From contig CASEYV010000005.1 in NCBI GenBank assembly GCA_949292245.1, forward strand, positions 1-43,540: a stretch of DNA of 43,540 nt. Reading direction: 5' to 3'. Position 1 is the first letter of the stretch. Each line of letters begins with the position of its first letter. The position numbers and the translations under genes are program-made. Under the pieces are notes generated by a model. That model was not told the DNA's origin. It saw nothing but the letters and a program-made list of their open reading frames with translations, and did no database searches. The stretch comes from an uncultured bacterium (GTDB lineage Bacteria > Bacillota_I > Bacilli_A > RF39 > UBA660). Below, piece by piece: positions 1-43,540 of the stretch.

Positions 1-735
1 ATCTTGATAAACACCAAACATTAATATTAATAAATTAGAAACCATAACTTGAATATTATATCCAGCATGAAAATCATGACTTAATTTAGAATAATAATCC
101 TTTTTTAAAACCATTGCTGTTGCATCAGTATCAGTTTTATAATACGAATTTCTATTTTCTCCACAGATTGCTTCTTTTTCTTCATATTCTAATATCTTTA
201 ATAAATACTCATAGCCTTTAATACACATTCTTTCCGATGCAGTTCTTTTACAACCTCTACCAGTTGGAATATTACTTATTATTATGTTTTCCTTTTGGGC
301 ATATAGTTTTAATAATATGTTATACTCTGTGGAAGTTATTAATTCATCATCTTTAATGGTTAATTCATATCCCATTTCATACAATAATTCTATAATTTTT
401 AAATTAAGTCTTTTATGATATTTTACTGGTTTCCATACGTTTTTATATTTATTTGCATTAGCTTCAATTTTTGTTCCATCTAGATATGAAGTAAATATAT
501 TTAAATTTAATTCTTTTATTATTTGTTTTGTAATCAAAGTAAATATTTCATATCTATAAGGTAATATGTATTTATTAATAAAATCACCAATTACAGAATG
601 ATCAGGTATTTCTCCTTCCATTATATAAATAATTCTTAAATCATATATACATTTATCTTCGATATCTCTTAAACTAGCCTTAAACCAAACAAAGCAATAA
701 ATTATAGATACAACTCCTTGAACAAGATTATTGTA
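1..735 (-). pseudogene. IS1182-type transposase fragment, truncated at its N-terminus and by the window edge
   Basis: Reading the minus strand from about 735 towards 1 gives one open frame without an ATG at its start. It contains blocks typical of IS1182-family DDE transposases: a helix with SLRDIEDKC followed by GEIPDHSVIGDF, then SYLDGTKIEANANKY (first catalytic Asp), and a later TDTDATAMVLKKDYYSKLS segment followed by GYNIQV. The roughly 60 N-terminal residues expected before this are missing: an in-frame TGA lies just upstream at 733 and the bases before it form a terminator hairpin, not coding sequence. The 3' part runs out of the window. I read it as a decayed insertion sequence; function is unlikely. 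Confidence 0.7.
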
Positions 736-742
736 TCACAAA

Positions 743-771
743 AGCCCTTAAAATCATATGATTTAAGGGCT
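743..771 (-). terminator. Intrinsic terminator hairpin upstream of the transposase remnant
   Basis: Perfect 10-bp stem (agcccttaaa / tttaagggct) with a 9-base loop. On the minus strand it is followed by TTTT, so it would block transcription entering the transposase from outside, a common insulation device of insertion sequences. Confidence 0.6.
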
Positions 772-788
772 ATTAATATTTTAAAAAG

Positions 789-839
789 AAAAAGGCACTG
801 TTAGAAATTATTTATTTAATTTCCCGACAGCCTCTTTTT
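789..839. repeat. Paired IS-like ends / bidirectional hairpin
   Basis: Two imperfect inverted arms face each other: aaaaaggcactgttagaaatt and, on the other strand, aaaaagaggctgtcgggaaatt. They resemble the terminal inverted repeats of IS1182-type elements (ggctgt..gaaatt) and also form an A-run/stem/T-run structure that could terminate on both strands. With the truncated transposase next to it, this is probably what remains of the element's ends after internal deletion, but a plain bidirectional terminator cannot be excluded. Confidence 0.4.
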
Positions 840-1110
840 GTTTTTCATTTAATAATGTAGGTTTGTCAAACATATGTGACAACTATATGATTGGCAAACC
901 TACACTGTATGTTTCAATACCTTATAAAGTGACTATATGCCGAGAAAATGTAAAATATTAGACAGGTTGTGATACACTTTTTTGTGATTTGCAGTATTGT
1001 TACTGCCTTTCTGCAATCTAATCACAACCTGGGTTCCTGATATTTTACGGCAAATTGGAATATCGGATCTATTGGAAACATACAGACACTTTTTGTTTTT
1101 CATTTAATAA
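827..1110. repeat. Fold-back element bounded by 22-bp perfect direct repeats
   Basis: The 22-mer beginning ctttttgtttttcattta occurs at 834-855 and 1089-1110; with two mismatches the match extends to 29 bp (827-855, 1082-1110). Between them are two structures: a 13-bp hairpin (856-868 with 892-904, one G-T wobble) and a long imperfect hairpin whose arms pair at 905-915/1075-1085 (ctgtatgtttc), at about 951-961/1039-1049 (taaaatat) and at 963-973/1021-1031 (caggttgtgat), with a perfect 6-bp inner hairpin gcagta/tactgc at about 991. No ORF is seen. It may be a MITE-like non-autonomous element or a structured RNA. Confidence 0.45.
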
Positions 1111-1114
1111 AATG

Positions 1115-1143
1115 TTTACAAAAAAAAGTAAAAATGCTATATT
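1115..1143 (+). promoter_or_regulatory. Promoter of the T7SS effector operon
   Basis: TTTACA (1115-1120), 17-base spacer, TATATT (1138-1143), preceded by TG at 1135-1136 (extended -10). It starts immediately after the second direct repeat of the fold-back element. Confidence 0.55.
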
Positions 1144-1231
1144 TAATATAGTAATATAAAAATACATGTTATAAATATATTACTAAATAAAAAAATAAAG
1201 AATAGAAAGGATAAATGAAAGGAGGTGTAAA

Positions 1232-1522
1232 ATGGGAACCTTAAGAGTAAATTATACTGAACTAAGCAGTTTAGGTAGTCAAGTGTTAAGTCGTGGTGAA
1301 GAATTTCAAAGTTTATTATCCAAAGTAAAAGCAACAAATGAAGAACTAAAAACATTTTGGGAAGGTGAAGATGCAAATGCATATACCTCAGCTGTATCAG
1401 AACAAGCAGCAACAATGCAAAAACTAGCCGATACAATTGAAGAAATAGGACATTTTCTACAAAAAGCATCAGAAACATATAAAGAAGCAATGGAAGGAAA
1501 CAAAGGAGCAATAAATATTTAA
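1232..1522 (+). CDS. WXG100 family protein (EsxA-like), first copy
   Basis: A 96-residue helical-hairpin protein with the family turn W43-E44-G45. Size, the acidic and alanine-rich helices and the conserved central W-x-G place it in the WXG100/ESAT-6 family, small proteins exported by the type VII secretion system, often as partners of larger effectors. Start ATG with a strong site (aaaggaggt) 7 bases upstream. It heads an operon of seven genes running to 7197 with short gaps; the second WXG100 gene begins 13 bases after its stop. No T7SS machinery gene (EssC, EssB) lies in the window, so export would depend on a locus elsewhere. Placement in the family is firm; the partner is inferred. Confidence 0.88.
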   Translation: MGTLRVNYTELSSLGSQVLSRGEEFQSLLSKVKATNEELKTFWEGEDANAYTSAVSEQAATMQKLADTIEEIGHFLQKASETYKEAMEGNKGAINI

Positions 1523-1535
1523 TAAAGGAGGAAAT

Positions 1536-1823
1536 ATGGATTTTACAAAAGTATCATATGAAGATGTTGAAGCTAAAGCAGCGAATTTAAGTTCAACAGC
1601 TAATGATATGAATACAACATTGCAAGCAATAACTCAATTATTTAATCAAGTAGGTGATGACAATGTTTGGAGTGGTACTGCTGCTAGTGAAACAAAAGCA
1701 TCATTTGATTTATTAAGTAGTCAATTTCATCAATTTAATGAAGCAGTACAAAATTGTTCAGAATACTTAATTGCAATGGTTGAAAATTACAAAAGTGCTG
1801 ATAGTGCAATATCAGGTAAATAG
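1536..1823 (+). CDS. WXG100 family protein, second copy
   Basis: A 95-residue helical protein with W45-S46-G47 in the turn between two predicted helices. It is clearly diverged from the preceding WXG100 protein, suggesting a heterodimer or two separate chaperone-like partners, as is common for small proteins encoded just before LXG-type effectors. Ribosome site ggagg 6 bases before the ATG. The C-terminus (SADSAISGK) lacks a clear Y-x-x-x-D/E export signal, so the composite signal may be supplied by a partner. Confidence 0.85.
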   Translation: MDFTKVSYEDVEAKAANLSSTANDMNTTLQAITQLFNQVGDDNVWSGTAASETKASFDLLSSQFHQFNEAVQNCSEYLIAMVENYKSADSAISGK

Positions 1824-1904
1824 ATGGAACTCAAGTTATACGAGTTTCTTAATAAGTAAATATTGAAAAATATTTATTTATTAAGGTATTTGTATGGAGG
1901 AAAA

Positions 1905-2321
1905 ATGGCATTTGAAAATGTAGATGTAACTAGTTTAAGACAAGCTCTTAATTCATGTAAAAATAGTATTAATTATAGAACTAGTAAAACAATTATTAAT
2001 AATATATCTAATCCAGCAGTATGGCAAAGTGATCAACAACCAGTATTAAAAGAAGCTATGGAAAAACTAATTAATATAAGATATAGAAATTTAGAAGATA
2101 AATTAGAAGACTATCAAATAATTACTAATTATATAGAAGATTATCAAAAATTAAGCAAACAAAATCAAATCTATACAACAGAATGCAACGATTTAAGAAA
2201 AGAAATGAATGATGACAATAGAAACACGATACAAAATAAAATTAGTAGTAATAAAAATAAAATAGAATCAAATGAAACAAAAATGGAAATAATAATTGAA
2301 AAAATAAAAAAATTAATATGA
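1905..2321 (+). CDS. Small alpha-helical T7SS-associated protein
   Basis: A 138-residue, highly charged and helical protein. I chose ATG 1905 because it follows a good site (tggagg, 5 bases away); the longer frame opening with TTG at 1863 has none. The N-terminus (MAFENVDVTSLRQALNSC, later NPAVWQSD) resembles the DUF5082/TIGR04197-type helical proteins that accompany LXG effectors and act as targeting partners, while residues 60-138 look like a coiled coil rich in Asn, Lys and Glu. Its place between the WXG100 pair and DUF4176 supports this role. Family assignment is by position and general character, not a diagnostic motif. Confidence 0.6.
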   Translation: MAFENVDVTSLRQALNSCKNSINYRTSKTIINNISNPAVWQSDQQPVLKEAMEKLINIRYRNLEDKLEDYQIITNYIEDYQKLSKQNQIYTTECNDLRKEMNDDNRNTIQNKISSNKNKIESNETKMEIIIEKIKKLI

Positions 2322-2331
2322 AAGGAGTATA

Positions 2332-2610
2332 ATGATACCAGAAAAATATTTGCCAATAGGAACAGTAGTAATTTTAAAAGGTGGGAAAAAAAGAACAATG
2401 GTAACAGGATTTTGTGCAATATCCCAAGATAATCCTGATAAGATATACGATTATAGTGGCTGTTTATATCCAGAAGGATTTATATCTTCAAACCAAACAC
2501 TATTATTTGATCACAGTCAAATAGAAAAAATCTTCTACATGGGCTTAGTGGATGAAGAAGAAAGTAACTTTAAAAAAAAATTAAAAGAAGTAATGAAAAA
2601 TAATAATTAA
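2332..2610 (+). CDS. DUF4176 family protein
   Basis: A 92-residue protein whose core KYLPIGTVVILKGGKK, followed by a short beta-rich segment, YDYSGCLYPEG and FDHSQIEKI, is the DUF4176 signature. DUF4176 genes are found beside WXG100/LXG genes in T7SS effector operons of Bacillota; a role as adaptor or targeting factor has been proposed, the biochemistry is not known to me. A second copy of the domain is fused to an HD hydrolase five genes into the same operon. Start ATG 2332 follows aaaggag. Confidence 0.8.
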   Translation: MIPEKYLPIGTVVILKGGKKRTMVTGFCAISQDNPDKIYDYSGCLYPEGFISSNQTLLFDHSQIEKIFYMGLVDEEESNFKKKLKEVMKNNN

Positions 2611-2631
2611 AATATAGAAAGGATAAGTATT

Positions 2632-5600
2632 ATGAGTGGCGTTAATAATATAAACATAACACTTTTAAAACAATATCAATCAGATTTTAACAATGAAAAA
2701 GCAAAATTTGATAATTACACTTATAATACTTATAAGACAAGTTATATACCTAAATGCCAAGACTATTATGTTAAACAAATGTCAAGAATTTTAGAAAATT
2801 TATATGATGCTATAAGAAATGGCTATTATAATATAAATATTTGGTGGCAAGAATACAATGATAACATTGGAAATGCTGAAAATTCTTTGGCGGAACAAAG
2901 TTTTGAACAAAATGAAGCACTAAAAAAAATGTTAATGGTAGGCACGCAAGCAAGCACCACAATTAGTTCAGTTGGAGAAGCGGTTGTTGTTGCTGATTTA
3001 GTTATTGATACTGCTAATGATAATGATTCTAACCAAAATATTAACGATAATGACGTTATTTTAGATATGTCTGCACTTACTGGAGCAGCAAGCGGGAGTC
3101 TTGTAACCACAACATTGCCAGGTTTAAGCGAATTATGGTCAAGTGCCAAAGAATCCATAAATAGTGCTGTTGATTGGACAAAAGGTGCTATAAATGATAC
3201 TAAGGCTTGGGTAACTAATGCTTGGAATAGTATTACAAATTGGGCTGGAAATGTTAAAACTAAAATTTCAAATTTTTTAGATTCAACAGGAGCACGAATT
3301 TCAGATGCATGGGAGTCTGTCAAAGAATTTGGAAATGAAGTAAAAGAAACAATAAAAGCCGCCGGAGCGACGATAGCAAATGCAGTTATATCTTTGGTTA
3401 AAGGATTAACTTCGCTTATAGAAGCGATAAATGATTTTGCATTAATCGTGGAGACAGGAATAGCATCATTAGGCACACTAGTAGTAGATGGTTTTAATTG
3501 TTTATTTAATGATCAAGAAGGATTGGTTGCTACAAGTAAATTATGGCGTAACACTAAAGAAACTGTAGCATATTCTTGGACTGATACAATATTCGATAAT
3601 TTTTATGAAACAGATTTGGGTCAATGGTTAGATGAAAATGCAATCGGCATATTTAAATCAGATGGTATGGGATGTCAAATACTTGAAGGCATAGGTTATT
3701 TAACGGGAGTAGTTATATTGACAGTAACTACTTTTGGAACGGCAACCCCACTAGTATTAGGTGGAACAGCAGCTGTAGCAGGAGTAGGGAAATATAGTGA
3801 ATCAGAATGGAACAAAAACTATTTAACTATATCTTATGAAAATGGAGAACAATTCAACATAACATTAGATTATCAACAATATAAAGACTTAAATCAATTA
3901 AGTTTAACAGGAGGTACTAGAGAATACACCCAAACATTAGTAGATGAGAACGGCAATTCTAAAAATATTACTTTTACATTATCAATAAATGAAAATGGAA
4001 TCTATGATGTTTATGATAACGAAGGTAATAAATTGAATTTTGTTGGTTTAAATGAATCTAATACAGCTAAAGGTTTAGGTATGGCTGCAATTTATGGCAT
4101 ATGGGAAGGAATCCAATATGCTGCAGGAGCAAAAATCGGCACTAGTGTATTTTCTTCATTAACTTCTAGCATAAGTAATCCATTAATTCAAAAATTAGCA
4201 GTATCAGGAATAAGAATTGGATTAGATACAATAACAGGAGTAGTGGAAGTTCCGTTTCATACGTTAACATCAATGCTATCAGATGATATAAGTTGGAGCC
4301 AAGCATGGCAAAATAATGGTGGTTGGAAAGCAGTTTTAACACAAGCTGGAATAGCATCTTTAGGATCACTTATTGGAGAAGGGTTTGAATTAGGAAGAAT
4401 GCTTAATCAAAAAAACTTATCAATCGCGGAAGATATAACCCCTATTAAAGAAACAATAGCTGAAAATGGTATAGAACCGTTGGCAAATGATATACACACT
4501 GTTGTACCTAACACTTTAGAAGAAAACACGTTAATTAAAACGGCAAAAGACATGGTCGATGAAATTTTTAAAACATCTGACCCTATTAGTTTAATTAGAA
4601 GCCTTTCAGTAGAAGATTCAAAATTTTTCTATGTATTATCTGAAATTGTTGCACAAAACGATTTAGAAAAAGTAATTAAATTTTTTAGTTGTTTGGATGA
4701 AGCACAGTTTGACTATATACTTAGTCATAGAATAATTCCCTCAAATAATGAGGTTGGAAGATTTATAAATTATACAATAGACATATATAATGAAGGAAGT
4801 AATGCAGCACAAACATTATATAATGCTTTTTTCAAAAATTTTAGAGAGCATGGGATTAAGCATTCAACGGCAGTTGCAGAATATGCTTATAATTTAGCAA
4901 AATCAACTGATGGATTAAATTTAGAAGAAGTATTATACGCTGCATATGCTCATGATTATGGAATGCGTGGAGGATTTGCCTATGTAGATGAAAAAGTATT
5001 AAAAAAATTAATAAAAGCCAATTTAAAAGATTTATATTCAAAAGATTCAATTTTATCAATATATGATTTGGAACAATTTAGGCATAGTATTGATAGTGAT
5101 GATTTAATAGATCAAATAGTACGAGATTGTCATCCATTGAATTCTGCTGTTACTGTTTTAACAACTAAAGATTTATTGCCTAGTGGTGTTGATAAAAATG
5201 TTGTAGCATTACTTGCAATGTCTCATAGTAAATCAACATCGGGAATTCTTCATTTTTCTTTGAAAAATGAATGGCTGGAAGCTATAGATAAATTAGAAAC
5301 TACTATAAATTATTACAATATTTATAATAATTTATTAGGAACACCAAACGAGATTGTTTTTGATAGTAATTATTTAAGACAATTAATTCAAGACCCAGCA
5401 CAATTTGCAAGACTAGAAGAAGAAGCCTGGGCTATAAGAGATGCAGATGCCATGGCTCAATTAATAATTGCAAAAGATGTGGGAACATTGATGCAAGATG
5501 GAACATTTACGGTAATTTTAAATGAAAAGCCAAGAATGTCATATGATGAACCGGTGGTAGGTAGCAGCGCTAGTGAAGCCCAAACCTTTAAAGATTTGGT

Positions 5601-6018
5601 GTATAATAATGATGGCACTCCAAAAATGTCTGAAAATGGTACCCAAATGGAAATTACTAATTCAATAAGTAAAAGTATTCATGCTGGAGAGATGAATTCA
5701 CGTTTTAGTTCAATTCGTCAAGGTCAAGAATATATGGCCACGGTTAAATTTCAAAATCCCAATCAATATCCTATTAGTTCTTGGGAAGCGGTAAAAGAAA
5801 GACTTGGAGAAATATTAACTTATACACACATTAATGATAAAAAGTTTGAAATAATATTACCAAAAGAATGTGAAGGAACCCAACTTGCTGAATACTTTCA
5901 AAATGAAATAAAATCTTATCGAAATACCATACAAGCAAATATTGAACATTTTGGTATTGAATCAATTAAAAACAACCAACAAAATTTTTTGGAAAATATA
6001 CTAATAATATTTGAATAG
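2632..6018 (+). CDS. Large T7SS polymorphic effector with an internal HD-hydrolase domain
   Basis: An 1128-residue protein. Residues 1-110 are helical (WXG100/LXG-like targeting region), residues 150-300 are repetitive, Ala/Ser/Trp-rich helices, followed by hydrophobic Gly/Ala segments near 360-390 and 480-590 of the kind seen in the pre-toxin part of LXG proteins. Residues 735-950 carry an HD-type metal phosphohydrolase pattern: H740-x3-H744, AHD at 773-775, a later CHPLN and MSHS, and RDADAMAQL. About 180 C-terminal residues (from RMSYDEPV) form a further domain I do not recognise, possibly the toxic part. The gene is followed after 10 bases by a small immunity-like gene. The combination suggests an exported enzyme acting on nucleotides or lipids in a rival cell; substrate unknown. 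No signal peptide, as expected for T7SS. Confidence 0.75.
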   Translation: MSGVNNINITLLKQYQSDFNNEKAKFDNYTYNTYKTSYIPKCQDYYVKQMSRILENLYDAIRNGYYNINIWWQEYNDNIGNAENSLAEQSFEQNEALKKMLMVGTQASTTISSVGEAVVVADLVIDTANDNDSNQNINDNDVILDMSALTGAASGSLVTTTLPGLSELWSSAKESINSAVDWTKGAINDTKAWVTNAWNSITNWAGNVKTKISNFLDSTGARISDAWESVKEFGNEVKETIKAAGATIANAVISLVKGLTSLIEAINDFALIVETGIASLGTLVVDGFNCLFNDQEGLVATSKLWRNTKETVAYSWTDTIFDNFYETDLGQWLDENAIGIFKSDGMGCQILEGIGYLTGVVILTVTTFGTATPLVLGGTAAVAGVGKYSESEWNKNYLTISYENGEQFNITLDYQQYKDLNQLSLTGGTREYTQTLVDENGNSKNITFTLSINENGIYDVYDNEGNKLNFVGLNESNTAKGLGMAAIYGIWEGIQYAAGAKIGTSVFSSLTSSISNPLIQKLAVSGIRIGLDTITGVVEVPFHTLTSMLSDDISWSQAWQNNGGWKAVLTQAGIASLGSLIGEGFELGRMLNQKNLSIAEDITPIKETIAENGIEPLANDIHTVVPNTLEENTLIKTAKDMVDEIFKTSDPISLIRSLSVEDSKFFYVLSEIVAQNDLEKVIKFFSCLDEAQFDYILSHRIIPSNNEVGRFINYTIDIYNEGSNAAQTLYNAFFKNFREHGIKHSTAVAEYAYNLAKSTDGLNLEEVLYAAYAHDYGMRGGFAYVDEKVLKKLIKANLKDLYSKDSILSIYDLEQFRHSIDSDDLIDQIVRDCHPLNSAVTVLTTKDLLPSGVDKNVVALLAMSHSKSTSGILHFSLKNEWLEAIDKLETTINYYNIYNNLLGTPNEIVFDSNYLRQLIQDPAQFARLEEEAWAIRDADAMAQLIIAKDVGTLMQDGTFTVILNEKPRMSYDEPVVGSSASEAQTFKDLVYNNDGTPKMSENGTQMEITNSISKSIHAGEMNSRFSSIRQGQEYMATVKFQNPNQYPISSWEAVKERLGEILTYTHINDKKFEIILPKECEGTQLAEYFQNEIKSYRNTIQANIEHFGIESIKNNQQNFLENILIIFE

Positions 6019-6028
6019 GAGTGATAAA

Positions 6029-6385
6029 ATGTTAGAAAAAGTATATGAATTTGAGAAAAATGGATTCTATTTTAAAGAATATACATATCAAGATATTAAC
6101 CAACTTATGGATATGCTTTTGTCAGGAAATTTATGTATTACTAATATAACCGTTACAGAAGACTGTGATGTTGGGTTAGGATTAGTAGGTGGTACATACT
6201 CTATTGATAGTTTTGTAAAAAATTATAATGAAATTTTAAGTAACATGTCTACTATTACGTTTAATTTAGATGATTATGCCATTCAATTAATACTTAATAA
6301 AAATGATAATACGTTATTTTTGGCATCAAAAAATGGTAATCTTGAAATAACAGATTTAATTTCAACTCAAAAAAAAACATTATAA
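6029..6385 (+). CDS. Probable immunity protein for the T7SS effector
   Basis: A 118-residue acidic protein with no family I recognise. ATG 6029 is chosen because it follows taggagtga; the frame also opens at a TTG (6011) that overlaps the effector's end and has no ribosome site. It lacks membrane segments and a signal peptide, so it would act in the cytoplasm, where immunity proteins against cytoplasm-acting toxins work. The only support for the role is position: first gene after the effector, 10 bases away, small, acidic and single-domain. Confidence 0.5.
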   Translation: MLEKVYEFEKNGFYFKEYTYQDINQLMDMLLSGNLCITNITVTEDCDVGLGLVGGTYSIDSFVKNYNEILSNMSTITFNLDDYAIQLILNKNDNTLFLASKNGNLEITDLISTQKKTL

Positions 6386-6426
6386 AAAATGAAGATAACT
6401 AATAATATAGAAGGGAATTTGATAAA

Positions 6427-7197
6427 ATGATTTATACTAATAATACAGAAAAAGCTATGAAACTTGCATTTGAAAAACACAATAAAATGGTTGACAAAGC
6501 GGGTATCCCTTATATTATTCATCCTATTTTAGTTGCTGAAAAAATGGATGACGAGGATTCAACTGTTGTTGCTTTACTTCATGATGTAGTTGAAGATACA
6601 GACCTTTCTATAGAGGATATAAAAAGAATGGGCTTTAATGAAAAAGTAACGGATGCATTAAAAGTTTTAAGTCATGATGATAATGTAGAATATTTAGAAT
6701 ATATAAAACAAGTAGCTAAAAATGACATAGCTAAAAAAGTAAAAATAGCAGATATTAAACATAATTCTGATTTAACAAGACTAAGAAATAATCCTGAATT
6801 AATAGAAAAATTTAGTCAAAAGTATCCTCCAGCATTAGAAATACTAGAAAGTCAAACTAAAAAAGATACTATGAGAGGCAAATATTTACCAATAGGAACA
6901 ATTGTTTTATTAAAAGGTGGCAAAAAGAAAATAATGATAACAGGATATTGTTCAGTACCTAATTCAAATCAATCCATATTGTTTGATTATTCTGGATGTA
7001 TGTATCCTGAAGGCTTTTTATCCAATACTCAAACAGCTCTTTTTAACCACAGTCAAATAAAAGAAATAATTCAAATAGGCTATGAAGATGACGAAGCAAA
7101 AGAATTTAATGAAAGAATAATAAATATGATTCAAGCGATAAAAGATTTTAATCCTCAAATAGTTGAGAAAAAGGAAGATGTTGAAACATTAATTTAA
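6427..7197 (+). CDS. SpoT/MESH1-like HD hydrolase fused to DUF4176
   Basis: A 256-residue two-domain protein. Residues 1-140 match the (p)ppGpp-hydrolase HD fold (SpoT N-domain, MESH1, small alarmone hydrolases): H32 in IIHPILVAEKM, H52-D53 with E56-D57 in ALLHDVVEDT, and D109 in VKIADIKHNSDLTRL. Residues 151-235 are a DUF4176 domain (KYLPIGTIVLLKGGKK, FDYSGCMYPEG, FNHSQI), about as similar to the stand-alone copy at 2332 as paralogues usually are. All metal ligands of the HD domain seem present, so it is probably active on an alarmone-like nucleotide. Last gene of the T7SS operon; ribosome site aagggaa. It may be antitoxin-like, removing a nucleotide product of the toxin, or a second effector targeted by DUF4176. 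A bona fide housekeeping hydrolase would not carry DUF4176. Confidence 0.72.
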   Translation: MIYTNNTEKAMKLAFEKHNKMVDKAGIPYIIHPILVAEKMDDEDSTVVALLHDVVEDTDLSIEDIKRMGFNEKVTDALKVLSHDDNVEYLEYIKQVAKNDIAKKVKIADIKHNSDLTRLRNNPELIEKFSQKYPPALEILESQTKKDTMRGKYLPIGTIVLLKGGKKKIMITGYCSVPNSNQSILFDYSGCMYPEGFLSNTQTALFNHSQIKEIIQIGYEDDEAKEFNERIINMIQAIKDFNPQIVEKKEDVETLI

Positions 7198-7240
7198 AAA
7201 ATATTAATTATCTAAAATATATATATAATTAATATTTTTT
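7196..7240 (+). terminator. Terminator of the T7SS operon
   Basis: A perfect 16-bp AT-only stem (7196-7211 with 7225-7240) starting one base before the last stop codon ends and followed by a T-rich tract. Confidence 0.6.
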
Positions 7241-7241
7241 A

Positions 7242-7270
7242 TTTTAAAAATAATACATTTTTGTTAAAAT
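7242..7270 (+). promoter_or_regulatory. Promoter giving a probably leaderless transcript
   Basis: TTTTAA (7242-7247, weak), 17 bases, TAAAAT (7265-7270). A start site 7 bases downstream falls on the ATG at 7277, and no Shine-Dalgarno sequence precedes that ATG. Confidence 0.35.
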
Positions 7271-7276
7271 ATAGAT

Positions 7277-7501
7277 ATGGATGAATTAAAAAAGTATGGA
7301 ACAAACATTTTAATAAACGATTATGAAAAAAGTATATTATTAAAATATAATATAAATGTTTTAGAATGCAATTCTATAGATGAAGTATTACTACTTATAG
7401 ATAGAATAATAGATGATTTAGAAGATGAAGAATATGAAGAATTGGACTATATAGCAAGTATTTTAGCAGAAAGAAAATATTATATGGAGACTAACAAATG
7501 A
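7277..7501 (+). CDS. Small acidic hypothetical protein upstream of tag
   Basis: A 74-residue acidic protein, helical by composition (IDDLEDEEYEELDYIASILAERK). No recognised family. It overlaps the tag start by 4 bases (ATGA), so the two are co-transcribed and probably translationally coupled. No ribosome site is seen upstream and the promoter is placed so that the mRNA may begin at or very near the ATG. Coding use (codon bias like neighbours, clean frame, coupling) supports a real gene. Confidence 0.6.
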   Translation: MDELKKYGTNILINDYEKSILLKYNINVLECNSIDEVLLLIDRIIDDLEDEEYEELDYIASILAERKYYMETNK

Positions 7502-8046
7502 ATAGATGTTTTTGGGTAAATGAAAAAAATCCTTTATATATAAAATATCATGATGAAGAATGGGGAGAAGTACATCATGATGATGCTCAACTATTTGAAT
7601 TATTAATTTTAGAAATATTCCAAGCGGGTTTATCGTGGGAAACAGTATTAAATAAAAGAGAAAATTTTCAAAAATCATTTTCTAACTTTAATCCAACAAA
7701 AATAGCAAAGTATGATGATTTAAAGATTAATGAATTAATGAATAATGAGGGTATAATAAGAAACAAAAGAAAAATAGCAGCAACCATTAACAATGCCAAA
7801 GTATTTTTAAAGATAAAAAAAGAATACAAAAGTTTTAATAATTATATTTGGCATTTTACTAATAATAAAGTATTATACATAGATAGTTCAGTAACTAAAA
7901 ATGAACTATCGGATAAAATAAGCAAAGATTTAAAAAAAAGAGGAATGAAGTTTATTGGTACAACTATAATATATTCCTATTTACAAGCCATAGGAATTAT
8001 TAACAGCCATGATAAAACTTGTTTTAAATACAAAAATCTTTTATAA
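7498..8046 (+). CDS. tag: DNA-3-methyladenine glycosylase I
   Basis: A 182-residue base-excision repair enzyme that removes 3-methyladenine from alkylated DNA. It starts MNRCFWV and contains YHDEEWG (17-23), FQAGLSWETVLNKR in the helix-hairpin-helix region and FIGTTIIYSYLQAIGIINSH at the end. The four zinc-snap ligands of the E. coli enzyme (C4, H17, H175, C179) have counterparts at C4, H18, H171 and C175. Length is normal for the family. Start ATG overlaps the previous gene's end; tex follows after 17 bases. Confidence 0.93.
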   Translation: MNRCFWVNEKNPLYIKYHDEEWGEVHHDDAQLFELLILEIFQAGLSWETVLNKRENFQKSFSNFNPTKIAKYDDLKINELMNNEGIIRNKRKIAATINNAKVFLKIKKEYKSFNNYIWHFTNNKVLYIDSSVTKNELSDKISKDLKKRGMKFIGTTIIYSYLQAIGIINSHDKTCFKYKNLL

Positions 8047-8063
8047 TTATATAGAGGTATAAG

Positions 8064-10205
8064 ATGAACGAAGAAGTAATAAAAAAAGTAAGTAATAAAA
8101 TAGATATAAAAGAAAAGCAAATAATAGCAGTAATAAATTTATTAAGTGAAGGATCAACGATACCATTTATAGCAAGATATAGAAAAGAAGCAACAGGCAA
8201 TTTAAATGAAGAAGAATTACGTTTAATAGAAACGGAATACAATTACATATTAAATTTAGAACAAAGAAAAGAAGATGTAAAAAGATTAATTGCAGAAAAA
8301 GGAATGCTTACAGATGAACTTATAAAAGCCATAAATGAATGCAATAAATTAAGCGAAGTAGAAGACATATACACACCATTTAAAGAAAAAAGAAAAACAA
8401 AAGGTACAGAAGCAATTAAAATGGGATTAGAGCCTCTTGCTAAAATAATAATGGCACTACCAAACAAAACTCGTGAAGAAATAGCCAAGGATTTTTTAAA
8501 TGACCAAGTAAAAACAATTGATGAAGCGATGATTAATGCTGGCTACATTATAGCGGATTGGATTAGTGACAAACCAAAATATCGCAAGTATATAAGAAAC
8601 TATTATTGGTATAATGGTAAAGTTACAACCAAATTAAAGAAAAATGCAGATGATCCAAACAAAGTATATGAAATATACTATAATTTTGAACAAAAAATAA
8701 CATATATGAAACCGCATCAAACCTTAGCAATAAACAGGGCAGAAAAAGAAAAAATAATAACTTATAGTTTAAAAGTAGATGAAAATAAAGTCTTAGAATA
8801 CTTAAAAGAAAATATTATTGGCAACAAAAAAAGTCCTTTAAACAAGGATATGGAAAATTACATAACTGATGCATGGAAAAGGCTTTTAGAACCGAGTTTA
8901 GAAAGAGATATTAAAGCCGAATTATATGATAAAGCAAGTGAATTTGGAATTGAAGAATTTGGCAACAATTTAGAAAATCTATTATTAACACCACCAATAA
9001 AAGGAAGTGTAGTAATGGGATTTGACCCAGCTTTTAGGACAGGGTGCAAACTTGCAATACTATCTCCGACTGGAGAAGTTCTAGAAATCGGAGTAATATA
9101 TCCTCATGAACCAAAAAAAGAAACTGAGCAAGCAGAAAAGACAATGTTAGAATTAATAAATAAGTATGATGTTAAAATAATAGCAATAGGTAATGGAACA
9201 GCATCAAGAGAAAGTGAAGCATTTGTTGCAAATTTAATTAAGAAAAACAAGTTAGAAGTAAAATTTGTTATGGTAAGTGAAGCAGGAGCGAGTGTCTATT
9301 CGGCATCTAGTTTAGCAAAAAAAGAATTTCCTGATTATTCCGTAGAACAAAGAAGTGCAGTAAGCATCGGAAGAAGACTTCAAGACACTTTATCAGAAAT
9401 AGTCAAAATTGATCCCAAAAGCATAGGAGTTGGTTTATATCAACATGATTTAAAACAAAAAGAACTAGATGAAGAACTAAGTTTTATAGTAAGTAAAGTA
9501 GTAAACAAAGTAGGAGTAAATTTAAACAATGCGAGTGAAAGCATATTAAACTATATCTCTGGTTTAAACAAAAATATTATTAAAAAGATATTAGAATATC
9601 GAAAAGCCAAAGGAAAAATAAAATCAAGAAAAGAACTTAAAAAAATAGAAAGCAATGCTAAGGCCTTTGAACAATCAGCGGGATTTTTAAGAATATTTGA
9701 TGGAGATAATCCATTAGATAAAACCAATATTCACCCAGAAGACTATGAAATAGTTTTAAAAATACTTAAATGTTATAATATAGATGTTGCAAGTGTAGGA
9801 ACTGATTATATGAAGAAAGCTATAGAAAATCTAGCAAGTGAAAACATTGAAGAAAAATACAAAATATCTACAGAGAAATGGAATTTAATAAAGGACAATT
9901 TAGTAAATGGAGTAATAGATCCTCGAGATGAGGTAAAGCAAATGACATTAAGAAGTGATATTTTAACGATAGATGATTTACAAATAGGAATGTCTTTAGA
10001 AGGAACAGTAAGAAATGTAACTTCTTTTGGAGCATTTATAGATATAGGATTACATGATGATGCATTAGTACACATATCAAAAATGAGTAAAGATTTTATA
10101 AAACATCCCAATGAAATTTTAAAAGTTGGGGATATTATAAATGTATACATATGTGGTATAGAAAAAGATAAAGGAAGAGTAAATTTATCTTTAATAGAAG
10201 AATAA
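8064..10205 (+). CDS. tex: Tex-family transcription accessory/RNA-binding protein
   Basis: A 713-residue cytoplasmic protein of the Tex/Spt6-like family. Visible blocks in order: N-terminal helical region with STIPFIARYRKEATGNL (about 30-50), the YqgF/RNase H-like domain opening with VMGFDPAFRTGCKLA (about 315-330), the two helix-hairpin-helix motifs (GLNKNIIKKILEYRKAKG, KIESNAKAFEQSAGFLRI), and a C-terminal S1 domain (GMSLEGTVRNVTSFGAFIDIG) that binds RNA. Length and order are those of the family. Ribosome site tagaggt lies before ATG. The next two genes follow with 11 and 4 bases between, suggesting one transcript. Confidence 0.93.
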   Translation: MNEEVIKKVSNKIDIKEKQIIAVINLLSEGSTIPFIARYRKEATGNLNEEELRLIETEYNYILNLEQRKEDVKRLIAEKGMLTDELIKAINECNKLSEVEDIYTPFKEKRKTKGTEAIKMGLEPLAKIIMALPNKTREEIAKDFLNDQVKTIDEAMINAGYIIADWISDKPKYRKYIRNYYWYNGKVTTKLKKNADDPNKVYEIYYNFEQKITYMKPHQTLAINRAEKEKIITYSLKVDENKVLEYLKENIIGNKKSPLNKDMENYITDAWKRLLEPSLERDIKAELYDKASEFGIEEFGNNLENLLLTPPIKGSVVMGFDPAFRTGCKLAILSPTGEVLEIGVIYPHEPKKETEQAEKTMLELINKYDVKIIAIGNGTASRESEAFVANLIKKNKLEVKFVMVSEAGASVYSASSLAKKEFPDYSVEQRSAVSIGRRLQDTLSEIVKIDPKSIGVGLYQHDLKQKELDEELSFIVSKVVNKVGVNLNNASESILNYISGLNKNIIKKILEYRKAKGKIKSRKELKKIESNAKAFEQSAGFLRIFDGDNPLDKTNIHPEDYEIVLKILKCYNIDVASVGTDYMKKAIENLASENIEEKYKISTEKWNLIKDNLVNGVIDPRDEVKQMTLRSDILTIDDLQIGMSLEGTVRNVTSFGAFIDIGLHDDALVHISKMSKDFIKHPNEILKVGDIINVYICGIEKDKGRVNLSLIEE

Positions 10206-10216
10206 AGGAGTAAGAG

Positions 10217-10942
10217 ATGAAATCAATTAAATTATTATTAGGCTTGATAGAAATAATAATCATATTTGCAATTGTAGCATTAGCATTTTTACTATGTATT
10301 AACAAAACATTTATAAATGAAAACTATGTAGAAGATTTTATGTTAGATGAAGGAATTCCTATACCTAGATTTATGTATTTTGAAAATTTAACTAATGACC
10401 TTACGGCATCATTTATAACACCGGTGAGTTATGATAGTTTAAATAAAGCAAAAGAAGAATATTTAACAACACTAGAAAAGTGTTATGGTAGATACTATTA
10501 TGATGAAAAAAATGCTATTACCATAATTGATTATGATATAAACAATGACAAATATTTAAGAAAAGTATCAATTAAAATGGCAAATGACAATTATTGTAGT
10601 GAAGATTATCAACTTAGTGATAAGTGGATATATGAATATGAAAATTTAAGTTTATATGTAACGGGAGATATAACCAAAGAAGCAATGGATAGTTTAGTAA
10701 AAAAGATTTATGAATCAGAAAAAGTAAGTGATCCTATTATAAATGATGAACATGAATCAACAGTTAGTATAAATGTAAATGCTAGTATAGAAAGTGTAGG
10801 TTATAGTTTAACATTTAAAGACTTTAGTACAAATGAACTAATAGTTATAAAAGAAAAGGGAAATGATACTCAATTTGCGGTTTATGAAATTGAAAATGTA
10901 ATAGACTATTTAAACAGTTTAGAAAGAAAGGTAGAAAGTTAA
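10217..10942 (+). CDS. Membrane-anchored hypothetical protein
   Basis: A 241-residue protein with one N-terminal membrane segment (residues 5-28, LLLGLIEIIIIFAIVALAFLL) and an otherwise soluble, acidic domain predicted to face outside. No lipobox at the membrane segment and no recognised family. It lies between tex and the AI-2E-type transporter, 4 bases from the latter, and shares their orientation, so an envelope role is likely but unproven. Confidence 0.65.
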   Translation: MKSIKLLLGLIEIIIIFAIVALAFLLCINKTFINENYVEDFMLDEGIPIPRFMYFENLTNDLTASFITPVSYDSLNKAKEEYLTTLEKCYGRYYYDEKNAITIIDYDINNDKYLRKVSIKMANDNYCSEDYQLSDKWIYEYENLSLYVTGDITKEAMDSLVKKIYESEKVSDPIINDEHESTVSINVNASIESVGYSLTFKDFSTNELIVIKEKGNDTQFAVYEIENVIDYLNSLERKVES

Positions 10943-10946
10943 AATA

Positions 10947-12071
10947 ATGAAAGCAATTAATCTAAAAGAAATAAAAAAGATTATCATAACAGCGATAATA
11001 CTAATTTTTGCATTTATATACATAAAAGAAATATGGCATTTTATAACCTATATAATTAAGATATTTATGCCATTTATAGTTGGGTTAGCCATAGCTTTTG
11101 TAATAAACGTATTAATGAATACTATAGAAAAGAAATGGTTAAAAAAGTGGAATGTTAAAATCAATACTAAAAGAATAATTAGTTTAGTATTATCAATACT
11201 ACTAGTATTAAGTTTTATAGTATTTTTACTATTACTAATAATACCCAATTTACAAAATACGATAGCATTATTTGCGGATAGCATACCAATATATAGTCAA
11301 AATATAGAAAATATATTAAATAATTGGCAAATTGATTCAAATATAGTAGCTGAAATAGATGAAATATTAAATTCTTTAGGTAATAATTTAACAGAATACA
11401 TAAAGAATAATAGCAATCAAGTATTAGAAACGACATTAGGAATAGCATCAAATGTGGTAACAGGTTTTGTTAATACAATAATTGGTTTTGTATTTGCAAT
11501 ATATTTTCTAGCCCAAAAAGAAAGAATATCCAATCAATTTAAGAAATTAATGCAAGCATATTTAACTCAAAAAAGAATAGATAAAATCAATGAAATAGCC
11601 ACATTATCAAACAAGATATTCTCACATTTTGTAAGTGGTCAATGTATTGAAGCTATAATCATAGGAGTTTTATGTTTTATAGGAATGGTTTGTCTAAGAC
11701 TACCATATGCTCCAACAATATCAGTATTAATAGGCTTTACGGCGTTAATACCAGTATTTGGTTCTTTAATTGGAACCTTATTTGGAGCACTTTTAATATT
11801 TATGATAAGTCCAATCCAAGCAGTAATATTTGTAATGTACATAATTATATTGCAACAACTTGAAGGAAACTTAATATATCCAAAAGTTGTAGGAAAATCA
11901 GTAGGTCTTCCGGGGATATGGGTATTAGTAGCAGTAACCGTTGGAGCAAGCATAAATGGTGTTTTAGGAATGCTTTTAAGTGTACCAATATGTTCTATTA
12001 TATATAGCATAGTAGCAACCAATGTAAAATACCGTTTAGAGGAAAAAGACAATAAAAAAAGAACAAGATAA
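10947..12071 (+). CDS. AI-2E family transporter (YtvI/PerM-like)
   Basis: A 374-residue polytopic membrane protein. Three N-terminal hydrophobic segments, a charged helical region (residues 110-170, predicted extracytoplasmic), then a segment with FVFAIYFLAQKERI and the conserved C-terminal membrane block: PYAPTISVLIGFTALIPVFG, a GTLFGALLIF helix, QQLEGNLIYPKVVGKSVGLPG and a final hydrophobic pair. These are hallmarks of the AI-2E exporter/PerM family, whose members move small molecules or ions (AI-2 in TqsA, Na+/H+ in some bacilli). The substrate here cannot be told. Confidence 0.85.
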   Translation: MKAINLKEIKKIIITAIILIFAFIYIKEIWHFITYIIKIFMPFIVGLAIAFVINVLMNTIEKKWLKKWNVKINTKRIISLVLSILLVLSFIVFLLLLIIPNLQNTIALFADSIPIYSQNIENILNNWQIDSNIVAEIDEILNSLGNNLTEYIKNNSNQVLETTLGIASNVVTGFVNTIIGFVFAIYFLAQKERISNQFKKLMQAYLTQKRIDKINEIATLSNKIFSHFVSGQCIEAIIIGVLCFIGMVCLRLPYAPTISVLIGFTALIPVFGSLIGTLFGALLIFMISPIQAVIFVMYIIILQQLEGNLIYPKVVGKSVGLPGIWVLVAVTVGASINGVLGMLLSVPICSIIYSIVATNVKYRLEEKDNKKRTR

Positions 12072-12088
12072 ACTTGTACTTTTTTTGT
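12063..12088 (+). terminator. Weak terminator after the AI-2E family gene
   Basis: Short stem acaag/cttgt with loop ataaa overlapping the stop codon and followed by actttttttg. Short stem, so termination may be partial. Confidence 0.4.
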
Positions 12089-12154
12089 AAGGCATGAGAA
12101 AGTATTAAAAAATTAATACTTTAGTAAAAATATGAAATCAAAAAATGCCTTACA
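12086..12154. other. Two-storey hairpin in a 243-bp gene-free gap
   Basis: The gap 12072-12314 has no gene. It holds an outer 10-bp perfect stem (tgtaaggcat / atgccttaca, 12086-12095 and 12145-12154) and inside it an independent perfect 10-bp hairpin (aaagtattaa / ttaatacttt, 12099-12108 and 12113-12122). No T-run follows on either strand, so it is not a standard terminator. It could be a 3'-UTR structure or a small RNA; the sufS promoter follows downstream. Confidence 0.35.
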
Positions 12155-12205
12155 TCTATAATTATACAACAAATTTATTTTCTGTCAATTTAAAAAATGC
12201 AATTT

Positions 12206-12234
12206 TTGAAAAAAAGTGTAAAATATGTTAAAAT
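12206..12234 (+). promoter_or_regulatory. Promoter of sufS-sufU
   Basis: TTGAAA (12206-12211), 17 bases, TAAAAT (12229-12234). It leaves an untranslated leader of about 74 bases (12241-12314) before sufS, which contains ggctctggacaaggcc, a possible small hairpin. Confidence 0.5.
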
Positions 12235-12314
12235 AATGGCTCTGGACAAGGCCTTTGCTATAAGAGTAAAGAAAATAAGTGAATATGTTATTATAGAAAA
12301 GAAAGAAGGTAACT

Positions 12315-13511
12315 ATGAATAGAGAAGATTTTCCGATGTTAAAACAAGATATAATATATTTTGACAATGGAGCAACAAGTTTAAAACCTCAATGCGTAAT
12401 TGATAAAATGGTAGAATATTATGAAAAATACAGTGCCAATGCTCATCGAGGAGACTATGATATATCATATAAAGTTGATTTAGAATATGAAAGTGCTAGA
12501 GATGAAGTAGTTAATTTTATAAATGCCAAGAGTAAAGAAGAAGTAATTTTTACAAGTGGAGCAACTGACTCATTAAACATGTTAGTTAATGGTTTTTTTG
12601 TAAACATTGTAGAGCCAGGTGATGAAATATTAATAACTACAAGTGAACATGCATCAAATGTATTACCATGGTTTAAACTAGCAACTGATTATGGTTGTGT
12701 AGTAAATTTTATACCATTAGATGATTATTTACATGTAACAATAGACAATGTAAAAAAATCAATAACACCTAAAACTAAAATAATTGCCATAGCTCAAACA
12801 ACAAATGTAATCGGTGATATTAGACCAATAAAAGAAATTGCTAAACTTGCTCATGAAAACAACATATTTTTAGTAGTAGATGCAGCTCAAAGTGCCCCAC
12901 ATTTAAAAATAGATGTCCAAGTATTAGATGTAGACTTTTTAGTCTTTTCGGCACACAAAATGTTAGGTCCAACTGGAGTAGGAGTATTATATGGTAAGAA
13001 AGAACTATTAGAATCACTAATACCCATCAATTTAGGTGGGGGAATGAATGAATCATTTGACAATCCTAACGAAGTATATTTAAAAGATTTACCAACTCGT
13101 TTAGAAGCGGGAACTCCAAATATTGCTGGAGTAATTGGTTTTGGTGAAGCAATAAGATATTTAAATAAAGTAGGTATGGATATAGTAGCAGAAAGAGAAA
13201 GGAAACTAAGAGAATATTTAGTAGAAAGACTAGTAAAAATTCCTCATATAGACATAATAAATTTAGAATCAGAAAGTGGAATAGTAGCATTTAATGTTGA
13301 AGGAGTATTTGCTCAAGACGTTGCATACTATTTAAACAAATATAATATATGTGTAAGAGCAGGTAATCATTGTGCCAAGTTAACAAAAAATTCAACTGGA
13401 GTAAATAATACCTTAAGGATAAGCTTATATTTTTATAATACTGAAAAAGAAATAGATGAATTAGTAGAATTATTAAAAGACTTAAATAAATTGAAAGATG
13501 AGATGATTTAA
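12315..13511 (+). CDS. sufS: Cysteine desulfurase SufS
   Basis: A 398-residue PLP-dependent enzyme that takes sulfur from cysteine for Fe-S cluster assembly. The N-terminus (NREDFPML, YFDNGATSLKP) and PLP pocket (VVDAAQSAPHL, FSAHKMLGPTGVGVLYG with Lys215 as Schiff-base lysine) are typical of SufS/CsdA group II desulfurases. The catalytic cysteine is C353 in VRAGNHCAK (H-C-A as in SufS). Start ATG after gaaggta. It is followed at once by its usual partner sufU. No sufBCD is present in the window, so the scaffold must be elsewhere. Confidence 0.93.
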   Translation: MNREDFPMLKQDIIYFDNGATSLKPQCVIDKMVEYYEKYSANAHRGDYDISYKVDLEYESARDEVVNFINAKSKEEVIFTSGATDSLNMLVNGFFVNIVEPGDEILITTSEHASNVLPWFKLATDYGCVVNFIPLDDYLHVTIDNVKKSITPKTKIIAIAQTTNVIGDIRPIKEIAKLAHENNIFLVVDAAQSAPHLKIDVQVLDVDFLVFSAHKMLGPTGVGVLYGKKELLESLIPINLGGGMNESFDNPNEVYLKDLPTRLEAGTPNIAGVIGFGEAIRYLNKVGMDIVAERERKLREYLVERLVKIPHIDIINLESESGIVAFNVEGVFAQDVAYYLNKYNICVRAGNHCAKLTKNSTGVNNTLRISLYFYNTEKEIDELVELLKDLNKLKDEMI

Positions 13512-13512
13512 T

Positions 13513-13920
13513 TTGGATAGTAGAAGCATTATAGTTAATCATTACAATAATCCTCGGAACAAGAAAAGTATAAATGATACTAGTTATTTAAAAGAAAATA
13601 CAAGAAATACATCATGCATAGATAATTTAGATATATATGTAAAAGTAAAAAATGGTATTATAGAGGATATAGCATATGATGGTGAAGCTTGTGCCATATC
13701 GATTTCCTCAGCATCAATAATGAGTGAAAATTTAAAAGGAAAAACCATTAAAGAAGCAAAGTTATATATTGAAAATGTATCTAATATGTTAAATGATTTA
13801 GAATATGACAAAGAGATAATTAAAGAAGCAATAGTTTATGAAAATACTAAAAATACAAGTCGTAAAACCTGCGCTTTTCTTCCATATGAAGGTATAAAAA
13901 AGTTAATAGATAAAATTTAA
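13513..13920 (+). CDS. sufU: SufU sulfur-transfer protein
   Basis: A 135-residue zinc protein that accepts persulfide from SufS. The opening SRSIIVNHYNNPRNKKSI matches the SufU/IscU N-terminus, and the zinc ligand set of SufU is present: C35 with D37, C60 in DGEACAIS, and C120 in RKTCAFLPYEG. I use TTG 13513, the only start that keeps the conserved N-terminus; it begins one base after the sufS stop, so translation is probably coupled. Slightly short of the usual 140-150 residues. Confidence 0.85.
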   Translation: MDSRSIIVNHYNNPRNKKSINDTSYLKENTRNTSCIDNLDIYVKVKNGIIEDIAYDGEACAISISSASIMSENLKGKTIKEAKLYIENVSNMLNDLEYDKEIIKEAIVYENTKNTSRKTCAFLPYEGIKKLIDKI

Positions 13921-13924
13921 GATA

Positions 13925-13960
13925 AAAAAATAAAATTTGAAAAAATGAATTTTATTTTTT
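13925..13960 (+). terminator. Terminator of sufS-sufU
   Basis: Perfect 13-bp stem (aaaaaataaaatt / aattttatttttt) just after the sufU stop, followed by a long T-rich tail. Confidence 0.65.
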
Positions 13961-13982
13961 ATTTTTGTTTTATTTTTTTTAG

Positions 13983-14010
13983 TTGACAAAAATTTAAATT
14001 ATTATATAAT
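13983..14010 (+). promoter_or_regulatory. Near-consensus promoter
   Basis: TTGACA (13983-13988), 16 bases, TATAAT (14005-14010), for the gene at 14049. It is the best sigma-A-type match in the left half of the window, which suggests strong expression. Confidence 0.7.
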
Positions 14011-14048
14011 ATTGTAATACTCTAAAAAAAGAAAAAAGGAGTGAAAGT

Positions 14049-14972
14049 ATGTTAAGATTAGAAGATATAACAACATATCCATTTGTATATTTTTCATATT
14101 TAAAAACTGTATTAAGTGAATATGAAATGGCAGGTTTAAAATTAATTAGTGCTGAAGAATTAACTGATTATCAAAAGTTACAAGATTATTTAGAAAACTG
14201 TTCTCCAGATACTTTAGGATACGATTTTTTAAAAAAACAATTAGATTCTGTTGTTGAAAGGGTAGAAGAAAATAATTCTAAAGGGAAAAATCCAGAAATA
14301 TATAGAGTAAAAGGATATTATAGAAATGAACATTTAGCAAAGACTGATAAAGTAATTGATGGGTCAAGATTAATTACATTTAATCCTTTAGTAGGTATGA
14401 ATAAAACTACGATGCTTTTAAAAAGTAGAAGTATAGAAGAAATTAAACAATTAATTTCACATACAACACCTGAAGGAAAAAATGCTTTAGAATTTATGTT
14501 AACAGGTGTTGGAAAAGTAAAACTTCAAGAAATTCAATTTGCCTTAAACTTTTATGAAGAACAAGTTAAAAGACAATATGAATATTATCAATATAAATCT
14601 GAAAATATGTTTGACAAAGGATTATTAGCAAAAATAATGGTTTTAACTAATAGTCAAACTATATTACATGAAATAATAAGATATATAATTGAAAATAAAC
14701 CAGAATTAGTATGGGGAAAATTAAGTGATTTACAAATAGAAAAATTACAAAAGTTTTTAAATTTCTCGAATAAAGAATTAGAATCAATAAAAAAATTACT
14801 TTATAGCAAAATGACTAAGACAAATAGTCCTTTACTTGAAGGAATAAAAGGAACTGATTATTTTGAAGAATATGTAAATTTCATTTGTATGATAGTGGAT
14901 TATATTACTTTAAAAGAAGCCCAAGAAGGTATAGTAAGGACTAGAACGATAGAAAGATTTGTAGTTAAATAA
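14049..14972 (+). CDS. Conserved-looking hypothetical protein, strongly promoted
   Basis: A 307-residue soluble protein, largely helical, with no membrane segment, signal peptide or motif that I recognise. It begins MLRLEDITTYPFVYFSYLKTVL. It is a single-gene transcript: consensus promoter before it, aaaggagtgaaag ribosome site, and a convergent gene after it. The good expression signals suggest a real cellular role; I cannot name it. Confidence 0.7.
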   Translation: MLRLEDITTYPFVYFSYLKTVLSEYEMAGLKLISAEELTDYQKLQDYLENCSPDTLGYDFLKKQLDSVVERVEENNSKGKNPEIYRVKGYYRNEHLAKTDKVIDGSRLITFNPLVGMNKTTMLLKSRSIEEIKQLISHTTPEGKNALEFMLTGVGKVKLQEIQFALNFYEEQVKRQYEYYQYKSENMFDKGLLAKIMVLTNSQTILHEIIRYIIENKPELVWGKLSDLQIEKLQKFLNFSNKELESIKKLLYSKMTKTNSPLLEGIKGTDYFEEYVNFICMIVDYITLKEAQEGIVRTRTIERFVVK

Positions 14973-14983
14973 TAAAATATTAA

Positions 14984-16000
14984 TTATTTTAGAACTGACT
15001 TTTCATGAATATCAACATTTAAAATTGGCTCACCATTAGCAAAAGTTACATTATTATTAATAATATATGTATCTTTTTTTATATAATATAAATTTTTTAA
15101 ATAAACAGCAAAAGTTTGTAAACTAACAATCATTTCTTTTTTACTAATAAAGCCTTTGTTATAAAAATCAATTAATTTATTTTTATATACATTAAATAAA
15201 AAGTTTGTAATTTGAGATAATTTACTAACAATTAAATCTTTGTGTTTAGGTAAATAAAGAAGTTTATTACTTTGTTTGCAAATAAAATCTAAATTAGTAA
15301 TAAAATCAAGAACATCTTGTCTACTTGCAAATTTTTCTAATTCATTTATTAATCCTAGTAAATTGGCATTAAAATAAAATTTTTGCATTTTATCTTCACC
15401 AATTATTTTTTCTAATTGTAAAGCAATATCTTTTTCATAAGGATATGAATATTTAGTATTAGGTTTATCAGAAAAATACCTTTCAGTAAGTAATTGGGTA
15501 TATCCTTCGTTAATACCTGTACCAATTTCAAATTTACTATTTAAAATTTTTTGTTTAAACCCTGCATATAAAGTATTTCCTTTAAAAACTGCACTAGCCA
15601 TATGAAAAAGTTCATGAAATATTGATTCATTTTCTAGACCATTGCTATTTAATTTAATTTTATTAGTTTTAGTACTATAAGTAGCTGAAATATTTTTACC
15701 TAATAATTTTTTTAACAAATCATAGTTTGCAGTAGTAATTGTTAAGTTATTAATATTATTATAAAAATTAGTTAAATTACTTGGATTAATATTTCTAATA
15801 ACAACATTTTTAAATTCTTCAACATATTTTAAAAATTCACTTTTAGCTAAATAATCCAAATTAACTTCATCGTACCTTTTAGTTAATTCTGGTGGTAAAA
15901 GGACTTTACCTACTTTAGATTTTTTTCTATTAAGATTATATTTTGGAGCAAAATTTTTTTTAAAATAATAAATTATATCGACATCAAACAATTTATTCAT
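14984..16000 (-). CDS. Putative zinc metallopeptidase-like protein (HExxH)
   Basis: A 338-residue protein with HELFH in ESIFHELFHMASAVFKG around residues 130-140 and, about 35 residues later, NEGYTQLLTERYF, the order expected of a zincin (H-E-x-x-H plus a downstream Glu). No signal peptide or membrane segment is evident, so it would act in the cytoplasm. The rest is helical and not recognised. It overlaps the DUF1292-like gene upstream by 8 bases. The peptidase reading rests on these two motifs only; substrate unknown. Confidence 0.55.
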   Translation of the reverse strand: MNKLFDVDIIYYFKKNFAPKYNLNRKKSKVGKVLLPPELTKRYDEVNLDYLAKSEFLKYVEEFKNVVIRNINPSNLTNFYNNINNLTITTANYDLLKKLLGKNISATYSTKTNKIKLNSNGLENESIFHELFHMASAVFKGNTLYAGFKQKILNSKFEIGTGINEGYTQLLTERYFSDKPNTKYSYPYEKDIALQLEKIIGEDKMQKFYFNANLLGLINELEKFASRQDVLDFITNLDFICKQSNKLLYLPKHKDLIVSKLSQITNFLFNVYKNKLIDFYNKGFISKKEMIVSLQTFAVYLKNLYYIKKDTYIINNNVTFANGEPILNVDIHEKSVLK

Positions 16001-16247
16001 AATTATTTTCCCATTCTTTTAATTTGTTTTCTACAATATTCCAATCCTCTTCTGAATCTATTGAGTCTAATTTAGAAAAATCATCATAATAAATAGATGC
16101 ATATAAATTTAGAGAATCACCACTATATTCATTGTTGGTATAAACAACATAGTTTTTATTATTTGCGGCGGACTTAAAAGCTAAAATTATTTCATATTCA
16201 ATTTTTCTGCCAAAATCATCTAAAATATAAAGATACTTCTTATCCAT
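15993..16247 (-). CDS. DUF1292 family protein
   Basis: An 84-residue acidic protein: MDKKYLYILDDFGRKIEYEI, a central NYVVYTN strand, LYASIYYDD and EEDWNIVENKLKEW at the end, the pattern of DUF1292 (YrzB-like) proteins of Bacillota. Start at 16247 chosen for the ggtgat ribosome site 5 bases upstream; a longer in-frame ORF begins at 16307 without one. Function unknown. Confidence 0.7.
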   Translation of the reverse strand: MDKKYLYILDDFGRKIEYEIILAFKSAANNKNYVVYTNNEYSGDSLNLYASIYYDDFSKLDSIDSEEDWNIVENKLKEWENNYE

Positions 16248-16301
16248 TATATCACCATAAAAATATTTTACTAAAATAAACAAAGACTGTCCATATTTTA
16301 G

Positions 16302-16331
16302 TTGCAAAAACTAGTAAATATATGTTATATT
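16302..16331 (+). promoter_or_regulatory. Promoter of the serS T-box leader
   Basis: TTGCAA (16302-16307), 18 bases, TATATT (16326-16331) with TG at 16323-16324. Transcription would begin near 16338, at the start of the T-box leader. Confidence 0.5.
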
Positions 16332-16337
16332 ATATAT

Positions 16338-16528
16338 GAAAAACGAAGATAAAGGACAAGTAATTATACATTTATTTTTAAGAGAATTAGTGTTTGGTGC
16401 AAACTAATAAATAGAGTATAATGAATCTACCTTTTAGTGAATTAAAAAATTCCGGGCGATACCGTTATCTAAAACAAGTAATAAAGGGTGGTACCGTGCT
16501 ATAAGCACTCCTTGGTATTACCTTTTTT
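16338..16528 (+). promoter_or_regulatory. T-box riboswitch, serine type (UCU specifier)
   Basis: This leader reads the charging of tRNA-Ser and lets serS be transcribed when uncharged tRNA accumulates. Stem I shows the AGAGA motif and distal loop (agagaattag, tttggtgcaaact) at 16381-16408; the returning strand has tgaaTCTacc with TCT (16426-16428) in the specifier position, a serine codon. The T-box proper, aaagggtggtacc (16483-16495), holds the UGGU that pairs with the tRNA end, and the competing terminator pairs it with ggtattacctttttt (16514-16528). The leader is compact, about 190 bases. Confidence 0.88.
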
Positions 16529-16552
16529 ATATATAAAGAAAGGAAGATTAAA

Positions 16553-17830
16553 ATGATAGACATTAAATTAATCAGAGAAAATCGTGATTTAGTAAAGGAA
16601 AACATTAAAAAGAAATTTCAAGATGAAAAGTTAGCATTAGTAGATGAAGTATATGAATATGATAAAACATATCGTGAATACAAATTAGAAGGGGACAATC
16701 TAAGGGCTAAAAGAAACGAATTAAGTAAAGATATTGGATCATTAATGCGTGATAAAAAAGAAGAAGAAGCTAATAATATAAAAAAAGAAGTAAGTAGAAT
16801 CAATGAAAGAATTAAAGAGCTTGAAGAAAGTGAAGAAAATTTAGAAAAAGAAATAAAGTCAAGAATGATGGTTATTCCCAATATTATTGATGCATCAGTA
16901 CCAATAGGTAAAGATGATACAGAAAATGTCGAATTAGAAAGATTTGGGGAACCAATAGTACCTGATTTTGAAATACCATATCATGCTGAAATAATGGAAA
17001 AGCTAAGTGGTCTTGACAAAGATGCCGCGGGAAGAACAAGTGGCAATGGTTTTTACTATTTAATTGGTGATATAGCAAGACTTTCTAGTGCTATGCTTGC
17101 TTATGCTAGAGATTTTATGATTGAAAAAGGTTTTACATATTGCATACCACCATTTATGATTAGAAGTGATGTAGTAACAGGAGTAATGTCATTTGCGGAA
17201 ATGGATGCAATGATGTATAAAATTGAAGGAGAAGATTTATATTTAATTGGTACCTCAGAACATTCAATGATTGGACGATTCAAAGGTGAAATAGTAAAAG
17301 AAGAAAATTTACCAATAACCATGACTTCATATTCTCCGTGTTTTCGTAAAGAAGTTGGCTCACATGGCTTAGAAGAAAGAGGAATATATCGAGTTCATCA
17401 ATTTGAAAAGCAAGAAATGATAGTTTTATGTAAACCAGAAGAATCTATGGATTGGTATAACAAAATGTGGAGTTTCACAGTTGAATTATTTAGGAATTTA
17501 GATATTCCAGTTAGGACATTAGAATGTTGTAGTGGAGATCTTGCAGATTTAAAAGTAAAATCATGTGATGTAGAAGCCTGGAGTCCTAGACAACAAAAAT
17601 ATTTTGAAGTAGGGTCATGTTCCAATCTTGGAGATGCTCAAGCAAGAAGGTTAGGAATTAGAACAAAGGGTGATAGTGGCACATATTATGTTCACACTCT
17701 TAATAATACAGTACTAGCATCAACTAGAGCATTAATTGCATTAATAGAAAACAACTATCAAAAAGATGGTAGCATAAAAATACCAAAAGTATTACAACCT
17801 TACATGGGAGGTTTAGAAGTTATAAAATAA
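16553..17830 (+). CDS. serS: Seryl-tRNA synthetase
   Basis: A 425-residue class II aminoacyl-tRNA synthetase charging tRNA-Ser. The N-terminal long antiparallel coiled coil (residues 1-110, starting MIDIKLIRENRDLVKENI) and catalytic core are complete: motif 2 as YSPCFRKEVGSHGLEERGIYRVHQF, TSEHSM before it, and motif 3 near TLNNTVLASTRALIALIENN. Length is normal. Expression is governed by the serine T-box immediately upstream; ribosome site aaaggaag. Confidence 0.97.
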   Translation: MIDIKLIRENRDLVKENIKKKFQDEKLALVDEVYEYDKTYREYKLEGDNLRAKRNELSKDIGSLMRDKKEEEANNIKKEVSRINERIKELEESEENLEKEIKSRMMVIPNIIDASVPIGKDDTENVELERFGEPIVPDFEIPYHAEIMEKLSGLDKDAAGRTSGNGFYYLIGDIARLSSAMLAYARDFMIEKGFTYCIPPFMIRSDVVTGVMSFAEMDAMMYKIEGEDLYLIGTSEHSMIGRFKGEIVKEENLPITMTSYSPCFRKEVGSHGLEERGIYRVHQFEKQEMIVLCKPEESMDWYNKMWSFTVELFRNLDIPVRTLECCSGDLADLKVKSCDVEAWSPRQQKYFEVGSCSNLGDAQARRLGIRTKGDSGTYYVHTLNNTVLASTRALIALIENNYQKDGSIKIPKVLQPYMGGLEVIK

Positions 17831-17832
17831 TT

Positions 17833-17872
17833 TAAATAAGTTTTGCAAATTTGCAAAATTTATTTTTTTTTT
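17833..17872 (+). terminator. Terminator of serS
   Basis: Hairpin built around the palindrome ttttgcaaatttgcaaaa with flanking aaata/tttatt pairs, followed by a run of ten T. Confidence 0.65.
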
Positions 17873-17908
17873 GAGAAAAATGTGTTAATATATGTAAATG
17901 GTGATATT

Positions 17909-18547
17909 ATGAATCAAGCACTAATGATGATGTTAATATATTTATCAACAGCTATATCAAGTAATGAGTTAAATAATTATTTAGAAAGATTAAATTTTAA
18001 AGAATTTGATGATTTATTTTTAGATGAAGAATTTAGTAAATCATCCGCGGATATATTAAGTTATGAAATGTCTTATAATAAAGCATATAATTTTTTACCC
18101 TACGCAAATATAATAATTGCGTTATATAATTGGTATCACCGCAAGAAGAAAATGGAATATATAATAGACAAAGGTGAATTTTTATTAGAAGATGATAGAA
18201 ATAGAGAAGAAAAAAATGCTTTTTTAGAACAAACTCACAATCCATCGGGCAATTACTTTGTAGGATATTATGAAGGTGAAAAACCAATAGTTATATGGTT
18301 TACATTTAATGGAAAAACCATAGATATTAAAGATACATATACAAGAGCTTTTGATAATTTGAGTGGAGAAGAAATAATAGATAAAGTATTAACCATATTA
18401 AATGATATTAAAAATGGAGTAGATGGCTATATTTACAGTGATAATATATATAGAGTATTAAATTCAAGAGCAGTAAGAAACATTTTAATGGAGTTTACAA
18501 TGGAAAAAGAAGATGCTCAATTAGAAAGAATTAAAGAAAATAATTAA
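17909..18547 (+). CDS. Hypothetical protein
   Basis: A 212-residue soluble, acidic protein with no recognised family. I start at ATG 17909, preceded by ggtgat 5 bases upstream; the longer frame from 17843 would run through the serS terminator. The middle has YEGEKPIVIWFTFNGKTIDIKD, beta-rich, and the ends are helical. Single gene between serS and the ncRNA. Confidence 0.6.
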   Translation: MNQALMMMLIYLSTAISSNELNNYLERLNFKEFDDLFLDEEFSKSSADILSYEMSYNKAYNFLPYANIIIALYNWYHRKKKMEYIIDKGEFLLEDDRNREEKNAFLEQTHNPSGNYFVGYYEGEKPIVIWFTFNGKTIDIKDTYTRAFDNLSGEEIIDKVLTILNDIKNGVDGYIYSDNIYRVLNSRAVRNILMEFTMEKEDAQLERIKENN

Positions 18548-18574
18548 AAGTTTTGTCTAGTTTTGTCGAAACGC

Positions 18575-18602
18575 TTGCAATACAAAAAATACCTGATACA
18601 AT
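18575..18602 (+). promoter_or_regulatory. Promoter of the 6S-like RNA
   Basis: TTGCAA (18575-18580), 16 bases, TACAAT (18597-18602). The predicted start, about 18609, is exactly the first base of the closing stem of the RNA described next. Confidence 0.5.
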
Positions 18603-18608
18603 GATTAT

Positions 18609-18796
18609 GAAAGCGGGTTTTGGTAAAGGTATTTTTTCATTTTTATAAATTACAACCTATTCTTAAAACACTATTTTCACTCTTATTTTTTATGATATCC
18701 CTGTAATAATCCCGCTTTCCACTTGGATTTATAAATAAAATAAGAAATAAAAGAAAACAAATAATCCTGCACCTTAAATTTGTTTTCTTTTATTTT
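18609..18796 (+). ncRNA. Structured non-coding RNA, 6S-like architecture
   Basis: No ORF fits the 300-bp gap 18548-18846. A promoter places the 5' end at 18609. The first nine transcribed bases (gaaagcggg, 18609-18617) pair perfectly with cccgctttc (18711-18719), giving a closing helix around about 93 bases of AU-rich sequence with a second helix near ggtat (18629)/atatcc (18695). A strong 17-bp terminator stem (18746-18762 with 18778-18794) ends the transcript, for a total of about 188 bases. Closing helix, large AU-rich interior and length resemble 6S RNA, which binds sigma-A RNA polymerase; I have no conserved-sequence match, so another small RNA is possible. Confidence 0.45.
18746..18796 (+). 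terminator. Terminator of the 6S-like RNA
   Basis: Perfect 17-bp stem (aataaaagaaaacaaat paired with its complement at 18778-18794) ending in ttttatttt. The -35 box of the miaB promoter overlaps its 3' arm. Confidence 0.8.
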
Positions 18797-18822
18797 ACAA
18801 AAATAATGCTATATGATAAAAT
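18794..18822 (+). promoter_or_regulatory. Promoter of miaB
   Basis: TTTACA (18794-18799), 17 bases, TAAAAT (18817-18822) with tg just before it. Confidence 0.5.
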
Positions 18823-18846
18823 AGTTGGGTAAAGCGAGGTAATATA

Positions 18847-20253
18847 ATGAACAAACCTGATTTATGTATAGCAAGAGACAGAAAAAAAGTAAAAATAGAT
18901 TATAAAGAACAATTATTAGATTTAAAGCCGATATATAAGGGCAAAAAATATTTTTTAAGAACATATGGCTGTCAAATGAATGTTCATGATTCAGAAGAAA
19001 TTAGGTATTATTTAGAAAGTCTAGGTTATGAAAAAACTGATATTTTAGAGCAAGCTGATATAGTAGTATTAAATACTTGTGCTATAAGAGAAAATGCTAA
19101 AGATAAAGTATTTGGTTATTTAGGAAGATGTAAACATTTAAAACAAACCAAAAAAGATTTAATAATTTGTTTATGTGGTTGTTTAATGCAACTTCCTAAT
19201 GAAGTTGAGGGAATAATTAACAACCACAAATTTGTTGATATAGTAATAGGAACTCATAATATAAATGAATTACCTAAATTGATTATGGAATTAAACAACG
19301 ATCAAAAAATAGAAGTATATTCTAATAGCAATGAAGTAAATGAAAATATTAAATATAAAAGGGATTCTAAGATAAGTGCCTGGGTAAATATCCAATATGG
19401 TTGTGATAAATTTTGTACATACTGTATAGTGCCATTTACAAGAGGTAGAGAAAGAAGTAGAAAAATTGAAAACATTATTCAAGAAACAAAAGAACTAAAA
19501 GAAGAGGGATACCAAGAAATAACTTTATTAGGTCAAAATGTAAATGCATATGGTAAAGACTTAAATTTAGGTTACAATTTTGCAACTCTTCTTGAAGAAG
19601 TTGCTAAAATAGGTATACCTCGAGTAAGATTCGTAACAAGTCACCCTTGGAATTTTACTGATGAAATGATTGATGTAATTGCAAAATATGAAAATATTAT
19701 GCCATATATCCATTTACCACTTCAATCAGGAAGTGATGATATTTTAAGAAAAATGAATCGTCGATACAACAAAGAAGAATACAAAAATTTATTTACTAAA
19801 ATAAAGGAAAAAATTCCAAATGTAAGTATAACAACAGATATAATAGTAGGTTTTCCAAATGAAACAGAAGAAGATTTTCAAGACACTTTAGATATGGTTG
19901 ATTATTGTAAATATGATAGCGCATATACTTTTATATATTCCAAAAGAGAAGGGACATATGCTGCAACATTGGAAGATAAAATAAGTGATGAAGAAAAAAG
20001 TAAGAGATTACAAATATTAAACAAAAAAGTAAATGCATATGCTTTAGAAGCAAATAAAAAACTAATAGGAAAAACAGTAGAAGTACTAATAATTGATAAA
20101 AGTGAAAAAGGAGAAGATAAAGTTTGTGGTTATACAGATACTATGAAACTAGTAAATGTAATAGGAAAAGAGGATTTAATAGGGAAAATCATTAAAGTAG
20201 AAATAACTGATGCAAAAAGTTTTAGTTTAGATGGAATATTGCTTGATAACTAA
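18847..20253 (+). CDS. miaB: tRNA-2-methylthio-N6-dimethylallyladenosine synthase MiaB
   Basis: A 468-residue radical-SAM methylthiotransferase that modifies A37 of tRNAs reading UNN codons. The N-terminal UPF0004 domain has the three cluster cysteines in TYGCQMNVHDSE, LNTCAIRENA and CGCLMQLP; the radical SAM CxxxCxxC is in YGCDKFCTYCIVPFTRGRERSR; HLPLQSGSDDILRKMNRRY follows; the C-terminus is a TRAM domain (KTVEVLIIDKSEKGED). Length is normal. Ribosome site gcgaggt. Confidence 0.95.
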   Translation: MNKPDLCIARDRKKVKIDYKEQLLDLKPIYKGKKYFLRTYGCQMNVHDSEEIRYYLESLGYEKTDILEQADIVVLNTCAIRENAKDKVFGYLGRCKHLKQTKKDLIICLCGCLMQLPNEVEGIINNHKFVDIVIGTHNINELPKLIMELNNDQKIEVYSNSNEVNENIKYKRDSKISAWVNIQYGCDKFCTYCIVPFTRGRERSRKIENIIQETKELKEEGYQEITLLGQNVNAYGKDLNLGYNFATLLEEVAKIGIPRVRFVTSHPWNFTDEMIDVIAKYENIMPYIHLPLQSGSDDILRKMNRRYNKEEYKNLFTKIKEKIPNVSITTDIIVGFPNETEEDFQDTLDMVDYCKYDSAYTFIYSKREGTYAATLEDKISDEEKSKRLQILNKKVNAYALEANKKLIGKTVEVLIIDKSEKGEDKVCGYTDTMKLVNVIGKEDLIGKIIKVEITDAKSFSLDGILLDN

Positions 20254-20271
20254 AAAAGTTTATGATACAAT
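20243..20271 (+). promoter_or_regulatory. Promoter inside the end of miaB
   Basis: TTGATA (20243-20248), 17 bases, TACAAT (20266-20271) with TG before the -10. It serves the gene at 20297. Confidence 0.5.
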
Positions 20272-20296
20272 AAATCTCAAAACAGGGAGGTAAATT

Positions 20297-20992
20297 ATGG
20301 AAAACAAAAAAAATGTAGTGTGTAGAGATAATATTTATGTTGGTGAAGTTGTAAGAACAAATAGAATATACCGTTATGATGGTGAGTATGACCTTTTTAG
20401 AACTAAACCAGGGCAATTGAGTACAGGTCCTTGGATAAGTTATAGAAGTATGTTATTTGTTCCAAATGAAGAAAGATTATCTGATGATTTATTATACAAA
20501 AGTCCTAGTTATCCAATACTTAATGTAACAGATGATGAGACTTGTTTAAATCTTAATGAAGGAAGCATAGTTGTTAAAGATGCATGTAATTTAGCAGCAC
20601 TTCTTGAATATTTTGGATATGATAAAGAACTAACTTATAGGGATATTGTACAAATAAGAAAACAATTTTTTACTGGAAGATTTGGTAAAGATAATTGTGA
20701 ATTGTTTGGTTATAAGGAAATTATGCCAGAAGATTGTAAGTATTTTCGTGGTGGTATTGAAATTACAGATCCTAGAGAGTTAAAAAGAAGAATAGCACAA
20801 GAAAGAAAAATGCAACAAGCTGGTCATCGAATGTTTGTAGGAATCTCTGAAAGTGTTTTACCTAGAGAATATTGGGATGTTTTAGATAAAATGGGTGATA
20901 ATGATTTAAAACATGCTATTGAATGGCATGAAAAAATGAATGCATTTGAGCCTGCTAAAGAAGAAGGTCCAATAAGAAAACTAAGAAGATAA
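20297..20992 (+). CDS. Hypothetical protein
   Basis: A 231-residue soluble protein of unknown family. It contains several Cys and aromatic residues in the first half (VVCRDNIYVGEVVRTNRIYRY, TGPWISYRSMLFVPNE) and a basic, helical C-terminal part (RELKRRIAQERKMQQ, then PIRKLRR). No membrane segment or signal peptide. Strong ribosome site (gggaggt) and its own promoter suggest good expression. Confidence 0.65.
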   Translation: MENKKNVVCRDNIYVGEVVRTNRIYRYDGEYDLFRTKPGQLSTGPWISYRSMLFVPNEERLSDDLLYKSPSYPILNVTDDETCLNLNEGSIVVKDACNLAALLEYFGYDKELTYRDIVQIRKQFFTGRFGKDNCELFGYKEIMPEDCKYFRGGIEITDPRELKRRIAQERKMQQAGHRMFVGISESVLPREYWDVLDKMGDNDLKHAIEWHEKMNAFEPAKEEGPIRKLRR

Positions 20993-21052
20993 AGATAAGG
21001 ACAAGTTATAAATTTTTTAAATATTAAATGGTGCGGTTGAAATTACAATTAA

Positions 21053-21097
21053 TAAAAAAAGACTTATATACTCATAACATATATAAATCTTTTTTTA
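21053..21097. terminator. Bidirectional terminator between convergent genes
   Basis: Runs of A and T flank an imperfect stem (aaaaaaagact.atata / tatat.aaatctttttt) overlapping the end of the acetyltransferase gene; works on both strands. Confidence 0.5.
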
Positions 21098-21501
21098 TTA
21101 TCATCTAATTTTAATTCTTCTAGTTTTTTAAAACCAAATTTTTCATATAAATTTATATGTTTTGTATGCAAATAAATAGTTTTAATATTTAATTTTTTCA
21201 TAAAATCTGGAATAGATTCTATTAATGTTCTTCCCAAACCCAGTCCTCTATATTTTTCTTTTATATAAACATTAGCAATCCAGGGAACATATGAAGTATT
21301 ATCATGATCATGTTCTAAAATTTGGTAAAAGCCTATTAAAACATTATCTTTTAATAAAATAATAGTAATTGGATATGTTTTATTTTTAATGCCATTTTTA
21401 ATATTTTCTAAATTATCAACTTTAATCCAACTTATTAATAAATCATTTACTTCATTAATATATTTATCATTTACATCATCTAATATTTTAAATTCTATCA
21501 T
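21064..21501 (-). CDS. GNAT family N-acetyltransferase
   Basis: A 145-residue acetyltransferase with the acetyl-CoA site KEKYRGLGLGRTLIESI (R/Q-x-x-G-x-G/A pattern), a preceding strand AWIANVYI, and the closing TIYLHTKHINLYEKFGFKKLEEL typical of GNAT motif B. Start at 21501 chosen for the aaggtgg site; the longer frame to 21600 would begin in the tRNA terminator. Substrate unknown. Before the mobile element came in, this gene lay directly downstream of tRNA-Met. Confidence 0.85.
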   Translation of the reverse strand: MIEFKILDDVNDKYINEVNDLLISWIKVDNLENIKNGIKNKTYPITIILLKDNVLIGFYQILEHDHDNTSYVPWIANVYIKEKYRGLGLGRTLIESIPDFMKKLNIKTIYLHTKHINLYEKFGFKKLEELKLDDNKKRFIYVMSI

Positions 21502-21562
21502 AAACCACCTTAATTTTATTAATCTAATTAAATCATAACATGATATTGATAATAATTTCAAC

Positions 21563-21592
21563 AAAAAAACTAGTTTAAAAAACAAACTAGTT
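21563..21592 (-). terminator. Displaced terminator of tRNA-Met
   Basis: Perfect 9-bp stem aactagttt/aaactagtt with a T-run on the minus strand. It stands 7 bases beyond the left att copy of the mobile element, where the terminator of the tRNA-Met gene would lie if the element were removed. Confidence 0.6.
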
Positions 21593-21726
21593 ATATTCAT
21601 ATGGTACGGACAAATAGTATATCCGAAACTTTAGGAATAGTTGATAAGCAACTAATCACTAAATACATTTTACCATAGATATAGTTTATTTCAACATTTT
21701 TTAGTCAATTTTTATAAAATAATACG

Positions 21727-21775
21727 AAAAAAAGGAACAGCGTTCCTTTTTCTCCCTCTCAAAAAGAGAGGCATT
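21727..21775 (-). terminator. Terminators at the end of the element's cargo
   Basis: Two hairpins in a row: aaaaaggaac/gttccttttt (10 bp, 3-base loop, T-rich on the outer side) and cctctc/gagagg. They close the Abi transcript before the left end of the element. Confidence 0.65.
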
Positions 21776-21840
21776 TCATTACATATTCATGATATCATAT
21801 TTTATGATCAATGTAAATATGTAACACTAATATTTTATGA

Positions 21841-23349
21841 TTATTTTTCTTTATTATTCATTAATTTGTCAAAATACTTTTTATCTATACCTGTATATTT
21901 AGTATATGCTCTATCAAATAAGAAATGTGTATATTTCATGCATTCATTATTTTTATTATTTTCATTTAATAAAGATTTCATCTCATCTTGCATATCTCTA
22001 ATTTGCTTGTTTAGTGATATTAAATCTAATTTAATTCTTTTATCATTATCATATTTTTCTTTAATACTGTTTATGTTAAAATCAATATTACTATAATCAT
22101 CTAATTTAGATAAAATTGTTTCATATAAATCCATTTTATTAGTAGCTGCTTTATCTGGTCTCAAAATAATATTATATTTTTTATATACATAAACTAACTC
22201 TGTATACATATTATTGTTCTTATCCAAATGTGAAATAATTTTGTAGATTATATATATAACCCAAGATAAATCAATATTTGTATTACCTGAAAAACTATTA
22301 TATCTATCACTACCAAAGAATTCTGCCAAGTAAGACATATAATTTGTTGTTAATACATATTGCTCTTGCTGATTATGTGCTTTTGGTAAGATGTAATGTA
22401 TATTATTTGATTTTGATGAATAATACTCTTTAACATTAAAATTATATATAGGCTGATTGTGAGCTAAACTATTTCTTAATAAACCAACAATATTTAATAT
22501 TTCACGCATAACATTTAATTTGTTCCAATATTTTTCTTTGTCTTCATCAGTTGTTATTTCATCTTTATTTATTTTAATATTAGTAAAACAATTAACACAG
22601 TCTTCCAAAATATTTTGCATATGAGATTTATCTAAATTAATAATTAATTTAATAGTTTCTCCTAGTGTTAATTCATTAATTATAATCCAATAAGGTACTG
22701 AAAGTTCTTGATCGTTTTTTCTTTTAATTGGATTAGAGTGTTTATTTGTTTGTTTATCAAATATCTTCTTTATTGAGTTAATAGAATTAGTAATGTTTTT
22801 AGGGGTTGTATCATATTGATTTATATCTGTCAAAAAATTATCTTTAGCCTCTATACTATTTAAATATGTAACCAAAACATTTTTTAAACTTTCTTCTATT
22901 ATTAAAGTATATTTTAATAATACATTTCTAAGCTCATGCTCAAATTTATAAATTCTTATAAAATCACTATAAATAACTTTGTTAGAATATAAATGATTAT
23001 AATATTTTATTCCTTTTATTTTTTCTTTAAGTTCATCGTTTGAGTCAGTATATTTTAAATTAATACCATATTTTTGACATATGCTAATTAATATTCCTCT
23101 ATATAGAGTACTATTACTTGTATCATTAGAAATTGAGAAATTTTTTCTATATCTATCAATATCAATTGAATTTTTTATATTATTTTCAATATCATCTATA
23201 TTTTCAATACTAGTAGAAAAAATATTTTTATAAGCATTAATAACTTGATAATAACTATATTTATCAAAATGTTGTTTCTTTTTTTCATCAAGTATAATTC
23301 CTTTGTTTTGTAATTTTTTTCTCAATTTCATATTAGTATATGATTTCAT
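21841..23349 (-). CDS. Abi family (AbiD/AbiF-like) HEPN protein, abortive phage defence
   Basis: A 502-residue protein of the Abi_2 type. Conserved features in order: YYQVINAYKNIF near the N-terminus, an IYKFEHELRNVLLKYTLIIEESLKN helix, PYWIIINELTLGETIKLI, and LRNSLAHNQPIYN, whose R292-N293-x3-H297 is the HEPN RNase motif. Related proteins abort phage infection, probably by cleaving RNA. It is the outermost cargo gene of the mobile element, as expected for defence cargo. The C-terminal 120 residues form a helical extension. A 14-codon ORF with its own ribosome site overlaps the start. Confidence 0.75.
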   Translation of the reverse strand: MKSYTNMKLRKKLQNKGIILDEKKKQHFDKYSYYQVINAYKNIFSTSIENIDDIENNIKNSIDIDRYRKNFSISNDTSNSTLYRGILISICQKYGINLKYTDSNDELKEKIKGIKYYNHLYSNKVIYSDFIRIYKFEHELRNVLLKYTLIIEESLKNVLVTYLNSIEAKDNFLTDINQYDTTPKNITNSINSIKKIFDKQTNKHSNPIKRKNDQELSVPYWIIINELTLGETIKLIINLDKSHMQNILEDCVNCFTNIKINKDEITTDEDKEKYWNKLNVMREILNIVGLLRNSLAHNQPIYNFNVKEYYSSKSNNIHYILPKAHNQQEQYVLTTNYMSYLAEFFGSDRYNSFSGNTNIDLSWVIYIIYKIISHLDKNNNMYTELVYVYKKYNIILRPDKAATNKMDLYETILSKLDDYSNIDFNINSIKEKYDNDKRIKLDLISLNKQIRDMQDEMKSLLNENNKNNECMKYTHFLFDRAYTKYTGIDKKYFDKLMNNKEK

Positions 23350-23377
23350 TTATACTGCCTCCTACTAAAAAGAGCAT
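23333..23377 (-). CDS. 14-residue upstream ORF overlapping the Abi start
   Basis: ATG at 23377 follows aaggag at 6 bases and encodes MLFLVGGSINEIIY, ending inside the Abi gene in another frame. Its codons cover the Abi ribosome site (aggaggc), so its translation would affect Abi initiation. Could be chance in AT-rich DNA, but the ribosome site is good. Confidence 0.35.
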   Translation of the reverse strand: MLFLVGGSINEIIY

Positions 23378-23423
23378 AGTACTCCTTATCAACAATAATA
23401 AGTCTATACTAGCCCTTATTAAA

Positions 23424-24083
23424 TTACTTATTTTGTGTTTTTATTAATTTCTTTTGATTTTGTAATTCTCTATACTCATCTTCTGCCATATCAGCATCAC
23501 ATCTTAAGAAACAAGCTGTTTGTCTATAACCATCATAGCATTTGCCTGTTTTTTCTTCTAATTCATCTGCTTTTGCTTCTAACTTTTCTCCTTTTTCAAA
23601 TAAATATAATGCTCTCAATGATTTAAATCCTCGCATATTTCTATTTAATCTCATAGCATCTTCTAAATATTCTTTAATATATTCTGGTCTATCAGTTTCT
23701 TCTATTTGATAATCTTTTGCCTTTAGTTCAGGAACTTTTACACCTAATAATATTTCAAACCATGCTGCAACAATATGCCTATGACAAAATTCAGTATTAG
23801 GTTCATAACAAAGTAGAACAGAATAGTCAAGGTCTCTAAATACTCTTTCAGGATCTAGTTTTGATAAAACTTGATTCCAATATTCCTGTACATAATATCT
23901 ATTATTTTCTTCTTCAGAAATTTTACCAATATTATTATGCCATACTTTCCAAAAAGATAATTTCGGTGCTAATTCTGGATAACATTTCCCTTGATAATTA
24001 GCATCTTTTCCACGATTACCAGAGATAGAATAGGTTATATATTTATCTGACTGCCAATCATTATGACTGCTTGTACTAATCAT
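23424..24083 (-). CDS. DUF488-like protein
   Basis: A 219-residue protein beginning MISTSSHNDWQSDKYITYSISGNRG. The segment DYSVLLCYEPNTEFCHRHIVAAW is the characteristic DUF488 C-E...C-H-R motif, and the preceding KLSFWKVWHNN..YVQEYWNQVLS also fits that family. The last 60 residues are charged helix. Start at 24083 follows aggagga; the longer frame to 24134 has no site. DUF488 proteins have no settled function; they occur often in mobile DNA. Extra promoter likely upstream (tataat near 24140 on the minus strand). Confidence 0.55.
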   Translation of the reverse strand: MISTSSHNDWQSDKYITYSISGNRGKDANYQGKCYPELAPKLSFWKVWHNNIGKISEEENNRYYVQEYWNQVLSKLDPERVFRDLDYSVLLCYEPNTEFCHRHIVAAWFEILLGVKVPELKAKDYQIEETDRPEYIKEYLEDAMRLNRNMRGFKSLRALYLFEKGEKLEAKADELEEKTGKCYDGYRQTACFLRCDADMAEDEYRELQNQKKLIKTQNK

Positions 24084-24190
24084 ATTTTTTCTCCTCCTAA
24101 TAAATATCCACCTTTTTATCTCTTTACCTGTCAAATATTATAACATATTTTTACAGTGTTTTTAATACATTTTACTGAATTAGTTAAATT

Positions 24191-25537
24191 TTATCTTTCA
24201 AAATCATCTTTTTCTTTGTTTAAGTTTAATTCTTCAATATCATCATCATCTAAAACATTATCATCATACATTTCATTAACAACATCAATATATTTATCAT
24301 CTTTATCATACCAACTATGAAGTTTATCATGTAAGAATGATATTAGTTTTTCAAACTTATTTTTCCAATATTCAAGAGTGTTTTTCAAATCGTGAATTTT
24401 TGATTTTAAAAATGATATTTCATTGTCTTTCTCTTTAATTGTATCATTCAAAGTCTTAACTCTTAAATCAAGTGCTTCATTATTTTCAGTAAGAGTTTTA
24501 ATTTTATTGTTTTTATCTTTTAATTGTTCGTGAGCATTAACTAATGTATTAGATAGAGTTTGTATTTTATCATATTCTTTACTAGTGTCATTAACTTGAT
24601 TGATAAAGTCGATAAAAGATTCTTTATCTTCTTTTGATAAAATATAATTATCTTTATTTAGTTTTGATGTTTTAAGTTTAGCAATTTTATCTTTTATATC
24701 TTTATAGTTTTGTTTTAACTCTGAAGATTTTTTATTAGCTTGTTTTAGGTTTTCGGTATTTTTTTCAATTTGCTTTTTCATTTCAATATAGTTAGCCATA
24801 TCAGATACATGAATATCTCTATTTCTTCCTTTTTGTTTTTGTTTTAAAGTAGAATCTAAACTATATACGTGATTAAATTCTTCAATACATAAAGTTCTCA
24901 TTTTATCTTGTAATCTAATTAAGGATTCTTTAGTAAATACATCAGATTTACCAACCTGTTTTTCCATACCATTTTTATTCTTATATTTAATTGGAACACC
25001 AACAATATGTAAGTGTGGGCTTGTTTCATCATAATGAATAATAGCACTAGCTACTTTAAAATTAAGAACTAATAATTCTAAATCATCAACTTGTTTTTTA
25101 TAAACTTCTGACATTTTCTTTTTAAAATTTTCATCTTTAGTATCCCAATATTCTTTATCACCAAGTTCAAGTATTATTTCACATGCAAGATCCTTTTTCT
25201 CATTATTAGATACATTATCAAAATAATTATCTATCATACGACTAGGTCTAGATTGTTTAGAATTGTATTCAAGTCTTGCTTCTTCAAATTCACTTAAATA
25301 TAATTCTTTGACATCATCAAGTGGAGAAGAAGTTCCTCTAACTATTTCTATTAAGTCTTGTTCGTTATCGTATTTTCTATAATTATGCTTATCTACTTTT
25401 GATAATTGTCTTACATTTTGAATAGCATTATTTGGTAAAGAAGTTGTTCCACTTAAATTGTTTTTACCATTTTGTTTAGATATGTTTTTTCTATTTTTAT
25501 CACTACCTAAATGTAGCGAATAAGCAAGTTCTGACAT
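24191..25537 (-). CDS. MobV-family relaxase (plasmid recombination/mobilization protein)
   Basis: A 448-residue relaxase that would nick the element at oriT and lead the strand into a recipient. The conserved HxDExxPHxH metal/catalytic motif is H168-Y-D-E-T-S-P-H175-L-H177, followed by KSDVFTKESLIRLQDKM, as in Mob/Pre proteins. N-terminal region has EEARLEYNSKQSRPSRMI. Residues 225-430 are a long coiled coil, and the end is acidic. Start at 25537 follows aaaggagg. It has no type IV secretion genes with it, so transfer would depend on a helper element. Confidence 0.85.
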   Translation of the reverse strand: MSELAYSLHLGSDKNRKNISKQNGKNNLSGTTSLPNNAIQNVRQLSKVDKHNYRKYDNEQDLIEIVRGTSSPLDDVKELYLSEFEEARLEYNSKQSRPSRMIDNYFDNVSNNEKKDLACEIILELGDKEYWDTKDENFKKKMSEVYKKQVDDLELLVLNFKVASAIIHYDETSPHLHIVGVPIKYKNKNGMEKQVGKSDVFTKESLIRLQDKMRTLCIEEFNHVYSLDSTLKQKQKGRNRDIHVSDMANYIEMKKQIEKNTENLKQANKKSSELKQNYKDIKDKIAKLKTSKLNKDNYILSKEDKESFIDFINQVNDTSKEYDKIQTLSNTLVNAHEQLKDKNNKIKTLTENNEALDLRVKTLNDTIKEKDNEISFLKSKIHDLKNTLEYWKNKFEKLISFLHDKLHSWYDKDDKYIDVVNEMYDDNVLDDDDIEELNLNKEKDDFER

Positions 25538-25552
25538 AGTTTCCTCCTTTCT

Positions 25553-25788
25553 AGAAGTGACCACTCAAGTGGTCATTTTGGTCATCCAAAATTTCTAACC
25601 CCCTAGGAATTTTGTACGTTCCATACAAAATATCCAGTGGGCTAAGGTTTAACACCTTAGAATCCGTTCACCTTATTCCGCAATAACTATAAACTTCGTA
25701 AATAGTTAAAACTACATAAAGTATCAATTTTTAAATTGCTATCACCACTTTCATTGAACTAAAAGTTCAACAAAACGTGCCACGCATT
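25553..25788. other. Candidate origin of transfer (oriT) between relaxase and integrase
   Basis: A 250-bp non-coding interval upstream of the MobV gene contains six inverted repeats: tgaccact/agtggtca (perfect), aaaatt..aatttt around a ctaggg core, ttttgta/tacaaaa, ctaaggt/accttag, aactat/atagtt, tgaac/gttca. MobV oriTs are made of such small dyads just upstream of mob. No exact nick-site match to the pMV158 type is seen; cataaagta is the nearest hint. Confidence 0.45.
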
Positions 25789-27657
<1,869 letters not shown>

Positions 27658-27662
27658 TTACT

Positions 27663-27714
27663 AAAAAAGAGGAGACAATAGTATCTAGTAAAGTCTAAAT
27701 ACTACTGACTCCTC
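27663..27714 (-). terminator. Attenuator terminator overlapping the leader ORF
   Basis: A 16-pair stem with two or three mismatches (27699-27714 with 27669-27684, outer part gaggag/ctcctc) followed by TTTTTT on the minus strand. The leader ORF's last codons form the 5' arm and its stop codon is in the loop. Confidence 0.75.
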
Positions 27715-27762
27715 ATTAAAATCAATATTATATATTTTAATTCTATCTTTGATTTTTATCAT
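27685..27762 (-). CDS. 25-residue leader peptide upstream of the integrase
   Basis: ATG at 27762 follows atggaggtacaccg, a strong site, and encodes MIKIKDRIKIYNIDFNEESV plus VFRLY. The last ten codons lie in the terminator stem. The homologous element after tRNA-Leu has a leader ORF in the same place (42049) with little sequence identity, which argues that translation of the region matters more than the peptide itself. Confidence 0.55.
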   Translation of the reverse strand: MIKIKDRIKIYNIDFNEESVVFRLY

Positions 27763-27807
27763 CGGTGTACCTCCATTTCTAGAGAATACCTCTTTCATTG
27801 GTTATAT

Positions 27808-27835
27808 ATAATATCATTTTTTTAAGATTTGTCAA
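27808..27835 (-). promoter_or_regulatory. Promoter of the integrase operon
   Basis: On the minus strand TTGACA (27835-27830), 16 bases, TATTAT (27813-27808). The other element has TTGACA-17-TATTAT at the same place. Confidence 0.6.
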
Positions 27836-27861
27836 TTCCCTGATTATGGTATAAATAGTAT

Positions 27862-28134
27862 TTAGATAGTTTTTAAATAATCTTCTAATTCAGATAATTT
27901 GATTTTATTAAATAAATTTTCAATAAAGACTTCGTTAGAATAATTAAATATTAAGAAAGTTTTATTTTTTATAATAATTCTATTTGGCTCAATATAAGTT
28001 AAATTAGTTCTATCTATCTTCCTTATATTTCCATTAATAATTGTTGGTGTTGTTTTAGCAAACTCACATATCAGTTCTAATTTCTTTCGCAAGTGTTCTT
28101 CAATAGGCAATTCTTCTTTAATAATATTTACCAT
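27862..28134 (-). CDS. Conserved 90-residue protein of the element family
   Basis: A small charged protein of no known family: MVNIIKEELPIEEHLRKKLE, IINGNIRKIDRTNLTYIEPN, and FNYSNEVFIENL. By my count 65 of 90 positions are identical to the protein at 41670 in the other element. It is the first gene inside the att end, has a good ribosome site (aaaggatgg), and is preceded by its own terminator and hairpin, so it may be a directionality factor or regulator of the integrase. That role is only inferred from position, size and conservation. Confidence 0.7.
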   Translation of the reverse strand: MVNIIKEELPIEEHLRKKLELICEFAKTTPTIINGNIRKIDRTNLTYIEPNRIIIKNKTFLIFNYSNEVFIENLFNKIKLSELEDYLKTI

Positions 28135-28169
28135 AATACCATCCTTTCTTTTAGGATAGTTTTTAATAA

Positions 28170-28198
28170 CAAAAAAACTAATCCATTTCTGAATTAGT
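28170..28198 (-). terminator. Terminator just inside the element's right end
   Basis: On the minus strand actaattc/ggattagt (one wobble) with TTTTTTT after it. It ends tRNA-Met transcription in the inserted state, and has a counterpart after tRNA-Leu. Confidence 0.6.
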
Positions 28199-28209
28199 TA
28201 TTTATCAAA

Positions 28210-28231
28210 CTCGAAACTATAAAAGTTCGAG
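28210..28231 (-). repeat. Conserved hairpin at the element's att end
   Basis: Stem ctcgaa-ct/ag-ttcgag, 13 bases from the tRNA CCA end. The same position after tRNA-Leu carries nearly the same bases (41563-41586). Likely part of the integrase-binding arm of attR. Confidence 0.55.
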
Positions 28232-28243
28232 CAGAATTCCTTA

Positions 28244-28320
28244 TGGTAGCGACGGTGTGATTCGAACACACGACCTGCCGGGTATGAACCGGATGCTCTA
28301 GCCAACTGAGCTACATCGCC
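28244..28320 (-). tRNA. tRNA-Met (CAT), elongator type
   Basis: A 77-base cloverleaf with encoded CCA. Acceptor ggcgatg/cgtcgct, D arm gctc..gagc, anticodon loop ttCATac (anticodon at 28284-28286), T arm gtgtg-ttcgaat-cacac. The G1-U72 pair and overall sequence are those of elongator tRNA-Met of Bacillota, not the initiator. The first anticodon-stem pair (U-C) is a mismatch. A tRNA-Ile with modified CAU is less likely. Confidence 0.92.
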
Positions 28321-28333
28321 GAAGCACATAAAT

Positions 28334-28362
28334 ATATTATCACAACTAAGCCTAGTAGTCAA
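28334..28362 (-). promoter_or_regulatory. Promoter of tRNA-Met
   Basis: On the minus strand TTGACT (28362-28357), 17 bases, TAATAT (28339-28334), 13 bases before the tRNA. Confidence 0.65.
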
Positions 28363-28506
28363 GCATTTTTTTCTTTTGTAAAAATTACGTTAATTGACAT
28401 AGATTGACAAAAAAAATTTGTTATTTAAAAAATGTTTTTTTTTACGAAAAATAAGCATAAAATTTAAAATGACAAAAAAAATATAAAAAAATGGTAAAAA
28501 AAAACA

Positions 28507-28534
28507 TTGCATTATTTAGTAAGTTTGCTATAAT
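28507..28534 (+). promoter_or_regulatory. Promoter of the anaerobic reductase operon
   Basis: TTGCAT (28507-28512), 16 bases, TATAAT (28529-28534) with TG before it. It lies downstream of the earliest in-frame start (28491), which fixes the next gene's start at 28554. The rest of the gap from the tRNA is plain AT-rich sequence in which I see nothing else. Confidence 0.6.
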
Positions 28535-28553
28535 GGATTTGAGGGTAGAGAAA

Positions 28554-30494
28554 ATGAAAGAAAAAGAGGTATTAGAAAATTTAGTAGTTGTTAAAAGAAG
28601 TGGCCAACGGGTATCATTTAACAGTGTAAAAATAGCCATAGCAATAAAACAGGCATTTGATAGTTTTGAAGAAGATACCAACAACGAAAAGAAAGTTAAC
28701 AAAGTATACAACCAAGTGCTAAATTACATAACAACAGTATATGAAAATAGAAAAACAATAAATGTGGAAGATATTCAAGATATAATTGAAGATAATTTAA
28801 AAAAATGCGGTTATCCAGAAGTATACAAAAGATTTAATGAATATCGCCTACAAAGAGCTGCATCACGTGAAGCATTTTCGATAAAAGAACAACACAAATT
28901 TGTTAAAGCAATTGAAAAAATTGGTTTAAATGCTAAAAACTACCAAGAAAATACCCCAATAGATTTACTCTTAAATTTTGGCAAAACAATATCTCAAGAA
29001 TTTGCTCGAGCCTATTTAATTGAATCAAAGTACAATCGAGCACATGAAGAAGGACGCATTTTTATAGAAGACATAAAATCATATGCTTTAAAAACGACGG
29101 CATCTTCAATAATAGATTTATCTAACATAGAAAGTGAAGACATAACAACACAAACGTTAATGATTATTAACACTATTGAACACTTTAAAGAAGAGCAATA
29201 TATGGAACAAACAATAATGAATTTAGACAATCTATATGAGAATATAATGTTAAAAGAATTTAAAAAAGAATTTTATAGCAATTTAGAAATGTTTTTTAAA
29301 ATAGTTGGTTTAGAAAATTTTATAGATAGTACTAAATTAAAAGAAAAAATTATGGAAGAAAAAACATTAGCAATAAACATTAAGGATTATCAAGATATTT
29401 TACTTAATAAATATAGTGAAGAAATATTTAATGAAGTATATAAAATAGTTTTTGAAAAAATTAAAGAAAAACTAACTAAAAATTTAGAGAAATTACTAGA
29501 TAAACTTGATAGTAAAATATATAAGATATCTAACAATAAAATAAACATAAGTTTTAGTGCTACTATAAGTTATGAATCAAATTTAATTAAAGAGATATTC
29601 ACCAAAATATTAAGCAATAAAGTATATAAAAACATTACAACAATAATTAAAGTAAACAATAATTTTAATTATTTAGAAGAATTAATTAATAGTAAAAATG
29701 ATGTAATAATTATTTATTTAAACAATAATGAATATAGTGATGAAATAGATTGTTTAAGTGATGAATTAGTATTAAATGAAAACATTAATGGAGAAAATAC
29801 AGCTAGAGGGAAGATTAAATTATCAACAATAACAATTAATTTAGCAAGATTAGGTTTAAAATACAGTATAGATCAGATTGAAGATTTTTACAAAGAATTA
29901 GAAGAGACATTAGAACTAAGTAAAAATGCTTTATTACAAAGATATGAATTACAAGCAAGTTTATACAAAGAAAATTACAAATATATATTTGAAAATAGTA
30001 TGTTATATGATACAAAAAGATTAGAAGACAACAAAAGAGTTAGAAAAGTATTAAGAAATGGTATTTTAAATATTAGTTTTAGCGGATTACTCGAGGCATG
30101 TGAAGCCTTAATTAAAAATGATAATAATATTAAGATTATGGATTTAAGTCTAGAGATAATAAAATTTATGCAGAAAAAAATTAATGACTATACTAATGAA
30201 TTAAAATTAAATTTTGAACTTAGCGAAGAAAACAACAACTTAATAAATAAAAAACTATTAGGCTTAGATAAAACAATGTATGGTAACATAGACATATTAA
30301 AGAAAGATAGTTATAGTACGATAAGTAGTTACTTAAATAAATTAGATGATAATTTGAAATACAAATATGCATTAAAATACCAAAATCTATGTCAATATAA
30401 CTTAAATATTATAATAAATAAAAGCAAGGTATTAGAAGAAATATACTTAGCAAATAAAAGTAAAATAAAGATAATAAGAGTGATGATCAAATGA
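28554..30494 (+). CDS. NrdD-like paralogue with ATP cone, lacking the glycyl-radical domain
   Basis: A 646-residue protein. Residues 5-100 are an ATP-cone (VVVKRSGQRVSFNSVKIAIAI, INVEDIQDIIEDNLKKCGYPEVY), a nucleotide-sensing regulatory domain. The remainder follows the NrdD order weakly: KLSTITINLARLG corresponds to VVTINLPRIAY of the true NrdD downstream, and RKVLRNGILNISFSGLLEAC to the GLIGMNEVGLNA region. The C-terminal zinc cysteines and glycyl-radical loop of NrdD are absent, so it cannot be a normal class III reductase. It overlaps nrdG by 4 bases. It may be an allosteric subunit or a decaying duplicate; its full length and intact frame favour function. Confidence 0.6.
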   Translation: MKEKEVLENLVVVKRSGQRVSFNSVKIAIAIKQAFDSFEEDTNNEKKVNKVYNQVLNYITTVYENRKTINVEDIQDIIEDNLKKCGYPEVYKRFNEYRLQRAASREAFSIKEQHKFVKAIEKIGLNAKNYQENTPIDLLLNFGKTISQEFARAYLIESKYNRAHEEGRIFIEDIKSYALKTTASSIIDLSNIESEDITTQTLMIINTIEHFKEEQYMEQTIMNLDNLYENIMLKEFKKEFYSNLEMFFKIVGLENFIDSTKLKEKIMEEKTLAINIKDYQDILLNKYSEEIFNEVYKIVFEKIKEKLTKNLEKLLDKLDSKIYKISNNKINISFSATISYESNLIKEIFTKILSNKVYKNITTIIKVNNNFNYLEELINSKNDVIIIYLNNNEYSDEIDCLSDELVLNENINGENTARGKIKLSTITINLARLGLKYSIDQIEDFYKELEETLELSKNALLQRYELQASLYKENYKYIFENSMLYDTKRLEDNKRVRKVLRNGILNISFSGLLEACEALIKNDNNIKIMDLSLEIIKFMQKKINDYTNELKLNFELSEENNNLINKKLLGLDKTMYGNIDILKKDSYSTISSYLNKLDDNLKYKYALKYQNLCQYNLNIIINKSKVLEEIYLANKSKIKIIRVMIK

Positions 30495-31180
30495 AAATAG
30501 CAGGAATACAAAAAGTAACATTGTTAGACTTTCCGGGGAAAGTTGCTTGCACAATATTTACTCAAGGTTGCAATTTTTTATGTCCATTTTGTCAAAATTC
30601 TAGTTTAATAGATATAAACAAGAATGGAGAAATTAGTAAAGAAGAACTATTTGCATACTTAAATCTTCGTAAAAAGATTCTTGATGGAGTTGTAATAACA
30701 GGAGGAGAGCCTTTAGTGCAAAAAGATATTAAAGAATTATTAAAAGAAATAAAAAAATTAGGATTATTGATAAAAATAGATACAAATGGAAGCAATCCAT
30801 TATTATTAAAAGAAATAATTGAAGAAAACTTAGTTGATTATGTAGCAATGGACATAAAAAATTGTTTCCATAAATATGAAGCAACAATAGGGAAGAAAAC
30901 AAATTTAGAAAACATAAAGGAAAGTATAAACATATTAAAGAAAAGCAAAATAGATTATGAATTTAGAACAACAATAGCTAAGGAATTACACAATTTAGAA
31001 GATTTAAAAGAGATTTGTAATATAGTAGGAACCAAAAGCAAGTACTATTTACAAAATTTTGAAGACAGTCAAGATGTGATTGATCATAGTTTACATGGTT
31101 TTAATCATGATGAACTATTATTAATAGATAATTATTTAAAAGAAAGTTTCCCAAATGTGGAAATTCGAGCTTTATCGTAA
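30491..31180 (+). CDS. nrdG: Anaerobic ribonucleotide reductase activating protein
   Basis: A 229-residue radical-SAM activase that puts the glycyl radical on NrdD. The cluster motif is C27-x3-C31-x2-C34 in FTQGCNFLCPFCQN, with the SAM-binding VVITGGEPL and DTNGSNP blocks after it. Length and N-terminus (IAGIQKVTLLDFPGKVACTIF) match the pyruvate-formate-lyase-activase-like NrdG group common in Bacillota. Start ATG overlaps the previous gene (ATGA), and nrdD follows after 20 bases with a good ribosome site. Confidence 0.9.
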   Translation: MKIAGIQKVTLLDFPGKVACTIFTQGCNFLCPFCQNSSLIDINKNGEISKEELFAYLNLRKKILDGVVITGGEPLVQKDIKELLKEIKKLGLLIKIDTNGSNPLLLKEIIEENLVDYVAMDIKNCFHKYEATIGKKTNLENIKESINILKKSKIDYEFRTTIAKELHNLEDLKEICNIVGTKSKYYLQNFEDSQDVIDHSLHGFNHDELLLIDNYLKESFPNVEIRALS

Positions 31181-31200
31181 AAATAAGGAGGAGGATAAAT

Positions 31201-33585
31201 ATGTATAAAGTAAGAAAAAGAGAAGGAAAAATAGTTAATTTTGATATTAAGAAAATTGATGATGCTATTAAAAAGGCATTTGATTCAGTAGATAGAAAGT
31301 ATGATGATAATGTTATAGATTTTTTAGCATTAAAGGTAACAGCAGATTTTGAACCAAAACTAAAAGATAACATTGTTACGGTAGAAGATATTCAAGATAG
31401 TGTAGAAACAGTATTAATAAAAGCAGATTATGCAGATGTAGCTAAATCATATATTTTATATCGTAAGTTACATGAAAAAATGCGTAACATGAAATCAACC
31501 GTACTTAATTACAAAGATGTAGTAAACAGTTATATAAATGTAACTGATTGGCGAGTAAAAGAAAACTCTACTGTAACATATTCAGTTGGTGGATTAATTT
31601 TAAGCAACAGTGGAGCAATAACAGCAAATTATTGGTTAAGTGAAGTATATGATGAAGAAATAGCCAATGCTCATCGTAGTGGAGCAATACATCTACATGA
31701 CTTATCAATGCTTACAGGATATTGTGCAGGATGGAGTTTAAAGCAACTTATTCAAGAAGGTCTAGGTGGAGTACCAGGTAAAATTACATCATCACCCGCA
31801 AAACACTTATCAACACTATGTAATCAAATGGTAAACTTCTTAGGTATAATGCAAAACGAATGGGCTGGAGCACAAGCATTTTCATCATTTGACACTTATT
31901 TAGCACCATTTGTAAAAGTTGACAATTTAAATTATCATGAAGTAAAACAATGTATACAATCATTTATATATGGTGTTAATACACCAAGTAGATGGGGAAC
32001 TCAAGCACCATTTACAAACATAACACTTGATTGGACAGTACCAAATGACTTAGCGGAATTAAATGCCATAATTGGTGGAAAAGAAATGGACTTCAAGTAC
32101 AAAGATTGTCAAAAAGAAATGGATATGATTAATAAAGCATTTATTGAAATAATGATTGAAGGAGATGCTAATGGTAGAGGCTTCCAATATCCAATTCCAA
32201 CATATTCAATAACTAAAGACTTTGACTGGAGTGAAACAGAAAACAATAAGTTATTATTTGAAATGACTGCTAAATATGGTACTCCATATTTCTCAAACTA
32301 CATAAACAGTGATATGGAACCAAGTGATGTTCGTTCTATGTGCTGTCGTTTAAGACTAGATTTAAGAGAACTTCGTAAAAAATCAGGTGGCTTCTTTGGT
32401 AGTGGAGAATCAACTGGATCAATTGGTGTAGTAACAATCAACTTACCAAGAATAGCATATTTAGCTAGTGATGAAAAAGATTTTTATGATAGACTAGAAA
32501 AATTAATGAATGTATCAGCTCGTTCATTAAAAATTAAAAGAAATGTAATTACCAAACTATTAAACGAAGGCTTATATCCATACACAAAAAGATATTTAGG
32601 AACATTTAACAACCATTTTTCAACCATTGGCTTAATAGGGATGAATGAAGTTGGTTTAAATGCAAAATGGTTAAGAGCAGATTTAACCCATGAAAAAACT
32701 CAAAAATTTGCTAAAGAAGTATTAAACTTCATGCGTGAAAAACTAAGTGATTATCAAGAAGAATATGGTGATTTATACAATCTAGAAGCAACACCAGCAG
32801 AATCAACGACGTATCGTTTTGCTAAACATGATAAAGAATTATATCCAGATATCATAACAGCAAGTGAACCAGATCATACACCATATTATACAAATAGTTC
32901 ACATTTACCGGTAGATTTTACTGATGATATATTTAAAGCATTAGACATTCAAGATGAATTACAAACATTATACACATCAGGAACAGTATTCCACGCCTTT
33001 TTAGGAGAAAGACTAACTGATTGGAAATCTGCAGCAAATTTAGTGCGTAAGATTGCTGAAAATTATAAATTACCATATTACACGATGTCACCAACATATT
33101 CAGTATGTGCAACCCATGGATACATAAATGGTGAAGAATTTAAGTGCCCAATATGTGGTCAAGAAACAGAAGTTTATAGTAGAATTACTGGTTATTATAG
33201 ACCTGTTAAAAACTGGAATGATGGTAAAGCCGAAGAATACAAAAATCGTAAAGTATATGACTTAAATCATTCTCATTTAAATCATGAATGTAAATGTGAT
33301 GATTGCAAATGTGATAATTGTGAATGCGAAAAAGAATTAGAAGATGGAATGTATTTATTCTCTCGCAAGAATTGTCCAAATTGTAAAGTAGTTAAGACAT
33401 TATTAAATAAAGACAAAGTAAAATTCACTGAAATAGATGCAGAAGAAAATGCTGAAATGAGTAAAAAATTAGATATAAAACAAGCCCCAACATTAGTAGT
33501 AGTAAAAAATGGTGAAGTAAGTAAATACAGTAATGTATCAAATATCAAAAAATATTTAGGAAGTAAAGAATGTATGACTGTATAA
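31201..33585 (+). CDS. nrdD: Anaerobic ribonucleoside-triphosphate reductase with C-terminal glutaredoxin-like domain
   Basis: A 794-residue class III reductase that makes dNTPs without oxygen. It has an N-terminal ATP cone (MYKVRKREGKIVNFDIKKID), the catalytic barrel with C381-C382 in SMCCRLRLDLRELRKKSGG as likely thiyl-radical site, AHRSGAIHLHDLS, and the glycyl radical G664 in SRITGYYRP, after zinc cysteines in SVCATHG and KCPICG. A Cys-rich linker (ECKCDDCKCDNCECEK) leads to a glutaredoxin/thioredoxin-like domain (725-794) with active CPNC at 725-728 and APTLVVV as cis-Pro strand. The fused domain could supply electrons directly. trxB follows, overlapping by 16 bases. Confidence 0.93.
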   Translation: MYKVRKREGKIVNFDIKKIDDAIKKAFDSVDRKYDDNVIDFLALKVTADFEPKLKDNIVTVEDIQDSVETVLIKADYADVAKSYILYRKLHEKMRNMKSTVLNYKDVVNSYINVTDWRVKENSTVTYSVGGLILSNSGAITANYWLSEVYDEEIANAHRSGAIHLHDLSMLTGYCAGWSLKQLIQEGLGGVPGKITSSPAKHLSTLCNQMVNFLGIMQNEWAGAQAFSSFDTYLAPFVKVDNLNYHEVKQCIQSFIYGVNTPSRWGTQAPFTNITLDWTVPNDLAELNAIIGGKEMDFKYKDCQKEMDMINKAFIEIMIEGDANGRGFQYPIPTYSITKDFDWSETENNKLLFEMTAKYGTPYFSNYINSDMEPSDVRSMCCRLRLDLRELRKKSGGFFGSGESTGSIGVVTINLPRIAYLASDEKDFYDRLEKLMNVSARSLKIKRNVITKLLNEGLYPYTKRYLGTFNNHFSTIGLIGMNEVGLNAKWLRADLTHEKTQKFAKEVLNFMREKLSDYQEEYGDLYNLEATPAESTTYRFAKHDKELYPDIITASEPDHTPYYTNSSHLPVDFTDDIFKALDIQDELQTLYTSGTVFHAFLGERLTDWKSAANLVRKIAENYKLPYYTMSPTYSVCATHGYINGEEFKCPICGQETEVYSRITGYYRPVKNWNDGKAEEYKNRKVYDLNHSHLNHECKCDDCKCDNCECEKELEDGMYLFSRKNCPNCKVVKTLLNKDKVKFTEIDAEENAEMSKKLDIKQAPTLVVVKNGEVSKYSNVSNIKKYLGSKECMTV

Positions 33586-34472
33586 TTATTGGAGCAGGCC
33601 CTGCGGGGCTCACTGCTGCAATATACTTACTTAGAGAAAACAAAAAAATAAAGATAATTGAAAAAGAAACTATCGGGGGCAAAATTACTTCATCAGCAAG
33701 AGTAGACAACTATCCTGGTTTTACTTCCATAAGTGGTTCTGAACTAGCAGATAAACTATTTGATCAAGTAACCAATTTAGGTGGAGAAATAGACATAGAA
33801 GAAATGCAAAGTATAAAAGATGGAAAAATTAAAGAAGTAATAACTGATGAAGGAAGATATGAAACAAAAAGTATAATTTTAGCAACAGGTACTTATTTTA
33901 ATACATTAAAATTAGAAAATGAAGAAAATTTTTTAGGAAATGGCATATCATTTTGTACAGTATGTGATGGAGCATTTTACAAAAATAAAGTAGTTGTAGT
34001 AGTTGGGGGAGGAAATACAGCAATTATAAATGCCATCTACTTAAGTACACTTGCCAAAAAAGTTTATTTAATAGTTAGAGAAGATACTATAAGAGGAGAA
34101 AAAGTAAATATTGATGAATTACTAAAAAAAGAAAATATAGAAATAATATATAATAGTGAAGTAATAAAATATTTAGGAGAAAACTCAATAACAGGAATAA
34201 CTATTAAAAGTAAAGAAGAAACAAAAGACTTAGTTGTTGATGGAATATTTTTAGCAATAGGACAAGTACCTGAAACAAAAGAAGTTAACAAATTACTTAA
34301 TTTAGACAAATATAATTATATTGAAACTAAGGAAGATTGCAAGACAAACGTCGCTGGAATATTTGCTGCGGGGGATGTAAGGAGCAAAAAAGTAAGACAA
34401 CTTACAACAGCAACCAACGATGGTACAATAGCAGCACTTAATGTAATTAATTATTTAGATGAAGGAGTATAA
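33570..34472 (+). CDS. trxB: Thioredoxin reductase
   Basis: A 300-residue FAD/NADPH flavoenzyme. GAGPAGLTAAIYLLRE near the start binds FAD; the redox pair is C129-x-x-C132 in SFCTVCDG; GGGNTAIINAIYLS binds NADPH; the final FAD block is VAGIFAAGDVRSK. It starts (ATG 33570) inside the end of nrdD, so it is translationally coupled and probably reduces the glutaredoxin-like domain of NrdD. Ribosome site ggaagt. The sequence is a bit shorter than most TrxB (about 310). Confidence 0.92.
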   Translation: MYDCIIIGAGPAGLTAAIYLLRENKKIKIIEKETIGGKITSSARVDNYPGFTSISGSELADKLFDQVTNLGGEIDIEEMQSIKDGKIKEVITDEGRYETKSIILATGTYFNTLKLENEENFLGNGISFCTVCDGAFYKNKVVVVVGGGNTAIINAIYLSTLAKKVYLIVREDTIRGEKVNIDELLKKENIEIIYNSEVIKYLGENSITGITIKSKEETKDLVVDGIFLAIGQVPETKEVNKLLNLDKYNYIETKEDCKTNVAGIFAAGDVRSKKVRQLTTATNDGTIAALNVINYLDEGV

Positions 34473-34486
34473 AACTTCTTTTTTAT

Positions 34487-34515
34487 TTGACACATTTAAT
34501 AGTTTATGATAATAT
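34487..34515 (+). promoter_or_regulatory. Near-consensus promoter
   Basis: TTGACA (34487-34492), 17 bases, TAATAT (34510-34515). It drives the gene at 34541. Confidence 0.7.
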
Positions 34516-34540
34516 AAATCAGCAAACGAGGGGAGAAACT

Positions 34541-35233
34541 ATGGAAGAAAAAATTTTTGAATTAACATTATTAAGTGAAAAAGATTTAATTGGTGAAGAA
34601 AGATTAGATACAGTTTTTACTCATGGTATTGATTGTGGTGTAACTGATTGTGCTATATTAACTGGAGCACGTCCAACATTTACATATAGCAATAACTATG
34701 GTAGAGGAATAAATAGATGTTCAAATTATGCAACAAGTGATGGAGTTATAAACAATCAAAATATCCGTTTAAAAATAAAATTTAATTCTGAAAAAGAATT
34801 TAATGAATTTATGAAAGATAGAGAAATGGACATTGATGGCACTATTTGCCTTGCATATTTTCCACAATATTTAGTAGAAAGTTTTTTATTAGTGGAAACG
34901 TTAGAAAACTATTATGAACAAACACATGAAACACACATACATATTGCTGGAGTAGATTACATAAGAATAAAACCCGAAGAAAATATAACAACAGCACGAA
35001 ATTATTATTTATCTAATGGAATGAAACCTAAAAGCACATCATTTTATTGGATAATAGTATCTCCGATAAAATGGTATGTAGATAAAGAATCACAAAGTCT
35101 AATATGTAGTGTAGTACTATATGGTGATAATTTACAAAGAGAAGATTCGCCATATTATCAATTAATATATAATCAAGTTTACAAAGAAATACAAAGAGGA
35201 GTATCAAGAAGTAGAATAACTCAAAAAGAATAA
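34541..35233 (+). CDS. Hypothetical protein
   Basis: A 230-residue soluble protein. It has several conserved-looking Cys and aromatic residues (GIDCGVTDCAILTGARPTFTY, NRCSNYATSDG), then a mixed alpha/beta body ending in QVYKEIQRGVSRSRITQKE. Start at 34541 follows gaggggag; the frame opens earlier at 34487, within the promoter. I do not recognise the family. The N-terminal style resembles the hypothetical gene at 20297 only in composition. Confidence 0.6.
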   Translation: MEEKIFELTLLSEKDLIGEERLDTVFTHGIDCGVTDCAILTGARPTFTYSNNYGRGINRCSNYATSDGVINNQNIRLKIKFNSEKEFNEFMKDREMDIDGTICLAYFPQYLVESFLLVETLENYYEQTHETHIHIAGVDYIRIKPEENITTARNYYLSNGMKPKSTSFYWIIVSPIKWYVDKESQSLICSVVLYGDNLQREDSPYYQLIYNQVYKEIQRGVSRSRITQKE

Positions 35234-35248
35234 TACTTCTTTTTTTTA
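35223..35248 (+). terminator. Terminator overlapping the stop of the preceding gene
   Basis: aaaaagaa/ttcttttt stem with the stop codon in the six-base loop and a T-run after it. Confidence 0.55.
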
Positions 35249-35290
35249 TAGAAAATGTTATAATAAATAAAAAGAAAAGAGGGAAATAGT

Positions 35291-35965
35291 ATGATAAAAA
35301 CCAAGAGTAGAGGAGATTTAATAATAATATCAGGAACAACATGTGCAGGAAAAGGTACTGTTATAGAAGAGTTATTAAAGAAAAATGACAATTTAGCATT
35401 ATCAATTTCTTATACATCAAGGCCTAAAAGAGAAAATGAAGTAGATAAAGTAGACTATTATTTTGTAACAAAAGAAGAATTTGAAAAGAAGATAAAGGAT
35501 GGTGATTTTTTAGAATATGCTCAAGTACAATATAATGCATATTATGGAACTCCCAAAAAAGAAGTAATAGAACTATTAAATAGCGGCAAAGATGTAGTAT
35601 TAGAAATAGATGTTCAAGGAGCTAAACAAATAAAAGCCTTATATCCAGAGACCATTTTAATATTTATTATGGCTCCATCAATGACTGAAGTAAAAAAGAG
35701 AATAAAAATGCGTGGTATGGAAAATAATGAACAAATAATTGCGAGATTTAAAGTAGCATATAATGAGATAAATGAAATAAATCAATACAATTATGTAGTA
35801 GTAAATGATGATTTAGACATGGCAGTAAAAAAGGTAGAAGCAATACTAATAAGTGAAAAATTAAGAGTAGACAGGATAGAAGAAGTAAGTGTTGAAAATG
35901 AAGAAGAAATAATACATGAATTCTTAATAGACAAAGAATTTACCAATGAAAAAAACGACTTGTAA
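35291..35965 (+). CDS. gmk: Guanylate kinase
   Basis: A 224-residue enzyme phosphorylating GMP to GDP with ATP. The P-loop is GTTCAGKGT (usually GPSGVGKGT), followed by the GMP-binding ISYTSRPKRENEVDKVDYYFV and GDFLEYAQVQYNAYYGTPK, and DVVLEIDVQGAKQIK. The C-terminus is 15-20 residues longer than usual and acidic. Promoter TG-n-TATAAT near 35259 and ribosome site gagggaa. An essential nucleotide-metabolism gene. Confidence 0.95.
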   Translation: MIKTKSRGDLIIISGTTCAGKGTVIEELLKKNDNLALSISYTSRPKRENEVDKVDYYFVTKEEFEKKIKDGDFLEYAQVQYNAYYGTPKKEVIELLNSGKDVVLEIDVQGAKQIKALYPETILIFIMAPSMTEVKKRIKMRGMENNEQIIARFKVAYNEINEINQYNYVVVNDDLDMAVKKVEAILISEKLRVDRIEEVSVENEEEIIHEFLIDKEFTNEKNDL

Positions 35966-36006
35966 TAAAAAAACAAATATGTTAGTATTTTAATTGGGTG
36001 GTAATA

Positions 36007-36705
36007 ATGAAAAGTAATAAAATACTTTATATAATAATAGGTATATGTACAATATTAGTAATTGGCTTATGTGCATTTTTAATTTATAACAAAGAAAAAG
36101 AAGTTTTAAGTGATAGTGAAAAGTTTAAAGAAGAGTTTGAAAAATACAATAATGCAACATATGATACAGGTGAAAAATTAATAAGTGTAGAAATACCAAG
36201 TGAAAATCCTTTTATTTACAAAAGTGCAAAAGAAATAATTGATATAATGCAAAATGAAGACGCTTACATATTATTTGGATATGCAACAGATCCTATAACT
36301 AGGAAATCCATAGAAACATTAATTGAGGCATTAAAAGAAAAACAAGTAGATAAAGTATACTATGTTGACATAGAAGACATTAGAGATAAATATAGTTTAT
36401 CTTGGCCAACAGAATTAGTAGAAGAAGGAACAGATAGTTACCAACAAATTAAAGAAATATTAAAAGATGTTTTAAATGAGTATTATGTAAATGATTTTGA
36501 AAATAACATGCGATATGATACTGGAGATATTGGTTTATATTCTCCGACATTTATAGCTATAAGTAAGAGCAATGTCCTAGGATTTCATGAAATAGTTAAT
36601 GAAGTACTTGACAATTATTACAGTGAACTTACTGAAACAGAAAAAGAAACATTAAAAAATAGTTATTTAGAAGTAATTGATTCAATGAATTCTAGTGAAA
36701 ACTAG
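36007..36705 (+). CDS. Membrane-anchored thioredoxin-fold-like protein without active cysteines
   Basis: A 232-residue protein with an N-terminal membrane segment (ILYIIIGICTILVIGLCAFLIYN) and an outside domain. The stretch DAYILFGYATDPITRKSIETLIEALKE and VDKVYYVDIEDIRDKY follows the beta-alpha-beta of thioredoxin-like proteins, but the place of the C-x-x-C is D-P-I-T, so it cannot do disulfide exchange. SPTFIAISKSNVLGFHEI could be the cis-Pro strand. I take ATG 36007 after gggtgg. A structural or binding role is inferred; the fold call is tentative. Confidence 0.5.
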   Translation: MKSNKILYIIIGICTILVIGLCAFLIYNKEKEVLSDSEKFKEEFEKYNNATYDTGEKLISVEIPSENPFIYKSAKEIIDIMQNEDAYILFGYATDPITRKSIETLIEALKEKQVDKVYYVDIEDIRDKYSLSWPTELVEEGTDSYQQIKEILKDVLNEYYVNDFENNMRYDTGDIGLYSPTFIAISKSNVLGFHEIVNEVLDNYYSELTETEKETLKNSYLEVIDSMNSSEN

Positions 36706-36713
36706 AATTTTTA
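36688..36713 (+). terminator. Terminator overlapping the stop codon
   Basis: Perfect 9-bp stem aattctagt/actagaatt with gaaa loop; the TAG stop is in the 3' arm; T-run follows. Confidence 0.65.
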
Positions 36714-36714
36714 C

Positions 36715-36743
36715 TTTAAATAAAAAGATAAATATAGTATAAT
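36715..36743 (+). promoter_or_regulatory. Promoter of the scpAB-containing operon
   Basis: TTTAAA (36715-36720), 17 bases, TATAAT (36738-36743). Confidence 0.5.
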
Positions 36744-36773
36744 AAATATGAGAATGAAACGGGAAGGTGCAAA

Positions 36774-37706
36774 ATGGCAAAAAAAGTTGTTATAGTAGAT
36801 GAAGAACTTACGCCGACGGTATTAGCCACCAAAAAAGTTAAACGTGGTAGTATGATATGGCTAATAATCATATTTGCGGCATTTATATTAGCAGCAATAA
36901 AATTACCTGAAATAACTGCTTATGTTAATGATAAATTTAATTTAGGAATAGATATACCAGAAGAGATTGCTATTCCGAACAAAGATAAAAATGAAAACAA
37001 TGATGATGAAGAAAGAGAAGAACTAATAAAATATCAATTAACAAATGAACTTAGTTTTACAGTTGATGATTTAACATTAAGTAATTTTGTATTAGCAAAC
37101 AATAAAATATCATTTACAATTAAAAACAACAGTGCTGAAAATATTGATTTATCACAAAAATATTATTATTTAAATTTATATAATACAGATACTGAAGGAA
37201 ATGACACATTATTATTTAGAATAAAAGTAAGTGATAATATTATAAGTGCCAACAATGAAATAAATTTAACATATGATGTATCAACAACAAACATTAATGA
37301 AGTAGCATTTTTAGAAATTACACCAGAAGAGTATCCAGCGCATATTCTTACAACAGATACTAATGGTAATGGGACAATGAAATGTATAAAAGGTTATGAA
37401 ACGGTAACATATTCATTTAATAACAATCAAGTTAATACAATTTTAGACAATTACACTATACCAATAGCAGATACAAATTATAATGTATATCAAAGTACAT
37501 ATCAAGTATTAGCATCGACATATAACAATATAAGTGGGGTAACATCAAATGTATCAACAGATGATACTAATTTATATTTTATTACCAATATAAATTTAAG
37601 AACAATTATAGAAAATACATTTAATAATGAAATATACTATCCACTTAATACTGATGCTAAGGTAATAAATTTTGAATTAGAAGCACAAGGATATACTTGC
37701 GAGTAA
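36774..37706 (+). CDS. Single-pass membrane protein, DUF-like outside domain
   Basis: A 310-residue protein with a cytoplasmic N-terminus (first 25 residues, basic), one membrane helix (MIWLIIIFAAFILAAIKL), an acidic linker (about 65-85) and a beta-rich outer domain (NFVLANNKISFTIKNNSAEN, LNLYNTDTEGND) that looks immunoglobulin-like, followed by a helical/beta end. No family recognised. It starts the transcript that runs into scpA after 9 bases. Confidence 0.6.
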   Translation: MAKKVVIVDEELTPTVLATKKVKRGSMIWLIIIFAAFILAAIKLPEITAYVNDKFNLGIDIPEEIAIPNKDKNENNDDEEREELIKYQLTNELSFTVDDLTLSNFVLANNKISFTIKNNSAENIDLSQKYYYLNLYNTDTEGNDTLLFRIKVSDNIISANNEINLTYDVSTTNINEVAFLEITPEEYPAHILTTDTNGNGTMKCIKGYETVTYSFNNNQVNTILDNYTIPIADTNYNVYQSTYQVLASTYNNISGVTSNVSTDDTNLYFITNINLRTIIENTFNNEIYYPLNTDAKVINFELEAQGYTCE

Positions 37707-37715
37707 GGGGGAAAT

Positions 37716-38429
37716 ATGAATCTTTGTATAAATGATTTTGAAGGTCCATTAGATTTATTATTACATTTAGTAAAGACAGCCAAGATGGACATCTATACAA
37801 TAGATACCAAATATATAATTGACAAATATTTAGAATTTATTTCTACATTACCCAAAGATGATTTAGATGAAGCAAGTGAATATTTAGTTATGGCCTCAGA
37901 ACTAATCCATTTAAAGAGTCGATTATTACTAAATTTAGATGATGATACTAAAGAAGACAATGAATTTTCTATAAATAGTGAAGAAGATTTAAAAAACAAA
38001 TTATTAGAATATGAAAGATATCAAAACATAACTGGAATATTTAAAGAACTTGAAGAAAAAAGAAGTGAATTTTATACTAAGATTCCCGAAAACTTATCAG
38101 AGTTTATAGAAAAAGAAGAAAAACTTGAAGAAAAGATAGATCCAGAACTATTAAAAGAAGCAATGATAGAATTACAAAAAAGGATGGAATACCAAAAACC
38201 AGTTAATACAAGAATAACAAAAAGAGAAATTAGTGTAGAAGAAAGAATAGATAAAGTAAGAGAATATTTAGATACTAGAAAAAAAGTAAAATTTACAGAT
38301 TTATTTGAAGAATATTCTAAAGAAGAAGTAGTAGCTACATTTTTAGCAATTTTAGATATGTGCAAAAATAATGAAATAAAATTAACTCAAAAAGAAATAT
38401 TTGGAGATATATTAATAGAAAAGGTGTAA
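37716..38429 (+). CDS. scpA: Segregation and condensation protein A
   Basis: A 237-residue kleisin of the SMC-ScpAB condensin complex, which compacts and segregates the chromosome. The N-terminus (INDFEGPLDLLLHLVKTAKMDIYTI) and YLVMASELIHLKSRLLL are family hallmarks that bind the SMC neck; the C-terminal winged helix (VVATFLAILDMCKNNEIKLTQKE) binds the SMC head. Length is normal. scpB follows after 2 bases. Confidence 0.95.
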   Translation: MNLCINDFEGPLDLLLHLVKTAKMDIYTIDTKYIIDKYLEFISTLPKDDLDEASEYLVMASELIHLKSRLLLNLDDDTKEDNEFSINSEEDLKNKLLEYERYQNITGIFKELEEKRSEFYTKIPENLSEFIEKEEKLEEKIDPELLKEAMIELQKRMEYQKPVNTRITKREISVEERIDKVREYLDTRKKVKFTDLFEEYSKEEVVATFLAILDMCKNNEIKLTQKEIFGDILIEKV

Positions 38430-38431
38430 GA

Positions 38432-38992
38432 ATGAATAAAGAAGCAATATTAGAAGGACTACTTTTTGTTGTTGGAGATGAAGGATTAACATTAGATAAT
38501 ATTTGTGAAATAATGTTAATAGATAAAAGCGAAGCTCAAGAACTATTAAAAAAACTAAGAGAAGAATATAATAAAGATAATAGGGGAATAAGAATTAGTT
38601 TTATAGGAGAATCATTTAAATTAACAACTAAACAAGAACACAAAGAATATTATCAAAAATTAATTACCACAAGGGGTTCGAATACATTATCCCAAGCAGC
38701 ATTAGAAACACTAGCAATAATAGCATATAATCAACCGATAACAAGAATGGAAGTAGATGAATTAAGAGGAATATCAAGTATAAACATGATAAGAAAACTA
38801 ATGGCTAAAGATTTAGTAAAAATCAGTGGTAAAAGTTCCTTGCCGGGGAAACCTAATTTATATAGAACAACCAGTGAATTTTTAGATTATTTTGGTTTAG
38901 CTACCCTTGGAGATTTACCAGATTTACCAAATATAAATAAAGCAAAAGAAGAAGAACAAGAATTGTTTACTTCCATTTATAAGGAAAATTAA
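38432..38992 (+). CDS. scpB: Segregation and condensation protein B
   Basis: A 186-residue partner of ScpA with two winged helices. EAILEGLLFVVGDEGLTLDNICEIM opens the first, and LSQAALETLAIIAYNQPITRMEVDELRGI, the strongest family block, the second; KISGKSSLPGKPNLYRTTSEFLDYFGL follows. The stop codon overlaps the start of the next gene. Confidence 0.95.
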   Translation: MNKEAILEGLLFVVGDEGLTLDNICEIMLIDKSEAQELLKKLREEYNKDNRGIRISFIGESFKLTTKQEHKEYYQKLITTRGSNTLSQAALETLAIIAYNQPITRMEVDELRGISSINMIRKLMAKDLVKISGKSSLPGKPNLYRTTSEFLDYFGLATLGDLPDLPNINKAKEEEQELFTSIYKEN

Positions 38993-39552
38993 TGGATAAT
39001 TTAGAAAAAATAAATGTTAAAAAAAGTTACAATGATAGAAAAATAATATTTAATAATATAGAAAATCTAGAATTTAAAAATTGCAAATTTACAAATATTA
39101 TATTTACAAATTGTAATTTTAAAGAAACGAGTTTTAATACATGTGAATTTAATAATTGTATATTTGATTATTGTGTATTAAAAGAAGTAAATTTTAATAA
39201 TTGCAAAATAATAAATACTAATATAAATGAATCAAAAATTGAAAAAGTTATATTTAAAGATACTTATATAATATATTTATCGCTAAATATTAATAAAATA
39301 TATAGTATATTATTTGATATATGTAATATAAAGTATATTAATTTATATAAAGGAACTATTTATGAAGGCAATTTTTCCCATTCACAAATAGAAGAGATAG
39401 AAATAAATAATATAGAAGTAACAAATTTATATTTATACACATCTAAGATAAACAAATTTAATGGTGACATAAATACATTTAAAAATATAACATTATCACT
39501 AAATCAAGTGTTAGATTATATAAAAAATATAGGGATAATTTTACATGATTAA
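38992..39552 (+). CDS. Pentapeptide-repeat-like protein
   Basis: A 186-residue protein made of five-residue repeats with Phe/Leu/Ile in the central position and many Asn and Cys (FKNCKFTNIIFTNCNFKETS, then FNTCEFNNCIFDYCVL). Repeats from about residue 20 to 120 would fold as a right-handed quadrilateral beta-helix. Some such proteins mimic DNA and shield gyrase, others are structural. It starts within the stop of scpB (taATG), so it is translationally coupled to scpAB. Confidence 0.65.
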   Translation: MDNLEKINVKKSYNDRKIIFNNIENLEFKNCKFTNIIFTNCNFKETSFNTCEFNNCIFDYCVLKEVNFNNCKIINTNINESKIEKVIFKDTYIIYLSLNINKIYSILFDICNIKYINLYKGTIYEGNFSHSQIEEIEINNIEVTNLYLYTSKINKFNGDINTFKNITLSLNQVLDYIKNIGIILHD

Positions 39553-39578
39553 GGCATATTATTTACTAGGTGATAATA

Positions 39579-40100
39579 TTGACTTTAAAAAAAATAAAAA
39601 TAATTAATATTATATTATTTTTTGCTTTATCATTTTTATGGCATTTTATGTATGATTGGTTTCCTAATTTTTTAATTTCTATTTTTTTTCCAGTAAATGA
39701 ATCTATTTGGGAACATATGAAAATCATATTTGGAGTCATAGTTTTTGGATCATTAATAAGTTTAATATTAATGAACAAATTTCATATTAAACATAATAAT
39801 TTTTATGTAGAAATAATAACCAAAGCAGTATTAGGAGTCTTATTTTGTTTAATAATATTTATACCATTATATAAATGGCTTGATGAAAATATGTTTATAT
39901 CTATATCATTAATGTTAATAACTTACATATTTGTAGAGATAATAGGATATAAAATACTTAAACTTAATGAAATGAATATAAATATTTTGCCTATAATTCT
40001 AATATTTTTGTGTTACATATTATTTTTCTTATTAACATATTATCCACCACACAATTTTATATTTTTTGATGAAATAAAATTAATTTATGGCATACCATAA
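39579..40100 (+). CDS. DUF6512-like membrane protein
   Basis: A 173-residue protein with five predicted membrane helices. HFMYDWFPNFLISIFFPVNESIWEHMKIIF, read in parts, has the family pattern (H-x-x-Y-x-W...F-x-P-V-N-E-S-x-W-E-H). I use TTG 39579, 6 bases after aggtgat, the same site that other genes here use; a GTG at 39570 overlaps that site. Function unknown. Confidence 0.6.
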   Translation: MTLKKIKIINIILFFALSFLWHFMYDWFPNFLISIFFPVNESIWEHMKIIFGVIVFGSLISLILMNKFHIKHNNFYVEIITKAVLGVLFCLIIFIPLYKWLDENMFISISLMLITYIFVEIIGYKILKLNEMNINILPIILIFLCYILFFLLTYYPPHNFIFFDEIKLIYGIP

Positions 40101-40127
40101 AAAAAGAGCATATGTTCTTTTTTTATG
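40100..40127. terminator. Bidirectional terminator between convergent genes
   Basis: aaaaaagagca/tgttctttttt stem (one G-U) with A and T runs outside, so it serves both converging genes. Confidence 0.65.
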
Positions 40128-40857
40128 CTCTACCAGCTCCATCAACTGATAAAATCTCACCAGTTACAAAGCTTGCCATTGGACTAGCCAAATACAAAAA
40201 AGCATTTGCAATATCTTCTGGTTCTCCGATTCTTCCTAAAGGAATTTGGGCAATAATAGGTTCGATAACTTCTTTAGGCAAAGAAGAAACCATATCAGTA
40301 TTAATAACCCCAGGTGCTACAGCATTAACTCTAATTTTATATTTACCAAGTTCTCTAGCCAAAGATTTAGTTAAGCCATTTACAGCAAATTTACTTGTTG
40401 GATATCCACAGCCAGAAGGTTGACCATAAATTGAAACCATTGATGAAGTATTTAAAATAACCCCACCATTATCTTTCATATATGCAACAGCAATTTTTGA
40501 ACACAAAAACATAGCATTAACATTAAGATTAATTATTTTTTCAAATTCTTGGTAGCTATAATTTTCTAAAGGAGTACTTGAAGAAACCCCAGCATTATTA
40601 ATTAAAATATCTATTTTTCCAAATTTTTCAGCAACTTTTTTAAACACATCAGCAACTTCATTTTCATCATTTAAGTTAGGATAAAAACCAATAACTTTAT
40701 CTTTAAAACTATCCAATTTTTCTAAAGCCTTATTTACACTTTCTTCTTTACTTCCCAAAATAGCAACTTTTGCATTATTTTCTAAAAATAATTTGGCAGT
40801 TGCAAAACCTATTCCTCTAGTTGCACCAGTAATAATAGCAACTTTTCCATCTAACAT
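40123..40857 (-). CDS. fabG: Short-chain dehydrogenase, 3-oxoacyl-ACP reductase type
   Basis: A 244-residue NAD(P)H oxidoreductase. Nucleotide site TGATRGIG at residues 10-17, NNAG in ILINNAGVSS, catalytic Ser in NTSSMVS, Y152-x-x-x-K156 in CGYPTSKFAV, and C-terminal PGVINTDMVS with SFVTGEILSVDGAG. Length and sequence match FabG, which reduces 3-oxoacyl-ACP in fatty-acid synthesis; but it stands alone, not in a fab cluster, so another substrate is possible. Ribosome site aggtgat. Confidence 0.85.
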   Translation of the reverse strand: MLDGKVAIITGATRGIGFATAKLFLENNAKVAILGSKEESVNKALEKLDSFKDKVIGFYPNLNDENEVADVFKKVAEKFGKIDILINNAGVSSSTPLENYSYQEFEKIINLNVNAMFLCSKIAVAYMKDNGGVILNTSSMVSIYGQPSGCGYPTSKFAVNGLTKSLARELGKYKIRVNAVAPGVINTDMVSSLPKEVIEPIIAQIPLGRIGEPEDIANAFLYLASPMASFVTGEILSVDGAGRA

Positions 40858-40900
40858 TTAATCACCTATTATAAGTATACCATAATTATTTAAAGTTTGA

Positions 40901-40906
40901 TATAAT
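40901..40906 (+). promoter_or_regulatory. -10 box of the macro-domain gene in a divergent promoter region
   Basis: TATAAT preceded by TGa. On the opposite strand TATAAT at 40869-40874 serves fabG, so about 65 bases hold two divergent promoters. Confidence 0.4.
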
Positions 40907-40921
40907 TTATTTGGTGAGATA

Positions 40922-41425
40922 ATGGGAAAATTAAAAATATTAATTGGAGATATAACTAGTGATGAAATATTAAAAGGACATGATGCGATAGTTAATGCCA
41001 CGAATCCAGCGATGATGCATGGGGGAGGAGTATGTGGTGCGATATTTGATAAAGTAGGAACAAAAGAATTGGAAGCATATATAAAAGAAAATTTTAAAAC
41101 ATTGATGCGAGTTGGTGAAGTTCGTATTACTCCAGGATTTAATTTAGGAATGGATATTATTTTTGCTCAAGGACCAAAATATTATGATTATGATAATCCC
41201 CTTAAAGTATTACAAACAACATACTTAAATTTATTAAATGAAATTAATAGAAACAATTATAAAAATATATTATTACCTAGTTTAGGAACAGGAATATATG
41301 GCTTTAATCATGAAGAAGTAGGTAAAATGGTGGTAAGTACAATAACGGAATTTATAAAAGATAAAGAAATAAATATAGATCTAGTATTATATTTAGAAAA
41401 AGATAAAAAATATTATGAGCAATAG
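40922..41425 (+). CDS. Macro-domain protein (ADP-ribose/O-acetyl-ADP-ribose hydrolase type)
   Basis: A 167-residue single macro domain. GDITSDEIL at 10-18, HDAIVNATNPAMMHGGGVCGAIF (about 20-43) forming the ADP-ribose pocket with the N-A-N/G-G-G-V pattern, and LLPSLGTGIYGFNHEEVG as the diphosphate loop. Such proteins bind ADP-ribose and remove it from targets or deacetylate O-acetyl-ADP-ribose. Short leader, ggtgag site. tRNA-Leu follows 40 bases after its stop. Confidence 0.88.
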   Translation: MGKLKILIGDITSDEILKGHDAIVNATNPAMMHGGGVCGAIFDKVGTKELEAYIKENFKTLMRVGEVRITPGFNLGMDIIFAQGPKYYDYDNPLKVLQTTYLNLLNEINRNNYKNILLPSLGTGIYGFNHEEVGKMVVSTITEFIKDKEINIDLVLYLEKDKKYYEQ

Positions 41426-41454
41426 TTTAAAAAATAAATATTTTATGATATAAT
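41426..41454 (+). promoter_or_regulatory. Promoter of tRNA-Leu
   Basis: TTTAAA (41426-41431), 17 bases, TATAAT (41449-41454) with TG before the -10; the tRNA begins 11 bases later. Confidence 0.6.
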
Positions 41455-41464
41455 TCTTTTAGTT

Positions 41465-41550
41465 GCCCGAGTGGTGGAATGGTAGACGCGGCGGACTCAA
41501 AATCCGTTGGTAGCAATACCATGTCGGTTCAAGTCCGACCTCGGGCACCA
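41465..41550 (+). tRNA. tRNA-Leu (CAA)
   Basis: An 86-base class II tRNA with a long variable arm and encoded CCA. Acceptor gcccgag/ctcgggc, anticodon loop ctCAAaa with anticodon at 41498-41500, T arm gtcgg-ttcaagt-ccgac. It reads UUG. The end of a mobile element follows directly. Confidence 0.95.
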
Positions 41551-41562
41551 TAGGGAAATCCG

Positions 41563-41586
41563 CTCGAACTTTTTATAAGTATCGAG
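41563..41586 (+). repeat. Conserved att-end hairpin, second copy
   Basis: ctcgaact...agtatcgag, 13 bases after the tRNA end, matching position and sequence of 28210-28231 in the other element. Confidence 0.55.
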
Positions 41587-41597
41587 AATAAATAGAC

Positions 41598-41628
41598 AAT
41601 CAATTCTAAATTAGGATTGATTTTTTTC
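41598..41628 (+). terminator. Terminator after tRNA-Leu inside the element
   Basis: 10-bp stem aatcaattct/aggattgatt (one wobble) followed by seven T. Confidence 0.65.
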
Positions 41629-41669
41629 TTGTTATAGAAAAAAGTCTTTCAAAAAAAGGATTGATTAAA

Positions 41670-41942
41670 ATGGTAAATATTATCAAGCAAGAAGTTAAAA
41701 TCGAGGAATCATTAAGAAAGAGATTAGAATTTATTTGTGAGTTTTGTAGAGTTAAACCAGTTATTATTAATGGTAATTTAAGAACAATAGATAAAACTAA
41801 TCTTACTTATTTAGAACCACATAGAATTATAATTAATAATATAACCTTTCTAGCCTTTAATTATTCTAATGAAATATTTATTGAAAATTTAAATAATAAG
41901 ATTAAATTATCGGAATTAGAAAACTTTTTAAAACATAACTAA
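41670..41942 (+). CDS. Conserved 90-residue protein of the element family, second copy
   Basis: Homologue of the protein at 27862 (65 of 90 identical by my count), same position next to the tRNA. Conserved core: IINGNLRTIDKTNLTYLEP, RIII, TFLAFNYSNEIFIENL, NKIKLSELE. Start ATG 41670 after aaaaagga; an in-frame ATG three codons earlier is less well placed. Still intact although the integrase of this element is broken. Confidence 0.7.
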   Translation: MVNIIKQEVKIEESLRKRLEFICEFCRVKPVIINGNLRTIDKTNLTYLEPHRIIINNITFLAFNYSNEIFIENLNNKIKLSELENFLKHN

Positions 41943-41964
41943 TATCTATACCCTAATCAGGAAA

Positions 41965-41993
41965 TTGACAAAATGAACTTTTAAGTATATTAT
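41965..41993 (+). promoter_or_regulatory. Promoter of the truncated integrase operon
   Basis: TTGACA (41965-41970), 17 bases, TATTAT (41988-41993); same arrangement as in the complete element. Confidence 0.6.
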
Positions 41994-42048
41994 ATAAAAC
42001 CAATAAATGACAAGCAGTATCCGTCTTTTATTAAAAAGGAGTTACACT

Positions 42049-42120
42049 ATGGTCAAAAGCGCAATTAATAAAAAATATAATATGAAATTAAGTGGAGTCA
42101 AAGGTATTAGTTTGAACTAG
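42049..42120 (+). CDS. 23-residue leader peptide of the truncated integrase
   Basis: ATG after aaaggagttacact encodes MVKSAINKKYNMKLSGVKGI plus SLN. Its last codons lie in the 5' arm of the next terminator. Counterpart of the leader ORF at 27685. Confidence 0.55.
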   Translation: MVKSAINKKYNMKLSGVKGISLN

Positions 42121-42140
42121 TATTTTTGACTCCCTTTTTT
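42094..42140 (+). terminator. Attenuator terminator, second copy
   Basis: ggagtcaaa/tttgactcc stem (42094-42102, 42125-42133) with leader stop codon in the loop region, followed by ctttttt. Confidence 0.75.
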
Positions 42141-42163
42141 GTAGGAAAAGGAGTTGAAGATTA

Positions 42164-42238
42164 ATGAATGAAGAAAAGAAAATCGCAGGACTTTATATTC
42201 GTGTTAGTACTCAAACCCGTCAAAGTGAGAAAAATTAA
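42164..42238 (+). pseudogene. Serine integrase, truncated after its catalytic serine
   Basis: Good ribosome site (aaaaggagttgaag, like the complete element) and ATG, then MNEEKKIAGLYIRVST, which aligns with the start of the complete recombinase (S15 kept). After RVST the frame reads QTRQSEKN and stops; the expected D-Q-A-x-E-G is absent. From about 42212 the DNA is unrelated, so this is a junction with other DNA rather than a point mutation. Confidence 0.8.
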
Positions 42239-42317
42239 CAAAGCATTATAAAACCTATTCGGAACACATTTTGAAATATACAAAAAATTATGTAAAATAT
42301 GAATAGGAGTATAAAAA

Positions 42318-42575
42318 ATGGACGAAAACGATATAGAAAACTTAAAAGACCTACAATTTATTATCACGGAAAGTATGAAAGATACAATAATTGAAATGCT
42401 ATATACAAAACAAATGCTTGACGAAAATGAACTAACAAAAAAAGAGAGAAAACTTTTAGAAAAACATTTTAAAAAATTAAAGCAACAATTTAGAAAAGAG
42501 TTGCAAGAACAAAACCCCGTGCAAGTAATGTTTATAAGAAATTATTTAAGTAGCAAAAAAGAGATAGACAAGTAA
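42318..42575 (+). CDS. Small charged helical protein
   Basis: 85 residues, almost entirely charged helix (KKERKLLEKHFKKLKQQFRKEL). No family recognised. Ribosome site taggagt. Its codon use has more CG- and GC-ending codons than the chromosome on the left, like the two genes that follow on the other strand, suggesting one foreign module. Confidence 0.6.
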   Translation: MDENDIENLKDLQFIITESMKDTIIEMLYTKQMLDENELTKKERKLLEKHFKKLKQQFRKELQEQNPVQVMFIRNYLSSKKEIDK

Positions 42576-42592
42576 AAGTTTATCTCTTTTCT
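42557..42592. terminator. Bidirectional terminator between convergent genes
   Basis: 10-bp stem aaaagagata/tatctctttt with A-run on one side and T-run on the other. Confidence 0.65.
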
Positions 42593-43158
42593 TATTCGCC
42601 AAGCATAGTGCTTACTAAACTTTTTCGTGGTATATAAGTGAGGACTATTTCTTCCGTTTCAATTTTTGGCATAGGACAACCCCCACTTGTATATTTATCT
42701 TTTTCATTTTCATTAGCAATAGTATTATCTTTTTTATTTTCTTTTAATTTATCTTTTAAAAGATAATTATCTTTTTGACTATCATTTTGACAAGTCAGCA
42801 ATTCGTCATTTTGACAAGACACATTTTTGCTTGTTTCGTCTTGTGTGTTGTCATTTTGACAAGCCATATCTTTTTTTACTATTGAAAGTTGTCTTGTTGT
42901 TTGTATTTTCCCGTCTTTGTGTTCATTATTTAAAGTGCTATTTATATATTGCATACTTACTAACTTTTTGATAGAACGATTTATTGTTTCTTCACTAACA
43001 TTGAAATTAGAGGCAAAAGTCTTACTCGCCATATAGCAAGACTTTTCGTTTCTCTCAAACTCTTCAACTTGTGATAAAATCAGCATATCTAATGGGCTTA
43101 AATCTTTGTTGTCAAAGTATCTATTTTTAGATACCTTTAAAAATAACTCCTTTTCCAT
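42592..43158 (-). CDS. Replication-initiator-like winged-helix protein with in-gene repeats
   Basis: A 188-residue protein. Residues 1-95 (ELFLKVSKNRYFDNKDLSPL, DMLILSQVEEFERN, CYMASKTFASNFNVSEETINRSIKKLVSMQYI) look like the N-terminal winged helix of plasmid/ICE replication or regulatory proteins in Bacillota. Residues 105-135 hold CQND three times, produced by three copies of tcattttgacaag in the DNA; C-terminal part is acidic with TYIPRKSLVSTML. Ribosome site aaggggg. Family call is tentative, it could be a transcription regulator. Confidence 0.55.
   Translation of the reverse strand: MEKELFLKVSKNRYFDNKDLSPLDMLILSQVEEFERNEKSCYMASKTFASNFNVSEETINRSIKKLVSMQYINSTLNNEHKDGKIQTTRQLSIVKKDMACQNDNTQDETSKNVSCQNDELLTCQNDSQKDNYLLKDKLKENKKDNTIANENEKDKYTSGGCPMPKIETEEIVLTYIPRKSLVSTMLGE
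42782..42863. repeat. Three iteron-like copies of tcattttgacaag inside the initiator-like gene
   Basis: Exact 13-mers at 42782-42794, 42806-42818 and 42851-42863, spaced 24 and 45 bases (whole codons). The third is part of a dyad, ttgtca-ttt-tgacaa. Plasmid initiators of the RepA_N kind and several phage proteins keep the origin inside the gene as such repeats. Confidence 0.5.
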
Positions 43159-43167
43159 TTTTCCCCC

Positions 43168-43518
43168 TTATTCTACTTTGCAATAGTGCTTATTTGCATT
43201 ATACATACAAGTAGGACAATTTCTTTCTACCCCTTGACTTTCCAACCCACGACAAAACCTTTCCCCAAACAAGCCACTACCACGAGCCATTATTCTTATT
43301 TCTTCTTGTATCACTTGACGAACTATTTTCTCAATGTATAATTGTTGCTCGTCCTTTTGAAATGTAGTGTTAGTCTTTTCTTTTTCTTTTTCTTTACTTT
43401 CTTTTTCCCATTGTTCCATAAGTTTTAAAATGTCGGCTTCAAGTGTTTGCTCGAAAATCTTTTCAATGTCGGCTAAGTCAAAGATGTCCTCAAAACCTAT
43501 CTTGTCCGTTTTCCTCAT
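43168..43518 (-). CDS. Hypothetical protein with a Cys-rich end
   Basis: 116 residues; acidic and helical for the first 75 (IFDLADIEKIFEQTLEADIL, EKESKEKEKEKTN), then GSGLFGERFCRGLES and a Cys cluster (NCPTCMYNANKHYCK) that may bind zinc. Unknown family. It precedes the initiator-like gene by 9 bases in the same direction, so they are one operon. Ribosome site gggggttg. Confidence 0.6.
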   Translation of the reverse strand: MRKTDKIGFEDIFDLADIEKIFEQTLEADILKLMEQWEKESKEKEKEKTNTTFQKDEQQLYIEKIVRQVIQEEIRIMARGSGLFGERFCRGLESQGVERNCPTCMYNANKHYCKVE

Positions 43519-43540
43519 ATTACAACCCCCATAAGATTAT

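Follow-up and report, generated by a model that had tools for sequence, protein, structure and literature searches.

The window analysed here is a 43,540-nucleotide stretch of DNA that carries two copies of a compact regulatory module. In the first, on the minus strand, a promoter, a short leader ORF with its own SD, and an intrinsic terminator stand directly in front of an integrase gene. The integrase matches Pfam Resolvase (1e-36) and Recombinase (6e-18) as well as the integrase family phrog_95 (5e-109), and its Resolvase catalytic and Recombinase domains together identify it as a large serine recombinase. The next gene after the integrase encodes a Mob_Pre-type relaxase. The features of element 1 are as follows.

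27862-28134, minus strand: 90-aa ORF between the tRNA and the integrase promoter
27808-27835, minus strand: sigma-70-type promoter, TTGACA-16-TATTAT, 11 of 12 consensus matches (-35 TTGACA at 27835-27830, 16-nt spacer, -10 TATTAT at 27813-27808)
27781-27793, minus strand: P0, predicted alternative 5' hairpin AGAG-GUAUU-CUCU, which has one strand in common with P1
27767-27789, minus strand: P1, predicted SD-masking hairpin of the leader transcript, GUAUUCUCUA-GAAA-UGGAGGUAC
ending at 27770, minus strand: leader SD AATGGAGG, within AATGGAGGTAC
27685-27762, minus strand: leader ORF, ATG at 27762 to TAG at 27685, 25 codons, peptide MIKIKDRIKIYNIDFNEESVVFRLY
27663-27714, minus strand: predicted intrinsic terminator, stem 27714-27669, T-tail 27668-27663
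25789-27642, minus strand: integrase (large serine recombinase), the gene predicted to be controlled, ATG at 27642

The end of the leader ORF is itself the 5' arm of the terminator, and the integrase SD and ATG come directly after the T-run. The T-tailed hairpin (-26 kcal/mol, 27714-27669) is the only terminator-like site between 27500 and 28400, where 0.1 would be expected, and the predicted fold of the leader, with an energy of -45.3 kcal/mol (z -4.3), was equalled by 0 of 200 shuffles. The stop codon, which the first-pass annotation had placed in the loop, occupies positions 28-30 of the 46-position hairpin, the first bases of the 3' arm adjoining the loop.

The second element lies on the plus strand and carries the following features.

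41965-42140, plus strand: second copy of the module, matched by the class B model (E 5.7e-20)
41965-41993, plus strand: promoter, TTGACA at 41965, 17-nt spacer, TATTAT at 41988-41993
42049-42120, plus strand: leader ORF, 23 codons, peptide MVKSAINKKYNMKLSGVKGISLN
42094-42140, plus strand: predicted terminator, hairpin 42094-42133
42164-42238, plus strand: start of a decayed integrase behind the module, ATG at 42164

Its layout (41965-42166) repeats that of element 1. The two-element arrangement described in the first-pass annotation is therefore real, with promoter, SD, ORF of 23-25 codons, overlapping terminator, and integrase SD found in both. The suggestion that an attenuator precedes an integrase in each element holds for this layout but not for an intact integrase in element 2, where the frame closes after about 24 codons and leaves a truncated remnant. 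The attenuator of element 2 thus no longer drives a working enzyme. Among relatives with integrase remnants (L253, L263, and L265), some join the integrase start to the end of an apparent relaxase gene; these remnants and that of element 2 point to internal deletions within elements. Elsewhere in the window, a T-box leader (RF00230) at 16337-16515 on the plus strand lies upstream of an apparent seryl-tRNA synthetase gene and is ordinary.

Conservation of the module was examined in the regions upstream of related integrases, 166 in all (139 distinct), drawn from genome contigs and whole genomes. In 147 of these regions a T-run follows a hairpin with an energy of -10 kcal/mol or better within 140 nt of the integrase start, and a few relatives were without a strong hairpin. 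Ninety-four distinct regions were picked for a clear promoter and terminator, so the comparable promoter seen at the same place in all 94 reflects the selection. A U-tail follows the hairpin in 94%. The integrase start lies 18-37 nt past the hairpin in nearly all relatives, and because of this spacing there is little room for another promoter between terminator and integrase. When one hairpin per cluster was taken, the terminator's own arms paired at -24.2 kcal/mol compared with -15.0 kcal/mol for arms swapped between hairpins, and 0 of 500 swaps were as good; in the class B terminator alignment, 6 of 17 pairs have changed on both sides. Compensatory change in the stem, a point on which the first-pass annotation had staked its reading, is thus present.

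The same annotation had made its reading depend on a leader ORF in other members, and such an ORF occurs in most relatives. A frame that starts at an ATG behind an SD of 4 or more bases and ends inside the hairpin was found in 67-69 of the 94 regions (69 with a wider window), compared with 3.9-4.4% of dinucleotide-shuffled leaders. Taking one leader per similarity cluster gives 18-19 of 27 clusters, where the null for the observed 18 has a mean of 1.05 and a maximum of 4 (300 simulations), and the frames opened by SD and ATG stay open into the hairpin at 18 of 29 sites compared with 4.4 expected. The stop codon falls 9-34 nt inside the hairpin, and the order and spacing of the module recur in 27 leader clusters. 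About one-quarter of the leaders have no ORF into the hairpin. Some lineages (L024, L103, and L174-L177) carry a plain terminator and no ORF, and in a related pair (L130) the leader start codon has been lost, ATG to AAG, with a long integrase frame kept.

These features lead us to propose, as the probable reading, that ribosome-mediated transcription attenuation controls the integrase gene of a tRNA-associated mobile element that carries a Mob_Pre-type relaxase. RNA polymerase would start at TTGACA/TATTAT and by default stop at the terminator about 100-145 nt later, and little integrase would be made. The leader ORF, translated from a strong but masked SD, would lead ribosomes into the terminator and have them stop at the loop or 3' arm. 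A ribosome that had loaded early and reached the end of the ORF while the polymerase was near the U-tract would cover the 5' arm; the hairpin could then not form, and transcription would continue into the integrase gene. The masking structure (P1/P0) would set the frequency of read-through. In this scheme integrase is probably made only when ribosomes follow RNA polymerase closely, and the input would be how fast ribosomes and polymerase move or initiate relative to each other, not a specific amino acid or drug. That the hairpin terminates transcription, and that translation favors read-through, including the direction of the effect, are points we infer from the arrangement of the parts.

How far such a switch would open is suggested by work in other bacteria. 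In Escherichia coli, ribosomes repress a terminator that closely follows a stop codon, whereas translation lowers the efficiency of one placed 30 bp behind the start codon by only about 10%, and ribosomes have hardly any effect on terminators in the first 100 bp of an ORF (PMC4824070). Bacillus polymerase outruns its ribosomes (PMC7858274). The terminator proposed here falls inside that range, in the first 100 nt of the leader ORF. Because it is so near the ORF start and the polymerase is the faster partner, the effect of translation could be small unless the polymerase pauses; and given the ~10% effect in E. coli and the lead of the Bacillus polymerase, the default should be OFF. Opening the switch would need a polymerase pause or fast initiation, with a strong OFF bias. 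The earlier proposal that ribosomes passing through the leader block the terminator is no more than plausible. That translation state controls integrase transcription is the best reading, because the leader ORF is kept in most relatives and the terminator arms covary.

In many leaders the SD is itself masked, and a predicted SD-masking hairpin is present in 56 of 103 scanned leaders in 30 distinct forms. It spans GUAU to RUAC or similar, with the SD in its 3' arm. In class B, P0 shows covariation: its own arms pair at -4.95, compared with -3.92 when swapped, and 0 of 500 swaps were as good, again 0 of 500 among distinct forms. The GUAUC in its loop could pair with G(G/A)UAC just behind the leader SD, which would give a likely H-type pseudoknot in this class; the sequences fit pseudoknot and hairpin alike. 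The inner P1 helix of class B is no better than arm swaps, and the class A P0, that of element 1, is weak and indistinguishable from them; among SD-masking structures, only class B P0 and the GUAU:RUAC contact appear to us to be claimed with some force.

It could be argued that one of these structures is the first switch, with the masking P0/P1 or the class B pseudoknot binding a ligand or a protein such as the 90-aa companion, and with the ORF only relaying the decision to the terminator. The covariation of class B P0, its almost invariant loop, AAGCAGUAUC, and the pairing open to that loop would fit such a sensor, as would the 90-aa protein encoded beside nearly all elements. No known riboswitch or other Rfam family reaches its gathering threshold for the leaders, however, and the class A structure is smaller and unlike that of class B, whereas classes C and D have another one. 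In three genomes (L236-L238), moreover, a class A module has a tyrosine integrase on one side and a 207-aa ORF on the other, and there is no 90-aa companion among the ORFs listed for L236 and L237. We consider a ligand- or protein-operated first switch unlikely. The 207-aa ORF has no confident family match, and its position suggests that the attenuator module can serve another gene.

Classes C and D appear to follow a second route to the same switch. Most of their leaders are without the ORF overlap and have a predicted antiterminator instead, and many class C leaders have no clear ORF. A 5' segment (GUUUUAUGU; AUCUUUUUAA) can pair in two alternative ways, with a stretch close by that flanks a GGGG SD-like site or with the terminator's 5' arm, and the antiterminator duplex has z values of -2.7 to -4.3 in all folded members but one. 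Class C (for example, L014 and L087) has an almost invariant block running from GTTTTATGTTTT to GGGGTTAATATAAAAC, and its leader ORF is often missing or about 5 codons long. In classes A and B, to which the window copies belong, no antiterminator stands above shuffles. Neither the antiterminator classes nor the SD-masking structures figure in the first-pass annotation.

What selection has kept in the leader ORF appears to be its being translated into the hairpin and not the peptide that results. The stem is read in three frames (EESVVFRLY, RGVKGISLN, and KRSQRY, by 29, 23, and 14 leaders, respectively); the entropies of the three codon positions are about equal (0.80, 0.76, and 0.85 bits over 25 distinct class A leaders); and dN (0.56) is close to dS (0.40) in class A leader ORFs. 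From these three observations, translation rather than peptide seems to be conserved, which bears out the earlier remark that the leader peptides differ while the architecture is retained.

The leaders hold no conserved stalling peptide, as these rates and the differing peptides indicate, and no conserved regulatory codons or codon runs for an amino acid. By the tests run, the leaders are not of the amino-acid operon type, on the second ground, or of the drug-peptide type, on the first. The links to translation inhibitors and to entry into a new host that the first-pass annotation had offered thereby find no support, the former for want of a conserved stalling peptide. A related idea is that the leader senses something specific by ribosome stalling, either at particular codons, such as the Tyr-Asn pair TATAAT of classes A and B, or with an antibiotic, like amino-acid or erm/vmlR leaders. 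In favor of such a sensor, TATAA(T/C) is in frame in a weighted 6.3 of 20 clusters compared with 0 and 1 in the other frames, and the topology of classes C and D is like the anti-antiterminator/antiterminator arrangement of vmlR. The motif is missing from most clusters, however, and with no conserved peptide, no codon run, and dN close to dS, we find a specific sensor quite improbable. In classes A and B, where it is common, TATAAT lies in frame about 14-18 nt before the hairpin despite the differing stem frames, as in the window leaders at 27762-27685 and 42049-42120.

The genomic setting of the integrases bears on two further readings of the hairpin. At ~35 of 50 loci scanned, a tRNA gene of the same orientation precedes the integrase, whose start is about 600 bp from the tRNA 3' end, and one serine recombinase family is found directly behind tRNA genes for Met, Gly, His, Thr, Leu, Cys, and others; in the window this arrangement occurs at 28244-28320 and 41465-41550. 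The range of tRNA genes suggests a relaxed integrase target, for example, a common tRNA 3' region. No direct repeat was found at the far end of element 1. With a host tRNA operon reading toward the element, the hairpin could be a plain safety terminator against read-through and the overlapping ORF incidental, all the more so as terminators near stop codons are ordinary in Bacillus (PMC7858274). Yet the hairpin would also stop transcripts from the integrase's own conserved promoter, and the SD-led ORF occurs far above chance in independent clusters; we regard a mere safety device as very improbable. That the near-perfect inverted repeat adjoining the integrase gene serves for recombination or attachment, or as an operator for a protein, and not as an RNA element, is barely credible, since the U-tail stands on the integrase side in 94%, many changes preserve pairing only through G-U, as befits RNA, and the element end probably abuts the tRNA ~600 bp away. 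The attachment-site reading was rejected on that last point: because integrases start ~600 bp behind many tRNA genes, this repeat probably does not mark where the element ends.

The 90-aa family that accompanies nearly all elements is represented in the window at 27862-28134 (minus strand) and 41670-41942 (plus strand), where it separates the integrase promoter from the tRNA-proximal end of the element. There are 123 distinct homologues among the fetched loci. The AlphaFold model is confident (pLDDT 89); comparison with the PDB and with viral models gave no match, and no family match was confident. The protein is a candidate excisionase or integrase partner.

Covariance models built for three leader classes were used to follow the module further. 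Models R1 and R2, run on the genome to which the window belongs, match both window copies and one on another contig, and also give a weak reverse-strand match at the same site. The models match tens of genomes within the family, and nearly all matches checked precede a related serine integrase, intact or decayed. A class-wide sample of 149 genomes gave matches only in the same bacterial family; in the samples searched, the module is confined to this one family of uncultured gut bacteria. Among IMG/VR viral contigs there was no relative of the integrase and no exact copy of three terminator arms, and plasmids held no similar leader DNA. Integrase matches in phages and plasmids were below 60% identity and covered less than 80% of the query.

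The proposed attenuator has counterparts among known systems, classes A and B being expected to work like Tn916 tet(M) or pyrBI attenuation and classes C and D like vmlR. Tn916 is a mobile element in which a short leader peptide ORF precedes a terminator and translation state controls read-through into tet(M), and Tn916 as a whole responds to this attenuation. Attenuation by the tet(M) leader (orf12) is cited in PMC9154091. The integrase leader resembles it as a leader ORF before a terminator on a mobile element, with predicted translation-linked read-through, but the tet(M) leader controls a resistance gene, whereas the integrase attenuator would control the integrase directly, with a leader peptide that is not conserved and a module found in one uncultured family. 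In the E. coli pyrBI attenuator, the leader ORF overlaps the terminator and a ribosome following closely keeps the hairpin from forming, with no alternative structure involved, in a manner that depends on UTP-sensitive pausing. The integrase leader ORF likewise overlaps its terminator, with the stop 9-34 nt inside; it differs from pyrBI, whose trait is UTP-sensitive pausing, in that its SD is masked and its ORF ends inside the hairpin. The pyrBI attenuator is also named in PMC4824070.

The Bacillus subtilis vmlR leader has a tripeptide uORF, an anti-antiterminator/antiterminator/terminator topology, and a response to specific antibiotics (PMC9226507). Its uORF and topology resemble those of classes C and D, whereas classes A and B, including both window copies, have no detectable antiterminator. 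The mef(E)/mel leader, on Gram-positive mobile elements, shares the order of promoter, leader ORF, and terminator but has a conserved macrolide-stalling peptide and a long-range anti-attenuator of its own and controls efflux genes (PMC4335068). In Streptococcus pyogenes, antisense sRNAs upstream of prophage integrases suggest restraint of an integrase at the RNA level, although by antisense RNA and not by a cis leader ORF with a terminator (PMC6431027). The literature searched, with subscription journals and preprints mostly outside its coverage, held no report of a leader-ORF attenuator before an integrase. The design is thus already known from resistance and biosynthesis genes, and its use on an integrase is unreported in that literature.

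Overall, we tentatively suggest that integrase expression in this family is tied to translation itself, with structurally different leaders doing the same job without a conserved peptide, and that mobilization may follow a change in the pace of ribosomes and polymerase or in ribosome supply, for example, in translation stress or regrowth. The timing of a mobile element's entry into or exit from a chromosome is set by integrase expression. If the proposed attenuation is correct, a cis element would make horizontal transfer in gut bacteria depend on growth state or on translation-targeting drugs with no regulator protein. It would also come with about 100 natural variants that differ in peptide, frame, and helper structure but retain the switch, a series that would be useful for learning what an attenuator needs where polymerase may outrun ribosomes.
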